DNA of 64,000 nt from Phocaeicola abscessus CCUG 55929 (GTDB taxonomy: Bacteria; Bacteroidota; Bacteroidia; Bacteroidales; Bacteroidaceae), in contig NZ_HE997182.1 of assembly GCF_000312445.1 (NCBI RefSeq), forward strand, positions 780,841 through 844,840, written 5' to 3'. The stretch's first letter is position 1; the number at the start of each line of letters is the position of its first letter. A program made the position numbers and the translations under genes. Shown here one piece after another: positions 1-64,000 of this stretch. Under the pieces are notes generated by a model that searched no databases, was not told where the DNA came from, and saw nothing but the letters and a program-made list of their open reading frames with translations.

Positions 1-2100
1 ATATGATCCCGTCAGGGGAGGTACAGGAAAATCGGAATAAATCAGATCGTAAGAATGTTTCTTATAGACATCTGCCGTTAATGACAATCGGTTTTGCCAT
101 AGAGAAAGGTCAAGACCGAAATTCCACTGTTTTTGTTTTTCCCAAGTGAAATCAGGATTAGGCACGCGCATTGTCCATCCCCAGGTGTTTACAATTTCCT
201 GCCATAAATAAGGATTTACATTTTCATTACCAATTTTTCCCCAAGACACTCTCAGTTTCATGTTGGTGATCGCTCCGGAATTTTTGAGGGAACTTATGAA
301 TTTTTCATTATGAATGTTCCAGCCAAATGAAGCTGAAGGGAAAATGCCCCATTGACGTCCGGGGGCAAATTTGCTGCTTCCGTCCGAACGGAAAGTTGCT
401 TCGAGAAGATAGCGGTCGTCGAACGAATAATTGACTTTAGTGAAAAACGATGCTTTTGTAATTTCCCTGTAATCGGTAAAGACATATGACATGGCTTCTG
501 CACCGGCCACCGCATAGATTTTGTCTTTGTCGTTACGGATATTTTTTTCGAAATTGAGCAAACCTCTTCCTGTCAACTGACTTTGACTGACGTTTTGTTG
601 CGAACCGATATCATTACCCCATGTCGTGACTGGCTTGCCGTCGCCGTCGTAAAACTTATAAGTCAATCTTTTCCATTTACTGGCCGATTTGTCGATCATA
701 TAGGACACGTTTCCTTCGAAGTTCAGATAATCGGTGATATAATAGCGCGGGCGCAAGTTTATGGTACTTTTATCATACATATAATTCCATGTTCCGCCAC
801 GATTGATGAAAGCTACCGGATTCAAATCGTTGTGCAGCATATAGTGTTCGGGAATGGTGTCATTATAGAAAACAGCCTGGGTGGGATTCATTCTCCATGC
901 AATTTGGTATAGGCCGTGTCCGTCGTTGTTTCGCCGAAGACGGTCAACTTTCAGACGGTGCGCATAAAAATCGGCAAGAAGAATGAATCGGTCGGCAATA
1001 TTAATGTTCGTATTGAACCGAACGCTGAATTTGTCCGAACCTTCGATTTTATTTAATCCATTCTCTTTTATGTAATTGAGCATTAAGTTGAAGGTACCCA
1101 CTCCGCCGCCGCCTGATATACTGACAGAAGTATTGTGCGAGGTGGAGGTACGTTCCATGATTTCCTTTATCCAGTCGGTGTTTGGAGTAAGACCTTGCTC
1201 GGCCTTCGAGATATCGTCCTCGGTATAGAGGAGCGGTTGACTTTGTAAGGAAAGTGCCTCGTTCCGCAGGCGCATGAAATCAGCTGAATTTACAAAATCA
1301 GGCAAATGGAGTGGTTGATATACGGCAAACCAACTGTTTACATTTACTGAAAATTGGCTGGCATTTCCCCTGTGGGTTTCGACTACGATTACGCCGTTGG
1401 CGCCTCTTGAACCGTACATGGATGCGGCAGCGGCATCTTTTAATATGCTGATGCTTTTGATTTGATTAGGATCGACATCGGTTAATGGCTGTTCCATACC
1501 ATCGATGATAACCAGTGGCTCGGCATTCTGTAACGTACTGATTCCGCGAATGGATATACTGCCTGGTACAGATCCTGGCAAGTTACTCCCTTTTAGCATG
1601 GTTACGCCGGGAACGGTACCTGAAAAGACGTCTTGTAATTTGATGATCGGACGGCTGATGTTTTTTCCCATATCTACCGATTCGATGGAGGATGCCAAAT
1701 GTTTTCTTTCGATGGAATTATATCCCGTCACCACTACTTCGTCCAGTCTTACGTCGTTTTCAAGCAGTACGACATCTATTTGGGTCTTCCCTTCGGTGGA
1801 TATTTCGTAGTCGCGGAATCCCATATAGCTGAATATGAGGGTGACATTTCCCGATACATTCAGTTCATAGATTCCGTTTTCATCGGTAATGGTACCTATG
1901 TTGGTACCTTTTACAAGTACCGTGACAAACGGAAGAGCCCCTCCCTCCAAATCTGTTACAGTACCATAAACACGCTTTTGTTGCTGTGCAACGTTCGATT
2001 CAGAAGTCGCAAGGATCGTACCAGTGTGATTGTTGGCTCTTACTTTCTCACAAAAAATCAATATTGTGGAAAGCAGCATAAACATGAGGATTCTTTTCAT
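1..2100 (-). CDS. SusC/RagA-type TonB-dependent receptor, C-terminus beyond window
   Basis: The reading frame is open from an ATG at 2100 to the first base of the window, giving about 700 residues with no stop, so the gene is cut by the window edge. After a signal peptide (MKRILMFMLLS...) comes a carboxypeptidase-regulatory-like domain with GTVTDLEGG and FVTVLVKGTNIGTITDENG, then the plug domain with the family signatures LDEVVVTGY and KDAAAASMYGSRGANGVIVV, then the start of the barrel. Such receptors import oligosaccharides or peptides across the outer membrane together with a SusD lipoprotein. Any SusD partner would lie left of the window. It faces away from the relics to its right, and no convincing paired promoter was found in the 220 bases upstream. 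The family call is secure; the substrate is unknown. Confidence 0.93.
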   Translation of the reverse strand, partial: MKRILMFMLLSTILIFCEKVRANNHTGTILATSESNVAQQQKRVYGTVTDLEGGALPFVTVLVKGTNIGTITDENGIYELNVSGNVTLIFSYMGFRDYEISTEGKTQIDVVLLENDVRLDEVVVTGYNSIERKHLASSIESVDMGKNISRPIIKLQDVFSGTVPGVTMLKGSNLPGSVPGSISIRGISTLQNAEPLVIIDGMEQPLTDVDPNQIKSISILKDAAAASMYGSRGANGVIVVETHRGNASQFSVNVNSWFAVYQPLHLPDFVNSADFMRLRNEALSLQSQPLLYTEDDISKAEQGLTPNTDWIKEIMERTSTSHNTSVSISGGGGVGTFNLMLNYIKENGLNKIEGSDKFSVRFNTNINIADRFILLADFYAHRLKVDRLRRNNDGHGLYQIAWRMNPTQAVFYNDTIPEHYMLHNDLNPVAFINRGGTWNYMYDKSTINLRPRYYITDYLNFEGNVSYMIDKSASKWKRLTYKFYDGDGKPVTTWGNDIGSQQNVSQSQLTGRGLLNFEKNIRNDKDKIYAVAGAEAMSYVFTDYREITKASFFTKVNYSFDDRYLLEATFRSDGSSKFAPGRQWGIFPSASFGWNIHNEKFISSLKNSGAITNMKLRVSWGKIGNENVNPYLWQEIVNTWGWTMRVPNPDFTWEKQKQWNFGLDLSLWQNRLSLTADVYKKHSYDLIYSDFPVPPLTGSY

Positions 2101-2323
2101 AATACACCTTTAAAAATATTATATTGTTCGTGATACTATTTTTTCTTTAATGCCCATATATAGTTATGGGTTAGATTTAAGATAATTACAATTTTAAAGG
2201 TAATTTTTTATTTGTGCAAACTTTTTAAGTTAAAAAACAACATAACAATTTTATTTAATTTTTATTTCCCTTCCTCCAATAATATCGCCTCGATTTGTTG
2301 ATTTTTAATGCAATGCCCACATT

Positions 2324-2885
2324 TCAGATGCAGGCACCCGTTCCTTCAAAGGTCACCCGAGGAGTGTAGGTTTTGCCCAGATACGTGGTTGTACCAGCCT
2401 GACAAGAATAGCTGAGTATTTGTGTTTCTACATCATGGAATGTGTACACTTTGATTGCCACCGCATTTCTTGCGGAATTTAGTCCACCAGAAGACCGAAA
2501 GACACAAATCAATAGTTGTCGAATCAAAAGTATAAACGTTATCACCAAGTTTGAAAATATGACTGACACTCTTTTGTCGTGCTTCACCAACCAGGTAGTA
2601 AGCGTATTCCATATGATAGGCTCTATCTTGATTTGCCCCTGCCAAGGATGATTTTGATACGTTCTTTCCCATTCCGAAATGATGACATTTGGAATGATGA
2701 GATTCAAGAGTAACTATCAAATCCTGCAGACTTTCACGGTTGGAAAGTTGGCCGAACACCAAAGCAGGTAGTTGATTCCAACAAGTGAAATGCTTCACAT
2801 ATTTGTCACCATCATACTTGGCAACAATGTGGTTAAACTTACTTCGATTCAAAACGAAGCCAACTGAACGAAAACGTTGAAACAT
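2324..2885 (-). pseudogene. IS4-type (DUF4372) transposase relic, frameshifted and truncated
   Basis: From 2885 the minus strand reads FNHIVAKYDGDKYVKHFTCWNQ, then LVFGQLSNRESLQDLIVTLE and VYTFDSTTIDLCLSVFWWTKFRKK. This is the N-terminal third of IS4-family transposases of the Bacteroides DUF4372 group, including the first catalytic Asp in the DSTTIDL motif. Around 2445 the match moves to another frame (IKVYTFHDVETQI) and then ends, so there is a frameshift followed by loss of the rest of the gene. The start is also unlike intact relatives. No terminal inverted repeats or target duplications were recognised. It is a dead insertion-sequence fragment. The family is fairly sure; the exact IS name is not. 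Confidence 0.8.
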
Positions 2886-3082
2886 ATGCCACGGGATTAA
2901 TCTGACACAAAGCTACAAATTCAAGTCCGTTCGCTCGAAAAACCTCTCTAACTAACTATATTTCAGATATTTCAAAGAACTATTTTAGATTTTAATAGGA
3001 CAGTAATGCGATCACATTTTAAAATATTGTATTTATGGTCAATAAAATGAGATGTTTTTACCTAATAATAGGACTATTTTCT

Positions 3083-3655
3083 TCATTTCTTTAAAAAAAT
3101 AATCCAACGCCAATTCTGTGGATTCGCCTTACCCATGCAGGGTGTATAGAGAAAAAGTTTTACTTTTTGTGAGGGGTTTTCTTTCAGATATTCCCTTGTT
3201 TTCAAGAGCGATTGCACTGTATGCCAGGCGTTAAAATAGTCCAGGTCAAGGTTTTGGGGATTGAATATTTTCTCAAATCCATTGACAGGAGATACAAAGT
3301 CCTGTGTTATCTGCGCCTTGAACATGTTAGCCGGGAGTAAATCTTTCGGATATATCATTTCACCCACTTTATCTGAATAAATAGTCCCTTCAAATAAAGT
3401 TTCACCTAACTCTTTGTATTTTATCCTAATATAACCCCAATTATCTGCGAACTTGTATTCTGTTTCTATTGTAAAATCATCAGATTGTTGCGAGAATACA
3501 AATTCTAAACCGCCTTCAAAAGTATTCGTAAGATAATCTACCTTCAAAAGAAGAACTTGGTCGAGCGCTTTGTCTTTCTTTTCTGAAAAATGGTTTTCCG
3601 AATGGCATGACCATAACAATGGAATAAAAGACAGGATTAAAAGATTCGTTTTCAT
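3083..3655 (-). CDS. Hypothetical lipoprotein, 190 residues
   Basis: The protein starts MKTNLLILSFIPLLWSC, a signal peptide ending in a lipobox with the lipidated Cys at residue 16, followed by a charged linker. The mature part is rich in beta-forming and aromatic residues (FEGGLEFVFSQQSDDFTIETEYKFADNWGYIRIKYKELGETLFEG) and has no motif I recognise. Bacteroidales place many such lipoproteins on the outer membrane. It stands alone, downstream of the split subtilase on the same strand with a gap of about 200 bases, so co-transcription is possible but not shown. Expression of a protein is likely given the clean signal peptide and length; no function is proposed. Confidence 0.65.
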   Translation of the reverse strand: MKTNLLILSFIPLLWSCHSENHFSEKKDKALDQVLLLKVDYLTNTFEGGLEFVFSQQSDDFTIETEYKFADNWGYIRIKYKELGETLFEGTIYSDKVGEMIYPKDLLPANMFKAQITQDFVSPVNGFEKIFNPQNLDLDYFNAWHTVQSLLKTREYLKENPSQKVKLFLYTPCMGKANPQNWRWIIFLKK

Positions 3656-3859
3656 AGAATTGTATTTTTATTAATGAATAAAGTGTGGTAAATATGTGTC
3701 TGAAAAATATATCATTAAAAGCGTATGAGCAAATATCTTGTGAATTATTTTAACTGTATTTTTGGGATAGACATCCTGTCTAAAAATAAGGCCGAATTTT
3801 TAATTCTAAGTATAGTTAACTTCTGTTTTGAGACATCATTCTTGTAAAATTAGTTAGTT

Positions 3860-5098
3860 CTAATATGAGATATTCATTGTCGAACCGGAATTTACAGTAA
3901 AAGGTGGATCAATAGTAATTTGGTTTACAAAATTAAAAGACAGAAGAGAACTATTTGTTACAGTAAAATTCCGGGCATATATTTCCCATCCAGAAACTGA
4001 CTGATTGGATGTAACTGTCTGATCTATGAAGTTTACAATACCGCCAGACACTTGTGAAACTGCGGCGAATGCGTTGAGTAAACCATAACCCATTTCATTG
4101 TTCCATGTGCCATTATTCCTGCCTGATGTAGTGACATAAGAATATCCACCAACCTTTTGTGCAGTACTCTCAATAATTCTTACAACTTCAGATCCTGTGA
4201 GGTTCGGATTAATTGAGAGCATCAAAGCAGCCACCGCACTTGCATGAGGAGTTGCCATAGACGTGCCACTCATGTTTCCCGTAGCATTATTAGGGAGAGT
4301 TGACAATATATTTTCTCCCGGTGCTACTACATCGAGACTAGAACCGTAAGAAGAAAAACTGGCTCTTCTATCAGAAGTATTTGTTGCTCCTACTACCAAT
4401 AATCTAGAATCAAAAGATGCTGGATAATCTACACCATTTCTGTTTGCATTTCCTGCTGCAAAAAGCACCACACACCCTCTCCCGTTTCTTCCAGAAGTTA
4501 TTGCAGATCGAATAGCATCTTCTAGTACGGTACTATGTAAATCCTCATAAAATGCGCCTCCTTGATCACCCCATGAGTTATTTATAACCGCTGCTCCATT
4601 ATTTTGAGCATAACTAATTCCAGTTGCAAGCTGACTACTTATAGTCGGGGTTACACTTAAATTGTGGCTTATAGATAACATGGTTGTTTGAGGGGCAACA
4701 CCAGCTATTTGAATGCTATTATGATTTGCCCCTATAATTCCACCAACGTGTGTACCATGATTTCCACGGACAACAGAAGGAGAACTTCCATTGATGATAT
4801 CATAGGATACAGTACTATAGTTGTTTGCAAACTCTTGATGGTTTCTATCTATACCTTGATCTAAAACGGCTACTATTACATTAGAACTACCTTTGGTAAT
4901 TTGCCACGCACTACAAGCATTAACTTTTTCTAATCCCCACTGGGCAGCTTCGTTTGGCTCAGTAGTGCATAGACTGGGTTTAAAATCAAACATAAATGCC
5001 GGGTCTACCTCTTCAAACATCCCTGTTTCGTAGAACAAATTAGACATGGCTAATCCGTGAGACGTAGTTGGAGATCTTAATAGATACCAATTAGGCAT
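3860..5098 (-). CDS. Subtilisin-like serine protease (S8), catalytic part of a frame-split gene
   Basis: The S8 triad is complete: Asp80 in VIVAVLDQGID, His114 in NHGTHVGG and Ser280 in SGTSMATPHASAVA, with the oxyanion Asn217 in LFAAGN. About 60 C-terminal residues after the protease fold look like a small beta domain; no type IX sorting domain was seen. The ATG at 5098 is internal. The same frame stays open upstream to a TGA at 5197-5195 and encodes continuous prodomain sequence (KIKSSEDSQLLKEIAAEF, then KEVEYMPNWYLL), with no start or signal peptide of its own. The missing N-terminus is the gene at 5182-5652 in the neighbouring frame, separated by a run of seven T. The intact protein would be a secreted lipoprotein protease of roughly 590 residues. 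As it stands it is either joined by -1 frameshifting, phase-variable, or a pseudogene. Confidence 0.85.
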   Translation of the reverse strand: MPNWYLLRSPTTSHGLAMSNLFYETGMFEEVDPAFMFDFKPSLCTTEPNEAAQWGLEKVNACSAWQITKGSSNVIVAVLDQGIDRNHQEFANNYSTVSYDIINGSSPSVVRGNHGTHVGGIIGANHNSIQIAGVAPQTTMLSISHNLSVTPTISSQLATGISYAQNNGAAVINNSWGDQGGAFYEDLHSTVLEDAIRSAITSGRNGRGCVVLFAAGNANRNGVDYPASFDSRLLVVGATNTSDRRASFSSYGSSLDVVAPGENILSTLPNNATGNMSGTSMATPHASAVAALMLSINPNLTGSEVVRIIESTAQKVGGYSYVTTSGRNNGTWNNEMGYGLLNAFAAVSQVSGGIVNFIDQTVTSNQSVSGWEIYARNFTVTNSSLLSFNFVNQITIDPPFTVNSGSTMNISY

Positions 5099-5181
5099 AT
5101 ATTCAACCTCTTTTATTATTTCCGCTGAAAATTCGGCAGCAATTTCTTTCAGTAATTGTGAATCTTCGGAAGATTTAATTT

Positions 5182-5652
5182 TTATGTAAAAAAATCACTC
5201 GTAGAAATGTAATCCTGGCTATTAACCCCAAATACAGGTGCGACGTAAATATTTTCACTTTTTAATTCAGAGGCTAAATAGGAAGCATTAATAGTGGAAG
5301 ATATAGATGCTTTTTTTTCATCAATCTCTACAATTTTCCAAAAGGTTTTTTCCTGTTCATATGAATGACCCCTCTTTAAACTTGAGGTGATGGATATTGT
5401 CTTTGAATTAAATTGAACAGATTCAAGAATAGAACTATCCGTTGATGATATGTAATATAAATTTTTCACCGGAGTAATTTCTATTTGTTGCCCTTGATAC
5501 CAGTAATAATCGGATATAACCGATGATCTGGTCAAGGCATTTATATTATCAATTTCTGTAAGATCATCATTGGTTAATTGATTTTCATCGGTGCATCCAA
5601 TAATTAATATAGGGAAAATTGATAAAAAGGCGATAATATATTTTAAATTCAT
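5182..5652 (-). CDS. Lipoprotein prodomain of the split subtilase
   Basis: A 156-residue protein starting with a signal peptide and lipobox (FPILIIGC, Cys at residue 20), followed by an Asp/Asn-rich linker and a domain ending IYVAPVFGVNSQDYISTSDFFT. Subtilases of Bacteroidetes commonly carry such a lipoprotein leader ahead of an inhibitor-like prodomain. The reading stops at TAA 5184-5182 just after a T7 run (5194-5188). Slipping back one base there continues directly into the subtilase frame as DFFYIKIKSSEDSQ, which is what an uninterrupted family member would read. It is therefore best seen as exon-like half of one gene rather than an independent lipoprotein. Confidence 0.75.
   Translation of the reverse strand: MNLKYIIAFLSIFPILIIGCTDENQLTNDDLTEIDNINALTRSSVISDYYWYQGQQIEITPVKNLYYISSTDSSILESVQFNSKTISITSSLKRGHSYEQEKTFWKIVEIDEKKASISSTINASYLASELKSENIYVAPVFGVNSQDYISTSDFFT
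5188..5196 (-). other. Candidate -1 frameshift site or phase-variable homopolymer (T7)
   Basis: On the minus strand the codons are GAT TTT TTT ACA TAA. The heptamer T TTT TTT sits in the correct phase for a canonical X XXY YYZ -1 slippery site, ten bases before the upstream stop. One backward slip, or one added T, fuses the prodomain to the protease. A single-base indel during decay or a sequencing error in the homopolymer would look identical. Confidence 0.6.
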
Positions 5653-5735
5653 AGTCTTTCTTTTAATTACGTAAAATATTTTTTATATACGCCTTCCTCT
5701 TCACATGGAAAGAGGAGGAGGATTCTTCCCACACT

Positions 5736-6368
5736 TTACTTTCTAGTAGATTTCAATTCTTCGATTTCTGCTTTAAGTTCATGGATTGATTCAATTAAAA
5801 CAGGTATCAAAGCCGTATAATTGATCAGTTTTTTGCCTTCATCATCTGTAAGAACAATCTCAGGTAAGATCCTTTCAACTTCTTGTGCTAATAATCCAAG
5901 TTCCTTGCCACTCCCCCCCGTTCTAAAAGGAGTTCTACTGTCCTTATTGATAAAATCATAAGTAACAGGGCGTAACTTTAAAATGGTGCTTAACCCATTG
6001 GAAACATTTGAAATGTTTGTTTTCGCACGTGCATCAGAATAATTGTAAATATTTGATACTTGAATCGCATTAAAAGTAGAAGTTCCACTATTATAAAAAA
6101 CTACCTGATTATAATGACTTGCAATACGTGTAGCAGCCGAGTTTGTGTCTATTTGAAGAAAGTGTCCACTCGTTGGGCCATTAATCCAAATATTTCCTCG
6201 TAAAGTAAGATCATAATTTTTTGTTCCATCATGATAAGTTGATGTGTTCCCAAAGGTTAAAAATCCATTGGAGCGATAATTGATTTGTGCATCAATCGTA
6301 AATGCTGGTGAAGAGAAAATAATATTCAAGAGCAAAATTCGTAGCTGGTAGAAATTTAATGTTTTCAT
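5736..6368 (-). CDS. Secreted protein with S74 intramolecular chaperone domain
   Basis: A 210-residue protein with a signal peptide (MKTLNFYQLRILLLNIIFSSPAFTIDA in outline) and a short beta-rich middle. The C-terminal 100 residues match the peptidase S74/endosialidase-type chaperone domain: SDARAKTNI with the Ser111-Lys116 dyad, LKLRPVTYDF, GLLAQEVERILPEIV, then a C-terminal helix (LIESIHELKAEIEELKS) suited to trimerisation. These domains assist folding of trimeric beta-helical fibres and then cleave themselves off by Ser-Lys chemistry. In Bacteroidetes they also occur on cell-surface proteins rather than phage tails. Here the passenger is very short (about 80 residues). No phage genes lie nearby. 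The domain call is good; the role is unknown. Confidence 0.8.
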   Translation of the reverse strand: MKTLNFYQLRILLLNIIFSSPAFTIDAQINYRSNGFLTFGNTSTYHDGTKNYDLTLRGNIWINGPTSGHFLQIDTNSAATRIASHYNQVVFYNSGTSTFNAIQVSNIYNYSDARAKTNISNVSNGLSTILKLRPVTYDFINKDSRTPFRTGGSGKELGLLAQEVERILPEIVLTDDEGKKLINYTALIPVLIESIHELKAEIEELKSTRK

Positions 6369-6558
6369 AACTTTTTTAGTTAAAGGTCGTTTATAAAAGA
6401 AATTCTGAACTACATAATATCAATAAATCCTTTTTGTTGTGCAATATACTTACTTTTTTACAAAATTGGAGCTATATATTTGATTATTCCTTGGTTAATA
6501 TTTGTTAATCCGCTGATTTTATATATTTATATATATTGTTGTTTATGAGGTTTTTCTA

Positions 6559-6891
6559 TTACAAAAAGACTGTTAAGGCATGTTTCTTACCTGAAAGAAA
6601 CCTTGTAACATGTAATTTATCCATCAGCCATGCGATAGCCAAACAGCCCGAAAGAGTCGAAGTGACAGCGACACACATAAACAATATCCCATGGGGCTCA
6701 AACGAAAATAATGGAATAAGTTGTTTGGATAACAGTGTAAATATCGGAGAAAATAAAAGAATTATGAGCGTGTTGCGTCCGATAAAACTATTAATAAATT
6801 TTATTTTTGAGGGGATGTAGGAATATACTGATAGTAAAAAACTTATAGTTAAGTATGTAATAAAATAATCTCGGTAAGTTCTTCCTGCCAC
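6559..6891 (-). pseudogene. C-terminal fragment of a membrane acyltransferase (acyltransferase-3 type)
   Basis: The 110 residues contain about three hydrophobic helices and the sequence FIGRNTLIILLFSPIFTL, resembling the last membrane segments of acyltransferase-3/fucose O-acetylase-like enzymes, which normally have around ten membrane segments over 330 or more residues. The only start is a GTG a few codons after an in-frame stop (TAA near 6903), so the N-terminal two thirds are missing. It sits among other relics. Most likely a decayed gene from a polysaccharide-modification locus. The family assignment rests on the general pattern and is moderate. Confidence 0.5.
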
Positions 6892-7013
6892 AGCAAGCTT
6901 TTATCGGCGTCTAATCCCGGCATGGCCATCATACTGAAAATATCTTTTTACCTTCCTTTATTTTCAGATTGATTGCCGCATATCATTGGAAAATTGTGTT
7001 TTTTCCAATGCTT

Positions 7014-7129
7014 TTATGGGTTGTGGTTCTCGAGAACTTGCCCGCTTCCCTTCACATAGATACCGGGTATTTTCTTCAGCACATCGTCGATTCCCCTTGC
7101 TTTCAAATCGACTTTTATAAAGGCACATG
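7014..7129 (-). pseudogene. Possible TonB-receptor plug relic
   Basis: About 36 codons on the minus strand end in VDLKARGIDDVLKKIPGI, followed by YVKGSGQV and a stop at 7016-7014. The pattern DVLKKIPGIxVxxSGQV is typical of the start of plug domains in TonB-dependent outer-membrane receptors. Nothing before or after extends the match, and it stops abruptly. It is read as a gene scrap. It may be chance, so confidence is low. Confidence 0.35.
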
Positions 7130-7255
7130 ATTTAATAAATTTAAGTATGTAATGAAAATATTTGATTAAATCGGAGGGTTCCGTCAAATAAAATGTTAAA
7201 ATTTGAAGTGCAGAGTAAAAAAATGAGCGAAATGGAGGATTTCTTGGAAAAGCAT

Positions 7256-7263
7256 TATCTTTG
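7256..7263 (+). promoter_or_regulatory. Candidate -7 element of the SusC operon
   Basis: TATCTTTG matches the Bacteroidetes -7 consensus TAnnTTTG about 100 bases before the SusC start at 7365. No TTTG lies 19-21 bases upstream, so the -33 element is weak or an ECF-type factor is used. The long leader would allow post-transcriptional control. Confidence 0.4.
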
Positions 7264-7364
7264 TTTTCCGGATGATTGCATAAATTTCTGCTCGATTTGG
7301 ATAAAATCAGGTGCAATGATATGAAATCGATCATGCAGTAATAATAACTTTAATCACGAATTGT

Positions 7365-10300
7365 ATGGAAAACAATCTGTTGTCGGGTAAGAACAAGAGC
7401 TCCCGACATGAACAATTTCTCAAAACGATGGGAATAGCCGTCGGCTTGTTTGTATCGGGCGGTTTGTCAAGTGCAGCCGTAGCCACGGGGCTGCTTGATT
7501 CGGCCGCGATGGAAGTCACACAGCAAACGGTGACGGTAAAGGGACAAGTGCTCGACCTGAACGGCGAACCGATTATCGGTGCGAATATTTTGGAAAAGGG
7601 TACCACGAACGGAACGATTACCGATTATGAAGGTAATTTTACGTTGAATGTGAAACCGAATGCCGTTTTAGTCGTTTCTTACATCGGATATGCGTCGAAA
7701 GAAATAGCGATAAACGATCAGAGAACGGTAAAGATCACGCTTTCCGAGGATTCGGAAGCGTTGGAAGAGATCGTCGTCATCGGTTATGGTACGGTGAAGA
7801 AGGCTGACTTGGTAGGCGCTGTCGCCGTGGCCGATAATAAGAGTTTCCGTGATCAACCTATTACCAGCGTGTCGGAAGCGTTGCAGGGACGTCTGTCGGG
7901 AGTACAGGTCGAAAGTTCCGGAATCCCCGGTGGCTCTGTAAAGATCCGTGTGCGTGGGGCTAACTCAGTCAATAAGAGCAACGATCCGCTTTACGTCGTC
8001 GACGGTATCGTGCGCGAATCGGGACTGGAGGGCATCAATACCGATGATATTCAAGCTATTCAGGTATTGAAGGACGCATCTTCGACCGCTATCTACGGCT
8101 CCCGAGGCTCTAACGGCGTCGTCTTGATTACTACCAAGAAGGGACATGCTCATGCGCGTAACATTTCGTTCGATGCACAGGTGGGTATTTCTAATATTTA
8201 CAAAACTTACGATCTGATGAATGCGTATGAATATGCTCAGGCATATATGGATGTGAACAGTAACCCGAATGCATTCTCTGCTTCGGAATTGGAATCCTAT
8301 AAGAATGGCGGCGGCATCGATTGGCAAGACCAGATGTTCCGTACGGCCGTTACGCAGAATTATAAGGTTGCGGTTTCAGGAGGCAACAAGGATTCGCAGT
8401 ATTATATCTCTGGGAACTATATGGATCAGGAAGGGGTATTCGTATTCAACGAACATAAACGTTATAATTTCAGAACGAATGTTTCTTCGCAGGTGACGGA
8501 TTGGTTCCATATTACGGCCGATGTGAACGCTTCTCATATCACACGTCATGGGGGCGACAGCTTCGGGGCCGGTAAGGGTAATCCGATCTGGCAGTCAATC
8601 AGTTACTCGCCTTCGATGTCGATGTTTAATGAGGACGGCAGCTACGCTTACGACCAGTTCAACGCTATCGGCCGTAATCCCTATGGGCTTGCCAAACTGA
8701 ATGGCAGCGACATGGTAGCGAACATCTTTAACGGGATGGTCGACCTGCACTTCCATATCGTGAAAGGACTGACTTTCACCTCTACCAACGGAGTGGATTA
8801 CCGCAGTTTCAAAAGCTATGGCTTCTCCTCCGCTTTGGTCGAATCGGAGAGCGGGATGAGCAACCGCGATTATTATCGTTTGCAGTGGCAATCGTCTAAT
8901 AACCTGACTTATGTCGGTCAGTGGGGAAAGCATGGTTTGACAGCCACCGGCGTATTCGAAGCGACTAAGAATGAAAATCGCTACTTGGGAATCAGTGGGT
9001 CTAAACTTTTGACGGAAAGCGTAGGCTATTGGAATGTAGAATTGGCCTCCTCCCGTTCCGAAGGCAACGGTTATTCGGCGTGGACGTTGTTGTCGGGGGT
9101 CGGCCGATTGATGTATAATTATGACAGTCGTTATCTGTTGACGGCTACGCTCCGTGCCGACGGCTCCTCCAAGTTTACCGATAAGAAGTGGGGATATTTT
9201 CCATCGGTGGCCCTGGCGTGGAATTTAAGCAACGAGCGCTTCATGGCTCAGGTAAAATCGATCGAAGATATAAAGATTCGTGCCAGCTACGGTATCGTAG
9301 GCAGTCAGGCGTTGGATGCTTACGAAACTTTGGGCATGTTGTCCGCGGCCAATTATGGTTACGGGGGGACGGTCAATTATCCGGGCTATTGGTCACATGC
9401 CGTGTCTACACCGGATTTGACATGGGAAAAGACCAAGCAAGTCGACTTCGGACTTGAATTCTCTCTACTGCAACGCTGTTTGAACTTCGCCTTGGACTAT
9501 TATGCAAAACGAACCACCGATGCGTTGTTGCAGAAACAGATACCGCTTTATGACGGAGGCGGTAATTATTGGGTGAATGCCGGCGAAATTACGAATAGAG
9601 GTTTTGAATTCTCCATCAATGCGCGTCCCGTCGAAACGGGGAACTTCGCTTGGAGTTCGACTCTGACGGGCACTTATAATAAAAATAAGGTGGTAAACTT
9701 GGCGGGCGACCTGTATATTTCCGGCACGACCCCCGCAGCGGGCTTGATAGCCAACGACGGTGTGACACGGGCGCAAGTGGGCTATCCCATCGGTTCTTTC
9801 TATGTCTATAAATGGTTAGGCATCGATCCTGCCACCGGCGATAATATTTACGAAGATGTGAACGGCAAAGACGGAAAACCCGACGGAAAGATCGATAGCA
9901 ACGACCGAATCTTGACAGGGAAAGCCACTCCCGACTGGACCTTTGGTTGGAATAACGAGCTGACTTATAAGAATTGGACGCTCAATGCCTTCTTCAATGC
10001 CTCGGTGGGTGCCAAACGCTTGAATCTCGTTCGTTTTGCCGGAACCAATCGCGTAGGCGATTCTCGGTTTATTACCTTGAAAGAAGCGTATTACGATAAC
10101 TGGGATAATAATAAGAAAAACCCCAAATATGCTTCTTTGAAGAGCACGACCAATAGCATGTATCCTAATTCGACGCAATATCTGGAAAATGCGGACTATC
10201 TTCGTTTGCAGAATATCGCTTTGTCGTATTTGCTCAAGAAGAACATTACCAAGTTTGCCGATATCCGTTTATCCTTTAGCTGTCAGAACCTGTTTACTAT

Positions 10301-10433
10301 CACCGGGTATAGTGGCATGGACCCGACGGCTTATGCTTTCTCGGCAGGACATGGGGATGTCAACAGCGGTATCGATATGGGTGGTTACCCCAACCCGCGT
10401 ACGTTTACTTTCGGTGTAAAGCTTGATTTCTAA
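7365..10433 (+). CDS. SusC/RagA-type TonB-dependent receptor
   Basis: A 1022-residue outer-membrane receptor. An N-terminal membrane segment (IAVGLFVSGGLSSAAVA) acts as signal peptide after a basic stretch. A carboxypeptidase-regulatory-like domain follows (VKGQVLDLNGEPIIGANILEKG, SYIGYASKEI), then the plug with LEEIVVIGYGTVKKADLVGAV and LKDASSTAIYGSRGSNGVVLITTKKG, then a 22-strand-type barrel ending in FGVKLDF, the terminal aromatic signature of outer-membrane proteins. It leads a plus-strand cluster: SusD starts 18 bases after its stop, followed by a propeller lipoprotein, a membrane protein and a DUF5107-TPR protein. Such receptors take up ligands handed over by SusD, powered by TonB. No glycosidase, sulfatase or protease lies in the cluster, so the substrate cannot be guessed from neighbours. 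Confidence 0.95.
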   Translation: MENNLLSGKNKSSRHEQFLKTMGIAVGLFVSGGLSSAAVATGLLDSAAMEVTQQTVTVKGQVLDLNGEPIIGANILEKGTTNGTITDYEGNFTLNVKPNAVLVVSYIGYASKEIAINDQRTVKITLSEDSEALEEIVVIGYGTVKKADLVGAVAVADNKSFRDQPITSVSEALQGRLSGVQVESSGIPGGSVKIRVRGANSVNKSNDPLYVVDGIVRESGLEGINTDDIQAIQVLKDASSTAIYGSRGSNGVVLITTKKGHAHARNISFDAQVGISNIYKTYDLMNAYEYAQAYMDVNSNPNAFSASELESYKNGGGIDWQDQMFRTAVTQNYKVAVSGGNKDSQYYISGNYMDQEGVFVFNEHKRYNFRTNVSSQVTDWFHITADVNASHITRHGGDSFGAGKGNPIWQSISYSPSMSMFNEDGSYAYDQFNAIGRNPYGLAKLNGSDMVANIFNGMVDLHFHIVKGLTFTSTNGVDYRSFKSYGFSSALVESESGMSNRDYYRLQWQSSNNLTYVGQWGKHGLTATGVFEATKNENRYLGISGSKLLTESVGYWNVELASSRSEGNGYSAWTLLSGVGRLMYNYDSRYLLTATLRADGSSKFTDKKWGYFPSVALAWNLSNERFMAQVKSIEDIKIRASYGIVGSQALDAYETLGMLSAANYGYGGTVNYPGYWSHAVSTPDLTWEKTKQVDFGLEFSLLQRCLNFALDYYAKRTTDALLQKQIPLYDGGGNYWVNAGEITNRGFEFSINARPVETGNFAWSSTLTGTYNKNKVVNLAGDLYISGTTPAAGLIANDGVTRAQVGYPIGSFYVYKWLGIDPATGDNIYEDVNGKDGKPDGKIDSNDRILTGKATPDWTFGWNNELTYKNWTLNAFFNASVGAKRLNLVRFAGTNRVGDSRFITLKEAYYDNWDNNKKNPKYASLKSTTNSMYPNSTQYLENADYLRLQNIALSYLLKKNITKFADIRLSFSCQNLFTITGYSGMDPTAYAFSAGHGDVNSGIDMGGYPNPRTFTFGVKLDF

Positions 10434-10451
10434 TTATTAAGACGAAAAATT

Positions 10452-12074
10452 ATGAAGAATAAAATATTTTTAGGATGTTTGATCACATTCGCTTTGTTTG
10501 CCGCATCATGCAGTGATTTCTTGGATGAAGATCCGAAAGGGAAATTGGCTGCCGATAATTTCTTCACATCCCAGAATGATTTGAATATGGCTGTAACCGC
10601 ATTATGGAGCAAGGTTTGTTCTACACAGACAAATACGAATCCGACCGGTTTCAGTTGGATGGGGGATGATTTGACTACGCATCCTGCAAGCAATAAGCAG
10701 GCTTTCGCTCAATTCGACCGCTTTGTGCCCGTGAATGATAATAAATGCGTGGTGGCTACGTGGGATGTCTATTATAAAGTGATAAAGGCTGCCAACTACA
10801 TCATTATGAATGCAGGGAAAACCCCTGTATCGGAAGGAGAAATCAAGATCGCTTTAGGGCAGGCTCATTATTGGAGAGCGGAAGCCTACTTTACCTTAGT
10901 GCGCGTGTTCGGACAGTTGCCGCTGAATACGGATAATGCAATCTCGCAGGAAACTCCCCTGTCGAGCGTGAAAGACGTATACGACTTGATTGTGACCGAT
11001 TTGCAGTATTGCATTTCCAATTTGCCTACCAGTTATTCCGAAACTCCCCGCCAATGGGAAGGCGTGGCTTGTTATATTACTAAACAGGCAGCGATGTCTA
11101 CTCTCTCTTGTGTTTATATGACCATGGCGGGATGGCCGTTGAAATTAGGACAGGAATATTATGCAAAGGCTGCCGACATGGCTAAACAGGTTATCGACGG
11201 TAGCAATGCCGGTACTTATGAATATGAATTGCTGCCGGAATACAAGCAGGTTTATTCTTTGAGTCGTAATTATAATACGGAGACAGTAGTAGGTGTCAAC
11301 TATAACGAATCGTTTAGATGGTCGCAGGATACGGAGATGGGCATTAGCAACATCTTCGAGTCGCAAGGAGGTTGGGGCGATGGATGGGGGACTTACAGCT
11401 TCTGGAAAGAGTTTCCCGAAGGCGCTCGGAAGGATGCGACCTTTATGCCGAAAATTATGGTGCTGGTAGGCGGTTTCAAGGGCGAATTGCATAATTTCTG
11501 GGATACCGATGCCGAAGGCAATCATATCATCGCTGAAGCTCACCCGGCTTATCAGATATTTTGCGCGTCCAAAGGCGGTACAGAGGATTTCGATTATACC
11601 TATGGCGGAAGCTCTAATCCTGTTAAGGACATTGCCAATACTTCGCAACGACATCGACTGATTCGCTATTCGGAGGTTTTGTTGTGGTATGCCGAATGTT
11701 CGACTCGTGCTACCGGTTCCGTTAATGCTCAGGCATTGGAATGTATGAACAAGGTTCGTGTCCGTGCCGGCGAAAAGCCTATCTCCGCTTCCGATTATAC
11801 GGCATCGGAATTCGCCGATCTTTGTGTAAAGGAACATGGCTGGGAAGTGGCCGGATATTGGGTAGCCATGCAGACCCGCCGGATGGATCAGCAACGTATG
11901 GAATTGTTCGCTCAGGCTTGGGCGCAACGTCAGCAAGACAATACCGTAGGCGTGGAAGTAGCTCCGGGAGTTATTCTGAAGGAAACGTTGGCTCCTTCGG
12001 GGACGTTTACGGAAAGTGCGATCTATGCGCCCTATCCCGGATCGGATGTCGATTTGAATCCGAAGTTAAAATAA
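10452..12074 (+). CDS. SusD/RagB-type nutrient-binding lipoprotein
   Basis: A 540-residue lipoprotein: signal peptide with lipobox FAASC (Cys20), then SDFLDEDPKG, the usual start of mature SusD proteins, followed by the TPR-like helical core (AHYWRAEAYFTLVRVFGQLPL is the typical signature) and a C-terminal region with RLIRYSEVLLWYAEC and NKVRVRAGEKPIS. It forms the lid on the preceding SusC barrel and binds ligand outside the outer membrane. It lies 18 bases after SusC and is followed by a hairpin at 12090-12127 that may reduce transcription of downstream genes. Family assignment is certain; ligand unknown. Confidence 0.95.
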   Translation: MKNKIFLGCLITFALFAASCSDFLDEDPKGKLAADNFFTSQNDLNMAVTALWSKVCSTQTNTNPTGFSWMGDDLTTHPASNKQAFAQFDRFVPVNDNKCVVATWDVYYKVIKAANYIIMNAGKTPVSEGEIKIALGQAHYWRAEAYFTLVRVFGQLPLNTDNAISQETPLSSVKDVYDLIVTDLQYCISNLPTSYSETPRQWEGVACYITKQAAMSTLSCVYMTMAGWPLKLGQEYYAKAADMAKQVIDGSNAGTYEYELLPEYKQVYSLSRNYNTETVVGVNYNESFRWSQDTEMGISNIFESQGGWGDGWGTYSFWKEFPEGARKDATFMPKIMVLVGGFKGELHNFWDTDAEGNHIIAEAHPAYQIFCASKGGTEDFDYTYGGSSNPVKDIANTSQRHRLIRYSEVLLWYAECSTRATGSVNAQALECMNKVRVRAGEKPISASDYTASEFADLCVKEHGWEVAGYWVAMQTRRMDQQRMELFAQAWAQRQQDNTVGVEVAPGVILKETLAPSGTFTESAIYAPYPGSDVDLNPKLK

Positions 12075-12089
12075 TTATTTCCAATATGG

Positions 12090-12127
12090 AGCGGCTGTGT
12101 CGAAATGAAAGTTTGGACACAGTCGCT
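12090..12127 (+). terminator. Intra-operon hairpin after SusD
   Basis: AGCGGCTGTGTC pairs with GACACAGTCGCT (12 bp with one G-T pair) around a 14-base loop. No T run follows, so it is more likely an RNA-stabilising or attenuating hairpin than a full terminator. An ATG at 12105 falls in the loop, which argues that the next gene starts later, at 12135. Confidence 0.55.
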
Positions 12128-12134
12128 TTCGGAT

Positions 12135-13580
12135 ATGTCAGCAATCTTCAAATTCTCCATAGTCATGCTGTTGGTCCTGTCGACGGGATGCCAGAAACGT
12201 CGAGAAGCCAAAGAAGTATTCGACGCCTATCCGGAAATATTTCCCGATTATAAAGAGGTAACGGTTCCGTATACCATAGCTCCTCTCAATTTTGAAGTGA
12301 AAGGTGCCGACGGCATGCGGGTAGATGTCGTAGAAGATGAGGGCGATACGATTACTTTCTTCGGAAAGCATGCCGTAGATTTTTCAAAGGGATGGAGCAC
12401 ATTACTCGATCGGAATAAGGGGAAAGAGCTTCGATATACGGTATCCGTTTGGAACCGGGAACACGCTGAGGGTTTGAGGTACAAGCCTTTCTCGCTTCAT
12501 ATAGCGGCAGACGATATCGATCCCCACATCGCGTACCGCCTGATCGAGCCCGGTTACGAAAGTTGGAAACGGATTTATTTATGCGACAGAACCCTGGGAT
12601 CGTTTTCTGAGCAAGTTTATGTGGACAATGGAACGACTGAAAAAGCTTGCCTGAACTGTCATTCTTTTTATCGTTATTCACCGGACAGATTCCTGTTCCA
12701 TGTGCGTGGGAAGAACGGGGGAACCGTCTTCGTTAAAGACGGAATCGCGACGAAGGTCGATTTGACCAAGCTCTCCTCCGGGAAGCAGGGTGTTTATCCG
12801 ATGTGGCATCCCGACGGCAGGTACGTGGCCTTTTCGTCCAACGATACCTTTCAGTCGTTCGCTGCTCAGGGCGAACAGCCGATCGAAGTGTACGACAAAT
12901 CGTCCGATATCCTCCTCTACGATACGGAAAGGCATGAAATGACGGTTGTTTATCCGTTTGCTGCCGATTCGATTTTACGGACATTCCCCGCTTGGTCGCC
13001 GGACGGGAACGACTTATATTACTGTGCGGCTCGTGCCGTGCCTTTGCCCGATAGCCTGCATCGAATCCATTACGATATCTTGAGGGTTAAGTTTGATAAA
13101 GCGAAAGGAATATTCGTCGATTCGACGGATACCATAGTGCCGACTGAAAAATTCTCGAAAAGCGCATCATGGCCGCGAGTCTCGCCCGACGGGAACTATT
13201 TGATGTATACTCAATCCGATTACGGAACCTTTCCTGTCTGGCATAAGGAGGCGGATTTGAAATTAATTCGATTGGACAATCGGGAGGAGATCTCTACGGA
13301 TGTGCTCAACAGCGATCAGGCAGAAAGTTATCATGCCTGGTCGTCTAACGGTCGATGGATCTTGTTCGGAAGTCGTAGGTTGGACGGACGGTATACACGC
13401 TTATTCATTGCCTATTTTGATGTGAAAGGGCATTTGCATAAACCGTTTTTATTGCCGCAGAAAGATCCGGAAGAGTATACGACGAGGTTGATGTCGTATA
13501 ATGTTCCCGAATTCGTATCGAAAAGCGTAAGTCTTTCCAAAACCCATCTTCGTTCTGTTTTTAAAGGGATGAGAGAATGA
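12135..13580 (+). CDS. TolB-like beta-propeller lipoprotein with CxxCH motif
   Basis: From the ATG at 12135 the 481-residue protein begins MSAIFKFSIVMLLVLSTGC, a lipoprotein signal with Cys19. The earlier ATG at 12105 lies inside a hairpin loop and spoils the signal peptide. Residues 40-165 form an uncharacterised beta-rich domain. Then comes KACLNCHSF with a haem-c-type CxxCH motif (Cys172, Cys175, His176). Four PD40/WD40-like blades follow: YPMWHPDGRYVAFSS, TFPAWSPDGNDLYYC, SWPRVSPDGNYLMYT and HAWSSNGRWILFGS. The stop overlaps the next start (ATGA). Propellers of this type usually bind proteins or glycans. Whether the CxxCH binds haem or only a metal or disulphide is unknown; an axial Met is not obvious. 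Family call good, function unknown. Confidence 0.8.
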   Translation: MSAIFKFSIVMLLVLSTGCQKRREAKEVFDAYPEIFPDYKEVTVPYTIAPLNFEVKGADGMRVDVVEDEGDTITFFGKHAVDFSKGWSTLLDRNKGKELRYTVSVWNREHAEGLRYKPFSLHIAADDIDPHIAYRLIEPGYESWKRIYLCDRTLGSFSEQVYVDNGTTEKACLNCHSFYRYSPDRFLFHVRGKNGGTVFVKDGIATKVDLTKLSSGKQGVYPMWHPDGRYVAFSSNDTFQSFAAQGEQPIEVYDKSSDILLYDTERHEMTVVYPFAADSILRTFPAWSPDGNDLYYCAARAVPLPDSLHRIHYDILRVKFDKAKGIFVDSTDTIVPTEKFSKSASWPRVSPDGNYLMYTQSDYGTFPVWHKEADLKLIRLDNREEISTDVLNSDQAESYHAWSSNGRWILFGSRRLDGRYTRLFIAYFDVKGHLHKPFLLPQKDPEEYTTRLMSYNVPEFVSKSVSLSKTHLRSVFKGMRE

Positions 13581-15100
13581 AAGCGCGTTATTTGATCTTG
13601 TTGTTGTGCATCCCGTTGATTTTTATTACGTGGTATCGGCTTTTTCCTTATACCTTATGGGCGATAGAGTCGAACGGCTTTTTCGTATGGACGCCCGATC
13701 ATATGTATTGGATCTGGTCGCAACATGCCGGTTTTTCGGTATTCCTGAGCAGTTTCTTCGCTCAATTCTTCCGTTGGCCGGCTATAGGAGCTCTTTTGCA
13801 AACGCTGTTCGCATTCATCGTCTTGTGTTCTTCGCTGATCGTTCTGAATCGTTTGAAGCTCCCCAAAGCTTTCCTCTCTGTCGCTTTGCTTCCGGTCATG
13901 GGGTTATGGATAAAGCAATGTCAGGACGATACCCTGTTTTTCTCCGTACAGTTTGCTTCTTTCTTTCTGATATGGGCTATTTCCTGCCGGATCGAGCGGT
14001 GGTATTTTCGTATCCTGTTCTTGGTACTGCTTTATTTTTCCTTGACTTGGAATTTCTTTTTCATTGCTTTGCCGATTGTGATAGGTGTGGAATTTCTCTT
14101 GAAGCGGCAGCGTTGTCTCGACACAAAAAGGGAATATAAAATAGCGACGGTCTATCTTATCCCCGTGTTGTTATTGGGCGGTTCATATTATTATATCGGT
14201 ACCGAAAAAACGTATAGGGCTAAGGAGCACGATCATGAAGTGGCATACCTTGCTTATTCGCAAAAGTGGAATCACTTGTTGAATCTGATCGGAATACGGG
14301 ATCATACTCCTGAGGAATTACGATATATTTTATTGGGTTTAAGTCATAAAAACATGTTGGGCGATGTTATTTTCCATTATCCCGTAAATTCGGAAGAGTT
14401 TTTTCTCTTCAACGGCGATATGTCGAAGGAGGCTTGTTTTTTCAACGAACTTTTCTATGCTCATGTGGGGTTGTACAACGAAGCCATCCATCAGGCGTTC
14501 CTTGAAGCTACACATACCGATTCCGGAATGAGTTTCCGGGTTCTGATGAATCTCGTCAAATTCAATATCTCCTCGGGAAATCGGGTATTGGCTCGGAAAT
14601 ACATGGATGTTCTGTCGCACGCTACCTGTTACGGGGATTGGGTGGAAAAGGAAAGAGCGTTAATGTCAGCGCTCCCGTCGGTGGATGCTCCTCCTGCAGA
14701 CCGGTTCTTTATGACGAATTCTACCTTGCGGAATCTCCATCGCATTACGCAAAACGGGTATAAAAACGAGAAATTGAATCATTATTATTTGTGTGCTTTG
14801 CTGATACGAAAGAATCTGCTCGCTTTTACCGCCTATTTGAACAAGCACTTGTTTTTGATCGAGGAGCGGATTCCCGTACATTATATGGAAGCGCTTGTAT
14901 TGGCTGCGACTCAAGGATTCCGTGTGAAGGGCGTGAGGATTCCTCCTTCCGTTATTCAACAGTTTAATGAGTTTCAGTCCTTTATTCGGACGAAAAATCG
15001 TCGGGCGATCCTTGCGAAATACCAATATACCTATTGGTATAATTATTATTTCACGACATTTCCTCAGGATTCGAACATCTCTGACGAAAAACCGCATTAA
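13577..15100 (+). CDS. Membrane protein with TPR-like C-terminal half (DUF6057-like)
   Basis: 507 residues. The first ~210 contain about six hydrophobic helices (YLILLLCIPLIFITWYRLF; LLQTLFAFIVLCSSLIVL; FRILFLVLLYFSLTWNFFF; IATVYLIPVLLLGGSYYY), resembling the start of glycan-type membrane proteins. The remaining 300 residues are soluble, helical and aromatic, with TPR-like spacing (FNELFYAHVGLYNEAIHQAFLE; ARKYMDVLSHATCYGDW). I believe it belongs to DUF6057, found in Bacteroidetes next to DUF5107 genes, but the number should be checked. It starts within the stop of the propeller lipoprotein gene, so the two are translationally coupled. It probably sits in the inner membrane with the helical half in the periplasm. 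Function unknown. Confidence 0.7.
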   Translation: MKARYLILLLCIPLIFITWYRLFPYTLWAIESNGFFVWTPDHMYWIWSQHAGFSVFLSSFFAQFFRWPAIGALLQTLFAFIVLCSSLIVLNRLKLPKAFLSVALLPVMGLWIKQCQDDTLFFSVQFASFFLIWAISCRIERWYFRILFLVLLYFSLTWNFFFIALPIVIGVEFLLKRQRCLDTKREYKIATVYLIPVLLLGGSYYYIGTEKTYRAKEHDHEVAYLAYSQKWNHLLNLIGIRDHTPEELRYILLGLSHKNMLGDVIFHYPVNSEEFFLFNGDMSKEACFFNELFYAHVGLYNEAIHQAFLEATHTDSGMSFRVLMNLVKFNISSGNRVLARKYMDVLSHATCYGDWVEKERALMSALPSVDAPPADRFFMTNSTLRNLHRITQNGYKNEKLNHYYLCALLIRKNLLAFTAYLNKHLFLIEERIPVHYMEALVLAATQGFRVKGVRIPPSVIQQFNEFQSFIRTKNRRAILAKYQYTYWYNYYFTTFPQDSNISDEKPH

Positions 15101-15141
15101 ATAAGGGCCTTACTGTGTACAGAGGATTTTCAAATAATTCA

Positions 15142-15149
15142 TATCTTTG
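15142..15149 (+). promoter_or_regulatory. Candidate internal promoter for the DUF5107 gene
   Basis: TATCTTTG is a perfect TAnnTTTG -7 element. The -33 position is weak. A start of transcription near 15156 would make the ATG at 15158 leaderless and favours the ATG at 15182, which also gives a proper signal peptide. Confidence 0.5.
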
Positions 15150-15181
15150 TCAATTAGATGTTTAATTCTAATACCAATAAT

Positions 15182-18100
15182 ATGCAACTGAAATTGAGAA
15201 TGCTGCCCCTGATGTGGTGTTGTGCCGTTTCGTTGATGGGACAAACGGTACGCATGGGCATAGTAAAGGAAAAGATTCCTACGTATAAAATCGGTAATCC
15301 GGAAGAGGATCCTATCTTCTTTACCGGGAGGGTTTATCAAGGTGCGGAAGGATATATCTATCCTTACCCTCTCTATGACGTGCTGACTGAGGAAAAAGAG
15401 GATAAGGAATATGAGCTATTGCGCCTCGACAACGAGTATGTTTCTATTGGCGTGCTGCCCGAGATCGGAGGACGTATTTTCCAGGCGACCGACAGGACCA
15501 ACAACTATCATTTCTTCTATACGCAGACCGGTATCAAACCGGCATTGATCGGTATGTTGGGAGCTTGGCTTTCGGGCGGCGTGGAATGGAATATTCCGGA
15601 TCATCATCGCGCGAGCAGTTATATGCCGGTGGATTGGAAGATGGAAGAACATGCGGACGGCAGTAAGACGATATGGGTCGGTGAGACCGAGCTTCGGCAT
15701 CGCCTGAAATGGTCGGTCGGAATAACTGTTTATCCGAATCGTTCCTGGGTGGAGGCCAAGGTTAAGGTTATCAACCCTACTCCCATGATTCAATCCATGC
15801 TTTATTGGGCGAACGTATCCGTTCATTGCAACGAACGGTATCAGGTGATCTTTCCGCCCGACGTGCAGGTGGGGGTCGACCATCATAAAGTCTATTTCAC
15901 TCCCTGGCCGGAGGGACCGATCACACCAAGCAACAAAACGAACGTAGATCTCTCGTGGTGGAAGAATTTTACGGAGTCGGGACGTTCCATCTTCGCATGG
16001 GACAGTAAGATGAATTTCCTCGCCGGTTACGATTACGGGCAGGATGCGGGAACCGTTCATGTGGCAAACCGCCACCAAGTGCCCGGCAAGAAATTTTTCT
16101 TGTGGGGAAATAATCCGAGCGGCCAGATGTGGAACAAGATACTTTCCGATAACGACGGCCACTATCTCGAATTGATGGTAGGCGCTTACTCCGATAATCA
16201 ACCCGACTATAGCTGGATCAATCCGGGAGAAATCCGGGAGTTTTCTCAGATCTGGTACCCGATTAAGGGCATCAAAGGCGTGAAGAATGCGACGGAAGAG
16301 GCGGCGGTCAACTTCCAGCCGATCGGGAATGAAACATATCGGGTCGGCTATCAGACGACGACGAACCATGAGAATGCCCGGGTGATGGTTAAATATAAGG
16401 ATCGGATCTTGATGGATAAGCGAATCGGCATTTCTCCCGACCGGTATTTTTTCGACGAAGTGGCAGTCCCTGCAGACACCGATCCGCAGGAACTCTACAC
16501 AGCCCTCTATGATAAGGACGGTAAGGTACTCGTCGACTATCGCCCCGTAAAACTCGAAGAGAAGGAATTGCCGAAAGTGATAGACGGAACGAAACCGGTA
16601 AAGGAATACGAGACCGTCGAGGAACTTTATCTGGCAGGCTTGCGCGTAGATCAATTTAATAATGCGCGACTCTCTTACATGGACTTTTACCGGGAGGCGT
16701 TGCACCGTGATTCCATGGATGCCCGCGTGAACATCGAAGTGGGAAAACATCATATTCGACAGGGAGAGTGGGAGAAAGCCGAGAAGCACCTGCTCCGCGC
16801 GCTGGACAGATTGACGCATGATTACACCAGAGCGATGAATACGGAAGCGAATTACTACTTGGGGTATCTTTACCGGCTGACCGGCCGAACAATGGAAGCG
16901 GAGGAGAACCTGTGGGCGGCCACCTATACGCCGGCATTCAAACATCCGGCATTCTATCAGTTGGCGGTGGCAGCTGTCCGTGCACAGCATTATCCGGAAG
17001 CATTGAAACTGATAGACGAATCGTTGCTGGTCGGCGCACACGATTTGCAGGCTTTGACGGTCAAGGCTTATATCCTCCGTCGATTGGGGAAGAAGGAGGA
17101 GGCTGCGGAAGTGATCCGGACGATTCGCTCCATCGATCCGTTGGATTATATGAGTGAATTCGAAGAGAGCTTCCTCGACAGGGGAGATGCCTCCTTCTTC
17201 TCCGTCACGCGGAAAAATCGCAGCGAAGGATTGATCGCTGTCCAGGAATTGCTCGAAGTGGCGGCGAACTATATCACCTTAGGCGACACCCAAGCCGTCC
17301 GCATCATGCTCGACGAAGCTGTAAAGATCGGTGCGCCTTATGCGAACTATCCGCTGATTCATCTCTATATGGCATATACGTTATTGGATGAGAATAAATC
17401 CGAAGCCATGGCCGAAATCGAGCGGGCGTCGATGCTGCCGGCCTATAACAATTTCCCTTTGCGTATCGAAGAACTCCCGGTTTTCGAAGCGTTGATTCGG
17501 CTACGACCTGACGATCCATACCTGCATTATTACTATGGAAATTTGCTCTATTACCTCGGTCAAAAAGACAAGGGGCTGGGCGAGTGGTACCGGTCAGCGG
17601 AGTTGAATCCGGGCTTTGCGCTCGCTTGCAGAAACGTGGGCTTCGCAGAAGGACAGAGGGGCAACATGAATGCCTCGATGAAGTATTACGACAGGGCGAT
17701 CGAGGATAACCCTCGAGATCCTTTGTTGATGACGGAGTCGGATAAGATTTACGAAAAAGCCGGCATATCGTCGACCGTTCGTCTCAAACGGATGGAAAAG
17801 AACCTGCAGACCGTCATGAAGCACGACGATGCAGTCATGCGCCTGCTGTCTCTCTATAACGAGACCGGTAATTATGCCAAGGCTATAAAGATCATGGACG
17901 CCCGGCACTTCCATCTGTGGGAAGGTGGTGGAGAGATCCACGTCATCTATGTCAATTCGCATCTGTTGAACGGCATGACTTTTTTGAAGAAGAGAAATTA
18001 TCGCAGGGCGATCGAAGAATTTGCTTTAGCTATGCAGTATCCGGCGAACTTGGAGGTAGCTCGCTCGTCGAGAGGCGGTTACGAGGCGAAGGCGTATTAT

Positions 18101-18493
18101 CTCACGGGCGTTGCTTACGAGGGGTTGAACGAGCCGGATTTGGCCCGGGAGGCTTACGAAAAGTCGGCGGCGGCTAAGGCTGCCGCCACCTCCGACTTGG
18201 CATATTATCAGATCAAGTCGTTACGGAAGTTAGGTCAGTCGTCCGAGGCGGATGCAGCGTTGAGCCGAATGGTTCAAGTGCGCGCCGACATGCAAAAGAA
18301 CCTGATGGATAGTTATGCGAAGTTCGGCGAAGCGGACAGGAATGTGCAGCAGAGCAATCTGAATTACTTCGGCGGATTGATCGAATTGCTGCAGGGGAAC
18401 GATTCGGCGGCTCGGACGGATTTCTCGCAAGCGCTGAAAGGATATCCGGGGAATATTTGGGCGAAGTGGATGAGTCGGGAAGAAGCGTTCTGA
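15182..18493 (+). CDS. Secreted DUF5107 domain protein with TPR repeats
   Basis: About 1103 residues from the ATG at 15182 (a further ATG lies 24 bases upstream). A signal peptide (LRMLPLMWCCAVSLMGQ) is followed by a DUF5107 domain over roughly residues 40-370, with EYVSIGVLPEIGGRIFQATD, WLSGGVEWNIPDHH and YWANVSVHCNERYQVIFP. The family has a galactose-mutarotase-like beta-sandwich, suggesting carbohydrate binding or processing. The remaining ~630 residues carry many TPR-type helical repeats (EWEKAEKHLLRALD; YLGQKDKGLGEWYRSAELNPGFA; NYAKAIKIMDARHF), used for protein-protein contact. It closes the SusCD/propeller/membrane cluster but may be transcribed separately. A hairpin terminator follows at 18556. 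Domain calls are good; the reaction, if any, is unknown. Confidence 0.85.
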   Translation: MQLKLRMLPLMWCCAVSLMGQTVRMGIVKEKIPTYKIGNPEEDPIFFTGRVYQGAEGYIYPYPLYDVLTEEKEDKEYELLRLDNEYVSIGVLPEIGGRIFQATDRTNNYHFFYTQTGIKPALIGMLGAWLSGGVEWNIPDHHRASSYMPVDWKMEEHADGSKTIWVGETELRHRLKWSVGITVYPNRSWVEAKVKVINPTPMIQSMLYWANVSVHCNERYQVIFPPDVQVGVDHHKVYFTPWPEGPITPSNKTNVDLSWWKNFTESGRSIFAWDSKMNFLAGYDYGQDAGTVHVANRHQVPGKKFFLWGNNPSGQMWNKILSDNDGHYLELMVGAYSDNQPDYSWINPGEIREFSQIWYPIKGIKGVKNATEEAAVNFQPIGNETYRVGYQTTTNHENARVMVKYKDRILMDKRIGISPDRYFFDEVAVPADTDPQELYTALYDKDGKVLVDYRPVKLEEKELPKVIDGTKPVKEYETVEELYLAGLRVDQFNNARLSYMDFYREALHRDSMDARVNIEVGKHHIRQGEWEKAEKHLLRALDRLTHDYTRAMNTEANYYLGYLYRLTGRTMEAEENLWAATYTPAFKHPAFYQLAVAAVRAQHYPEALKLIDESLLVGAHDLQALTVKAYILRRLGKKEEAAEVIRTIRSIDPLDYMSEFEESFLDRGDASFFSVTRKNRSEGLIAVQELLEVAANYITLGDTQAVRIMLDEAVKIGAPYANYPLIHLYMAYTLLDENKSEAMAEIERASMLPAYNNFPLRIEELPVFEALIRLRPDDPYLHYYYGNLLYYLGQKDKGLGEWYRSAELNPGFALACRNVGFAEGQRGNMNASMKYYDRAIEDNPRDPLLMTESDKIYEKAGISSTVRLKRMEKNLQTVMKHDDAVMRLLSLYNETGNYAKAIKIMDARHFHLWEGGGEIHVIYVNSHLLNGMTFLKKRNYRRAIEEFALAMQYPANLEVARSSRGGYEAKAYYLTGVAYEGLNEPDLAREAYEKSAAAKAAATSDLAYYQIKSLRKLGQSSEADAALSRMVQVRADMQKNLMDSYAKFGEADRNVQQSNLNYFGGLIELLQGNDSAARTDFSQALKGYPGNIWAKWMSREEAF

Positions 18494-18555
18494 TACCGCG
18501 ATTCGCCTTTCGATCCTCGTCGGACTCGTCTCATCCGTGTAAATAAAAAATCGCA

Positions 18556-18600
18556 AGTGGCTGTGCCAAAAAAGTTTGGGCGCAGCCGCTATTCTTTTAA
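18556..18600 (+). terminator. Hairpin terminator after the DUF5107 gene
   Basis: AGTGGCTGTGCC pairs with GGCGCAGCCGCT with wobble pairs, followed by ATTCTTTT. It closely resembles the hairpin at 12090 (shared loop AAGTTTGG). A second, distant inverted repeat (AAATCGCAAG near 18547 and CTTGCGATTT near 18618) encloses it. The rest of 18601-18773 holds nothing I recognise. Confidence 0.6.
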
Positions 18601-18773
18601 GGTAATCGGCTCCTCGTCTTGCGATTTTCCGTCGGAGCGGATTCGGGGAGTAATTCTCCTTTGTGTGCGCCGACCGATAGCGATTGCCGGCAGCCCCCAC
18701 ACCCTTTGTTTTTCATTTCCGTTAAGGCGCAACGCGAGCTGCAAGCCGTTCGGTTTCATCCGAGCGATTTATA

Positions 18774-20024
18774 TCATTGTTTTACAAAGTTCAGGCCGAG
18801 CTTCATGCTGGTGGTATGGTTGATAACGCCCGGCAATGAATTGATAACGCCTTTGATCATGCCTGAATAGGCTTCAAATTTAGGATCATTCTCCAATTTT
18901 TGGCTGATCGCTTTTTTTATGGCTTCATTGTCCAACAGCGGCAGTACGGTAGCCTGAAGCAACGGCTTCAGCAACGTTTCGTCGAGATAGAACGTGATGC
19001 GGTTCTCGTCCGGTCGTTCGAATTGCACGGGGATCCCATTTTGCATCAAGTTCGCCGCATCGGGGATCAAATCCAGGATATAAGGGAGCATTACTTTGAA
19101 CACGGTAGACGTTTGGGCCGAGGAAGGGTCGGAAGGCTTTTTATGGGCGAGCGTGGTTTCCGTGATTTGATGGGGATTTAGAATCAGTTGAATCCGGTTG
19201 CCGCTCGGCTCTACATATTGAGCGATGGTTGCGGGGGAAGTCAGGAGCTGTTGGGTCTCCGAATCTCTGTAAGTTGCGATGATGCTGCCGCTTTCCGTGA
19301 AAGAGACATTCTTCAGCACTTCTCCGATGGCCTCCGAAACGGAGGTGTTGACCGAATCGCCTTGAGCGTCCAGCATTCCGATGAACGGCATTCGTACGGC
19401 GAGCGTCAGCACGTCGCCGATCGCCATTTTCATGCTGTATCCCGGGAATACCTCGATCGAAATGGAATCGGCGGATTTCCACTGGCTCACGATAGGGGTG
19501 GTCGTATAGTTTTCGTTGTCGAAGTCGGTCAATTTCCACGAGGTCCCCGCCAGCTGCGCACGCTTCAACTTCACATTCGACAGATTCAGGGTGATGGCTC
19601 CGTCCGAAACGATTCCGTTATAGGCGAACGTACAGTATTCGGATTCCGTGTTTCCGCCGAATGTGCATTGATCGCCCGTAATGGTCAGATCGACGGAGAA
19701 CGTAACGGTAGCGGATCCGGGAATAGGACTGGCCGTGATATATGAACCCATTGTGGGAGTCGCTTTCGAAAGCGCTTCCGATACGCTGAACACGTCGCCC
19801 TCCAAGGTAATGTCCGCTTTGTGAGCGTCCGCAGGATTAGGGGCAAAGGCAACCTTTTTCCCTACGACCGTCTCCCCGTTGCAAGTCAGGGTCAGACCGC
19901 TTTTAGCGGTATAGGTCTTGGTTTCTCTGATGGGATTGACCACTTTGTTACCCTCCTTCTCGCAAGCAGTGAAGAGCGTTGCGAGAAAGAGCACTGCCAA
20001 TATGAAAATGACATTCTTTTTCAT
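18774..20024 (-). CDS. DUF4925 family lipoprotein
   Basis: 416 residues from the ATG at 20024 (MKKNVIFILAVLFLATLFTAC; lipobox Cys21); an upstream ATG at 20066 would add a non-signal extension. The mature protein is a repetitive beta protein in two parts: an N-terminal sandwich (SGLTLTCNGETVVGKKVAF; GSATVTFSVDLTITGDQCTF) that looks like DUF4925 of Bacteroidales, and a C-terminal half with short helices (LLQATVLPLLDNEAIKKAI). It stands alone between the convergent DUF5107 gene and the PEP-synthase-like gene on the same strand. Likely outer-membrane attached. No function is known for the family. Confidence 0.75.
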   Translation of the reverse strand: MKKNVIFILAVLFLATLFTACEKEGNKVVNPIRETKTYTAKSGLTLTCNGETVVGKKVAFAPNPADAHKADITLEGDVFSVSEALSKATPTMGSYITASPIPGSATVTFSVDLTITGDQCTFGGNTESEYCTFAYNGIVSDGAITLNLSNVKLKRAQLAGTSWKLTDFDNENYTTTPIVSQWKSADSISIEVFPGYSMKMAIGDVLTLAVRMPFIGMLDAQGDSVNTSVSEAIGEVLKNVSFTESGSIIATYRDSETQQLLTSPATIAQYVEPSGNRIQLILNPHQITETTLAHKKPSDPSSAQTSTVFKVMLPYILDLIPDAANLMQNGIPVQFERPDENRITFYLDETLLKPLLQATVLPLLDNEAIKKAISQKLENDPKFEAYSGMIKGVINSLPGVINHTTSMKLGLNFVKQ

Positions 20025-20123
20025 GGGGTGAATATGATGATTCAAAACTGCGGTAAAGTTACTCATTTTTATTTATTCATTTATTGTTTTCCGTTATTTC
20101 TATCCGTATTTAATGTTTAGTAT

Positions 20124-23087
20124 TTAATGTTTGCCGGGCATCAGGACGATGCCTGTTTTCTTTTTCCCATCCATCTTTACCACTACCGGCTCTTCAAGGT
20201 GAATATGCCGTAAATACGGGGTTTCTTCACTTGCCGATCGAGCATCCAACCAGTCTTGGTTATACAGTCCGTCGTGTCGGAAAGGGTTGATGGTGAAGTA
20301 CCCTACGCCGAAGGAAGTCAGGTTTTGAAAGAAATGCGTTCCTTGGCTGGGGTCTACGCGATAGTTGCTCAATCCCGATTCTACAATAACTTTGGCGGCG
20401 GAGATGTGCGGCCATTTTACAGGGATGCCTAACCAGGAGTCGCTGCTTCCCCAGCGTCCGGGTCCGATCAGGATGTACTGTTTGCCGCTGTCTGAGAATT
20501 TCCGGTTTATTTTCTCTACCTCGTAAGCGATAGCCGGGTTATAGCTTGCCGAATAATGCTGTGTTTTGATATAAACGATGTCTTGAATATCGTCTACGAT
20601 GCCGTGTCCTAAGGTGTTTTTGCTTTTAAGCAAGAGTTGGTCTTCCGGAATCGTATCCAAGTCTTCTTTCAAGTCGACTTTGATGTCCACCATCGGCCGG
20701 ATTTGCAGCATGTAAAAGATGCCTGTACGCGCTTTGGCATTGATGGTAACGGCAAATTCTATTTCGACCGGGCGTCGCATCTCGCTCTGCCCGTATTTCA
20801 TTACCAATCGAAGAATTTTCGGCAGCGGTAATACGTCGTGTTGCAACACGTTGGCAAAGGTGATGAGCTTCCTGCCTCCGGGATAGATGCCGTCTCTTAT
20901 CATCATGTCGTAAGGGTCGTAAGTAGAGGCGATGAATGTCAGCGAGCCGTCTTTTTCCGCTTCCTTGATGGGGAGTTTCAATAGGTTGAATCCGTCGTCC
21001 AACGAGAAGTTGCGACCGTCGTTTTTCAAGTCGAGCGCATAGAATTGCGTTTGCGTCTCCCGCAGTGCCAGATCCATGTCGCTGGTTTGGAGCACTTGGG
21101 TGGGATGGTAGGGACAGATGCGTAAGGTCAATCCGCCGTCGACGATATACTTGCCCAGGCCCAGGGCTAAGCTCACCGTCCCTTCTTCTGGAAGTTCTTC
21201 GCCGATCGGATAGTAGTTCAGCGAGCGTGCCACGCCCGAGATCGACGGATAGAACCGGTCGCCGTACGAAGTTCCTGCCACTTCCTGCAGGATGACCGCC
21301 ATCTTTTCTTCATCGATCACATTGCTGGTGGCTTGCATATAGGCCTTGCTGTCCTTGTAAAACACGGAGGCGTAAACCCCTTTGATGGCGTCGCTGAGCA
21401 TGCGAAGCCGTTCGTATTTGTCTTCCGAATACGGAATCATGTACGTGGCGTAAATACCGGCGAAAGGTTGGTAGTGCGAATCTTCCAGCAAACTGGACGA
21501 GCGGACGGCGATAGGGGCTTTTACCACGTCGAAGAACGTGAAGAAGTCGGCGACCAGTCTCTCGGGAAGCTTGGCGCGAAGAAACGCCCGAAGGATCGTC
21601 TCGTCGTCGGCATCGCTCAGCGCGATCTGATAGAGGTGGTTGCTGTCCATGAACTCGTCGAATAGATCGGTGCAGAGCACCACCGTCTTCGGGATGATCA
21701 CGGAGGCGTTGTCGAAATCTTCGAATTCCTCATGGCGTTTCAGGATATCATCGATGAAGGCCAGGCCGCGCCCCTTCCCTCCCAGAGACCCGTCGCCGAT
21801 GCGGGCGAAGTTAGAATAACGGTCGAACCGGTCGCGTTGAAAGATGGCGACGATTCCCTGGTTTTTCATCTTCCGATAGCGGACGATCGCGTCGAAGATG
21901 ATTTGCCGGTGAGCGTCCACATCCTGGAAGGTATCCCATCGGATTTGTCGCAAGAATTCCGCAGGCGGAAACATGGCGCGCGAATAGAGCCAGCGCGAAA
22001 TATGGTTATGGCTGATATGATACTGGAACGATTCTTTGGGGATGTCGAAGATAATGTTTTGCAATTCTTTCAGATTGCGTACCCTGGCAACTTCTTCGCG
22101 CGTGTCCGGATTGCGGAAAACGAAGTCGCCGAAACCGAAGTTGTCCGATACGGCTTCTCTGAGATCGATGTTCATCTTCTTCGAATTCTTGTCGATAAAA
22201 CTGGCTTCGTACTTATCGGCGAAAACTTTGTTTTCGATTTCGGCCGATTCCAGGATGAGGGGGACGAAAGGATCCCGCGACCGGATCTCCGCCATCAGCT
22301 TGACGCCTGCCAGCGGATCTTTCTTTCCGTCCTTCGGGAAGCGGGCGTCGGTGATTATTCCGAGAATGTTGTCGGCATAGGTATCGTAAAGTTCCATGGC
22401 TTCTTCGTAAGTTCGCGCCAGCGCAATTTTCGAGCGGCCTCTCATGCGGAGGGTTCGCTGGTGATCGTTCAGCGCTTCCGTGGCGAACAGCTGACTTTGT
22501 TTGAGGACGAACGTGTACAAGTTCGGCAGTACGGAGGAATAAAAACGCACGGAATCTTCGACCAGCAGAATCATTTGCACGCCCACTTCGCTCACATCGT
22601 GTTCCAGATTCATCTTATCCTCGATCAGTTTGATGATGGAGACCAGCAAGTCCGTATTTCCCAACCAGCAGAACACATATTCGAAGATACTCAGATCTTC
22701 GTGGACCATGCAGGCCGTAATGCCGTGGGAAAAGGGCGTCAGTACGACTAACGGCACGTTCGGATAATTATTTCGGATAGTATGCGCAATGTCGAATGAA
22801 TCGTTATTGTCCGTGGCCGGCATGCAGATGACGAAATCGAACCGCGCTTTTTCCAATTCGGTTAAGGCATCCTCTTTGGTTGATACTTTCGTGAATCGGG
22901 GAGGGTTGCTCAGACTCAGCTCCATGTATTCGTTATAGATCTTTTCTTCGATTCGCCCGTCGTCTTCCAACATGAAAGCATCGTAAGGGTTGGCTACCAA
23001 CAAGACGTTGTAAATGCGTTTCTTCATCAGATTGGCGAATTGCGTCTCCTTGAAATATAACTGTTTGAAATTTGGCTTCTTGTTCAT
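20124..23087 (-). CDS. PEP/pyruvate-binding (PPDK N-terminal) protein with two receiver-like domains
   Basis: From the ATG at 23087 the protein has 987 residues; an earlier ATG at 23129 and one at 23231 extend it without clear support. Residues ~25-165 resemble a degenerate response-regulator receiver (VLLVANPYDAFM; PNVPLVVLTPF) and ~170-330 a second one that keeps an acidic pocket (ILLVEDS), a candidate phospho-Asp (GIITDARFP) and a Lys (FIDKNSK). Residues ~430-870 form a PPDK/PEP-synthase ATP-grasp domain (GSLGGKGRGLAFIDDIL; APIAVRSSSLLEDSHYQPFAGIY; EIEFAVTI...FYMLQIRP). The swivelling phospho-His domain and PEP-binding barrel of true PEP synthases are absent. It is therefore probably a regulatory or alternative phosphotransferase, not PpsA. 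It diverges from gdhA, hinting at nitrogen/carbon control. Domain calls strong, role inferred. Confidence 0.85.
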   Translation of the reverse strand: MNKKPNFKQLYFKETQFANLMKKRIYNVLLVANPYDAFMLEDDGRIEEKIYNEYMELSLSNPPRFTKVSTKEDALTELEKARFDFVICMPATDNNDSFDIAHTIRNNYPNVPLVVLTPFSHGITACMVHEDLSIFEYVFCWLGNTDLLVSIIKLIEDKMNLEHDVSEVGVQMILLVEDSVRFYSSVLPNLYTFVLKQSQLFATEALNDHQRTLRMRGRSKIALARTYEEAMELYDTYADNILGIITDARFPKDGKKDPLAGVKLMAEIRSRDPFVPLILESAEIENKVFADKYEASFIDKNSKKMNIDLREAVSDNFGFGDFVFRNPDTREEVARVRNLKELQNIIFDIPKESFQYHISHNHISRWLYSRAMFPPAEFLRQIRWDTFQDVDAHRQIIFDAIVRYRKMKNQGIVAIFQRDRFDRYSNFARIGDGSLGGKGRGLAFIDDILKRHEEFEDFDNASVIIPKTVVLCTDLFDEFMDSNHLYQIALSDADDETILRAFLRAKLPERLVADFFTFFDVVKAPIAVRSSSLLEDSHYQPFAGIYATYMIPYSEDKYERLRMLSDAIKGVYASVFYKDSKAYMQATSNVIDEEKMAVILQEVAGTSYGDRFYPSISGVARSLNYYPIGEELPEEGTVSLALGLGKYIVDGGLTLRICPYHPTQVLQTSDMDLALRETQTQFYALDLKNDGRNFSLDDGFNLLKLPIKEAEKDGSLTFIASTYDPYDMMIRDGIYPGGRKLITFANVLQHDVLPLPKILRLVMKYGQSEMRRPVEIEFAVTINAKARTGIFYMLQIRPMVDIKVDLKEDLDTIPEDQLLLKSKNTLGHGIVDDIQDIVYIKTQHYSASYNPAIAYEVEKINRKFSDSGKQYILIGPGRWGSSDSWLGIPVKWPHISAAKVIVESGLSNYRVDPSQGTHFFQNLTSFGVGYFTINPFRHDGLYNQDWLDARSASEETPYLRHIHLEEPVVVKMDGKKKTGIVLMPGKH

Positions 23088-23240
23088 AAAAATCTCAATT
23101 GATGGATAAGATGAAGCAAAATTCGTCATTTTAATTCTTTCATACAATATCTTTTCCTTAAAAAGAAACTTTTTGTTATGCTGTACGAACGTAATAATTA
23201 ACAAAATATCACTAAAGAAGGAAAAAATCATGGAAAAAGT

Positions 23241-23270
23241 TTTGGAGTCTCGTTTAAAAAACTACCTTTG
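23241..23270 (+). promoter_or_regulatory. gdhA promoter
   Basis: TTTG at 23241-23244, an 18-base spacer, and TACCTTTG at 23263-23270 fit the Bacteroidetes primary-sigma consensus with a slightly short spacer. The gdhA start is 48 bases downstream. Confidence 0.65.
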
Positions 23271-23317
23271 TGGTCGGATTGGTTATCTATTTGTCAAAAC
23301 CTTAAAGAAATAATAAA

Positions 23318-24655
23318 ATGGACATTAAACAAATCATGGCTTCGTTGGAGGCTAAACATCCCGGAGAATTGGAGTATCTGCAAGCGGTGAAAGAGGTGCT
23401 CATCTCTATTGAAGAAGTGTATAATCAGCATCCCGAGTTTGAGAAGGCAGGGCTTATCGAACGGCTGGTGGAACCGGATCGGATCTTTTCGTTTAAAGTA
23501 CCATGGGTGGACGATCACGGAAAAGTGCAGGTCAACCTCGGTTATCGGGTGCAGTTCAATAATGCCATCGGCCCGTACAAGGGCGGTATCCGTTTTCATG
23601 CGTCGGTCAATCTGTCCATTCTGAAATTCTTGGGATTCGAGCAGACTTTTAAGAATGCCTTGACCACCTTGCCTATGGGGGGAGGCAAAGGCGGTTCCGA
23701 TTTCTCTCCTCGTGGAAAGAGCGATGCCGAAATTATGCGTTTCTGCCAAGCTTTCATCATGGAATTGTGGCGCCATCTGGGGCCGGATATGGATGTTCCG
23801 GCAGGCGATATCGGCGTCGGCGGTCGCGAAGTGGGTTATATGTTCGGCATGTACAAGAAGTTGACTCGCGAGTGTACCGGTACGTTCACCGGCAAGGGTT
23901 TGGAGTTTGGCGGCTCTTTGATCCGTCCCGAGGCGACCGGTTTCGGCGCTTTATATTTTGTCCATCAAATGTTGCAGACCTACGGTACGGATTTTAAAGG
24001 CAAAACGGTGGCCGTTTCCGGTTTCGGCAACGTGGCTTGGGGAGCGGTGACGAAAGCTGTTCAATTAGGTGCAAAAGTGGTGACGATCTCCGGTCCGGAC
24101 GGTTATATCTACGATCCCGACGGTATCAGCGGAGAGAAGATCGACTATATGCTCGAGCTGCGGGCTTCGGGTAACGATGTCGTAGCTCCTTATGCGGAGA
24201 AATATCCCCACGCTACCTTCTATCCGGGGCGCAAACCCTGGGAATGCAAGGTTGATATCGCTTTGCCCGCAGCTACTCAGAACGAGTTAAACGGCAACGA
24301 TGCTAAGCAACTGGTCGAAAACAATGTGCTTTGCGTGGGCGAAATCTCCAACATGGGGTGTACTCCCGAAGCTATCGATACGTTTATCGAACACAAGATG
24401 CTCTTCGCTCCAGGAAAGGCAGTGAATGCCGGAGGCGTGGCGACTTCAGGCCTGGAGATGACTCAGAATGCCATGCATTTGAGCTGGTCGGCGACCGAAG
24501 TCGATGAGAAGCTGCACAGCATCATGCATAACATCCATGAGCAGTGCGTGAAGTACGGCAGACAACCTGACGGTTATATCAACTATGTAAAAGGCGCTAA
24601 CGTGGCCGGATTTATGAAAGTGGCTCATGCCGTGATGGCGCAAGGAATCATTTAA
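23318..24655 (+). CDS. gdhA: NADP-specific glutamate dehydrogenase
   Basis: The 445-residue length is standard for hexameric GdhA. It catalyses reductive amination of 2-oxoglutarate with ammonia and NADPH in the cytoplasm, the main ammonia assimilation route in Bacteroides. Visible motifs include the substrate site YKGGIRFHASVNLSILKFLGFEQ, the catalytic-lysine loop LPMGGGKGGSDF, DVPAGDIGVGGREVGYMFG, RPEATGFGALYF and the nucleotide-binding VAVSGFGNVAWGAV. It is monocistronic with its own promoter (23241-23270) and terminator (24711-24752). It diverges from the receiver/PEP-synthase-like gene, whose product might respond to the same carbon/nitrogen signal (inference). Confidence 0.98.
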   Translation: MDIKQIMASLEAKHPGELEYLQAVKEVLISIEEVYNQHPEFEKAGLIERLVEPDRIFSFKVPWVDDHGKVQVNLGYRVQFNNAIGPYKGGIRFHASVNLSILKFLGFEQTFKNALTTLPMGGGKGGSDFSPRGKSDAEIMRFCQAFIMELWRHLGPDMDVPAGDIGVGGREVGYMFGMYKKLTRECTGTFTGKGLEFGGSLIRPEATGFGALYFVHQMLQTYGTDFKGKTVAVSGFGNVAWGAVTKAVQLGAKVVTISGPDGYIYDPDGISGEKIDYMLELRASGNDVVAPYAEKYPHATFYPGRKPWECKVDIALPAATQNELNGNDAKQLVENNVLCVGEISNMGCTPEAIDTFIEHKMLFAPGKAVNAGGVATSGLEMTQNAMHLSWSATEVDEKLHSIMHNIHEQCVKYGRQPDGYINYVKGANVAGFMKVAHAVMAQGII

Positions 24656-24710
24656 TTTAAAGGGTTAATAAAAATCTCGTTTAGTTGTATTTGTATTTTG
24701 TATGTAGCTC

Positions 24711-24752
24711 GCGCTGCTTCGCTTGAGAAAGTAAAGCAGCGCCTTTCTTTTG
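24711..24752 (+). terminator. gdhA terminator
   Basis: GCGCTGCTT and AAGCAGCGC form a 9-bp stem with a loop of about 14 bases, followed by CTTTCTTTT, a standard intrinsic terminator. The remaining 24753-24898 shows no gene. Confidence 0.85.
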
Positions 24753-24898
24753 GTCGTAACGGTTTTATAGCCCCTCTTGAACGACATGACTGGACGGCGG
24801 AACATTCCGCAGGGGTAAAAAATACGTCGAAGGCCCCGACTGACTTAGCAAGTTTCAAAGAATTATTTTGGAAGCTTTGACCGGTTTAAATTCTCCCG

Positions 24899-26665
24899 CT
24901 ATGATAATTCCAATCCCAAGGAATCTTTCAGTTCTTGCAAATGCGGATTCTTTTTCAGCATGAACTGTAGCTTTTCCGGCGCAGTGAACGGGCGTTTGTT
25001 TTCTTTGATCTCGCTGACCCGAATACGCATTTTTATGTGATCGTTGCGAAGCTTCTTCCGCAGGAATTCTTCGACGGATGAAGTTAGAGTTTGCATGGAT
25101 TCTGCCGCCATCTTATTGTCGACAACGATTTCGAAGGTTGTCTGATCCATTAATTTCGGGTGAAGTGCCATCATTTTCTGCGAATTAGCTTTTTGTTCTA
25201 CCGGCAAAGAGGCGGCAAATTCGCGCCAACCGTAGTCCAGGTCGTCTACCGAAAAGGGTTCGTTTTGCAGGGGGGCCGTAGTATCTGGCTTTTGTCCGGT
25301 GTTTTCCGAAGCCGGCGCCCTGCTTTGCAGCTCGTTGTTTTTAATGGCTTTAATAGAGATGTTGATATCTGCGATGTTTACCGTCGGTATCTTACGTTCG
25401 TCCGGTTTATTAGAGGGAAGCGGACTGACATGGATCGGTGGGATAGTCGTTTGAGCTGTCTGCGGTTGAATCGGTGGTGGGGATGTGGACGCATGCGCTT
25501 TGCCGGACTGTTTGAAGAGGGGTTTTAGACGTTTCTCAGGGCTTCGCCCCTCCGGCTCCTCCTCTTCTTCCGAAGCGATGAGTTGTGTGCATTCTATCAG
25601 CGTCAATTCGATCAGCAGGCGTTTGTTTTTGCTGGCTCGATAGTTCAAATCGCAATCGTTGCAGCGTTTCATCCCCTTGAAAAGGAATGCGGAGGAACAG
25701 CGTCGGGCCTGCTCGCGATAACGTTCCTTTACCCTGTCGCCCACTTCTAAAAGAGGGAGCGTCGCTTCGTCTTTGCAAACCAATAAATCGCGCAGATGAG
25801 CAGCCAATCCGGTGATGAAATGATTTCCGTCGAATCCTTTGCGAAGGATGTCGTTGAATAGCAGGAGCGAATCCGACACTTTATGAGCCAGGAACAGGTC
25901 TGTCAAACGGAAATAATATTCGTAATCCAACACGTTCAGATTATCGATCACACTCTTGTAAGAAATGTTCCCCTGCGTGAAACTGACTACCTGATCGAAG
26001 ATCGAAAGGGCGTCGCGCATCCCGCCGTCCGCCTTTTGTGCGATAACCGCCAGGGCTTCGGGATCGGCTTTGACGCCTTCTCGGTCGGCCACGTGTTGCA
26101 AATGATCTACAATATCCTGCACATTGATCCGATTGAAGTCGTAAATCTGACAACGGCTGAGAATGGTAGGCAGCAATTTCTGTTTCTCGGTAGTAGCCAG
26201 AATGAATACCGCGTGCCGGGGCGGCTCTTCCAAGGTCTTGAGAAAGGCGTTGAAAGCGGCGGTAGAAAGCATGTGGACTTCGTCGATGATATAAATTTTA
26301 TACTTCCCGATTTGCGGAGGGATACGGACTTCCTCGATCAGGTTGCGGATGTCTTCTACCGAATTGTTGCTGGCTGCATCCAATTCGAATATGTTGTATG
26401 AACGTTGCTCATTGAAAGCTTGACAGGATTCGCATGCATTGCATGCTTCCCCTTCGGCGGTAAGATGCTGGCAGTTGATGGTCTTGGCAAAGATGCGGGC
26501 GCAGGTAGTCTTGCCGACTCCTCTCGGGCCGCAGAAAAGATAGGCGTGAGCCAGTTTGCCGGATGCGATCGCATTCTTCAAGGTGGTGGTCAACGTCTGT
26601 TGACCTACGACGGATTCGAACGTAGAAGGACGGTACTTCCTGGCGGAAACGATATAATTCTCCAT
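24899..26665 (-). CDS. dnaX: DNA polymerase III subunit gamma/tau
   Basis: 588 residues. The N-terminal clamp-loader ATPase has the Walker A motif FCGPRGVGKTTCARIFAK, a zinc-binding cluster (CQHLTAEGEACNACESC), Walker B IIDEVHML and the sensor TLLEEPP-like KTLEEPPRHAVFILATTE. A linker rich in Pro and Ser (about residues 385-470) leads to a C-terminal tau-like region (LPVEQKANSQKMMALHPKLM). The subunit organises the replisome and loads the beta clamp. In E. coli a shorter gamma form is made by frameshifting; no equally clear slippery site was recognised here. It is divergent from the DivIC/FtsB-like operon with a compact shared promoter region. Confidence 0.97.
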   Translation of the reverse strand: MENYIVSARKYRPSTFESVVGQQTLTTTLKNAIASGKLAHAYLFCGPRGVGKTTCARIFAKTINCQHLTAEGEACNACESCQAFNEQRSYNIFELDAASNNSVEDIRNLIEEVRIPPQIGKYKIYIIDEVHMLSTAAFNAFLKTLEEPPRHAVFILATTEKQKLLPTILSRCQIYDFNRINVQDIVDHLQHVADREGVKADPEALAVIAQKADGGMRDALSIFDQVVSFTQGNISYKSVIDNLNVLDYEYYFRLTDLFLAHKVSDSLLLFNDILRKGFDGNHFITGLAAHLRDLLVCKDEATLPLLEVGDRVKERYREQARRCSSAFLFKGMKRCNDCDLNYRASKNKRLLIELTLIECTQLIASEEEEEPEGRSPEKRLKPLFKQSGKAHASTSPPPIQPQTAQTTIPPIHVSPLPSNKPDERKIPTVNIADINISIKAIKNNELQSRAPASENTGQKPDTTAPLQNEPFSVDDLDYGWREFAASLPVEQKANSQKMMALHPKLMDQTTFEIVVDNKMAAESMQTLTSSVEEFLRKKLRNDHIKMRIRVSEIKENKRPFTAPEKLQFMLKKNPHLQELKDSLGLELS

Positions 26666-26698
26666 GACGGATTTGTTTATCAGATTGAATTATTGATG

Positions 26699-26706
26699 CA
26701 AATATA
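26699..26706 (-). promoter_or_regulatory. Candidate dnaX -7 element
   Basis: The minus strand reads TATATTTG, a perfect TAnnTTTG, about 35 bases before the dnaX ATG. No clear -33 partner was found at the expected distance. Confidence 0.4.
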
Positions 26707-26724
26707 CGCAAAATGTCGTTCGTT

Positions 26725-26758
26725 TTTGCTGAATATGAGAGAAAAACTTTTATCTTTG
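26725..26758 (+). promoter_or_regulatory. Promoter of the DivIC/FtsB-like operon
   Basis: TTTG at 26725-26728 and TATCTTTG at 26751-26758 are separated by 22 bases, close to the Bacteroidetes consensus. It lies about 60 bases before the ATG at 26821. Confidence 0.6.
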
Positions 26759-26820
26759 CCCATAGAAGAAAAATAAAACGGTATCCGTTATAGGGATGCG
26801 AAAGAATAAAAGTGATTCAA

Positions 26821-27117
26821 ATGAGCAAGTTAAAGACGATATGGGATTTCATATGCGAGCATAAATACCTGATAACGATATGCGCGTTCCTGTTCATGAT
26901 CATATTTGTAGACGAGAATAATCTGATCGACCGATTCAGGCATAAGCGGGAAATCAGTACGCTGAATGCCGAGATCGAACAGTATCGTAAACAATACGAA
27001 AGCGATACGGAGAAACTGAACAGACTTGTGGACAATCCGGAGGAATTGGAAAAAATCGCTCGCGAGAAATACCTGATGAAGAAACCCGATGAAGACATAT
27101 TTATTATAGAAGAATGA
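26821..27117 (+). CDS. FtsB/DivIC-type septum formation initiator
   Basis: 98 residues from the ATG at 26821; a GTG at 26812 is also possible. The layout is that of FtsB/DivIC: a short cytoplasmic tail, one membrane helix (YLITICAFLFMIIFV), then a periplasmic coiled coil (REISTLNAEIEQYRKQYESDTEKLNRL) ending with NPEELEKIAREKYLMKKPDEDIFII, the conserved family tail. With FtsL and FtsQ it bridges early and late divisome proteins and activates septal wall synthesis. The next gene overlaps its stop by four bases, implying coupled translation. Confidence 0.88.
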   Translation: MSKLKTIWDFICEHKYLITICAFLFMIIFVDENNLIDRFRHKREISTLNAEIEQYRKQYESDTEKLNRLVDNPEELEKIAREKYLMKKPDEDIFIIEE

Positions 27118-27461
27118 AAAAATATTTTAAAGAACTTATGATGTCTGGCGCGATACTGCTCCTCATCGGCGCGGTATTGCAGGTGAATCAGTTGATCGTG
27201 GCTCCTTATATCTATACGGTAGGAGCCCTCCTTTTCGGCTATGTCCAGATCGTGGGCGGACGTTACGAGGGTGCTAACCTCGTGATTCGCCGCTTGCGTC
27301 GACTGCAGATCTTCGGGGCCGTCATGTTAGTGATTACGGGTGTTATCATGTTTACTTGGCATCATAACGAATGGGTCATTGCCATGACGATCGCCGCCAT
27401 CTTTGAACTGTATACGGCTTTCCGAATCCCCATAGAACTGAAAAAGGAGAAGCGTCGATAG
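27114..27461 (+). CDS. Small integral membrane protein, unknown function
   Basis: 115 residues with four predicted membrane helices (MSGAILLLIGAVLQV; YIYTVGALLFGYVQIV; LQIFGAVMLVITGVIMF; WVIAMTIAAIFELYTAF) and a basic C-terminus (ELKKEKRR). The start codon overlaps the stop of the DivIC-like gene (ATGA), so the two are probably made together, suggesting an envelope or division-related role by association only. No motif of a named family was recognised. Confidence 0.75.
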   Translation: MKKYFKELMMSGAILLLIGAVLQVNQLIVAPYIYTVGALLFGYVQIVGGRYEGANLVIRRLRRLQIFGAVMLVITGVIMFTWHHNEWVIAMTIAAIFELYTAFRIPIELKKEKRR

Positions 27462-27560
27462 GCCGATCTGATAATAATTGTAAAAAAATGCTGTCGAGAC
27501 GAGGTTATTTGTCGGGTGGAATCTAATAAACTTCTATTTGATTTAAATAATAATAAAATT

Positions 27561-27592
27561 TTTCCGCTCGACGAATAATGGTTGTAAATTTG
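27561..27592 (+). promoter_or_regulatory. Promoter of the DUF4369 lipoprotein gene
   Basis: TTTC, a 20-base spacer and TAAATTTG (27585-27592) fit the Bacteroidetes consensus with one mismatch in the -33 box. The gene starts at 27626. Confidence 0.6.
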
Positions 27593-27625
27593 CCCCTATA
27601 GAAAAAGAGGGAGTTTGTGGATACG

Positions 27626-28336
27626 ATGTTAAGACTTTTTATACCGATAATGTCTTTATTGGCGTTAACTTCATGCGCCAGCGAATACCAGATAAAAGGT
27701 ACTTCTTCCATATCTCGTTTGGACGGGAAAATGCTATTCGTAAAAATTCCCGAAGAGAATCAAATGGTCAAAATCGATTCCGCAGAAGTGGTACACGGAC
27801 TCTTCGCAATGAAAGGAGCTGTCGACTCGATCATGTTGGCGGCGCTTTACATGGACGATATCAGTATCATACCCTTTGTAATAGAAAAAGGCCAGATCAA
27901 TGTCAGTATAGACAATGCCCGTACGCAGATTAACGGCACCCCTCTGAACGATAGGTTGGCAGCGTTTATCGCCAAGAAGATTTCCATCGACGACCGGGCA
28001 TACGAATTGGAGCATAAGGAAAACCAGATGATTATGGACGGTAAAACCCCGGAGGAGATCGAAGACGAACTGACCAAGGAACGCCAGAAATTGATGGAAG
28101 AACTGAACGAGCTGGCCAAGGCCTTCATCAAAAGTAATTATGACAATATCCTCGGACCCGGAATCTTCGGCATGATTTGCAGCGGATTCGATATCCCCCT
28201 GATGACTCCCCTGATAGATGAGGTGATGAAAGATGCGCCGGAAAATTTCAAGTGCCATCCCATGGTAAAGGAATACATCGAGGCCGCCCGGCGAAATATG
28301 GACCGGATCAAGCACAATATTCAATCTCAACCGTAA
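27626..28336 (+). CDS. DUF4369 domain lipoprotein
   Basis: 236 residues from the ATG at 27626; a GTG at 27617 would add three residues. Signal peptide with lipobox LTSC (Cys17 region of MLRLFIPIMSLLALTSC). The N-terminal 100 residues match DUF4369 (YQIKGTSSISRLDGKMLFVKI; VDSIMLAALYMDD; VIEKGQINVSI), a beta-sandwich often found in front of thioredoxin-like domains in Bacteroidetes. Here the thioredoxin part is missing and is replaced by a helical region (EEIEDELTKERQKLMEELNELAKAF). Single-gene unit upstream of pgk. Probably outer-membrane; function unknown. Confidence 0.78.
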   Translation: MLRLFIPIMSLLALTSCASEYQIKGTSSISRLDGKMLFVKIPEENQMVKIDSAEVVHGLFAMKGAVDSIMLAALYMDDISIIPFVIEKGQINVSIDNARTQINGTPLNDRLAAFIAKKISIDDRAYELEHKENQMIMDGKTPEEIEDELTKERQKLMEELNELAKAFIKSNYDNILGPGIFGMICSGFDIPLMTPLIDEVMKDAPENFKCHPMVKEYIEAARRNMDRIKHNIQSQP

Positions 28337-28507
28337 AGTGGCGTCCCCTCGACAATCCGTGCGAGGAAGAGGGGATGACGGTCTCGCATGCAAAAAATGG
28401 CCCCATCTCGCAACTGCGGAGAAAGAAAAATTTTTCGCCGGGAGAATGAGGAATAGAAAAAAGTCGTAACTTTACGTCGATTTTAGAAGAATTAATTTAG
28501 ATAGATT

Positions 28508-29764
28508 ATGCAAACCATTGACAAATTCAATTTTGCGGGGAAAAAAGCGATCGTTCGGGTGGACTTCAACGTCCCCTTGGACGAGCAGGGAAAAGTGACG
28601 GACGATACCCGCATCCGCGGCGCGCTTCCTACTTTAAAGAAAGTGTTGGCCGACGGCGGAAGCCTGATTATGATGTCGCACATGGGCAAACCGAAAGGCA
28701 AAGTGAACCCGAAGTTCTCTTTGAAACAAATTCTCGAGCCGGTTTCCAACGCTTTGGGCATACACGTGAAGTTCGCTCCCGATTGCGCTAAAGCCGCTCA
28801 GGCCGCTGCCGCACTGAAACCGGGCGAAGCGCTGCTCCTCGAGAATTTACGTTTTTACCCCGAAGAAGAAGGTAAACCGGTGGGCATCGATAAGGAAGAT
28901 CCGGCTTATGAGAGCGCGAAGAAGGCCATGAAAGCTTCGCAGAAAGAATTTGCCAAGACGCTTGCCGGCTATGCCGACTGCTATGTGAACGACGCATTCG
29001 GTACGGCTCATCGCAAACATGCTTCTACGGCCGTGATCGCCGACTATTTCGATGCCGATCACAAAATGCTCGGTTACTTGATGGAAAAGGAAGTCGAGGC
29101 CATCGATAACGTGCTGAAGAATGCTCAACATCCCTTTACCGCCATCATCGGCGGCTCCAAAGTCTCTTCCAAACTGGCTGTCATCAAGAATCTGCTGACC
29201 AGGGTCGATAACCTGATCATTGGCGGCGGCATGGGGTATACTTTTATCAAGGCGCAGGGCGGTCATATCGGCGAATCGCTGCATGAAGACGACTTGATGC
29301 CGGAGGCCCTTTCGGTGATGGAAGAAGCCAAAAAGGCGGGTGTGAATCTCTCGCTTTCCGTGGCGACGGTTGCAGCCGACAGATTTGCCGACGATGCCAA
29401 CAAACAAGTAGTCGACATCTATCACATCCCCGACGGGTGGGAGGGTATGGACGCTTCCGAGGCTTCCTTGGAGAAGTGGAAGAAGATCATCCTTTCGTCC
29501 AAGACCATTTTATGGAACGGCCCGGTGGGCGTGTTCGAATTCCCGAATTTTGCTCACGGTACGGGCGAAATCGCCAAGTATGTGGCCGAGGCGACTGAGA
29601 AAGGCGCTTACTCATTGGTGGGGGGCGGCGATTCGGTGGCTGCCGTCAACAAGTTCGGTCTGGCCGACAAGATCTCTTACGTATCAACCGGCGGAGGCGC
29701 CATGTTGGAAGCGATCGAAGGCAAAATCCTTCCGGGTGTAGCGGCGATTACGGGTGAGAAATAA
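28508..29764 (+). CDS. pgk: Phosphoglycerate kinase
   Basis: 418 residues, the usual length. It transfers phosphate from 1,3-bisphosphoglycerate to ADP in glycolysis, in the cytoplasm. Family signatures: [74 protein letters not shown] and the C-terminal nucleotide site [17 protein letters not shown] with [14 protein letters not shown]. Monocistronic; TAACTTTA at 28467-28474 is a possible -7 element, without a clear -33. Terminators follow at 29809 and 29913. Confidence 0.98.
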
Positions 29765-29808
29765 TTTTGCTTGGATTTGTTTGCCACACTTTTGTCTTCA
29801 AGCAAGTG

Positions 29809-29845
29809 GGAGGGCATTTCTTCGGAGATGCCCTCTTTATTTATT
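29809..29845 (+). terminator. pgk terminator
   Basis: GAGGGCAT pairs with ATGCCCTC around a short loop (about TTCTTCGGAG), followed by TTTATTTATT. Confidence 0.85.
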
Positions 29846-29912
29846 CTTCCGAAGGGATGGGAAGAACCCGACTGCGAAGTGGATTCGACGCCGATTTCCG
29901 TTACCCCGTAAA

Positions 29913-29957
29913 GGATGAGGCAGCATATCGACGACTGATATGCTGCCTCATCCTTTC
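29913..29957. terminator. Perfect 17-bp hairpin between convergent genes
   Basis: GGATGAGGCAGCATATC and its exact complement enclose a 7-base loop, followed by TTTC on the plus strand and preceded by TAAAGG. It lies between pgk and the convergent DUF1080 gene and may act on both strands. Confidence 0.6.
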
Positions 29958-29998
29958 ACCTCTTCCGGCATTCAGAGCCGGGAAAGGCGGTTCTCGAA

Positions 29999-30874
29999 TC
30001 AGTCTAAGATCTTGACTTTGACGTTGCGGTACCACACATCGTCGCCATGATCTTGCAGTCCGATGAATCCTTCATGGTTTTCGCCGCCGCAGTTGTTCAG
30101 CAGTTCGAATGCCACCGGCCATGCCTTTTCGCTGAACTTGGAAGCCTGCAGCATTTCCGTCCATTTCGGTGTCCAAAGATGGTATTCGAGTACGTTCTTG
30201 CCGTTTTGATAGTGTACCACCGTGCCTTTATAGACCATGATCTTCGCTTCGTTCCATTCGCCGAAGGGTTTGGCGTTTTGCGGATTGGCGGGAATCATGT
30301 CGTACAGGGAAGCCGACTTGCGATTGCCGTCCTTGCCCAATTTGGCATCCGGATGATTCTCATTGTCCAGCACTTGATATTCCGGAGCGGAGATATAGAT
30401 CGGTTCGAACTGATCGGCTTTATCTTTCACGGGCACCTCCTGCGCCAGATAGAAAATGCCGGAATTGGAACCTTTGCCTACTTTCCATTCCAAGGTCAAT
30501 TCGAAGTTTTTGAATTTGTGAGCGAAGATCAGGTCGCCGCCTTCCGCACTCTGGCCTTCGCCCATGCCCGAGCCGTTGATTTTCAGCGATCCGTCTTCTA
30601 CCGTCCAACGGGCGGGAATCGAATTCTTGCCGTAGCCGCGCCATCCTTCGGTCGATGTGCCGTCGAACAGCGTGATGTACCCGTCGGCATCGATCGGTAA
30701 TGCCAGCGTTTTGTTCTCTTCGCCTACCGGCTGCGTAGATACGGCCAGATCGACCGTTGCAGGCATTGCCGGTTCAGCTTCTTCGGAAGCAGCCTGTTTC
30801 TTCTGGCCTCCGCACGATGTCAATGCAGCTGTCAAAGCCATGCATCCCATCCAAGTTAACGTTTGCTTTCTCAT
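29999..30874 (-). CDS. DUF1080 (3-keto-disaccharide hydrolase-type) lipoprotein
   Basis: 291 residues from the ATG at 30874 (MRKQTLTWMGCMALTAALTSC; lipobox Cys21); the ATG at 30925 precedes a non-signal stretch. After a Glu/Ala-rich linker, residues ~65-290 form the DUF1080 beta-sandwich: GYITLFDGTSTEGWRGYG, FELTLEWKVGKGSNSGIFYLA, PEYQVLDNENHPDA and the ending NHEGFIGLQDHGDDVWYRNVKVK. DUF1080 proteins are lectin/glucanase-like, and several are annotated as 3-keto-glycoside hydrolases acting on oxidised disaccharides. No oxidoreductase partner lies nearby. Single gene convergent with pgk. Family call strong, substrate inferred. Confidence 0.88.
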   Translation of the reverse strand: MRKQTLTWMGCMALTAALTSCGGQKKQAASEEAEPAMPATVDLAVSTQPVGEENKTLALPIDADGYITLFDGTSTEGWRGYGKNSIPARWTVEDGSLKINGSGMGEGQSAEGGDLIFAHKFKNFELTLEWKVGKGSNSGIFYLAQEVPVKDKADQFEPIYISAPEYQVLDNENHPDAKLGKDGNRKSASLYDMIPANPQNAKPFGEWNEAKIMVYKGTVVHYQNGKNVLEYHLWTPKWTEMLQASKFSEKAWPVAFELLNNCGGENHEGFIGLQDHGDDVWYRNVKVKILD

Positions 30875-31085
30875 ATCAGTAATCTTTATATAAAAGTTAT
30901 AGAATCTTCGTGTTCGTTTTTTCATAAATCTGTCCGAAGATACATGTTTTTTAGAGAACTTGTGCGATTGGTAAAAAGTTTAATATTTCTTTAACATTCC
31001 GGGGCTTGCTTCTCGGGAAAATGAGGCAAGTTCGCAGGGCTCTCCGGCGGGACCGGTCGAGTCCGGTTGCGGCTGGGTGAGGATG

Positions 31086-31124
31086 AAAAAAGGGGCTGTG
31101 GCAAAACAAAATTTTGCCACAGCC
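31086..31124 (-). terminator. tRNA transcript terminator
   Basis: On the minus strand a 13-bp stem (GGCTGTGGCAAAA with its complement) is followed by CCCCTTTTTT. It lies ten bases after the tRNA 3' end. Confidence 0.85.
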
Positions 31125-31133
31125 GTTTCTTCG

Positions 31134-31207
31134 TAGCGGGACCCAGGATTGAACTGGGGACCTCATGATTATGAATCATGCGCTCTAACCGGCTGAGCTA
31201 TCCCGCC
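31134..31207 (-). tRNA. tRNA with anticodon CAT (Met)
   Basis: The 74-base minus-strand sequence folds as a cloverleaf: acceptor GGCGGGA with TCCCGCT (one G-U), D arm GCTCAGCCGGTTAGAGC, anticodon arm CATGA-TTCATAA-TCATG with anticodon CAT, and T arm with GTTCAATCC. CCA is not encoded. Elongator Met is most likely; tRNA-Ile2 with a modified C34 is the alternative. Confidence 0.92.
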
Positions 31208-31389
31208 CGCATTTTGCGCGGCAAAGATAAGCATATTTTTTTATCCGACAAACTTCGTAAGAATTTTTTCGTTCTCTCGCCCGAAGATAATTCGCTTTCG
31301 ACCCGTATTCTTTGAAAAAAAGTGAAGCATTTATTATGTCGATATGGAAAAATTGGTTTATTTTGCCCGCTACTTGAAAGATAACACTC

Positions 31390-31776
31390 ATGGAGAAAAT
31401 AAAAATCCATCTGGAATACATGCTTCGTTCCGGTTCCGCCGAGGTGATATGGAACATGATCGGCACGATGTCGGGGTTGGAGCAATGGTTTGCCGACAAG
31501 ATAACGGTATCGGACAAGTTGTATACTTTTCAGTGGGGGAAGGATGAGCGACGCACGGCCAGACTGATCAATATCCGATCGTATAACTTCATCCGTTTCC
31601 ATTGGACCGACGACGAGGAGTCGCGGACCTATTTCGAGCTTCGTATGGATGAGGATGAACTCACGGGCGATTGCATCTTGTCGGTGACCGATTTCATCGA
31701 GCCGGAAGAAGAAGCCGACATCAAAAAACTCTGGGATTTTCAGGTGAATACCCTGAAAAGAGAAGCGGGGCTGTGA
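31390..31776 (+). CDS. START-like domain protein
   Basis: 128 residues, acidic and soluble, reading MEKIKIHLEYMLRSGSAEVIWNMI, then GLEQWFADKI, FIRFHWTDDEESRTYFEL and LSVTDFIEPEEEADIKKLWDF. The order of strands and the final long helix match the START-like/AHSA1 group, which bind hydrophobic ligands in a helix-grip fold. In Bacteroidetes this short form is widely conserved with no established role. It lies 90 bases before the LptF/LptG-type permease gene on the same strand. Confidence 0.75.
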   Translation: MEKIKIHLEYMLRSGSAEVIWNMIGTMSGLEQWFADKITVSDKLYTFQWGKDERRTARLINIRSYNFIRFHWTDDEESRTYFELRMDEDELTGDCILSVTDFIEPEEEADIKKLWDFQVNTLKREAGL

Positions 31777-31865
31777 GGTAATTAAAATTTGCAAAACGTA
31801 TCGTTCTCTTCTTTTTTTGTGCTACTTTTGCGTTATCAATCGGTTTGCGATTAGAATAGTCGGAC

Positions 31866-33764
31866 ATGCTGCGCATCAAGAAATTGGATATATTTATTCT
31901 GAAAAGCTTCTTAACGCTCTTCGCCGGCACTTTCGTCATTTGTCTGTTCATCTTCATGATGCAGTTCTTGTGGAGGTATATCGATGAATTGGTAGGGAAA
32001 GGGCTCGGTTTGACCGTGCTCGGGCAATTTTTCTTTTATTCCGCCATCACGCTGATTCCCATGTCGTTGCCTCTTTCCATCCTGCTGGCTGCACTGATGA
32101 CGTTCGGCAATTTCGGCGAGCGTTACGAATTGCTCGCCATGAAGTCGGCAGGCATCCCCTTGACCCGTATCATGCGGCCGGTGGTCGCATGTTGTGCTTT
32201 TCTCTGTCTGATGTCTTTTTTCTTCCAAAACGTAATATCCCCCAAGGCGCAGAAAATGTTGTGGACCTTGGTCGTCTCGGTCAGGCAGACTTCACCGGAG
32301 TTGGATATCCCCGAAGGGGTGTTCTATTCGGAGATCGAAGGATACAACATCTATGTGAAGCATAAAAATAAAGAAACCGGTATGATGACCGATATCCTGA
32401 TCTACAACCTTTCCGAAGGCTTTGAGAATGCGCACGTCATCTGGGCGGAGAAAGGAAAGATCGAAACTACGCAGGATCAACAACACTTGCTGCTCCACCT
32501 TTACAACGGAGAGCAGTTCGAGAATCTCAAATCGCAGAATATCGCTCGTGACAACGTGCCCTATCGACGGGAATCGTTTCGCGAAAAACAGATTGTCATA
32601 GACTTCAACGGCGGATTTGAAATGATCGACGGAAGCTATCTGGATAGTCGATCGGATGCCAAGAATATGGCGGAGATCTCCCATTCCATCGACTCGCTGA
32701 AGGCAAAGGCCGACAGCATCGGCAGAAACATGTATGCAGACATCGCCCGGACGTATTATCGGCGCGTCACGCTGACTTCTTCCGATTCGGCGAAGCTGAG
32801 TCAAAACAAGACCCTGAAGTTGGATGCCGACAGCCTGTTCGAATCTTACACCCTGGTCGAGAAGGAGCGGGTGCTTTCTGCCGCCACCAACCAACTTACC
32901 GCATTGACCCTCGACTGGCAGATGAAAAGTATCATGAGCGACGATCTGGACAGAGACATCCGGCGCCATCAGTTAGACTGGCATAGGAAGATCACGCTCT
33001 CTCTGGCTTGCCTGATTTTCTTCTTTATCGGTGCGCCCTTGGGGGCCATCATCCGAAAGGGAGGGCTGGGGATGCCGGTGGTCGTCTCCGTCTTTATCTT
33101 CGTCATTTATTACATCATCGATACGGGCTCCACCCGAATCGCCCGCAGCGGCGAGATGAACATGATAGTGGGCGTATGGATGAGTACGTTTGTTTTAGCG
33201 CCTGTCGGCGCTTTCTTTACGTACAAGTCGAACAACGATTCGGTGGTATTCAATATCGAAATCTACGTCAACTTTTTCCGTACCCTGATCGGAATGCGGC
33301 AGACTCGTCATATTTACCGAAAGGAAGTAATCATCGAAGACCCGAACTATCCACGGATCTACGCAGAGCTGGACGAGCTTAGTGCGGCCTGCACGGCATA
33401 CAAAACGGAACACCGGCTTGGGAAGGCTCCCAATTACTACCACATCTTCACGAACAGCGGACACGACGATCAGATCGCCCGCATCGGCGAGAAGATGGAA
33501 GAGCTGATCGAGGAACTCTCGAACGGTAAGGACAAGTATTTGTTCGAGTTGTTGAACCGTTATCCCGTCCTTTCCACCAATGCGCACAAGAGCCCGTTCC
33601 TGCGGAAAACGTTGAACGTGCTGGCCGGCCTCGTCGTACCCATCGGGATCGTATTCTATTTTCGCATTTGGATATTCGGCATGCGGTTGGATCAGGACTT
33701 GAAGCGCATCGTGGCGAACGATAGGGATATCCGCTGTCGCCTTGAAGAAACATTTATTAAATAA
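31866..33764 (+). CDS. LptF/LptG family LPS-export permease
   Basis: 632 residues. N-terminal membrane helices (DIFILKSFLTLFAGTFVICLFIF; LGQFFFYSAITLIPMSLPLSILLAALM) with the family signature FGNFGERYELLAMKSAGIPLTRIMRP, then a large periplasmic jellyroll-type region (residues ~130-360), then helices HRKITLSLACLIFFFIGAPLGAIIRKGGLGMPVVVSV and onward. This is the YjgP/YjgQ layout that moves LPS out of the inner membrane with LptB. The protein is longer than the ~360-residue enterobacterial forms; the extra ~190 C-terminal residues with another membrane helix are seen in Bacteroidetes members. ribBA follows after six bases, likely co-transcribed. Whether it is F or G cannot be told from sequence alone. 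Confidence 0.92.
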   Translation: MLRIKKLDIFILKSFLTLFAGTFVICLFIFMMQFLWRYIDELVGKGLGLTVLGQFFFYSAITLIPMSLPLSILLAALMTFGNFGERYELLAMKSAGIPLTRIMRPVVACCAFLCLMSFFFQNVISPKAQKMLWTLVVSVRQTSPELDIPEGVFYSEIEGYNIYVKHKNKETGMMTDILIYNLSEGFENAHVIWAEKGKIETTQDQQHLLLHLYNGEQFENLKSQNIARDNVPYRRESFREKQIVIDFNGGFEMIDGSYLDSRSDAKNMAEISHSIDSLKAKADSIGRNMYADIARTYYRRVTLTSSDSAKLSQNKTLKLDADSLFESYTLVEKERVLSAATNQLTALTLDWQMKSIMSDDLDRDIRRHQLDWHRKITLSLACLIFFFIGAPLGAIIRKGGLGMPVVVSVFIFVIYYIIDTGSTRIARSGEMNMIVGVWMSTFVLAPVGAFFTYKSNNDSVVFNIEIYVNFFRTLIGMRQTRHIYRKEVIIEDPNYPRIYAELDELSAACTAYKTEHRLGKAPNYYHIFTNSGHDDQIARIGEKMEELIEELSNGKDKYLFELLNRYPVLSTNAHKSPFLRKTLNVLAGLVVPIGIVFYFRIWIFGMRLDQDLKRIVANDRDIRCRLEETFIK

Positions 33765-33770
33765 ATAACG

Positions 33771-34982
33771 ATGGAAGAAAAAATTAAACTTGACGGTATT
33801 GAAGAAGCGATCAAAGACTTTCGAGAAGGGAAATTCGTCATCGTCGTCGACGATGAAGACCGCGAAAACGAGGGCGACCTGATTGTCGCTGCCGAAAAGA
33901 TTACGCCCGAGAAGGTGAATTTCATGTTGAAACATGCTCGCGGCGTCCTTTGCGTACCCTTGACCATTTCGCGCTGTAAGGAATTGGATTTGCCCCATCA
34001 GGTGGATGAAAATACGTCGATGTTAGGAACGCCGTTTACGGTGACCGTGGATAAGCTGGAAGGATGTACTACGGGCGTCTCTATCCACGATCGCTGCGAA
34101 ACGATCAAGGCTTTGGCTGATCCGACTTCCACACCGCAGACCTTCGGCCGACCGGGACATATCAATCCGCTCTATGCACAGGACAAAGGAGTGCTTCGAC
34201 GTGCCGGACATACGGAAGCCTGCGTCGATATGGCCCGATTGGCGGGACTCTATCCCGCCGCCGCCTTGATGGAAATCATGAGCGACGACGGTACGATGTC
34301 CCGTCTGCCCGAACTCCGGCGAAAAGCCGACGAGTGGGGGATGAAATTGATTTCCATTCGCGATTTGATCGCATACCGCCTCAAAGAAGAATCGCTGATA
34401 GAAAAGGGGGTGGAGGTGGATATGCCGACCGAATACGGACACTTTCAACTGATCCCTTTCCGGCAGAAGAGCAACGGGCTAGAACACATCGCTTTGATAA
34501 AGGGAGAAATCAAAGAAGACGAGCCGATATTGGTGCGCGTGCACTCTTCCTGTGCTACCGGCGATATCTTTGGCTCCCTGCGATGCGATTGTGGCGACCA
34601 GCTGCACAAGGCCATGCAAATGATCGAAAAGGAAGGTCGAGGAGCCGTCGTTTACCTCAACCAGGAAGGACGCGGCATCGGATTGATGGATAAGATGAGA
34701 GCCTACAAACTTCAGGAAAACGGTATGGACACGGTGGATGCCAATATCTATTTAGGACACAAAGCCGACGAACGCGACTACGGAGTAGGCGCACAGATAC
34801 TTCGTAAGCTCGGTATCACTCGTATGCGACTCATGACCAATAATCCCGTGAAACGTGTCGGGCTCGAATCCTACGGCCTCTCGGTGGTAGAAATCGTTCC
34901 GATCGAAATACATTCGAACCAGTACAACGAGCGTTATTTGGAAACAAAGAAAAAACGCATGGGGCATTTATTGCATTTATAA
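33771..34982 (+). CDS. ribBA: Bifunctional DHBP synthase / GTP cyclohydrolase II
   Basis: 403 residues with both riboflavin-pathway entry enzymes fused. The N-terminal half (RibB) carries [25 protein letters not shown] and [17 protein letters not shown] and makes 3,4-dihydroxy-2-butanone 4-phosphate from ribulose 5-phosphate. The C-terminal half (RibA) has the zinc cysteines in [22 protein letters not shown] and the motif [11 protein letters not shown] and opens GTP. All key residues are present. It follows the LptF/LptG gene by six bases; the aminotransferase gene follows 33 bases later. Confidence 0.97.
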
Positions 34983-35015
34983 AATAAAAAACGAACTATA
35001 AATAATTTACATACT

Positions 35016-36209
35016 ATGAATCGATTATCCGATAGACTGAATCGTTTGACTCCTTCCGCCACGTTGGCGATGTCGCAAAAGAGTAGTGAGCTGAAAGCTC
35101 AAGGTGTAGATGTGATCAATATGAGTGTGGGCGAACCGGATTTTAATACGCCTGATTTCATTAAGGAAGCCGCTAAGAAAGCTATTGACGAGAACTATTC
35201 GAAATACTCGCCCGTTGCCGGTTACCCCGCCTTGCGGAATGCTATTGTGGCCAAGTTGAAGAAAGAGAATGGACTGGATTATACTGTCGCACAGATCAGT
35301 GTGGCCAATGGAGCGAAACAAGCTGTCTGCAATACCGTGATGTGCCTGGTCGACGAAGGCGATGAAGTCGTCATTCCCGCCCCTTACTGGGTAAGCTATC
35401 CGCAGATGGTGAAAGTGGCCGACGGAATACCCGTGATCATCCCCGCAGGGATCGAACAAGATTTCAAAATCACGCCCGAACAGTTGGAAACGGCCGTCAC
35501 ACCGAAAACCAGAGCCTTGATCCTTTGCTCTCCGTCGAACCCCACCGGGTCGGTATACGATAAGGAGGAACTGGCCGCTTTGGCCGAAGTCGTCGCCAGA
35601 CATCCGAACCTGTATGTGATCGCCGACGAGATCTATGAACATATCAACTACGTGGGAAAACACGAAAGTATCGCGCAATTCGCAGCGATCAGAGAACGGG
35701 TGGTGATCGTCAACGGTGTTTCGAAAGCATATGCCATGACCGGTTGGCGCATCGGATTTGCCGCCGGACCGGAATGGATTGTCAAGGGTATCAACAAATT
35801 GCAGGGACAATATACCTCAGGTCCCTGTTCTATATCGCAAAAGGCGGCCGAAACGGCCTATACCGGCGATCAAACTCCTGTCGAAGAGATGCGTCGGGCG
35901 TTTGAGCGTCGCCGCAATCTGATCGTCGAGCTGGCAAAAGAAATCCCGGGACTGGAAGTGAACGTGCCTCAGGGGGCGTTCTATCTCTTTCCCAAGTGCA
36001 GCTCGTTCTACGGAAAAAGCGATGGAGATCGTAAGATCAACGACTCAAACGATCTGGCCATGTACTTGCTCGAAGCAGGGCATGTGGCTACTGTGGGAGG
36101 CGATTCGTTCGGTGCTCCCGACTGTTTTCGCATGAGTTATGCCACTTCCGATGAGAATATCCGGGAAGCCATGCGACGTATCAAGGAAACTTTGGCGAAA
36201 TTGAAGTAA
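35016..36209 (+). CDS. PLP-dependent aminotransferase (aspartate-type, class I)
   Basis: 397 residues, fold-type I aminotransferase. Motifs: MSVGEPDFNTPDFIKEAA, YSPVAGYPALRNAI, the Asn/Pro cluster LCSPSNPTGSVYDKEEL, YVIADEIYEHINYVG (PLP-binding Asp), VNGVSKAYAMTGWRIGFAAG (PLP Lys) and FRMSYATSDENIREAMRRI with the C-terminal substrate Arg region. This is the subgroup Ib pattern typical of aspartate aminotransferase in Bacteroidetes, which links oxaloacetate and glutamate to aspartate in the cytoplasm. Likely co-expressed with ribBA by position. Confidence 0.93.
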   Translation: MNRLSDRLNRLTPSATLAMSQKSSELKAQGVDVINMSVGEPDFNTPDFIKEAAKKAIDENYSKYSPVAGYPALRNAIVAKLKKENGLDYTVAQISVANGAKQAVCNTVMCLVDEGDEVVIPAPYWVSYPQMVKVADGIPVIIPAGIEQDFKITPEQLETAVTPKTRALILCSPSNPTGSVYDKEELAALAEVVARHPNLYVIADEIYEHINYVGKHESIAQFAAIRERVVIVNGVSKAYAMTGWRIGFAAGPEWIVKGINKLQGQYTSGPCSISQKAAETAYTGDQTPVEEMRRAFERRRNLIVELAKEIPGLEVNVPQGAFYLFPKCSSFYGKSDGDRKINDSNDLAMYLLEAGHVATVGGDSFGAPDCFRMSYATSDENIREAMRRIKETLAKLK

Positions 36210-36354
36210 AATCGACAGATGCCCTTACAAAGGATGGGTAGCCGGTTAACAAAATCACGGGAGGTTAATCGGCTTATACTTTTCGGTTGGCAAAACCGTA
36301 AGAATACTCCGCCGAGCGAATCCGACAGCATTTTAGCGGACAGCAACAATTATA

Positions 36355-36397
36355 CCTTAAAGGTTTACATGCCGAATACGGATGTAAACCTTTAAGG
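36355..36397. terminator. Perfect 16-bp inverted repeat between convergent genes
   Basis: CCTTAAAGGTTTACAT and its exact complement enclose an 11-base spacer, between the aminotransferase gene and the convergent SusD gene. No T run follows on either strand, so intrinsic termination is plausible but not certain. Confidence 0.5.
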
Positions 36398-36438
36398 TTG
36401 TGGAGGGTACCGTTTACCGGTAGCGGGGAACTCGGATC

Positions 36439-38373
36439 TTACTTCTTAGCCCACCACAACGGAGTAAACACGTCATCCGGTCCTCCGAGCAATTGCACTG
36501 CCTGCTTGTAACCTTCAGGACTGCTGTTTTCTAAGCTCGACGGGAACTTCAGGCGTTGCGGAAAGAACTTCGTCGTCTGCTTCATGTAATTGGATGCGGT
36601 GAGGGTAGGCATCGTACGGATGGCTTGTTCCACGGCGGGAGTTTCAAAGAAAGGCAGACCTAATCTGCGCTGGTCGTTCCATGCTTCCAAAGGCAACCAA
36701 GGCATCTGGGCGATGTATTTCTGCGTGATAATCTTTGTCAGATGGTCATTCAAAGCCTTGCCGTACAGCGTTTCCGAAGCCACCGGATAAGTGTAGGTAT
36801 AGGTAGATTCCGCTTTGGTATATCCGTCCACCATCTTCATGGTTTTGGTAGCTGCCGGTTCGGTCGTATGGTCCCATTTCACTGAAGTTCCTACGTTGTT
36901 GTAGTCTTCAGAAGCTAGATATGCATCTGCGAAACTGCTCACATTATGATAAGCGAAGCTCTCGCGTATACCTTTTTCATAAGCGGCTTTCGCTGTCATA
37001 GGTACGCTCCATCCTTTGAGAGCAGCCTCCGCCAACAGGAAGTAAGATTCCCAAGAAGCGAAGAAAATGCGCGAATTTTCACTTTTACGATATTTCAAAA
37101 CCAAATGCGGAATAGCCCACGGCCAGTAGTACATCTTGTTTAGCGAACCTTTATCGCCCCATTCACCGCAAGCGCCGGTATTCCATGTAAACGTGGCGTC
37201 GAGTTCCACCAAACCGTCCTTATCGTCTTTGTCCTTCATTAGTTTACGTTTCACCACTTTGTGGTTCGAGTTCCATGAAGGATACTTACAATAGTTGGCA
37301 TTATCGAAATCGCCGGGGATAGAGAACAGTGCATAGGCACGTGGGTCGATGACCTTATGCAAACCGTCGAACCAAAATCCCTTGGCCGGATCGTTCGTGG
37401 TCAGTGCATAATGATTGGCATAATGTACTCCCATATAGTCCGCAGGTTTGATGCGAGGCAGCAAGTCGGCTCTGTCTACAAGCTGTTGGTCTGATGTAAT
37501 GCCGCCCAAACCGACGAGCAGGTTATTCATCGTGGCTGAAATAGGAAAATAGTCCCATTCGCGAGTCATGACGCCCGTCAAAGGATCCCAACCCGGTTGT
37601 TCCTTAACCGTGAAGTTATCACCGCTTTCGGCGATGTATGCGGCTTTCGCCGCTTCTTCAAATTCGGCTTTGGCCTTAGCCGCATCCACTTCAGAAAGAC
37701 GCATGGCCAAACGCATACGCATGGAGTTGGCATACTTCACCCATTTGGAAAAGTTGAATTCATAGGCGCGGTCGCATTTTTTCTCATCCTCCTCAACCTT
37801 TACGTCGGTCTTTAGCTTGCTGACAGCATCTTTCAACTCGGCCAGCATAAAGTAATAAACATCCTTACAAGAGTTGAACTGAGGATTCTTGCCTGCAAAA
37901 GCTTCGATAGGCATAGCACCGAAACTATCGGTGAACTCGCTCATCAGATACACCCGCCAGATACGGGCCACCTCTTTCAGGTTGGGAATCACTTGGGCAT
38001 CGTGTGCATTCAGTTCGCCTTTCAGTTTCTCTTCCGCCAAATTGATGGCCAGCACGATAGGTGACATCCAACCCGCATAATGTGAATAATAGTTACTAAT
38101 CCAATCGTCGTTATATTCGCCGACCGCAAGTCCTCCGTTCGTGTTCGGATCTACTTGCCGTGCGGGTACCTGCCAGTTCAGCACGAAGCAACGTTCGGCC
38201 ACTTCCGGATCCTGCTGTGTTTTGGTAATCGACTCATTAATGGCATATTCCACACGAACCTGTTCGAGATTGGCTGCCGTAGGGTTGGTATTTACTTCCT
38301 CGAAGTCGGAGCATGAAACCAACGTAAGTAGTCCAACGGGAAGTGCATATGATAGATATCTATAGTTTTTCAT
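36439..38373 (-). CDS. SusD_2-type nutrient-binding outer-membrane lipoprotein
   Basis: 644 residues from the ATG at 38373 (MKNYRYLSYALPVGLLTLVSC; lipobox Cys21); the ATG at 38481 lies within the preceding SusC gene and has no signal. The mature start SDFEEVNTNPTAANLEQV and the blocks EVARIWRVYLMSEFTDSFGAMPIEAF and FFASWESYFLLAEAALKGW belong to the SusD_2 branch (RagB-like, larger and without the TPR pattern of classic SusD). It forms the extracellular lid on the SusC encoded 19 bases upstream. Ligand unknown. Confidence 0.93.
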   Translation of the reverse strand: MKNYRYLSYALPVGLLTLVSCSDFEEVNTNPTAANLEQVRVEYAINESITKTQQDPEVAERCFVLNWQVPARQVDPNTNGGLAVGEYNDDWISNYYSHYAGWMSPIVLAINLAEEKLKGELNAHDAQVIPNLKEVARIWRVYLMSEFTDSFGAMPIEAFAGKNPQFNSCKDVYYFMLAELKDAVSKLKTDVKVEEDEKKCDRAYEFNFSKWVKYANSMRMRLAMRLSEVDAAKAKAEFEEAAKAAYIAESGDNFTVKEQPGWDPLTGVMTREWDYFPISATMNNLLVGLGGITSDQQLVDRADLLPRIKPADYMGVHYANHYALTTNDPAKGFWFDGLHKVIDPRAYALFSIPGDFDNANYCKYPSWNSNHKVVKRKLMKDKDDKDGLVELDATFTWNTGACGEWGDKGSLNKMYYWPWAIPHLVLKYRKSENSRIFFASWESYFLLAEAALKGWSVPMTAKAAYEKGIRESFAYHNVSSFADAYLASEDYNNVGTSVKWDHTTEPAATKTMKMVDGYTKAESTYTYTYPVASETLYGKALNDHLTKIITQKYIAQMPWLPLEAWNDQRRLGLPFFETPAVEQAIRTMPTLTASNYMKQTTKFFPQRLKFPSSLENSSPEGYKQAVQLLGGPDDVFTPLWWAKK

Positions 38374-38392
38374 ATTCGCAAATGTATTTAAT

Positions 38393-41300
38393 TTAGAATC
38401 CAAAAGTAACATTGAACAGATAAGTGCGCGAAGTAGGCGAACTACCGTATTCAAATCCGGTAGCATTAGTACTCGTAGCATAAATAGATTCGGGGTCGAT
38501 GCCGTTCATGTGGCTTTTCAGCATCCACACGTTGTTGCAGGAAACGCCTAACTTCAACTGTGTGAAGGGAGTTTTCTCCAGTTGTTTCTTGTTGAAGGCG
38601 TAAGAGAGTCCCAAGTTACGCAGACGAATGTTGGTAGCGCTGTAAATATTGATTTCGCCCACACCGAGGTTCCCTCCGGCCACGGCATTCCAATACTCCT
38701 GCGTAGTGATTTCGGTAGTATTCTTTTCATACTCTCCCTTATCATTCTTGAAGACACCGTCTACTACCATTTTGGGACGTTCGCCGTTGACTACGGTCTT
38801 GTTCGATGTACCTGTCACCTGCATCATCTGCTGAGTTCCCGAGAAGATATCACCGCCGAAACGCGAGTCAATCAGGAAGTTCAACGACCACCCTTTATAG
38901 TTAAAGGTAGAACTGATGCCCAACAAAGCATCCGGTTGCTGGTCGCCGATTTTCTGTTTTTCGGTAGTTGCCGTAGGCAGACCGTTTTGAGTAATCAGCT
39001 TGCCGTAGTAGGGAGAATTCTTATCGGTTACGCGCTGCAGCACCGTTCCCCAGATTTCTCCGTAGTTACCGCCGGCTTTAGCATACACCTGCAGGTTGTC
39101 GTAACCGCCCAACGGATAGAGATTGACCTCTTCGTTGGCTGTTTTATAAAGTTCGATGATGCGGTTTTTGTTGGCAGAGAAGTTCACCATCAAATCCCAA
39201 CTGAAACCTGTACGCGTCTCTATCGGACGTGCGTTCACCATCAACTCGAAACCTTTGTTCTCTATATTTCCGGCATTGACCTTACGTTTTTCATAACCGG
39301 AAAGGTTATCCATCGGCAGATTGATAAGCTGACGGGTGGCATTCGATTTATACCAAGAGAAATCGAATCCCAAACGGTTATTGAAGAAACGGATTTCGGC
39401 TCCGAATTCCCACGACTTAATTAACTCGGAACGCACATTGCTGTTATAGAGTACTTTGTCTTGAGAAACAGTGGTCGTATTATCGGGTGCCTGACCGATG
39501 GTGTACGTATTGTAAAGTTGATAGGGTTCGAGTGAATTACCTACCTCGGCATACGAGCCTCTCAGTTTTGCATAAGTAAACCATTCGGGCAAGGGTTTGT
39601 CTATCTTCTCGAGCATGTCCGAGATGACCCACGATGTGGAGATAGACGGATAGAAGAACGAACGGTTCTCTTTCGACAAAGTAGATGACCAGTCGTTGCG
39701 GAACGTTCCGTCGATGAACAGGAATCCGTCGTAGTTGATTTGAGCAGTACCATACAGTGAGTTGATTTTCTTTCGGCTGAAGTCTTCTCCTACACTGACT
39801 TTCTCATTTGCATTGTTTACAGTGAACAAATCGGGAACTTTCAGCACGCCCGGACTGGTCGATATAGCACGACGACGACGTTCCATCAGGTTGCCGCCGA
39901 ATGTGGCGCCTCCGCCCCATTTCCCGAACAGATTGTCCTTATGGGCGCTGACCAGAAAACTGTAGTTGTTTTCATAGAAGCGCTCTTGTTTAATGGAATA
40001 GGTGTTTTTCAACGAACTTCCCGAATAAGTTTTATTATCGTACTCGGTAAAGTACATATCCGATCCGGCTCTCAACTCGGCATCCAGCCAGGAAGTGAAG
40101 CGATATTTCAATGAGCCGTTCAATAAAAAACGGTCGCGCGTATCCCTGTTCAGTTTATGTTTTTCCATCCAATAGGGATTGATTTGCTGACTGCTGCCGT
40201 ACCACAACATTTTGTTTTCTGCATTTGTCCCTGCGGAGAAGTCGCGAATGTCCATCGAACGGGGCAACAGATACATGGCCAAAAAGTTGTTAGAGTCGTT
40301 CTTACCGCTGATAGGTCGGTTATTGGCCTCGGAATTGATGTATTGTATCTTGGTATCGAATGTCCAGCGGTCGTCTTTGCCAAATGTAGAGGTAGCGCGT
40401 GCCGTGAGGCTGGTACGTTTCAGTTTGGAACTGGGAATTTTGCTATTGTCGTCCATACGGGTGAGCGACGTATAGATGGCAGTCTTATTGTATTGCTGGG
40501 TGAACGAAAATGTTTCTGTCAAATTGATACCGGTCTTGAAATAGTTGTCCACATTGTCGAACGAGCGCATGTGTACTTTCTGATTATTCCAGTTGGTGTA
40601 TTCTTGTCCCGTGATTTTCGGTCCCCAGCTGGAACCGCTGTCTTTGTCGAACGTCTCGTTAGAACCTTGCCCGAATGAGTTTTGCATTTTGGGCGACATG
40701 AAGATGGTTTCGGCCGATACCGTTCCCGAAATCGTGATACCCAGTCCTTCGGTTTTACGTCCCGACTTGGTAGTGATGAGGATCACGCCGTTACCTGCAC
40801 GCGAACCGTAAAGAGCTGCAGCCGAGGCACCCTTCAATACGGACATGGAAGCAATGTCTTCGGAACTGATATCCGAAATACCGTTACCCATATCGGCGGA
40901 AGGATTCCAGAAGTCGTTGTTGGCTGCTCCGGTGAAGTTTTCCATCGGAACACCGTCCACCACGATGAGCGGTTGATTCAGACCTGTCAACGAATTGTTT
41001 CCACGCAACTGAATTTTAGAAGAACTGCCGGGGCCGTTACCCGAACGGATAATCTGCAAACCGGACACCTTTCCGGAAAGGGCGTTGGCCACGTTGGTTT
41101 CGCGTGCTTGCAGGATATCACCGCCTTTTACTTCCTGCATGGAATATCCCAGCGCTTTTTTTTCGCGCTTGATGCCCAAAGCGGTCACCACCACTTCGTT
41201 GAGTTGTTGCGTGTTTTCTTTGAGTTGGAAGTTCAGGCGTTGTTCGCCGTTGTACTTTACGTTGAGCGTCGTATAGCCGATGTACGATACTTCGATGACG

Positions 41301-41557
41301 TCGCCCGTTTTGACGCCCGTAAGCGTAAACTCGCCGTTCATGTCGGTGACGGCGCCGTTCTGCGTGCCCTTTACCATCACGGTAGCGCCGATGATGGGGC
41401 CGGCCTCGTCGTTCACGACTCCTTTTACCGTCCGTGTTTGCTGAACGGTCTGTATTTCGTTTTCAGCAGCATAACTGCTGGAAAAGCAGGGAGTTACTCC
41501 TCCTATTATCCATAACAAGGGAATGGAGAGCACTTTTAGATAATCTTTTTTAATCAT
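38393..41557 (-). CDS. SusC/RagA-type TonB-dependent receptor
   Basis: 1054 residues. Signal region (VLSIPLLWIIGGVTPCFSSSYA), carboxypeptidase-regulatory-like domain (VKGVVNDEAGPIIGATVMVKG; VSYIGYTTLNVKY), plug with LNEVVVTALGIKREKKALGYS and LKGASAAALYGSRAGNGVILITTKSG, and a barrel ending TYLFNVTFGF. The phrase ALGIKREKKALGYSMQEVKG marks the subgroup that pairs with SusD_2 lipoproteins; the fourth complete pair at 52-57 kb is of the same type. It lies downstream of an AraC-type gene in the same direction, so that regulator probably controls it. Confidence 0.95.
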   Translation of the reverse strand: MIKKDYLKVLSIPLLWIIGGVTPCFSSSYAAENEIQTVQQTRTVKGVVNDEAGPIIGATVMVKGTQNGAVTDMNGEFTLTGVKTGDVIEVSYIGYTTLNVKYNGEQRLNFQLKENTQQLNEVVVTALGIKREKKALGYSMQEVKGGDILQARETNVANALSGKVSGLQIIRSGNGPGSSSKIQLRGNNSLTGLNQPLIVVDGVPMENFTGAANNDFWNPSADMGNGISDISSEDIASMSVLKGASAAALYGSRAGNGVILITTKSGRKTEGLGITISGTVSAETIFMSPKMQNSFGQGSNETFDKDSGSSWGPKITGQEYTNWNNQKVHMRSFDNVDNYFKTGINLTETFSFTQQYNKTAIYTSLTRMDDNSKIPSSKLKRTSLTARATSTFGKDDRWTFDTKIQYINSEANNRPISGKNDSNNFLAMYLLPRSMDIRDFSAGTNAENKMLWYGSSQQINPYWMEKHKLNRDTRDRFLLNGSLKYRFTSWLDAELRAGSDMYFTEYDNKTYSGSSLKNTYSIKQERFYENNYSFLVSAHKDNLFGKWGGGATFGGNLMERRRRAISTSPGVLKVPDLFTVNNANEKVSVGEDFSRKKINSLYGTAQINYDGFLFIDGTFRNDWSSTLSKENRSFFYPSISTSWVISDMLEKIDKPLPEWFTYAKLRGSYAEVGNSLEPYQLYNTYTIGQAPDNTTTVSQDKVLYNSNVRSELIKSWEFGAEIRFFNNRLGFDFSWYKSNATRQLINLPMDNLSGYEKRKVNAGNIENKGFELMVNARPIETRTGFSWDLMVNFSANKNRIIELYKTANEEVNLYPLGGYDNLQVYAKAGGNYGEIWGTVLQRVTDKNSPYYGKLITQNGLPTATTEKQKIGDQQPDALLGISSTFNYKGWSLNFLIDSRFGGDIFSGTQQMMQVTGTSNKTVVNGERPKMVVDGVFKNDKGEYEKNTTEITTQEYWNAVAGGNLGVGEINIYSATNIRLRNLGLSYAFNKKQLEKTPFTQLKLGVSCNNVWMLKSHMNGIDPESIYATSTNATGFEYGSSPTSRTYLFNVTFGF

Positions 41558-41595
41558 AGTGAAAACAGATTAGATTTAACAAAATATTACGGCTG

Positions 41596-41603
41596 CAAAC
41601 ATA
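41596..41603 (-). promoter_or_regulatory. Candidate -7 element of the SusC/SusD_2 operon
   Basis: The minus strand reads TATGTTTG (TAnnTTTG) about 40 bases before the SusC start. The -33 region is poor, as expected for an activator-dependent promoter. Confidence 0.4.
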
Positions 41604-41687
41604 CAATAATATTCGAGGTCTATACATATCCGCTACGGTTTATATTGTATCTCAAACAAACATCTGTAACCTTTGCGAAAAGCTTTC

Positions 41688-42602
41688 CTATACGGTGGGT
41701 AACGTGACCGAATCGCGATACCTGCCCGGCGTTACCTTCATGATTTCGCGGAATACGCGCGTGAAGTGGAAGCGGTTGGAGAAGCCTGTCTTGGCGGTTA
41801 TTTCTTCGATGCTCATGCTGGTGTGGGACATGAGCATGCAGGCGTAATCTATCCGTTTTCTCTTGACGTACTTTTGCAGAGAGAGTCCCGTTTCGTTCTT
41901 GAAAAGACGGGAAAAGGAGTTGGTAGCCATGCAGGCTTTGTCGGCCAGGAAGTTGTTGGAGAGGTTTTCTTCGCAATGGTTTTCGATATAGCGGATCGTT
42001 TGGGCGATACGGGCGTCGGCGGTGCTCGGTTTCCACAGGTTCTTGTCGACGCTCAAAAGCATTTCGCTGATTAATGTATGAATATGCAAAAACGCTTCCA
42101 AATTGAAGGCGGTCATTTGTTCGTCGACCGAGAGGTAGCCTTGCAGGTAGCCGATCTTGGTTTGCAGGTTTTCCGTTACTGTCAGAGGGAAGACGCCCGT
42201 CAGCGCATTGTCGTACGGGAATCCGAGGGAGAAGTGGATGAACAGATGTTCGATGGCCCCTTCCGCCAGCAGCAGTCTTCGGTTCTTTTCCGGCAGAGAG
42301 GCGAGGTCTCCGCCGTGCAGACAGTGTCCTCGAGAGGGGATGCTGTTTCCCTCGATGCGCGAACTATAGTCCGTATTGGGGGCGATGAGGTAGATTTTAT
42401 CCGGTTCCATGCGATACGTCTTGGTCCGATATTCGATGATGCCTCCGGGACGGGTGTTGTGATAAATGCGCCAAAAGGGGAACGACAGGGTACTGTATTC
42501 CCAATTCTTCAGCCACCAGTATCTGCAACAATGTATCTTAATGGAAAGCCCGGGAAAATACTGTACTGTAGTGGAGGGATCTCCGGTAAATGGCGTTCTC
42601 AT
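41688..42602 (-). CDS. AraC family transcriptional regulator
   Basis: 304 residues from the ATG at 42602 (an in-frame ATG at 42671 adds 23). The N-terminal ~180 residues resemble a cupin-type sensing domain (SFPFWRIYHNTRPGGIIEYRTKTYRMEPDKIYLIAPNTDY). The C-terminal ~100 hold the double helix-turn-helix of AraC proteins: NFLADKACMATNSFSRLFKNETGLSLQKYVKRKRIDYA and SIEEITAKTGFSNRFHFTRVFREIMKVTPGRYR. It sits directly upstream of the SusC/SusD_2 pair on the same strand with a 130-base gap, the usual place for a local activator. The ligand is unknown; a sugar is a reasonable guess. Confidence 0.92.
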   Translation of the reverse strand: MRTPFTGDPSTTVQYFPGLSIKIHCCRYWWLKNWEYSTLSFPFWRIYHNTRPGGIIEYRTKTYRMEPDKIYLIAPNTDYSSRIEGNSIPSRGHCLHGGDLASLPEKNRRLLLAEGAIEHLFIHFSLGFPYDNALTGVFPLTVTENLQTKIGYLQGYLSVDEQMTAFNLEAFLHIHTLISEMLLSVDKNLWKPSTADARIAQTIRYIENHCEENLSNNFLADKACMATNSFSRLFKNETGLSLQKYVKRKRIDYACMLMSHTSMSIEEITAKTGFSNRFHFTRVFREIMKVTPGRYRDSVTLPTV

Positions 42603-43146
42603 ACGGCATGCATTGATTTTAAGATAACTGATGTAGTGAAATCGTTTCGAATGCCCACCCAGCAAGCCCATAGTTTGAAGTGTTTTTCATTTTCATAATT
42701 AGTTATAGGAATTGTTTTGCAAATGAAACGAAAAGATGGAAGAAAACAAAGAAAAGGGAAAGAAATATGTCCTTCGTCATCTTCGCAGCGCCGATGGCAG
42801 GGGCGTTCCGTGCTTCGCCGTTCGGATTCGGAAGGGATCTGATGGATGCGACGTGCCCGTGCGTCGAGAATTTCGTAGGCACGAAAGGGCGATTTCATAG
42901 GCATAAAAATTTGTTAACGTGCCTATGTTTACATTTTTTTATAGGCATGAAACGGGTACGTCTTTGCTACGAAAATCGACTTTCATGCCGGTTGCGCGGG
43001 AGACGACCGATTCCGTGGCCGGCCGGCGATTCGAGGATCTTCCGGCCGGTATCCTTATCGGTTTTCCGAAGCCTTCTGAGGGGATGAAACAAAAGCAGGC
43101 CGTCTTCTTGAGAGGACGGCCTGCTCGGTCTTTTCAGATGATTGTA
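42603..43146. other. Long intergenic region with clustered TAGGCAT words
   Basis: No gene was found. CATAGGCA at 42896-42903 and TGCCTATG at 42920-42927 form an 8-bp dyad, with a further ATAGGCAT at 42941-42948 and a TTTG between the arms. It may be an operator/promoter for an unrecognised transcript or for the AraC gene 300 bases away. The remainder shows no structure I can support. Confidence 0.35.
43090..43125 (-). terminator. Ferredoxin terminator
   Basis: On the minus strand an 11-bp stem (AGCAGGCCGTC with its complement) is followed by TTTTGTTTC. Confidence 0.8.
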
Positions 43147-43317
43147 TCACTCACCCAGCGAAATAGCGCCGGAAGGGCATACCTCCGCGCACGTGCCGCA
43201 TTCCGTACATACGGAAGGGTCGATCACATACTTTTCGCCTTCGGAGATGGCGCCTACCGGGCATTCGTCGATGCAGGTGCCGCACGCAACACAATCTTCG
43301 CCAATTACGTAAGCCAT
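43147..43317 (-). CDS. 2[4Fe-4S] ferredoxin
   Basis: A 56-residue protein, too short for many gene finders. It has two classic cluster motifs: CVACGTCIDECP (CxxCxxCxxxCP) and CTECGTCAEVCP, spaced as in clostridial-type ferredoxins. It transfers low-potential electrons in the cytoplasm, for example with pyruvate:ferredoxin oxidoreductase. Start MAYVIGEDC at 43317; stop TGA at 43149-43147. Monocistronic with its own terminator at 43090-43125. Confidence 0.95.
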   Translation of the reverse strand: MAYVIGEDCVACGTCIDECPVGAISEGEKYVIDPSVCTECGTCAEVCPSGAISLGE

Positions 43318-43433
43318 ATTACCTTATATTTAAGAGTTAGTTATTACCCTGCAAATATAGCTCTTTTTTGCGTCGCGCGTGGCCGAATCCCGGGATTTGC
43401 CTCAATTTGTATTTGATCTAAATTAAGCCCGGT

Positions 43434-44276
43434 TCATTTTTTCTTCATTCGGACTTTCATCACTCCTACGAAAGCGCCGTGTTTCCCCATTTGCTGAACG
43501 GGGACGTCTACTCCGTCGGCATTCTTCACGGTTTCGGGTTCGGTGAAGTAGGTGTGTGAATGACCTCCGAGTACGATGTCCACATCCTTCGTCAGCGGGA
43601 TCCAGTCGCAATCGCCATATTTTAGTCCTTTCCATCCCATGTGGGAGAGACAGATCACCAAATCGCACTTTTTGTCGTGCTTCAGCAAATGCGCTGTTCG
43701 CTGAGCGGCTTCGGCCGGCGGTTCGAACCGAATGCCTTCGCACTTGTCGGCCTGCACCAGTCCGTCCATTTCGGGGGAGAGGCCGAACACGCCGATTTTC
43801 AGTCCCTTGCGTTTCAATATGACGTATTCCTTGACCAGGCCTTCGAGGACGGTGCCCCGTACATCGTAGTTGGCGCAGACGATGGGGAAGTCGACCATTC
43901 TGAAGAGTCGGGCCATGTTATCCAAACCGAAATCGAATTCGTGATTGCCGATTGCGACCGCATCGTATTTCATCTCGTTCATCAATTTGAATTCCAATTC
44001 CCCTTTGAATATATTATAATAAGGTGTTCCCTGAGATATGTCGCCGCAGTCGAACAGCAATAGATCGGGGTGTTCCGCCCGCATCTGCCGGACAAACGTC
44101 GCCCGTCGCACATATCCTGCATTTCCTGCGATTTCCGGGTTGGGATCGGTCTTGGGTAAGGGTTCTATCCTGCTGTGCGTATCGTTCGTGTGAAGGATGA
44201 AAAGTTCTTTCGTCTGCTGTGCGGCCAGTGTCAGGCCGATGCAAACGGCTATGAGGAGAAATGTGAATCGTTTCAT
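43434..44276 (-). CDS. Metallophosphoesterase half of a split 5'-nucleotidase
   Basis: 280 residues from the ATG at 44276 (a TTG at 44288 is possible). Signal peptide (FTFLLIAVCIGLTLAAQ), then the calcineurin-type phosphoesterase fold: ILHTNDTHSRIEPL, LLFDCGDISQGTPYYNIFKGE, AVAIGNHEFDFG, LVICLSHMG and DIVLGGHSHTYF, giving all metal-binding Asp, Asn and His residues of UshA-type enzymes. It would hydrolyse nucleotides or related phosphate esters in the periplasm. The substrate-binding C-terminal domain of 5'-nucleotidases is absent here but is encoded by the gene immediately upstream (44285-45061). Confidence 0.92.
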   Translation of the reverse strand: MKRFTFLLIAVCIGLTLAAQQTKELFILHTNDTHSRIEPLPKTDPNPEIAGNAGYVRRATFVRQMRAEHPDLLLFDCGDISQGTPYYNIFKGELEFKLMNEMKYDAVAIGNHEFDFGLDNMARLFRMVDFPIVCANYDVRGTVLEGLVKEYVILKRKGLKIGVFGLSPEMDGLVQADKCEGIRFEPPAEAAQRTAHLLKHDKKCDLVICLSHMGWKGLKYGDCDWIPLTKDVDIVLGGHSHTYFTEPETVKNADGVDVPVQQMGKHGAFVGVMKVRMKKK

Positions 44277-44284
44277 ACGTTTGT

Positions 44285-45061
44285 TCAATCTTTGATGGTG
44301 GTTCTGCCTTCTATCTTCGCATTCACTGTCTTTCCCTGCTTCTCCATTGCAGTCACGTAATTCAGGAGGAGCTGCCGGATCTTGGCTCCCTTGGGCATGA
44401 GTTTGTCACTGTCCTTGAATTTTCTGAAAGTGTCCAAGTGATCATTTCCCTCTGCTAAGTAATCGATGGTGGAGACCGTGTAGGTCCGATCGTCGTCCAG
44501 TTCTTGTCCGCCCACTTTGGCGTCCAACAGCTTGCCATCCTTCGAAATCACCAGTTGCGCTCCGCTCAGCCCTTCGCCGTGTACCCGAGCCATATCTTCG
44601 AAGAGGCGGCGTACGTCTTTTCCCGTCATTTCTATGATACAGAGGGTATTCTCGAACGGAGTGATCTCGTAAATCGTTTCGAAAGTAATCTCTCCAGCCG
44701 GTAAGGAGGAACGGAGCCCGCCCATATTCATAATGCCGATATCGGCTACTCGACCGATATAGTCGGCGGTTGCGAAACGAAGGATATCGGCCGTCAGATT
44801 GGAGAGTTCGCTTTCCGGGCGTTTGACGGTGAGCAGATGGTCGCTATGTCCGATGACAGGCGACATCAGGCTGTCGACCGTCTTTTTGTACGGGGCCAGT
44901 AGGGTAAGTGCTTCCGGATCTTGATGGATGTCGTAGTTCGCATTGATCGTATATCGCCCGCCTTCGTACGAAGCCATCGAATAGTTGGCTTTACATCCGC
45001 AAAGAAGAAAGCAACAGCCTAAAACTCCTGCTACCGGTCGTAACTTTTTTATCAGTGCCAT
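44285..45061 (-). CDS. 5'-nucleotidase C-terminal domain lipoprotein
   Basis: 258 residues: signal peptide with lipobox LLCGC (about Cys23), then the 5'-nucleotidase C-terminal domain with SELSNLTADILRFATADY, ADIGIMNMGGLRSSLPAGEIT, IYEITPFENTLCIIEMTGKDVRRLFE and YTVSTIDYLAEGNDHLDTF. These residues form the nucleobase/substrate pocket in UshA. It precedes the catalytic half by nine bases, the reverse of their order in fused enzymes. The pair probably assembles at the membrane. Domain call strong; activity of the pair inferred. Confidence 0.9.
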   Translation of the reverse strand: MALIKKLRPVAGVLGCCFLLCGCKANYSMASYEGGRYTINANYDIHQDPEALTLLAPYKKTVDSLMSPVIGHSDHLLTVKRPESELSNLTADILRFATADYIGRVADIGIMNMGGLRSSLPAGEITFETIYEITPFENTLCIIEMTGKDVRRLFEDMARVHGEGLSGAQLVISKDGKLLDAKVGGQELDDDRTYTVSTIDYLAEGNDHLDTFRKFKDSDKLMPKGAKIRQLLLNYVTAMEKQGKTVNAKIEGRTTIKD

Positions 45062-45154
45062 ATCTTACATATTTTGTACAAAAGTAACTAAAACGAAGAT
45101 ATTTCGGCAAATAAATCGGGAAATTATTCCTGTTTCATAAAATCGACTCGTTTC

Positions 45155-45185
45155 ATTGCCGATTCCGATTTATAATCTATCTTTG
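45155..45185 (+). promoter_or_regulatory. Promoter of the third complete SusC/SusD operon
   Basis: ATTG at 45155-45158, a 19-base spacer and TATCTTTG at 45178-45185 match the Bacteroidetes consensus with one -33 mismatch. The leader to the SusC start is about 85 bases. Confidence 0.6.
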
Positions 45186-45276
45186 TATCAAAGGATAGAC
45201 AGGATACGTTTGGCTATTCTTACCTTGTGCCGGATCCATCTGAATCGAATTTGTATTATTAACTTTCAATACCACT

Positions 45277-48200
45277 ATGCAAAACAAAAAACGAAGGAGA
45301 TTTCCACCTGAGATGCCTGTTCGGCGAACGCTTCTCAAATTATTGATCGCTTTTTACGGGTTGTACTTGTTTCCCTCTGAGGTTTTAGCGAACACGGATG
45401 TTCGCGCGGATAAAAATACGGATAGTCATATCGTGCAGCAAAAGCGGCAGACCGTAACGATCTCCGTCGCCGATGCCACAGGGCCGATCATTGGGGCCAA
45501 TGTGCTGATCAAAGGGACGACAAATGGAGGCATTACCGATACGGATGGTGTCGCTACTCTCCACAACGTTCCGGTCGATGCAACGCTCGTCGTATCGTAT
45601 ATCGGTTATGCCACCCAGGAGGTGGCAGTCGACGCAAGGCGCTCCGTTCACATTGTGCTTGTCGAAGATACGCAGTTCTTAAAGGATGTGGTGGTGGTGG
45701 GTTACGGCTCTTTGGAAAAGAAGCAGGTCACTTCTGCGATCACCTCCTTAAAAGGCGGCGACATGCTGAAAGGCGTTGGCGGCGCCGATATTTCTACTGC
45801 TCTTCAAGGTAAGATTTCCGGCTTGATCATTGAAAATACGGGTGCGACCAATGCTGGGACCACGTTGCAACTACGCGGCATGACGTCTATTAATGCCGGA
45901 CGTTCCCCGCTGATCGTGATCGATGGTTTTGCCGGCGGCGATATTCGTTCGGTCAATCAGGAAGATATTAAATCCATCGATATTTTGAAAGATGGTTCCG
46001 CCGGTGCGATCTACGGTACTCGTGCTGCGTCGGGCGTCATCCTGATTACTACGAAAAGCGGCAGCGATACGAATGGAAAAATCAAGCTAACTTACCACAA
46101 TGAATTCACTCATCGTGTTGCGTATGGCAAGCCGAAAATGCTGACGGGACGCGAGTATGTGGCGCATCGTATCGGTACGGACTATGGGACGGATACCGAT
46201 TGGTGGGATGAATTGTTAAGTAAAGACAATTTCTCTCAACGTCACCATGTCGCTTTGAATATCGGTACGGAAAAAGTAAAGATGTATACCTCTTTCTTCT
46301 ATGAGAAACAAGAAGGCGTCGCCATTGGTGATGGACGCCAAGATTATGGCGGGCGCATCAATGCCGAGTTCAAACTGTTCGATGATTGGTTTGTTATCAG
46401 ACCGTCTGCCGACTATCGCCAAACGGCACGTGATAACCGTATCCCTTATTTCCGTCAGGCTATGGCCAATAATCCGACACGTTCGCCCTACGACGCAAAT
46501 AGCCCGACAGGCTATAACGTTTGGACCAATGAATCTTTGGATTATAATGTCTTGGCAGACAGCAAACTGTATGATTATTACGGCTTGGACAAGTGGTTTA
46601 AACCCGAAGTAAACTTGAAGCTGGATATAAAGGCCATCCCGGGTTTATCTTATGATCAGATTATCGGATATGAAAACCGCCAATGGGAAAATCATGCGTA
46701 TAGGACGAGATATCACCGCGACGAATTGGAAGAAAGTCGTAATGGCAGCGCCTATTTGGGATTCAGCAAGATCGAGAATTTGACTTCGGAAGGTTATTTT
46801 ACCTATATCCGTGAATTTGAAGGTGGACATAACTTGAATGCGGTCGCAGGTTATTCGTATTTTGAAACCAACGGAGAAGGTTTCGACATGAGAAACTACA
46901 ATTTTTCTGTGGACAAGATAAAATATTGGGATATCGGGCAAGGTACTTATTTGAGCGATGGAAAGGCCTCCATGAGCTCGAGCAAAAGTATTACGGAACG
47001 CTTGTTCGCTTTTTTCGGACGTTTCAACTATGCGTATAAAGACAAATATTTGGCAGGCGCTTCTCTGCGTCACGAAGGATCTTCGAAATTCGCTAAAGAC
47101 AACCGTTGGGCAAATTTTTGGTCGGTGAATGCCGGATGGCGTATCTCGCATGAAGATTTCATGAAAAAGCTAACTTGGATAGACGACTTAAAGTTCCGTG
47201 TTGGCTATGGCGTTACGGGTAACAATGACTTCAGCGCGTCTTACATGGCTAACATGTTAGGTTCCGATACATTTTGGATGTTGCCTTCCGGAGAATGGCA
47301 GAAATCATACGGAAAGACACAAAACGTCAACCCGAACTTAGGATGGGAAGAGAAAAAAGAATGGAACGTCGGAATCGATTATGCATTCTTCAATAATCGC
47401 CTTTACGGCAAATTCGATATCTATCGTCGTAAGGTAGATAATATGCTCTATAGTGTACATGTTCCTCAGCCTCCTTATACACAAGATTCTCAATGGCAGA
47501 ATATCGGTAGTATGGAAAATAAAGGATGGGAATTCGAAATAAGCGGAGAGCTTATCCGCAACAAAAATCTAACCTGGACATCAAGTTTGAACCTTTCACA
47601 TAACTCCGGCAAGATTCTTACTTTGTGGGGAGACAATACCTATTATAACGGAAACGGCTTTCCCGCCCCGGGATCACCGGGAGATGCCGCCCGCATGGAA
47701 GAAGGTTCTCGGATCGGTGCTTTCTATCTGTGGAAATTTGCCGGATTTGATGAAAATGGAGCCTTCCGGCTCTACAATAAAGACGGAGAAATTATTCCCG
47801 CAACCCAGAAAACCGAACTGGACAAACGATACCTGGGCAATTACATGCCGATGCTAATCGTCGGGTGGAACAATACCATCACTTGGAAAAATGTCGATTT
47901 CGGTATATCTCTACGTAGTTGGATCGATTTTGACGTTTATAATACATTACCTATGTACTATGGTATTCAGGGCATGGGGAATATGAATCTCCTAAAAGAC
48001 GCATATTCCAAGTATGACCACATCAGGGGCGAAAAACAAATCTGCGACTATTATTTGGAAGATGGAACGTTCCTGAAGATTCAGAACGTCACCATTGGTT
48101 ACACTGTTCCGATGAAGAAATATACAAAATGGATCGATAGCATACGCATTTATTTGACGGGAAACAATGTAGCGACATTCACCGGATATTCAGGATTGAG

Positions 48201-48303
48201 GCCGGACGTGAACATTACCGGTTGGGACCAAGGTACGGATAAAGTTTGGGAAGTTTACCCTCAAGCACACATATATACGCTCGGAATGCAATTTAATTTC
48301 TAA
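45277..48303 (+). CDS. SusC/RagA-type TonB-dependent receptor
   Basis: 1008 residues. A basic N-terminus precedes the signal helix (LLKLLIAFYGLYLFPSEVLA); a later ATG at 45313 is an alternative start. A carboxypeptidase-regulatory-like domain (ATGPIIGANVLIKGTTNGG; SYIGYATQEV) and plug (LKDVVVVGYGSLEKKQVTSAI; ILKDGSAGAIYGTRAASGVILITTKSG) are followed by a barrel ending HIYTLGMQFNF. SusD starts ten bases after its stop. The pair is divergent from the 5'-nucleotidase genes and followed by rplS, with no degradative enzyme or regulator adjacent, so the substrate cannot be inferred. Confidence 0.95.
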   Translation: MQNKKRRRFPPEMPVRRTLLKLLIAFYGLYLFPSEVLANTDVRADKNTDSHIVQQKRQTVTISVADATGPIIGANVLIKGTTNGGITDTDGVATLHNVPVDATLVVSYIGYATQEVAVDARRSVHIVLVEDTQFLKDVVVVGYGSLEKKQVTSAITSLKGGDMLKGVGGADISTALQGKISGLIIENTGATNAGTTLQLRGMTSINAGRSPLIVIDGFAGGDIRSVNQEDIKSIDILKDGSAGAIYGTRAASGVILITTKSGSDTNGKIKLTYHNEFTHRVAYGKPKMLTGREYVAHRIGTDYGTDTDWWDELLSKDNFSQRHHVALNIGTEKVKMYTSFFYEKQEGVAIGDGRQDYGGRINAEFKLFDDWFVIRPSADYRQTARDNRIPYFRQAMANNPTRSPYDANSPTGYNVWTNESLDYNVLADSKLYDYYGLDKWFKPEVNLKLDIKAIPGLSYDQIIGYENRQWENHAYRTRYHRDELEESRNGSAYLGFSKIENLTSEGYFTYIREFEGGHNLNAVAGYSYFETNGEGFDMRNYNFSVDKIKYWDIGQGTYLSDGKASMSSSKSITERLFAFFGRFNYAYKDKYLAGASLRHEGSSKFAKDNRWANFWSVNAGWRISHEDFMKKLTWIDDLKFRVGYGVTGNNDFSASYMANMLGSDTFWMLPSGEWQKSYGKTQNVNPNLGWEEKKEWNVGIDYAFFNNRLYGKFDIYRRKVDNMLYSVHVPQPPYTQDSQWQNIGSMENKGWEFEISGELIRNKNLTWTSSLNLSHNSGKILTLWGDNTYYNGNGFPAPGSPGDAARMEEGSRIGAFYLWKFAGFDENGAFRLYNKDGEIIPATQKTELDKRYLGNYMPMLIVGWNNTITWKNVDFGISLRSWIDFDVYNTLPMYYGIQGMGNMNLLKDAYSKYDHIRGEKQICDYYLEDGTFLKIQNVTIGYTVPMKKYTKWIDSIRIYLTGNNVATFTGYSGLRPDVNITGWDQGTDKVWEVYPQAHIYTLGMQFNF

Positions 48304-48313
48304 AAAAAACGAT

Positions 48314-50020
48314 ATGAAAAGCAAGAATTTACTACATATTATTGGCGGAATTGTCTGTACGTTGGCTGCCACATCTTGTAGCCTCGATCCGGAATTCTAT
48401 TCCCAGGTGGTTCCAGAGACCTTCTATAGTTCGCAAGATGCTGTTTGGCAACGTTTTTATCGTCCCTTTACGCATTGGCGCTGGTATGTGGGGCATAACG
48501 AGAACCGCTGGATGCTCCAGGAGTTAGGGACGGATGAATTTTGCCTTCCTACTCGCGGCAGCGACTGGTATGATGGTGCTAAATATCAAAAGATCCATCA
48601 TCACGAGTATACTTTCGATATGGCATGGATCAACGAAGGATGGCGCCTCCCGACCATGGGCGTCGCTCTGGCATGGGATGCATTGGAAGATTTGGCGGAA
48701 ATAGATTTTGATAAACTTAAATTTGAACAGGGCACTCGCGAATCCATGCTTGCTCAACAGACCGCACTGGTTGCCTCTTTCTATCTGGACGGTTTGGATT
48801 GTTTCGGCGGCATGCCTCTTTATACGACTACCCGTGATGCTGTCAAAGGGCGTTCTACCGATGTGCAAACATTTAACTTTATCGATTCTTTGCTAAACGA
48901 AGCGATTCCGAAATTACCTGTAAAGCAGGAATTGGGCGGAATGGAGAACGGTTCTATCAATCGGGCTGCCGGCGTCGCCTTGAAAATTCGTTTGTACTTT
49001 AATGCTGAAGCTTATATCGGTAAAGCCATGTATGCGGAAACTGCTCAGTTGTGTCAGGAACTGATCGAGGGAACCTATGGAAACTATCAACTGGATAGGG
49101 ATTATCGCGATATTTTCGGATTCGACAATGAGAAGAGTAAAGAAATCATTTGGAGCGTTCCTAGCGAAAACAATAAATTGGAATCTGACGGTACTCATTG
49201 GAGTTATATGGTTCCTTATAACTATAAAAACTATTTAGGTGGTCTGGAAGGTTCCGGTTCAAACAATGGCATCGGTCTGATTCCGGGGCTTGACCCGACG
49301 GGTAAGCGTTATTCTTATAAATTGGGAGGGATCTATCAGAAGTTCCATGATCAAGATGTGCGTAAACAGAACTATGTTTACGAAGGTGACGGAAAATATC
49401 AAGGCATATTTATCGTTGGGCTATTGCAGGATCCTAATAATCCAGAACATACATGTACGGGGAGTCGCGAATATAAGGGGCAGATCATTGATGAAGTAGA
49501 CCAGGTTGCTTACCTCTCTAAAATTGGACAGGCGGAATACCCTACGGCAGAATCACTCCCTTCAACGATCGGTACTGCCGAAGAGAATTCCTGTGTTCGG
49601 GTAGTCAAGGTAAGTCCGCGTCCTTCGCAGACGGATGTCAAGAAGAAATTCAATCCCGATATACCGTTCATTCGCTTGACCGAAATTTACTATACATGGG
49701 CAGAATGCAAGATGCGCACGGGCGATAAGGCCGGTGCGGCCGAGTTGATAAATAAGGTTCGCGCTCGTTACTTCGAAGGCAAAGATGATCCGGATCCTGT
49801 TACTGTAGAAAATATAGACAAATACCGCATGCTCGACGAATGGGCGGAGGAATTCGTCGCAGAAGGACGACGCCGTACGGATTTAGTCCGTTGGAATGCT
49901 TACGTTACCGAAGATTGGTGGGATCATAAAGCTACCAACAAGGCAAACTTGAACAGATTTCCCATCCATTACAGCGTGATGGGGGCGAACAACTTGCTGG
50001 AGCAGAATCCGGGGTATTGA
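48314..50020 (+). CDS. SusD/RagB-type nutrient-binding lipoprotein
   Basis: 568 residues: signal peptide with lipobox (GIVCTLAATSC, Cys22), mature start SLDPEFYSQVVPETFYSSQDAVW, helical core and a C-terminal block NPDIPFIRLTEIYYTWAECKMRTGDKAGAAELINKVRARYF followed by WAEEFVAEGRRRTDLVRWN, both standard for SusD. It caps the SusC encoded ten bases upstream and delivers ligand to it. Ligand unknown. Confidence 0.95.
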   Translation: MKSKNLLHIIGGIVCTLAATSCSLDPEFYSQVVPETFYSSQDAVWQRFYRPFTHWRWYVGHNENRWMLQELGTDEFCLPTRGSDWYDGAKYQKIHHHEYTFDMAWINEGWRLPTMGVALAWDALEDLAEIDFDKLKFEQGTRESMLAQQTALVASFYLDGLDCFGGMPLYTTTRDAVKGRSTDVQTFNFIDSLLNEAIPKLPVKQELGGMENGSINRAAGVALKIRLYFNAEAYIGKAMYAETAQLCQELIEGTYGNYQLDRDYRDIFGFDNEKSKEIIWSVPSENNKLESDGTHWSYMVPYNYKNYLGGLEGSGSNNGIGLIPGLDPTGKRYSYKLGGIYQKFHDQDVRKQNYVYEGDGKYQGIFIVGLLQDPNNPEHTCTGSREYKGQIIDEVDQVAYLSKIGQAEYPTAESLPSTIGTAEENSCVRVVKVSPRPSQTDVKKKFNPDIPFIRLTEIYYTWAECKMRTGDKAGAAELINKVRARYFEGKDDPDPVTVENIDKYRMLDEWAEEFVAEGRRRTDLVRWNAYVTEDWWDHKATNKANLNRFPIHYSVMGANNLLEQNPGY

Positions 50021-50171
50021 TCCGTAACGTATAGATTATGCCCTCGTGATTTATATATGGGTCTTTTTCGTTAATGTACCGGTCCTTATCGGGAGAAAGG
50101 CAAGGAACAATGCTTATCGAGTGGAAGAAATAAAGAAAAGAACCGGCATGATGAAAAAAGATGAAGATTAA

Positions 50172-50203
50172 TTTGGCGAGGAAGCAAGAAAATGGTAAAT
50201 TTG
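50172..50203 (+). promoter_or_regulatory. rplS promoter
   Basis: TTTG at 50172-50175, a 20-base spacer and TAAATTTG at 50196-50203: an exact match to the Bacteroidetes primary-sigma consensus, with a leader of about 80 bases before rplS. Confidence 0.8.
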
Positions 50204-50288
50204 CGCCGCTTTCCGCGTAATCGCTGTCAAGAAGAGTTACTTGATATGTTGCGTTGGTAACGATAAACAATTTGATTATTAAAGTATA

Positions 50289-50654
50289 ATGGTGGATTTA
50301 ATTAAAGTTGCAGAAGAAGCATTTGCTACAGGTAAACAGCATCCTTCTTTTAATTCGGGGGACACTGTGACGGTGGCATACCGTATCGTTGAAGGTACCA
50401 AGGAACGTATACAGCAATATCGGGGTATTGTCATTAAAATTTGCGGACACGGGGGAAAGAAACGTTTTACCGTGCGCAAAATGTCAGGGACTATAGGGGT
50501 AGAACGTATATTCCCGCTTGAATCTCCAGCTATCGACAGCATTACTGTCAACAAGATTGGTAAAGTTCGTCGCGCTAAATTGTATTATTTACGTAAGCTT
50601 ACCGGAAAGAAAGCCAGAATTCAGGAAAAGAGAATCGTTTCAAAGACTGAATGA
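50289..50654 (+). CDS. rplS: 50S ribosomal protein L19
   Basis: 121 residues, the usual size. Conserved blocks are [62 protein letters not shown] and [23 protein letters not shown]19 sits at the 30S-50S interface. Here it is a single-gene unit with its own promoter and terminator, separate from the rpsP-rimM-trmD operon found in many other bacteria. Confidence 0.98.
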
Positions 50655-50678
50655 GCTTTCGTTCATCCGTATAAAAAG

Positions 50679-50707
50679 GAGCACTTTAACCGAAGTGCTC
50701 TTTTTTA
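50679..50707 (+). terminator. rplS terminator
   Basis: GAGCACTT pairs with AAGTGCTC around a 6-base loop, followed directly by TTTTTTATT. Confidence 0.9.
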
Positions 50708-50744
50708 TTGCCTTTATCCGCCCCATGTCTTTGCTGGATACGTC

Positions 50745-50986
50745 GACCAACGCCGACGATGACGTTCGGAATCTGAACGTTTACGTCCCTCAACCTATCC
50801 GATGAGGTCTCCAACCTATCCAATGACGTTCGATAACCCAAACGATGAGGTTCCCAACCTGAACGACGAGGTTCGGAACCTAAACGTTTACGTCTCATAA
50901 CCTATACCATGGGGTCGTATAACCTAAACGGTTCTATTTTTAACCTCAACAGGTAGGTTACCTAACCTCAACGACGGGATTCGAAA
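50745..50986. repeat. Array 1 of degenerate ~21-22-nt palindromic repeats
   Basis: About eleven tandem units fit AACCTnAACGAnGAGGTTCnn, each beginning AACC(T/C) and containing the small palindrome AACCT...AGGTT. Unit length varies between 20 and 23 bases and identity between neighbours is partial, so it is neither a CRISPR array (no distinct spacers) nor a recent tandem duplication. A 26-codon reading frame on the plus strand (50823-50900) contains two heptads, NDEVPNL and NDEVRNL, hinting at an eroded heptad-repeat coding segment. The same family recurs at 57146-57434. Confidence 0.75.
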
Positions 50987-51088
50987 CATCGTTGCCGGCA
51001 CTTTCTTTCGTATGCCTGATTGGTGACTTCGTTGATCTTCCGGCGAGACGTTAAATAGATGGTGCGATGTTTGGAAACGGAAGAACAT

Positions 51089-51152
51089 AAAAAAAGGGTC
51101 AACGCTTTGACCCAACCTTTTATTAACCTTAAATCTAATACTATGAAAAACA
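51089..51152 (-). ncRNA. Probable short RNA with its own promoter and terminator
   Basis: An exact promoter (51158-51188, minus) precedes about 64 bases with no useful frame, ending in the stem GGGTCAA/TTGACCC and a run of seven T on the minus strand. The sequence looks familiar from Bacteroidales intergenic regions, but I cannot name a family with certainty. On the plus strand the same stretch holds a 24-codon frame from ATG 51143 (MKNTLQRYDSL...), which seems secondary because the signals point the other way. Confidence 0.6.
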
Positions 51153-51157
51153 CATTG

Positions 51158-51188
51158 CAAAGGTACGATTCTTTGAATACGCTGCAAA
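51158..51188 (-). promoter_or_regulatory. Consensus promoter of the short RNA
   Basis: On the minus strand TTTG (51188-51185), a 19-base spacer and TACCTTTG (51165-51158) match the Bacteroidetes consensus exactly. Transcription would start near 51152. Confidence 0.75.
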
Positions 51189-51471
51189 TAATTCGACTTA
51201 AAAGTTATGTTATATAACATACTTTAATGTTTGCGCCCGGTTTATTAAAGGTTTTTCCGGTCTAACGACGCAAATGTTAAATTTTTATTGCGTGTCAGAC
51301 AGATGTACGTAGCCGTATGGAAGCAAAATTAAATGATGAGAGAAAAAGTCGATCTATCTTCTTCAAACCTTTAAAAGTGAATAAATGCTAATATAAAGCT
51401 CTCTTTTGTTATGATCATTTAAAATATGGGTATATTTTATGTTGAAAAACATATTTTTAAGGAAAAGGTAT

Positions 51472-51479
51472 TATCTTTG
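51472..51479 (+). promoter_or_regulatory. Candidate -7 element for the 48-residue protein
   Basis: TATCTTTG matches TAnnTTTG; the -33 region is AT-rich without TTTG. The start codon at 51560 is about 75 bases downstream of the expected transcription start. Confidence 0.45.
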
Positions 51480-51559
51480 TGTCGTTAAAAGAGAAAGAGA
51501 TAAGATTAAAGAGATGTTTAATCAGTTCTCCAAACGGGAGAACACAAAATGAAGTAATT

Positions 51560-51706
51560 ATGAAAACAAACAGAATTAACGAGATTGAACAATTGCAGTA
51601 TCAGTTAAATCGATACAAGACGATGAGGAAAGGAGCTGTCTGTCAATCATTGCAAATGAGGCTCCATAAACTTTTGAATCAACAAGCCAAAGTAGGCTGT
51701 TTTTAA
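51560..51706 (+). CDS. Small basic protein, 48 residues, unknown function
   Basis: Starting at the ATG at 51560 the product reads MKTNRINEIEQLQYQLNRYK and continues with two helix-forming stretches rich in Leu, Gln and Arg, ending KVGCF. The longer upstream frame starts at a non-ATG codon inside the -7 element, so the short form is preferred. Support for a real gene comes from a -7 element at 51472, an 80-base leader and a terminator directly after it at 51738. No family is recognised; a regulatory or RNA-binding role is possible because it is small, basic and helical, but this is speculation. Confidence 0.55.
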   Translation: MKTNRINEIEQLQYQLNRYKTMRKGAVCQSLQMRLHKLLNQQAKVGCF

Positions 51707-51737
51707 GTGAAGAACATTAATTTAATATCATAGATTG

Positions 51738-51772
51738 GGAGGGAAGACATTTCGTTTCCCTCCTATTTTTTT
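51738..51772 (+). terminator. Terminator after the 48-residue protein gene
   Basis: GGAGGGAA pairs with TTCCCTCC, followed by TATTTTTTT. Confidence 0.85.
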
Positions 51773-51816
51773 CTCGGCACCGTCCCGGCCTTATCTGTCA
51801 TTTACACCCACCTTTT

Positions 51817-51922
51817 CTACATCGTCGGTTTCAGCAGTTCCGTTGCATTCTTGATGCCGAGCCGGCGTTTCAAGTTCTTGCAGTAGATTTTGATGATTTC
51901 GACGCTGAGGAACTTTGGTCAG
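51817..51922 (-). pseudogene. C-terminal scrap of a LuxR-type DNA-binding domain
   Basis: About 34 codons between two stops on the minus strand read LSVEIIKIYCKNLKRRLGIKN, then ATELLKPTM. This follows the recognition-helix pattern of LuxR/NarL domains (LSxxTVKxHxxNIxxKLGVKNRTE). The rest of the regulator is gone. The surrounding 51773-52063 shows nothing else. Probably the end of a decayed sensor or response regulator. Confidence 0.5.
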
Positions 51923-52063
51923 TGATGAGACGGAAAAGGAAATCCCTACAGATGAAACCTCTGTTTACGTCGAGAACATTGCTTTTGTCAATGCCGAGAT
52001 TTCGGCATAGGTAAATCTTTCGGTACATCAAGACGAATGGACATTCGTATCGAGTTTGCTCAT

Positions 52064-52100
52064 AAAAAGGGGCTGTCCTCCTTTTCGGTTGGCAGCCCCT
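52064..52100 (-). terminator. Terminator of the SusC/SusD_2 operon at 52-57 kb
   Basis: On the minus strand GGGGCTGCC and GGACAGCCCC form the stem, followed by TTTTTATG, 34 bases past the SusD stop. Confidence 0.8.
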
Positions 52101-52133
52101 CGCAGAGAGTAAACTTTTAAGAGAGAGAATTAT

Positions 52134-53669
52134 TTAGTGTACATCTGTTCGCGTGTCCCACCACACCTGTTTCCCCCACACATAGTCTTCTATACCAGCG
52201 GCTGCAGCGGTTACATTCGTTTCATTGAAATTATACTGATTGCTCGGATACGGAAAGCGGAACGGCACATCATTGTGAATCCCTTTGAATTTACTACGCG
52301 CGCCGGGATATCTGGGCCATTCGATTGTGGTAATCGTATTGTCTTTATTTTTTCTGTACTCTATGCCTGTTGTGGTATGGATGTAGGTCGGATAACCTGT
52401 TCGGCGGTATAGTGACCAGGCTTCCAGGTTTTCTTTAAACATAGCTACCCACGATTCGAAATAGAGTTTTTCAAAGGTGTTATCCCATTTCCCGGGGCCA
52501 TCGAGGTAGGCTTGAGCGTCGGAATCGGATACTTTATTTTCTTCCATCGACAACTTGACGCCTGTCTGATAGGCTTTTTCTGCGCTCATGGGGGTAGTCC
52601 AGCCTCGCAACGCTGCCTCCGCCATCAAATAATATACATCGCACGCTTTAAAGATAGGCGAGAACCCGGCGGGTTCATCGCGATAGATTTTGCCTAAGCG
52701 GGAGATGGCTGCACGATTCGGAGGGTCGTTGAAAGCGCCGTTCTCATAGCCCCGATATTCGCTGTCCGATACGGCTGGATGCGCCACAGAAGCAATGCGC
52801 GGATCATTCATGGCTTTTAAGTGATCGATGAAGATATCGGCCAAGCCGTGATCATCGCGGCCGGTATACTGATTGTCGTACCACGGTTCATAGTAATTGC
52901 CCGAGCCTTGCCACCAGAAGATAGCAGCCTGGTCGTTGTTTTTGAAAACCGGATATTGGATCGGATTGCCAAATACTTCGTTGCATACGGATTGCGCTGT
53001 GGCTGTATCGACATTGACCATGCGCATGGCGATGCGAACTCGTAGAGAATTACACCAACATTGCCATTTCGACACATCTCCATTGTAAAGAAAGTCGCCT
53101 GCACCTAATTCGTCGGAGCCTTTGCCGGCAGCCCAGTTGTCGGCCACCGTCTTCAAATCAGCCAAGAGAGCTTTCATAACGGATTCTTGCGAATCATAAG
53201 GAGTCTGAAGAATATTTCCCTTGTCTGGAGCGCCTTTCCATGCTTGTGAATAAGGAATATCGCCGAAGGCATCTGTACACATAAACATGATATAGCTCTG
53301 CCATATTTTGCACGCATTGCGCATGTTCTTGAAAGCTTCAGCATTTTCTTCCGTTTTATCGAGGATATCCTGTAGCTGTGTATATCCCCAATAGGAATTG
53401 TACCAGCGGTTGCCGTAGGTATTGTTCGTTGGGATATAGCTCGAATAATCGTCCAAGTACTGAATCTTCGCGATGTAGCCTGCCCACGCGCCTTCGTCCA
53501 GCGAGGTACCCCACTGTTTCATGCTTTGAGTAATGACGTATCCTAATTGGTTGGTATAAGGTACGCTACTGAACGCATCCGGGTCACTGTTGATTTCGTT
53601 GAAATCGTCCGTGCAGCCTGTTGTAAATAAACCAAATGATAATATTAATGTTTTATATAAATTTTTCAT
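52134..53669 (-). CDS. SusD_2-type nutrient-binding outer-membrane lipoprotein
   Basis: 511 residues. Signal peptide with lipobox LFTTGC (Cys19), mature start TDDFNEINSDPDAFSSVPYTNQLGYVITQSM, then ACKIWQSYIMFMCTDAFGDIPYSQAW and FKACDVYYLMAEAALRGWTTPMSAEKAYQTGV, all typical of the SusD_2 branch. It pairs with the SusC encoded 15 bases upstream and is followed by a terminator. Ligand unknown; the GH2 gene on the same strand further upstream may act on the same substrate. Confidence 0.94.
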   Translation of the reverse strand: MKNLYKTLILSFGLFTTGCTDDFNEINSDPDAFSSVPYTNQLGYVITQSMKQWGTSLDEGAWAGYIAKIQYLDDYSSYIPTNNTYGNRWYNSYWGYTQLQDILDKTEENAEAFKNMRNACKIWQSYIMFMCTDAFGDIPYSQAWKGAPDKGNILQTPYDSQESVMKALLADLKTVADNWAAGKGSDELGAGDFLYNGDVSKWQCWCNSLRVRIAMRMVNVDTATAQSVCNEVFGNPIQYPVFKNNDQAAIFWWQGSGNYYEPWYDNQYTGRDDHGLADIFIDHLKAMNDPRIASVAHPAVSDSEYRGYENGAFNDPPNRAAISRLGKIYRDEPAGFSPIFKACDVYYLMAEAALRGWTTPMSAEKAYQTGVKLSMEENKVSDSDAQAYLDGPGKWDNTFEKLYFESWVAMFKENLEAWSLYRRTGYPTYIHTTTGIEYRKNKDNTITTIEWPRYPGARSKFKGIHNDVPFRFPYPSNQYNFNETNVTAAAAGIEDYVWGKQVWWDTRTDVH

Positions 53670-53684
53670 GTTCGCTATTCTCCA

Positions 53685-56600
53685 TTAAAATGTTAAACCT
53701 AATTTGAAGCCGAAATTGCGTGAGCCCGGCGTGGAAGCTTGTTCGAAGCCCACGCCGCGGCTGTCTGAAGAGACACCGCCGGTTTCGGGATCGAGACGCA
53801 AGGTATTCGACTTGTCTACCCACAGCAATGCCAGGTTGGTACCGATTAAAGAGATGGTGGCATGTTTAAGACAGTTGGTTTTCCGAAGCAGAGATGGGGG
53901 AACAGTCCATGTAACGTATGCTTCGCGAAGTTTTAAGAAAGAACCGTCGAATACATAAGTTTCATTACAACCATATTTGTTGAACCAGCTGTACGCATCC
54001 GTCGCAATGGTGTTTTTTACCCATTTGCCGGAAGCATCTTTCATGACGAAACGTTCGTTTGTTTGTACATCGATGCCGCTTATGACATCTCGTTCGCGAA
54101 TGCCGTTTTTTACCGTCTCGGCAGCAGTGCCGGCCTGATATGAATGAGCCATCGACTGCGACCAGATATCGCCGCCTTTGCGGAAGTCAAGCATAAAGCC
54201 GAAGCCGAAATCTTTAATCTTAAACTCATTGCGCCATCCTATCAGATAATCGGGGGTTACATTACCGATAACCGTATTGGCCATGGTTAGAGGTGCACCA
54301 TTGGCATTTACTTTAATCGCTCCGAGTTGATCTTTGGTAGCGATGTTGTCTGTCACGTCTTTTTCCGTCACACGGGCGTAACCGGTCCCGACCAAGTCGC
54401 CCCATTTCTCTCCCACGATCGCCTGCGTGGCAATTCCCCATGTCCAACCTATCTGATATTTTTGCAATAGAGGTTTACCGGTTTGGGGATCGTTATACAA
54501 GTATTTGACTTTGCTTGCATCTTTCGCAAAGTTCAAGGTAGACGTCCAGTTTAAGCCTCTCTTGTTTCGGAAAATGTCCGCACGAATCTGGAGTTCGAGT
54601 CCTTTGTTGTCGATTCGGCCGGCATTGATCAACATGGAACTGAAGCCTACGGTATTCGAGGTGGTTACTTCCAGAATTTGATCTTCCGTCTTTTTCTGGT
54701 AGTAAGCGATATCCATGTGTAGCCGATCTTGGAAGAGGCCGAGTTCTGTTCCTATTTCCCAGGTAGTCACTTCTTCGGGTTTCAAATTATAGTTAGGATA
54801 GACATAACTCTTATACATTTGCGAAACTCCATTGAAAGAACTCCTATAGGCATAGTAGTAATAGCTGTTACGGTAAGCGGTAGTAGCGGAACCGACTTGC
54901 GCCCAACCTGCCCGGAATTTTAAAAAATCGAGTACGGAACCTTTCAGATTTTCGAACGAAGCGGTCGGAATCCAGCTTACGCTTACCGAAGGATAGAAAA
55001 AGTCGTCTTTAATCGTCGAGTTCCAGTCGTTTCGTGCGCTGGCATCTACGTACAACTGATTTTTCCATCCTAACGAGAAGTTTCCGTAGAGAGAGTTGGA
55101 ACGAATATGACTGTGATCCATCTCTGCCACCGCATCGCCTATCTTATTGGCCATCGTATAGACGCCGCGGACGGTCAACGCGTTGGCCCCCATTTGGGTC
55201 CATTCCCAGTTCACATCCCAGTAATTGGCACCTAGAATACCTGTCAGGTTGAAATCGCCGAATGTTTTATAAGCAGAGACAATGAAATCTGCATTGAATT
55301 CGGTATTTTTGGTATTGCTTTGATAGAATGCGCCTTTGGGATAGTCGCCGCGGTCCATATAATGTTTTTCGAACGTTTTTGAATCGTAGAAATCTATCCC
55401 GATGCGTCCTTCGAGTTTCAACCAGTTGAACGGTTGATAGTACAGGGAGGATTTTCCGAAGATACGGTCGCGTTGATAGCTGTTGGTATTCATATTCACC
55501 GTGAAATACGGATTCATGTGGTAATAATCGATCCAGTTATAATAAGTATAGTTTCCTATAGCGTCGCGCTGGTCCCAGTTCGCTTTCAGCGTTCGCATAT
55601 CGATTTGTCGGCCCGACCAGGCAATCAATGAATTGATAGGATTGTTTCCGTATCCTTGTGTGATTAGGTTATCGCTCTTCGTGCGGGTGTAATTGGCTGC
55701 CATGTCGAACCACACCTGATTATTCAGTTTCATGGCGGTGTTGAATTGTCCGGAATATCTTGTCTGATCGGTGTTGGGGACGGTTCCCGTTTGTTTGCGG
55801 TACGAGAGAGAAGCACGAGTGGTCATCTTTTCGCTGTTGGCTTGCACGGAAATGATATGGTTTTGAGTTACACCGGTCTGGAAGAAGTCTCTGACATTAT
55901 GGGGGTGCGAGACCCAATCGACGGCCTCGCCATTACTGTCGTACTGAGTCAGTTTCAGACCTTTGTCCAACCTCGGTCCCCACGATTCGTCATAACCGTC
56001 GTTGATATGGTTGGCATAGTCGAAGCCGTAGGTTCGGGCGTATTCCTGATAATTCATCTCCGGATGAGTATTTCGCCAGTGCCACTCGTCGCCGTCATGG
56101 CCTTGCCCGTAGGCATTCTGAAGTCTGGGGATATTGGCGACCCGATCAAAAGTAAGGTTCATATCGTAAGAGATGCTAACCCCGTTGTTGGCTTTTCCCG
56201 ATTTGGTGGTGATCAGGATAACGCCATTGCCGGCGCGCATGCCGTAGAGGGCTGCGGATCCGCCTTTCAATACGGAGACGGATTCGATATCTTCTGGGTT
56301 GATATCGTTCAGGCCGGATCCGTAATCCACGCCATTGTATGTATTGTCGCCCGTGCGCTGCGTATCGTTAGAGATAGGAATCCCGTCGACCACGATCAAG
56401 GGTTGTTGATCCCGGTTCAATGAACCGTTGCCGCGGACGGCGATTCGCGAAGAGGCGCCGACGGATCCACCGAACTGATTGATCTGCACGCCGGCGATTT
56501 TACCCGACAATGAATTGGTAACGCTTGCACTGCCTGCTTTCGTAAGTTCGTCGGCCTTCACTTCCTGAATGGCGTACCCTAACGATTTCTTCTCGCGCGA

Positions 56601-56939
56601 GATGCCCATCGCGGTTATTACCACTTCGTCGAGCACTTTATCGTCGGATTTCATCATGATTGTCATCTTTTCCGGTGCAATGGGCACTTCTTGCGTTTGT
56701 AACCCTACATACGAGACAATCAACATTTTGGCCGAACTCGGCGCGCTGGGAATGGTAAATTCTCCGTCTATGTTGGTGATGGTGCCTACCGTAGTACCCT
56801 TGACCAATACGGATGCGCCGATCACAGGTTCGCCACTGTCTTCCGAGATTACGACGCCAGTCACTCTGCGCGTCTGCGCCGTTAGTATTTCCGCTCCTAA
56901 AAACAAACAAATTAATACATACAATACTTTTTCTTTCAT
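53685..56939 (-). CDS. SusC/RagA-type TonB-dependent receptor
   Basis: 1084 residues. Signal peptide (VLYVLICLFLGAEILTAQ), carboxypeptidase-regulatory-like domain (VTGVVISEDSGEPVIGASVLVKG; SYVGLQTQEV), plug with LDEVVITAMGISREKKSLGYAIQEVKA and VLKGGSAALYGMRAGNGVILITTKSG, and a barrel ending NFGFKLGLTF. The AMGISREKKSLGY segment puts it in the SusD_2-partnered subgroup, like the receptor at 38-41 kb. Upstream 56940-57145 is AT-rich with a possible -7 element (TATATTTA near 57020 on the minus strand), then repeat array 2. No regulator is adjacent. Confidence 0.95.
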   Translation of the reverse strand: MKEKVLYVLICLFLGAEILTAQTRRVTGVVISEDSGEPVIGASVLVKGTTVGTITNIDGEFTIPSAPSSAKMLIVSYVGLQTQEVPIAPEKMTIMMKSDDKVLDEVVITAMGISREKKSLGYAIQEVKADELTKAGSASVTNSLSGKIAGVQINQFGGSVGASSRIAVRGNGSLNRDQQPLIVVDGIPISNDTQRTGDNTYNGVDYGSGLNDINPEDIESVSVLKGGSAALYGMRAGNGVILITTKSGKANNGVSISYDMNLTFDRVANIPRLQNAYGQGHDGDEWHWRNTHPEMNYQEYARTYGFDYANHINDGYDESWGPRLDKGLKLTQYDSNGEAVDWVSHPHNVRDFFQTGVTQNHIISVQANSEKMTTRASLSYRKQTGTVPNTDQTRYSGQFNTAMKLNNQVWFDMAANYTRTKSDNLITQGYGNNPINSLIAWSGRQIDMRTLKANWDQRDAIGNYTYYNWIDYYHMNPYFTVNMNTNSYQRDRIFGKSSLYYQPFNWLKLEGRIGIDFYDSKTFEKHYMDRGDYPKGAFYQSNTKNTEFNADFIVSAYKTFGDFNLTGILGANYWDVNWEWTQMGANALTVRGVYTMANKIGDAVAEMDHSHIRSNSLYGNFSLGWKNQLYVDASARNDWNSTIKDDFFYPSVSVSWIPTASFENLKGSVLDFLKFRAGWAQVGSATTAYRNSYYYYAYRSSFNGVSQMYKSYVYPNYNLKPEEVTTWEIGTELGLFQDRLHMDIAYYQKKTEDQILEVTTSNTVGFSSMLINAGRIDNKGLELQIRADIFRNKRGLNWTSTLNFAKDASKVKYLYNDPQTGKPLLQKYQIGWTWGIATQAIVGEKWGDLVGTGYARVTEKDVTDNIATKDQLGAIKVNANGAPLTMANTVIGNVTPDYLIGWRNEFKIKDFGFGFMLDFRKGGDIWSQSMAHSYQAGTAAETVKNGIRERDVISGIDVQTNERFVMKDASGKWVKNTIATDAYSWFNKYGCNETYVFDGSFLKLREAYVTWTVPPSLLRKTNCLKHATISLIGTNLALLWVDKSNTLRLDPETGGVSSDSRGVGFEQASTPGSRNFGFKLGLTF

Positions 56940-57145
56940 AAAAACTCTCTTTTAATTAACGTAAATTGTTCCCCCCTGTCCTCTCAGTCATATGATTAGT
57001 TCCATTATAGCGGATGTAAATATACACACTAAATAATAAATCAAAACAAAAATAAAGAGAAAAATAACAATTTTGATAAAATTTGTACGAAAAAGAGAGA
57101 TTTTGTTCTTTTGAAGTGAATAATCATAAATTATGGCTCTCTTTA

Positions 57146-57434
57146 TTGACGTCCGACAACGTGTCCGGATAGGTCTCCTAACGTCGACGACGGGGTTCAT
57201 CGACCTCATCGACGGAATAAATAACCCCGACGGATAGGTTGCCCAACGTCAACGAAAGAGTTCTGGACGTCAAATTTGACGTCCAGCGACATATCCGGCG
57301 AGGTTCGGAACCTCAAATTTGACGTCGATCAACGTATCCGGACACGTTCTCCAACCTCAATGGCGAGGTTATTTATTCCGTCGATGAGGTCCCCCAACCT
57401 GTTCGATGCGGTTGTTTATCCTGTCGGAGGTTTG
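57146..57434. repeat. Array 2 of degenerate ~22-nt palindromic repeats
   Basis: About thirteen tandem modules of 20-23 bases, of the form AAC(C/G)TnnnCGnnGAGGTTnn, related to array 1 at 50745-50986 but more eroded and with a second variant unit built around CAAATTTGACGTC. Short frames on both strands give heptad-like runs (plus: EVRNLKFDV, NLNGEVIYSVDEV; minus: DLIDGINNLAIEVGERV), each soon broken by stops. It fills the gap between the SusC operon and the GH2 gene. No spacers, so not CRISPR. Confidence 0.7.
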
Positions 57435-57458
57435 TTTGGCTTCGATGGATGATTGGCT

Positions 57459-59996
57459 TTATCTGACGGCGATCGACACATTCGCTTCGTTCAGATTGTC
57501 GGCCGTCGCGGTAATATCGATCTGGCCTTTTCGATCGTAGCCTTGTACGACCACTAAACATTTACCGTAAAAGGCTTTACGGTGATTCGTTTTGAAGCGT
57601 TCCATCGAAACGGGGTTCCCGTTGTCGACACCGGCGATGAACCCGTCGCCTCGAACGTCGAAGGTCACTTCGTTATCTGCATTAGGGCACGGATTTCCGT
57701 CCTTGTCCAACACTTCTACGGTAATGTAACTCAAATCTTTTCCGTTGTTCCGAATAGTGTTCCTATCGGGTGTTAAACGAATTTGGGCGGGCTCGCCGGC
57801 CGTATGAATTTCCCGTTCGGAAATCACGTTGCCATTTTTGCGCGAAACCACTTTGACCGTTCCCGGTTCGTACTTTACGCGCCATACGACATGGCATTCA
57901 TTCCGCTCCTTCCGACGTATTCCCTGAGAGGTGCCGTTGATGAAAAGTTCCGTTTCGTCAGCATTGTTGTAATAAGCCCACATATCGATCTCCTGCCCTT
58001 CTTGCCAATTCCAGTGAGGATATAGGTGCAGGACGGTTTTATCGGGACACCATTCCGACTGATACATATAATATACGTCTTTAGGGAACCCGCACAAGTC
58101 GATCAGCCCGAAGTACGAACTGCGAGCAGGCCAAGGGTACGGGGTGGGTTCGCCGATGTAATCGATGCCGGTCCAGATGTATTGTCCGCTTATGAAATCT
58201 TTATCTTTAATGGCTTTCCACATTTCTTCCTGCGTGCTTCCCCAAGGTACATGGCAGTTGTCGTAGGCCGAGCAGGAGAAAGATGGATCATGAAAAGGCT
58301 TGTCCCAGCGAGAAGGCCAGACGAACATTGAGTCGGAAGGCATGCGATAATACCCTCGCGTAGCCAATCCCGATACGCTTTCCGTTACGATGAACGGCTT
58401 GCCCGGATATAATCGGGGCACGGCATCGTATTGGGGAATGTGATAATTATATCCGATGATATCGAGTGCGCCGGATTTGATCAAGAGATTTCCCGGATCG
58501 GCAAAGTTGCACGCTGCGGTGACGGGGCGGGTCGGATCCGTTTCCTTTACTATCTCCGTCAACCGTTTCGTCAATTTTGAATTGAACGACATCTCGTCTC
58601 CTTTCGTCGATTTGTCGGCTTGCCCTTGGGCGAAATTCAGCAGGAAGTTGGCTTCTTCGGGCGAGAGGTTATCCGCATGGGGGTTACTGTATTGTTCGAT
58701 GACTTCGTTCCCGATGCTCCATATAAAGATCGACGGATGGTTGCGATCTCGGACGATCAAGTCTTTCAAATCGCGTTCATACCATTCCCGAAAATAGTTC
58801 GCATAATCGTATTGCGTCTTTTTCTTATACCACATATCGAATGCTTCGTCCATGACGATGAACCCCATGCGGTCGCACAAGTCTAACAATTCTGGCGCGG
58901 GCGGATTGTGCGACGAGCGAATACCGTTGCATCCCATCTCTTTTAGGAGTTGCAGGTTGCGTTCCATCGCCCGGGTGTTGAAGGCGGCTCCCAGACAGCC
59001 CAAATCGTGGTGGAGGCAGACGCCGTTGATCTTCACTCGTTTACCGTTCAGGAAGAATCCCTTTTGCGCATCGAAGGTAAAAGATCGGATGCCGAAAGGC
59101 GTGTCGTACGTATCGATGAGCGACTTACCGTTCATTCGGAGTTCTGTCTTGACCCGATACAGATAAGGTCGGTCGATGTCCCAGAGTTTGGGGTTCGTTA
59201 CGTGCAATTCCTGCGTGATTTCTTTCGTTTGTCCGACGGGGATTATCTGCAGTTCGTCGGTAACTGCTTCGGCTACGGTTTTACCGTCCGCATCCAGAAG
59301 AACGGTGCGGACTTTGATGGCTGCATCATAAACGACTTTGCCCTCTTCCGCTTTATCGTTATTCTCGACTGCGGTGCGGACAATCAGCTTCCCGCCATGC
59401 TCTGAAACATTTTCAGCTGTTACGTATGTACCCCATTGGGCGACGTGCACCGGGTTCACCGCTCTCATACAAACCGATCGGTAAATGCCGCAACCCGAAT
59501 ACCAGCGGGAATTGGGCTGCTTTTCATTGTCGACTTTCACGACGAGTACATTCTTCTCGTCCCAGTTGATATAAGGAGTCATTTCGTAACTGAAAGAGAT
59601 GTAGCCGTAGGGGCGGAAACCTAACTGATGTCCGTTCAGGTAAACGGTGGAATTCATGTAGATGCCGCCGAAGTCGATGAAGTATTGCTTGCTTCTGTCG
59701 CTGACGGTGAACGTCTTGCGATACCAACCGATACCGCCCGGAAGAGCACCTCCAGTAGGCCTCGAAGGATTGTCTTGGCTGAAGTCGCCTTCGATCGCCC
59801 AATCGTGTGGAAGGTTCAGTTTACGCCATCCGGAATCGTCGTAATCCGGTTGGACGACGGAAGAGTCATTTCCTAATCGGAAAGTCCAATCGGCGGTGAA
59901 GTCGACGCTTCTATCCGGTTCGTCCGATGGTTCGGCGCAACTGCTTGCCAGTAAAAGCAGGCAGCAGCTAAACGATAAGGGGAGGAATTTTTTCAT
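57459..59996 (-). CDS. Glycoside hydrolase family 2 lipoprotein (beta-galactosidase-like)
   Basis: 845 residues from the ATG at 59996 (the ATG at 60038 gives a non-signal extension). Lipobox LLASSC (Cys20). Domains in order: sugar-binding jellyroll (WTFRLGNDSSVVQPDYDDSGWRKLNLPHDW; VYLNGHQLGFRPYGY), immunoglobulin-like domain (~180-300), TIM barrel (GVCLHHDLGCLGAAFNTRAMERNLQLLKEMGCNGIRSSHNP) with acid/base Glu431 in WSIGNE and likely nucleophile Glu539 in FIVTES, then two C-terminal beta domains (ELFINGTSQGIRRKER; ITVEVLDKDGNPCPNADNEVTF). GH2 enzymes release beta-galactose, beta-mannose or beta-glucuronate; the HDW and SSHNPP patterns favour beta-galactosidase-like activity. It precedes a SusC/SusD_2 operon on the same strand, possibly one utilisation locus. 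Confidence 0.9.
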   Translation of the reverse strand: MKKFLPLSFSCCLLLLASSCAEPSDEPDRSVDFTADWTFRLGNDSSVVQPDYDDSGWRKLNLPHDWAIEGDFSQDNPSRPTGGALPGGIGWYRKTFTVSDRSKQYFIDFGGIYMNSTVYLNGHQLGFRPYGYISFSYEMTPYINWDEKNVLVVKVDNEKQPNSRWYSGCGIYRSVCMRAVNPVHVAQWGTYVTAENVSEHGGKLIVRTAVENNDKAEEGKVVYDAAIKVRTVLLDADGKTVAEAVTDELQIIPVGQTKEITQELHVTNPKLWDIDRPYLYRVKTELRMNGKSLIDTYDTPFGIRSFTFDAQKGFFLNGKRVKINGVCLHHDLGCLGAAFNTRAMERNLQLLKEMGCNGIRSSHNPPAPELLDLCDRMGFIVMDEAFDMWYKKKTQYDYANYFREWYERDLKDLIVRDRNHPSIFIWSIGNEVIEQYSNPHADNLSPEEANFLLNFAQGQADKSTKGDEMSFNSKLTKRLTEIVKETDPTRPVTAACNFADPGNLLIKSGALDIIGYNYHIPQYDAVPRLYPGKPFIVTESVSGLATRGYYRMPSDSMFVWPSRWDKPFHDPSFSCSAYDNCHVPWGSTQEEMWKAIKDKDFISGQYIWTGIDYIGEPTPYPWPARSSYFGLIDLCGFPKDVYYMYQSEWCPDKTVLHLYPHWNWQEGQEIDMWAYYNNADETELFINGTSQGIRRKERNECHVVWRVKYEPGTVKVVSRKNGNVISEREIHTAGEPAQIRLTPDRNTIRNNGKDLSYITVEVLDKDGNPCPNADNEVTFDVRGDGFIAGVDNGNPVSMERFKTNHRKAFYGKCLVVVQGYDRKGQIDITATADNLNEANVSIAVR

Positions 59997-60062
59997 GGTG
60001 GAATGGATGATGAATCCTTCTTGCCCGCTACGGAGCAAGAAGGATGGGGTTACCTCGAAAGA

Positions 60063-61598
60063 TTATTTTGCATAGCTGACGGCACGGGTTTCACGTATAA
60101 CCGTAATTTTAACCTGCCCCGGATAAGTCATCTCGTCTTGAATCTTTTTGGCGATTTCGTCGGAAAGTTGTTCCGTTTCCTTATCGCCAATCTTGTCGGC
60201 ACCGACGATTACGCGTAATTCACGACCTGCCTGGATGGCGTAGGTCTTGGTGACGCCTGGATACGACATGGCCAATTGCTCCAGATCGTTCAGCCGTTTG
60301 ATATAGGCTTCCACGATTTCCCGTCGCGCTCCGGGGCGCGCTCCGGAGATTGCATCGCAGACTTGAACGATAGGGGCGAGCAGGCTCGTCATCTCTACTT
60401 CATCGTGGTGAGCGCCGATGGCGTTGCAGATATCGGGTTTCTCTTTATATTTTTCCGCCAATTTCATGCCTAACAGGGCGTGCGGCAATTCTGGTTCGTC
60501 GTCTGGCACTTTGCCGATATCATGCAGCAGCCCTGCCCGTTTGGCTCTCTTGGGATTTAAGCCTAATTCCGACGCCATCACCGCACAGAGATTGGCAGTC
60601 TCCCGGGCATGTTGTAATAAGTTTTGGCCGTAGGAAGAACGGTATTTCATTTTACCGATGATGCGAATTAGCTCTGGATGCAATCCATGAATGCCAAGGT
60701 CGATAGTGGTCCGTTTGCCGGTCTCGATGATTTCGTCTTCGATTTGCTTTTTTACTTTTGTCACGACTTCTTCAATACGTGCCGGATGGATGCGGCCGTC
60801 GGTTATCAGCTGGTGCAGTGCCAATCGGGCGGTTTCGCGGCGGACAGGGTCGAAAGCCGAGAGGACGATGGCTTCGGGTGTATCATCCACTACGATTTCT
60901 ACTCCCGTGGCCGCTTCGAGAGCTCGGATGTTGCGACCTTCACGACCGATGATTCGGCCTTTCACTTCGTCGTTATCTATATGGAATACCGTGACGGAGT
61001 TTTCTATGGCCGTTTCAGTAGCTACCCGCTGAATGGTTTCTATGACGATGCGTTTCGCTTCTTTATTGGCCGTCATCTTTGCATCGTCCATGATATCGTT
61101 GATATACGACTGCGCTTGGGTTTTGGCCTCTTCTTTCAACGATTCGACCAGGTGTTCTTTTGCTTCGTCGGCCGACAGGCCGGAGATGACTTCCAATTTT
61201 TCACGTTCCTGCTGTTGTAATTTTTCTAATTCTTCTTTCTTCCTGTCAACGACAATGATCTGAGCGTCGAGATTGGCTTTAATTGCATCGTTTTCCACGC
61301 GTTTTCGCTGAATTTCCTCCTGTCGTTGTTTCAGCATCAATTCCCGTTGTTTCAATTTGTTTTCCGCTTGTTGGATACGTTGGTTACGCAAGGTAACTTC
61401 TTTTTCCAATTCCGCTTTCTTATTTAAGAATTTTTCCTTTACTTCGAGAAGCTTATTCCTTTTGATGGTTTCGGCTTCGTTTTGCGCCTCTTGTAAAATA
61501 GCATTCCGCTTGTTTTTCATGCCGTATTTGAAAAGCATGTATACGCTTCCGCTACCTAACACTAAGCACCCAATTGCTATGATTACTATTGTTGCCAT
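60063..61598 (-). CDS. rny: Ribonuclease Y
   Basis: 511 residues. N-terminal membrane anchor ([20 protein letters not shown]), a long charged coiled coil (~25-200), a KH domain ([44 protein letters not shown]) and an HD domain ([28 protein letters not shown]) with metal-binding His-Asp. Rny is the membrane-bound endoribonuclease that starts mRNA decay in many bacteria lacking RNase E. Downstream of zapA on the same strand with a hairpin between. Confidence 0.96.
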
Positions 61599-61617
61599 GG
61601 TTATAATTTATTATAAT

Positions 61618-61672
61618 AAAAAACGCACATTCCCTTGGCAAAGGAAAATCCATTTACTTCAAGGATGTGCGT
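61618..61672 (-). terminator. Extended hairpin after zapA
   Basis: On the minus strand ACGCACATCCTTG pairs with CAAGGGAATGTGCGT (13 pairs with a small bulge) around a ~22-base apical part, followed by a run of six T. It probably terminates the zapA operon; the large apical region might serve as a small RNA or leader element. Confidence 0.65.
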
Positions 61673-61704
61673 GAGAATTCGTTTATAATTATGGTAAACA
61701 GGTG

Positions 61705-61992
61705 TTATTTGATGTATTTCTCAATCAAACTCGTCAACTCCTGTAGCTTCCCTTGATACGGTTTTACATCCGTAACACTCTTTAGAGAAGCGCATTCAAA
61801 AGCTAACTCCAATGCCGTCATCGCCCAATGCCTTTTATCATTCATCATAGGGTAAAGGGTGCGGTACCTGTTTAGTTTATAATTAATCTGTTTGGCAGCT
61901 TCCCGATAAAATATTTCGTCTTCTCGACGGATTTTCATCGGATAATTGTCGTTGTCAATCAGTAGATTTATTTTTAATATTTCATTCTCCAT
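61705..61992 (-). CDS. zapA: Cell division protein ZapA
   Basis: 95 residues: NEILKINLLIDNDNYPMKIRREDE then EEIFYREAAKQINYKLNRYRTLYPMMNDKRHWAMTALELAFE. This is the ZapA pattern: a short beta start (LLIDNDNYPMKI), then a helix that dimerises and crosslinks FtsZ filaments at mid-cell. The upstream coiled-coil gene ends 22 bases before it on the same strand, forming a two-gene unit that terminates at 61618-61672, ahead of rny. Confidence 0.9.
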   Translation of the reverse strand: MENEILKINLLIDNDNYPMKIRREDEIFYREAAKQINYKLNRYRTLYPMMNDKRHWAMTALELAFECASLKSVTDVKPYQGKLQELTSLIEKYIK

Positions 61993-62013
61993 TCCGCAAT
62001 CGTCTTATCGGGT

Positions 62014-62307
62014 TTAATCGTTCAATAAAGCGATGCAGCGGTCGACCTCACGCACCAGCTTCGACAATCTTTTCTTCGTATCCATAATGTCTCGATCGTG
62101 AATGCTGATTGTCTTGGCCATTCTAAGATTGATGTACATAGTTTCCAATTCGTTTTTACTATCGTTCAACTTCTTCAGTTCGTCGCCTTTTTGTGCGAGA
62201 AAATGCTTCAGGCTTTCATTTTCATGCTGCAACTGTTCATATTGATGCATCAGTTGCCTAAGCTTCGCTTCAAAAGTCGCCAATAGATTTTTGCCCTCTT
62301 CCGCCAT
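62014..62307 (-). CDS. Coiled-coil protein upstream of zapA
   Basis: 97 residues, nearly all helical heptad sequence (LLATFEAKLRQLMHQYEQLQHENESLKHFLAQKGDELKKLNDSKNELE) followed by ISIHDRDIMDTKKRLSKLVREVDRCIALLND. Position 22 bases before zapA and the small coiled-coil character suggest a partner of ZapA in Z-ring assembly, as ZapB is elsewhere, but sequence similarity to ZapB is not evident by eye. The function is therefore inferred from context only. Confidence 0.8.
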   Translation of the reverse strand: MAEEGKNLLATFEAKLRQLMHQYEQLQHENESLKHFLAQKGDELKKLNDSKNELETMYINLRMAKTISIHDRDIMDTKKRLSKLVREVDRCIALLND

Positions 62308-62406
62308 TTATACCAAAATTATATACAAATATAAAGGATTGGCGACAAATAATGAAATATTTTTCGAAGAATTTCAGTAAATGCCGTTAAAAAACTTTTG
62401 GATGGC

Positions 62407-62414
62407 GTATCTTT
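62407..62414 (+). promoter_or_regulatory. Candidate queDE -7 element
   Basis: TATCTTTG (TAnnTTTG) lies 50 bases before queD. The expected -33 box is poor. No preQ1 riboswitch was recognised in the short leader. Confidence 0.45.
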
Positions 62415-62463
62415 GTATATTAATACCGAGGTGACATTAGGTACAGATTTAAAGTTTATTTTT

Positions 62464-62796
62464 ATGTATACAGTGATTAAACGCATGGAAATATCGGCTG
62501 CTCATAGTCTGAAACTTTCCTATAGAAGTAAATGTGAGAATTTGCATGGTCACAATTGGGTTGTTACCGTTTATTGCCGTTCTGAAAAGTTGAACGAAGA
62601 GGGAATGGTGGTCGATTTTACGCATATCAAAGACGTGGTGATGGGGCGGTTGGATCATCGTCATCTGAATGACGTCCTTCCCTATAATCCGACTGCAGAG
62701 AACATCGCCCGATGGATTTGCGAGCAAATCCCCGCTTGCACGAAAGTGGAAGTATGCGAGTCGGAAGGCAATACGGTGGTCTATGAAAAAGATTAA
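62464..62796 (+). CDS. queD: 6-carboxy-5,6,7,8-tetrahydropterin synthase
   Basis: 110 residues from the ATG at 62464. The QueD fold is shown by zinc-binding His in SAAHSLKL and NLHGHNW, the catalytic Cys in SKCENLHGHNW, MVVDFTHIKDVV and HRHLNDVLPYNPTAENIARWI and CESEGNTVVY near the C-terminus. It converts dihydroneopterin triphosphate to carboxy-tetrahydropterin, step two of queuosine/7-deazaguanine synthesis. queE overlaps its end by 14 bases, so the two are co-translated. Confidence 0.95.
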   Translation: MYTVIKRMEISAAHSLKLSYRSKCENLHGHNWVVTVYCRSEKLNEEGMVVDFTHIKDVVMGRLDHRHLNDVLPYNPTAENIARWICEQIPACTKVEVCESEGNTVVYEKD

Positions 62797-63328
62797 TGAA
62801 ATTTTCTATAGTCTACAAGGAGAAGGTTTTTATACGGGAACTCCCGCCGTATTCATTCGTTTTTCTGGATGCAACCTCCGGTGTGCTTTTTGCGATACCC
62901 GTCATGAAGAAGGTTCGATGATGTCGGATCGAGCGATTCTGCGGGAAGTGATGAAGCATCCGGCGAAGATGGTGATCCTCACAGGAGGTGAACCTGGCCT
63001 TTGGGTAGACGAGAATTTGGTGGAGCAATTGCATGCGTTAGGAAAGTATGTGTGTATCGAGACGAATGGGATGTATGCGTTGCCTGCGAATATAGATTGG
63101 GTGACTTGTTCGCCCAAGCGGGAGGGCGAGCTCCGTTTGAAACGAATGGATGAAGTGAAAGTGGTTTATCTTGGACAGGATGTTTCGATTTATTTGCAGT
63201 TGCCTGCTAAGCATTTTTTTTTACAGCCCTGTTCAGGGAAGAATACGGTGGAAGTGCTGGGTTACATTCTGAAGCATCCGGATTGGCGGCTCAGTTTACA
63301 ACTCCATAAGCTCTTGAATATTCGTTGA
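62783..63328 (+). CDS. queE: 7-carboxy-7-deazaguanine synthase (radical SAM)
   Basis: 181 residues. The radical-SAM cluster motif appears as FSGCNLRCAFCDTRHEEG (CxxxCxxC) with GEGFYTGTPAVFIRF ahead and VILTGGEPGLW as the SAM-binding GGE. It ring-contracts carboxy-tetrahydropterin to carboxy-deazaguanine in the queuosine pathway. The start overlaps the end of queD by 14 bases. The length is at the short end for the family, as usual in Bacteroidetes. Confidence 0.95.
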   Translation: MKKINEIFYSLQGEGFYTGTPAVFIRFSGCNLRCAFCDTRHEEGSMMSDRAILREVMKHPAKMVILTGGEPGLWVDENLVEQLHALGKYVCIETNGMYALPANIDWVTCSPKREGELRLKRMDEVKVVYLGQDVSIYLQLPAKHFFLQPCSGKNTVEVLGYILKHPDWRLSLQLHKLLNIR

Positions 63329-63335
63329 TCGAAAT

Positions 63336-63914
63336 TTATACTAGTTTCAATTCTTCGAACATTTTTCGGTAGATAGCCGCCTTCTTTTCTACGTTCATCG
63401 GGTAAGCACGGCTCGATGACGGCATGCGGTACAAACGCATCGATCTGTTGTCCAGCAGGAACGGTTCGCTGGTTCCTACTTTTGGGGAGATTACTTTAAT
63501 TTGCGTTCGAACGGTTTCCGTCGCTTTCTCGCCGGTGGTGACGATCGTCCGACATTGCGGGATTCGGGTTAGCAAAGCAGGGATATCTGTGGACTGGACG
63601 ATCTCTAAAAATTTGTCGGAGGCATTGTCTTTGAGTCGGCGGATAGCTCTTGCCGTATCGAAAAGAGCGATGCCCTTTTCGTGTAAGAATCGGATCAGTT
63701 TCTCCTTATCGAAAATATTTTTTTCGGAAATGATAAAATGGGTTTTGTCTCCGAAGAAGATAACGCCGAAAATCCGCCACATGTCGTTGGTGAAATTCGG
63801 ATAGTAGAAATCCATCTTCCACCGCCTCGGTTGAGGAGGAAAGCTCCCTAACATCAAGAGGACGGCATGAGGAGGGAGAAACGGTTCGAACGGATGGGTC
63901 TCGATCTCGTTCAT
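63336..63914 (-). CDS. Uracil-DNA glycosylase family protein
   Basis: 192 residues from the ATG at 63914 (an ATG at 63986 would lie inside the upstream gene). LLMLGSFPPQPRRWKMDFYYPNFTNDMWRIFG is the UDG-fold GxFPP...FYY start, with IALFDTARAIRR and ALLTRIPQCRTIVTTGEKATE, then LYRMPSSSRAYPMNVEKKAAIYRKMF as the His/Ser-type C-terminal motif. UDG-fold enzymes excise damaged bases such as uracil. The start overlaps the stop of the upstream gene (ATGA). The subfamily (Mug-like or other) is not settled. Confidence 0.82.
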   Translation of the reverse strand: MNEIETHPFEPFLPPHAVLLMLGSFPPQPRRWKMDFYYPNFTNDMWRIFGVIFFGDKTHFIISEKNIFDKEKLIRFLHEKGIALFDTARAIRRLKDNASDKFLEIVQSTDIPALLTRIPQCRTIVTTGEKATETVRTQIKVISPKVGTSEPFLLDNRSMRLYRMPSSSRAYPMNVEKKAAIYRKMFEELKLV

Positions 63915-64000
63915 TGGGCGGTATCTTTGGGCTTCGGCTCTTTTTTGGCCAAGAAGACGATGTGGTAAGCGTATTCCGTCATCCATGCCTCCGAGTAGTT
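63911..64000 (-). CDS. Unidentified gene, C-terminal 29 codons only
   Basis: Open from the window edge to TGA at 63913-63911, reading SEAWMTEYAYHIVFLAKKEPK and a few more residues. The four-base overlap with the UDG-like gene indicates co-translation. Too little remains to identify the family. Confidence 0.6.
   Translation of the reverse strand, partial: NYSEAWMTEYAYHIVFLAKKEPKPKDTAQ

What the first reader, a model, noticed from the sequence alone, without database searches (positions are those of the whole stretch)
5182..5196. Subtilase lipoprotein split at a canonical -1 slippery heptamer
The lipoprotein prodomain ends 10 bases after T TTT TTT in slippery phase, and a single backward slip joins it seamlessly to the prodomain remnant and full S8 triad. 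Both halves are otherwise intact, with no other stop or damage, which is unusual for a simple pseudogene. It could be programmed frameshifting, phase variation of a surface protease by T7/T8 length change, or a young mutation.
Basis: partly seen in the sequence, partly recalled or inferred. Interest (0 to 1): 0.72.

Follow-up and report, generated by a model that had tools for sequence, protein, structure and literature searches.

The report
Surface protease gene broken by frameshift
A surface-protease gene in a human-associated bacterium is split by a frameshift at a run of seven T's; near relatives carry the gene whole or broken at other places, so this looks like ordinary gene decay and not a programmed genetic trick.

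Summary
On the minus strand a 156-aa lipoprotein/prodomain ORF (5182-5652) ends just after T TTT TTT (5188-5194), and the -1 frame continues into an S8 subtilase ORF (3860-5098). A 99%-identical, naturally fused 597-aa relative exists, and other near relatives are broken or rearranged in other ways. The heptamer phase is weak evidence: fused close relatives encode Phe-Phe-Tyr there, and ORF1 holds six in-phase X_XXY_YYZ heptamers in 156 codons. No unusual downstream RNA structure (z = 0.08), no SD-like motif in the tested interval, and 0 of 38 distant homologous DNA segments have the seven-T run. The residue before the run is Asp here and Glu in the 45 closest in-frame rows listed, so one length difference at the 5' edge of the run explains the break better than a T7/T8 change. 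The gene sits in an AT-rich island with a truncated IS4 transposase and an acyltransferase remnant. Best reading: a recently broken, strain-variable protease gene. A homopolymer undercall and leaky slippage (a "savior indel") are not excluded. No DNA of the other alleles was available; the allele comparison is at protein level.

The parts
5182..5652 (-). ORF1: lipoprotein signal plus most of the prodomain, 156 aa, ending after the T7 run
   Evidence: no Pfam hit at E 0.1 or NCBIfam hit at E 0.01; aligned to the N-terminus of fused S8 relatives
5188..5194 (-). T7 run, 0-frame phase T TTT TTT; the frame break is at or directly beside it
5099..5194 (-). -1-frame open stretch between the run and ORF2's first start codon (remainder of the prodomain); no unusual RNA structure
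   Evidence: the matching stretch of fused relatives is seen
3860..5098 (-). ORF2: S8 subtilase catalytic domain, 412 aa, no signal peptide of its own (as read from the sequence)
   Evidence: PF00082, 175.9 bits; 99% identical to P0006
5736..6368 (-). upstream neighbour, Peptidase_S74 (chaperone of endosialidase) protein, 210 aa; its start is fused to the subtilase prodomain in the decayed relative P0127
   Evidence: PF13884, 56.6 bits; P0127
3083..3655 (-). downstream neighbour, 190-aa lipoprotein-like ORF without known family
2400..3008 (-). truncated IS4-family transposase remnant
   Evidence: ORF 2433-2885 hits IS4 model positions 5-140 of 332, 64.4 bits under cutoff 115; 84-86% DNA identity in the 20 listed of 27 plasmid records, matching only 2-621 of the 1318-bp record
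6559..6891 (-). C-terminal remnant of an acyltransferase (Acyl_transf_3)
   Evidence: profile 246-326 of 326, 22.7 bits under cutoff 31

Best explanation
A once intact S8-subtilase lipoprotein gene was broken by a single small indel at the 5' edge of a seven-T run in the prodomain coding region. As it stands the gene gives a 156-aa lipoprotein fragment of the prodomain; the catalytic part has no signal peptide and an incomplete prodomain, so it is probably neither exported nor matured (inferred). The gene is strain-variable: whole copies and several differently broken copies exist in near-identical or closely related bacteria (shown at protein level). The slippery-looking heptamer is there because the protein encodes Phe-Phe-Tyr at this place, and the break put it in slippery phase (inferred). 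Relaxed selection on a foreign-looking, AT-rich island is the inferred cause.
For: Fused 597-aa P0006, 99% identical to ORF2, 51 member sequences, covering ORF1 too. Differently broken relatives: P0002 185 aa (97%, 11 members, named Phocaeicola abscessus), P0003 167 aa (73%), P0051 273 aa (99% over 66% of ORF2, 8 members), P0127 351 aa (88% over 43% of the 200-residue query; hybrid with the S74 gene, catalytic core missing), P0077/P0078 (3' half behind an unrelated N-terminus). The residue before the run is Glu in 52 of 57 fused proteins of A3 and Asp in 5, all five only 42-44% identical; among 110 session proteins of 480 aa or more it is E 81, D 19, N 8, G 1, gap 1, and the 45 closest rows printed all have E. 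Six in-phase heptamers in ORF1. No unusual RNA structure. Remnants beside it and low GC: 0.32-0.41 in 2-7 kb against mostly 0.43-0.55 elsewhere, with exceptions at 51-52 kb (0.36) and 61-63 kb (0.40-0.42). Of the 60 other genomes of the genus examined, one matches by DNA, over 41 bases only; by protein one of 35 congeners (G020) has a 42% relative.
Against: Both halves are otherwise undamaged, so there is no second lesion to prove decay. The same split end recurs in P0001 (one residue different, 14,185-base contig; the window's scaffold has 1,004,446 bases), so the split form seems to be in more than one record; the tool's '-' in the sources column leaves its independence open. P0015 (70% identity, 15 members) is 412 aa and starts at the same internal methionine, which could be a recurrent split, a contig edge or a gene-calling choice. 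P0127 has Asp before the run and stays in frame. The allele comparison has no DNA behind it.
Confidence: 0.8

Rival explanations
1. Sequencing or assembly error: the strain is whole and the run was undercalled.
For: The published type-strain genome of the nearest named species was a 454-only assembly (PMC4062633, part 1 of 2 of the text read), a method known (recalled) for homopolymer errors; the window's assembly is scaffolded with N gaps, has a similar size (2,536,876 against 2,530,616 bases) and an unexplained completeness of 85.47%.
Against: P0001 ends at the same place with one residue different. A 400-kb sample of the assembly has ORF lengths like a one-contig congener (mean 383 against 387 aa) and 1 against 3 frameshift-like pairs. 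An undercalled longer run would also need the Glu-to-Asp change. Which assembly the window comes from was not established.
Confidence: 0.09
2. Phase variation of a surface protease by run-length change.
For: Surface protein, run of 7, whole and split forms both exist. P0127, a near relative, also has Asp before the run and stays in frame.
Against: The Asp/Glu pattern fits an edge lesion with the run unchanged. A longer A8 run in the same ORF is in frame here. P0002 and P0003 pass this run in frame and break further on.
Confidence: 0.06
3. Programmed or leaky -1 ribosomal frameshifting makes a controlled low amount of full-length protease.
For: U_UUU_UUU in slippery phase, -1 frame reaches the full catalytic domain. 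Rescue of an indel by low-level slippage is known ('savior' indel, passages of PMC5009743).
Against: No unusual structure, the one SD-like motif starts 22 nt before the run (the 6-17 nt criterion is from passages of PMC4066793), run absent in 38 of 38 distant segments, fused near relatives. U_UUU_UUU is much less shift-prone than A_AAA_AAG in E. coli (passage of PMC5009743).
Confidence: 0.04
4. The split is functional: prodomain and protease are made as two separate proteins.
For: P0015 is exactly a 412-aa form in another lineage.
Against: The break lies inside the prodomain and leaves ORF2 without a signal peptide; 110 of the 117 session proteins that cover the junction are 480 aa or longer, although that count cannot show split genes as one record.
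Confidence: 0.01

Closest known systems
Frameshifted singleton genes / young pseudogenes as classified by GeneTack (PMC3711429, passages seen)
   Same: frame transition not conserved, near relatives fused
   Different: here several differently broken near relatives are visible
Programmed -1 frameshift genes (dnaX, IS3/IS911 type; as described in passages of PMC4066793 and PMC3711429)
   Same: X_XXY_YYZ heptamer in phase just before a stop
   Different: no stimulator in the ranges tested, no conserved site, weaker heptamer type
Bacteroidota S8 subtilase lipoproteins, e.g. P0009, S8 family peptidase of Proteiniphilum sp. UBA7639 (80% identity over ORF2)
   Same: same domain order and prodomain
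   Different: whole gene
Dentilisin PrtP (NF033595)
   Same: S8 serine protease; an oral-spirochaete protease by recall
   Different: 119.9 bits, far below the family cutoff of 300

Membership tests
Subtilase family S8 (PF00082) | profile match above curated cutoff | tested here: met
   175.9 bits against 21.8
Subtilase family S8 (PF00082) | Asp/His/Ser triad | tested here: met
   D265, H299, S465 of P0006 are invariant in the 57-row A3 and ORF2 differs from P0006 only at 313, 331, 375, 384; that these are the triad is assigned from recalled motifs
Dentilisin PrtP (NF033595) | score above family cutoff | tested here: not met
   119.9 against 300, for the fused relative P0006
Programmed -1 frameshift gene | slippery heptamer in 0-frame phase before the 0-frame stop | tested here: met
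Programmed -1 frameshift gene | frame transition and motif conserved in homologues | tested here: not met
   0 of 38 aligned DNA segments that span the junction (22-40% identity, from 65 loci examined) have the run; 110 of 117 session proteins covering the junction are 480 aa or longer
Programmed -1 frameshift gene | downstream stimulatory structure | tested here: not met
   -9.1 kcal/mol, z 0.08, 101 of 200 shuffles fold as well (89 nt, pseudoknots not modelled)
Programmed -1 frameshift gene | SD-like stimulator 6-17 nt upstream | tested here: not met
   in the 40 nt upstream only AGGA, starting 22 nt before the run
Programmed -1 frameshift gene | fused product made | not testable with these tools
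   no expression data
Homopolymer contingency (phase-variable) locus | alleles of one species differing in run length | tested here: inconclusive
   protein-level pattern argues for an edge lesion; no allele DNA; P0127 points the other way
Homopolymer contingency (phase-variable) locus | on/off switching within a strain | not testable with these tools
   no reads

The most novel reading that the evidence does not exclude
The split allele is kept because slippage at the seven-T run still makes a trickle of full-length protease, i.e. a natural 'savior indel' that turns a surface protease down without losing it, in bacteria where several alleles break the same gene by different routes. (This can be true together with the young-lesion reading, so its odds overlap with those above.)
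Probability: 0.06. Interest if true: 0.45.

Novelty: new member of a known kind. Interest (0 to 1): 0.16.

Why it matters
It is one more strain-variable broken surface-protease gene, and a clear case of a convincing slippery site that can arise as a by-product of a lesion beside a coding homopolymer. That is a useful caution for scans that call recoding from a heptamer and a nearby stop. If the leaky reading held, it would be a natural bacterial example of tuning a surface protease by slippage.

Tried and rejected
Conserved recoding site: rejected (38 junction-spanning segments from 65 loci examined; copies from the window's own genome dropped out because their alignment breaks there). RNA structure and Rfam elements: none. 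Viral and plasmid carriers of close copies: 2 viral loci at 39%, 182 plasmid records, all under 60% identity. Error-riddled assembly: a first Viterbi frame-switch test (59 switches in 464 kb of the window's genome against 34 in 400 kb of G011, before filtering) did not discriminate, because its start-codon filter left 0 in both; it was replaced. Families of G299 and G246, searched in the hope of close fused relatives with DNA: 1 of 3 genomes each, at 45% and 44% identity. Genome-contig scan with P0006: 45 loci, none a close full-length relative; the highest identities were in partial matches. Defence-system role: only weak subtilase models, 78.8 and 18.4 bits. Dentilisin membership: rejected. 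Literature; the one search for phase variation of a Bacteroides subtilisin-like lipoprotein by homopolymers held 0 papers; no wider claim of absence from print is made.

Full report
What is there. On the minus strand a 156-aa ORF (5182-5652) with a lipoprotein-type start (lipobox assigned from recall; the Cys is nearly invariant in A3) runs into T TTT TTT at 5188-5194, one more sense codon and TAA. The -1 frame opens directly at the run and continues to a 412-aa ORF (3860-5098) that is an S8 subtilase domain (PF00082, 175.9 bits). The two frames share only 12 nt.

Is the heptamer special? In-phase X_XXY_YYZ heptamers are frequent here: 6 in the 156 codons of ORF1, including an in-phase A_AAA_AAA in an A8 run. 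The window holds 17 A/T runs of 7 or more, 4 of them in the 5.2-kb AT-rich island 2100-7330. The 89 nt downstream fold no better than shuffles (z 0.08, 101 of 200 as good). The only SD-like motif in the 40 nt upstream is AGGA, starting 22 nt before the run, outside the 6-17 nt interval used in PMC4066793 (passages seen). Of 65 loci examined, 38 segments span the junction and none has the run; these are distant relatives (22-40% identity in that query stretch). PMC5009743 (passages) says that in E. [quoted passage not shown]

Relatives. The search with ORF2 (the 8000 candidates sharing most words were scored, 4773 passed, 120 listed) gives a fused 597-aa protein, P0006, 99% identical, 51 member sequences. 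ORF1 and ORF2 differ from it at 7 residues: 143, 153 and 156 in ORF1 (the last being the out-of-frame codon) and four in ORF2 (the stretch between the ORFs was not part of that count). The search with ORF1 (5 proteins; only lengths 0.55-1.75 times 156 aa are candidates, so it selects short products) gives P0001 with the same end and one residue different; P0002 (185 aa, named Phocaeicola abscessus, 11 members), which passes this junction in frame and ends about 30 residues later; P0003 (167 aa, 73%), which also passes it and ends about a dozen residues later; P0004 (242 aa, on an 821-base contig), in frame here; and P0005 (106 aa, chimeric). Further broken or rearranged relatives are P0051 (273 aa), P0127 (351 aa; S74-gene start fused to the subtilase prodomain, catalytic core missing), P0077 and P0078 (the 3' half behind an unrelated N-terminus), P0080 and P0126 (truncated). 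P0015 is a 412-aa form at 70% that starts at the same internal Met as ORF2. So the family is broken often and in several ways, although some of these short forms may be contig ends or assembly chimeras, which I could not check.

Where the lesion is. Immediately before the run the split copies (window, P0001) have Asp. The 45 closest rows printed all have Glu (P0006 itself included); among the 110 session proteins of 480 aa or more the counts are E 81, D 19, N 8, G 1, gap 1. In the 57-row A3 it is E 52, D 5, and the five are 42-44% relatives. The rest of the motif in the closest relatives is Phe-Phe-Tyr. One length difference at the 5' edge of the run gives the Asp and the frame break together and leaves the run unchanged; a change of run length needs a second change. 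Against this: P0127 has Asp too and remains in frame, so an Asp-bearing in-frame ancestor cannot be excluded, and I had no allele DNA. If the edge reading is right, the slippery phase is automatic and carries no independent weight.

Sequence quality. In 400 kb of the same assembly the ORFs of 100 aa or more average 383 aa (303 ORFs) against 387 (297 ORFs) in the one-contig congener G011, with 1 against 3 frameshift-like pairs. The assembly has N gaps (1174 N in the 400-kb sample, none in the window) and a listed completeness of 85.47%, unexplained. The type strain of P. abscessus was sequenced by 454 only (PMC4062633, part 1 of 2 read). I could not establish whether the window is that assembly, so an undercalled homopolymer stays a live rival at about 9%.

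Surroundings. The island has GC 0.32-0.41 between 2 and 7 kb, against mostly 0.43-0.55 elsewhere in the window, with lower stretches at 51-52 kb (0.36) and 61-63 kb (0.40-0.42). It holds a truncated IS4 transposase, a C-terminal acyltransferase remnant, an S74 protein and an unassigned lipoprotein-like ORF. In the genus 2 of 61 genomes match the locus by DNA, the window's own and one 41-base match; by protein 5 of 60 sampled relatives match ORF2 at E 1e-30, the window's own included, one of them (G020, 42%) in the genus; in the order sample 10 of 393 match the fused relative at E 1e-60 or better, the window's own included. Fused relatives at 77-80% identity, one named Proteiniphilum sp. UBA7639, suggest acquisition from outside the genus (inference).

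Verdict. Best supported is a recent loss-of-frame lesion in a strain-variable, probably dispensable surface-protease gene (0.80). Undercall 0.09, run-length phase variation 0.06, programmed or leaky frameshifting 0.04, functional split 0.01. Shown: the split, the fused and differently broken relatives (protein level), absence of stimulators in the tested ranges. Inferred: that ORF2 is not exported or active, relaxed selection, the position of the lesion.

Noticed in passing
window 2400-3008 (-): Truncated IS4-family transposase remnant, 84-86% identical to copies in the 20 listed of 27 Bacteroides, Parabacteroides and Phocaeicola plasmid records (3 records not listed lie at 90-95%).
   Followed up: partly
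window 6559-6891 (-): C-terminal fragment of an Acyl_transf_3 protein, sub-cutoff score.
   Followed up: partly
P0077, P0078 and P0051 (proteins): The subtilase 3' half begins at the same place (around ...APQTT) in the truncated P0051 (99% to ORF2, organism not named) and in P0077/P0078 (P0078 named Proteiniphilum), where it follows an unrelated N-terminus; perhaps an insertion or recombination breakpoint. P0126 ends near the same place.
   Followed up: no
L003 (G036): A distant S8 relative in an 836-aa frame with one TGA inside the matched stretch.
   Followed up: no
L030; L106: Two subtilase matches in one goat-rumen Paludibacteraceae locus, and two S8 genes on a Prevotella nigrescens plasmid.
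   Followed up: no
window 5311-5318 (-): An A8 run in ORF1 (minus strand), in frame here, longer than the T7 run and so a likelier place for slippage if there is any.
   Followed up: partly
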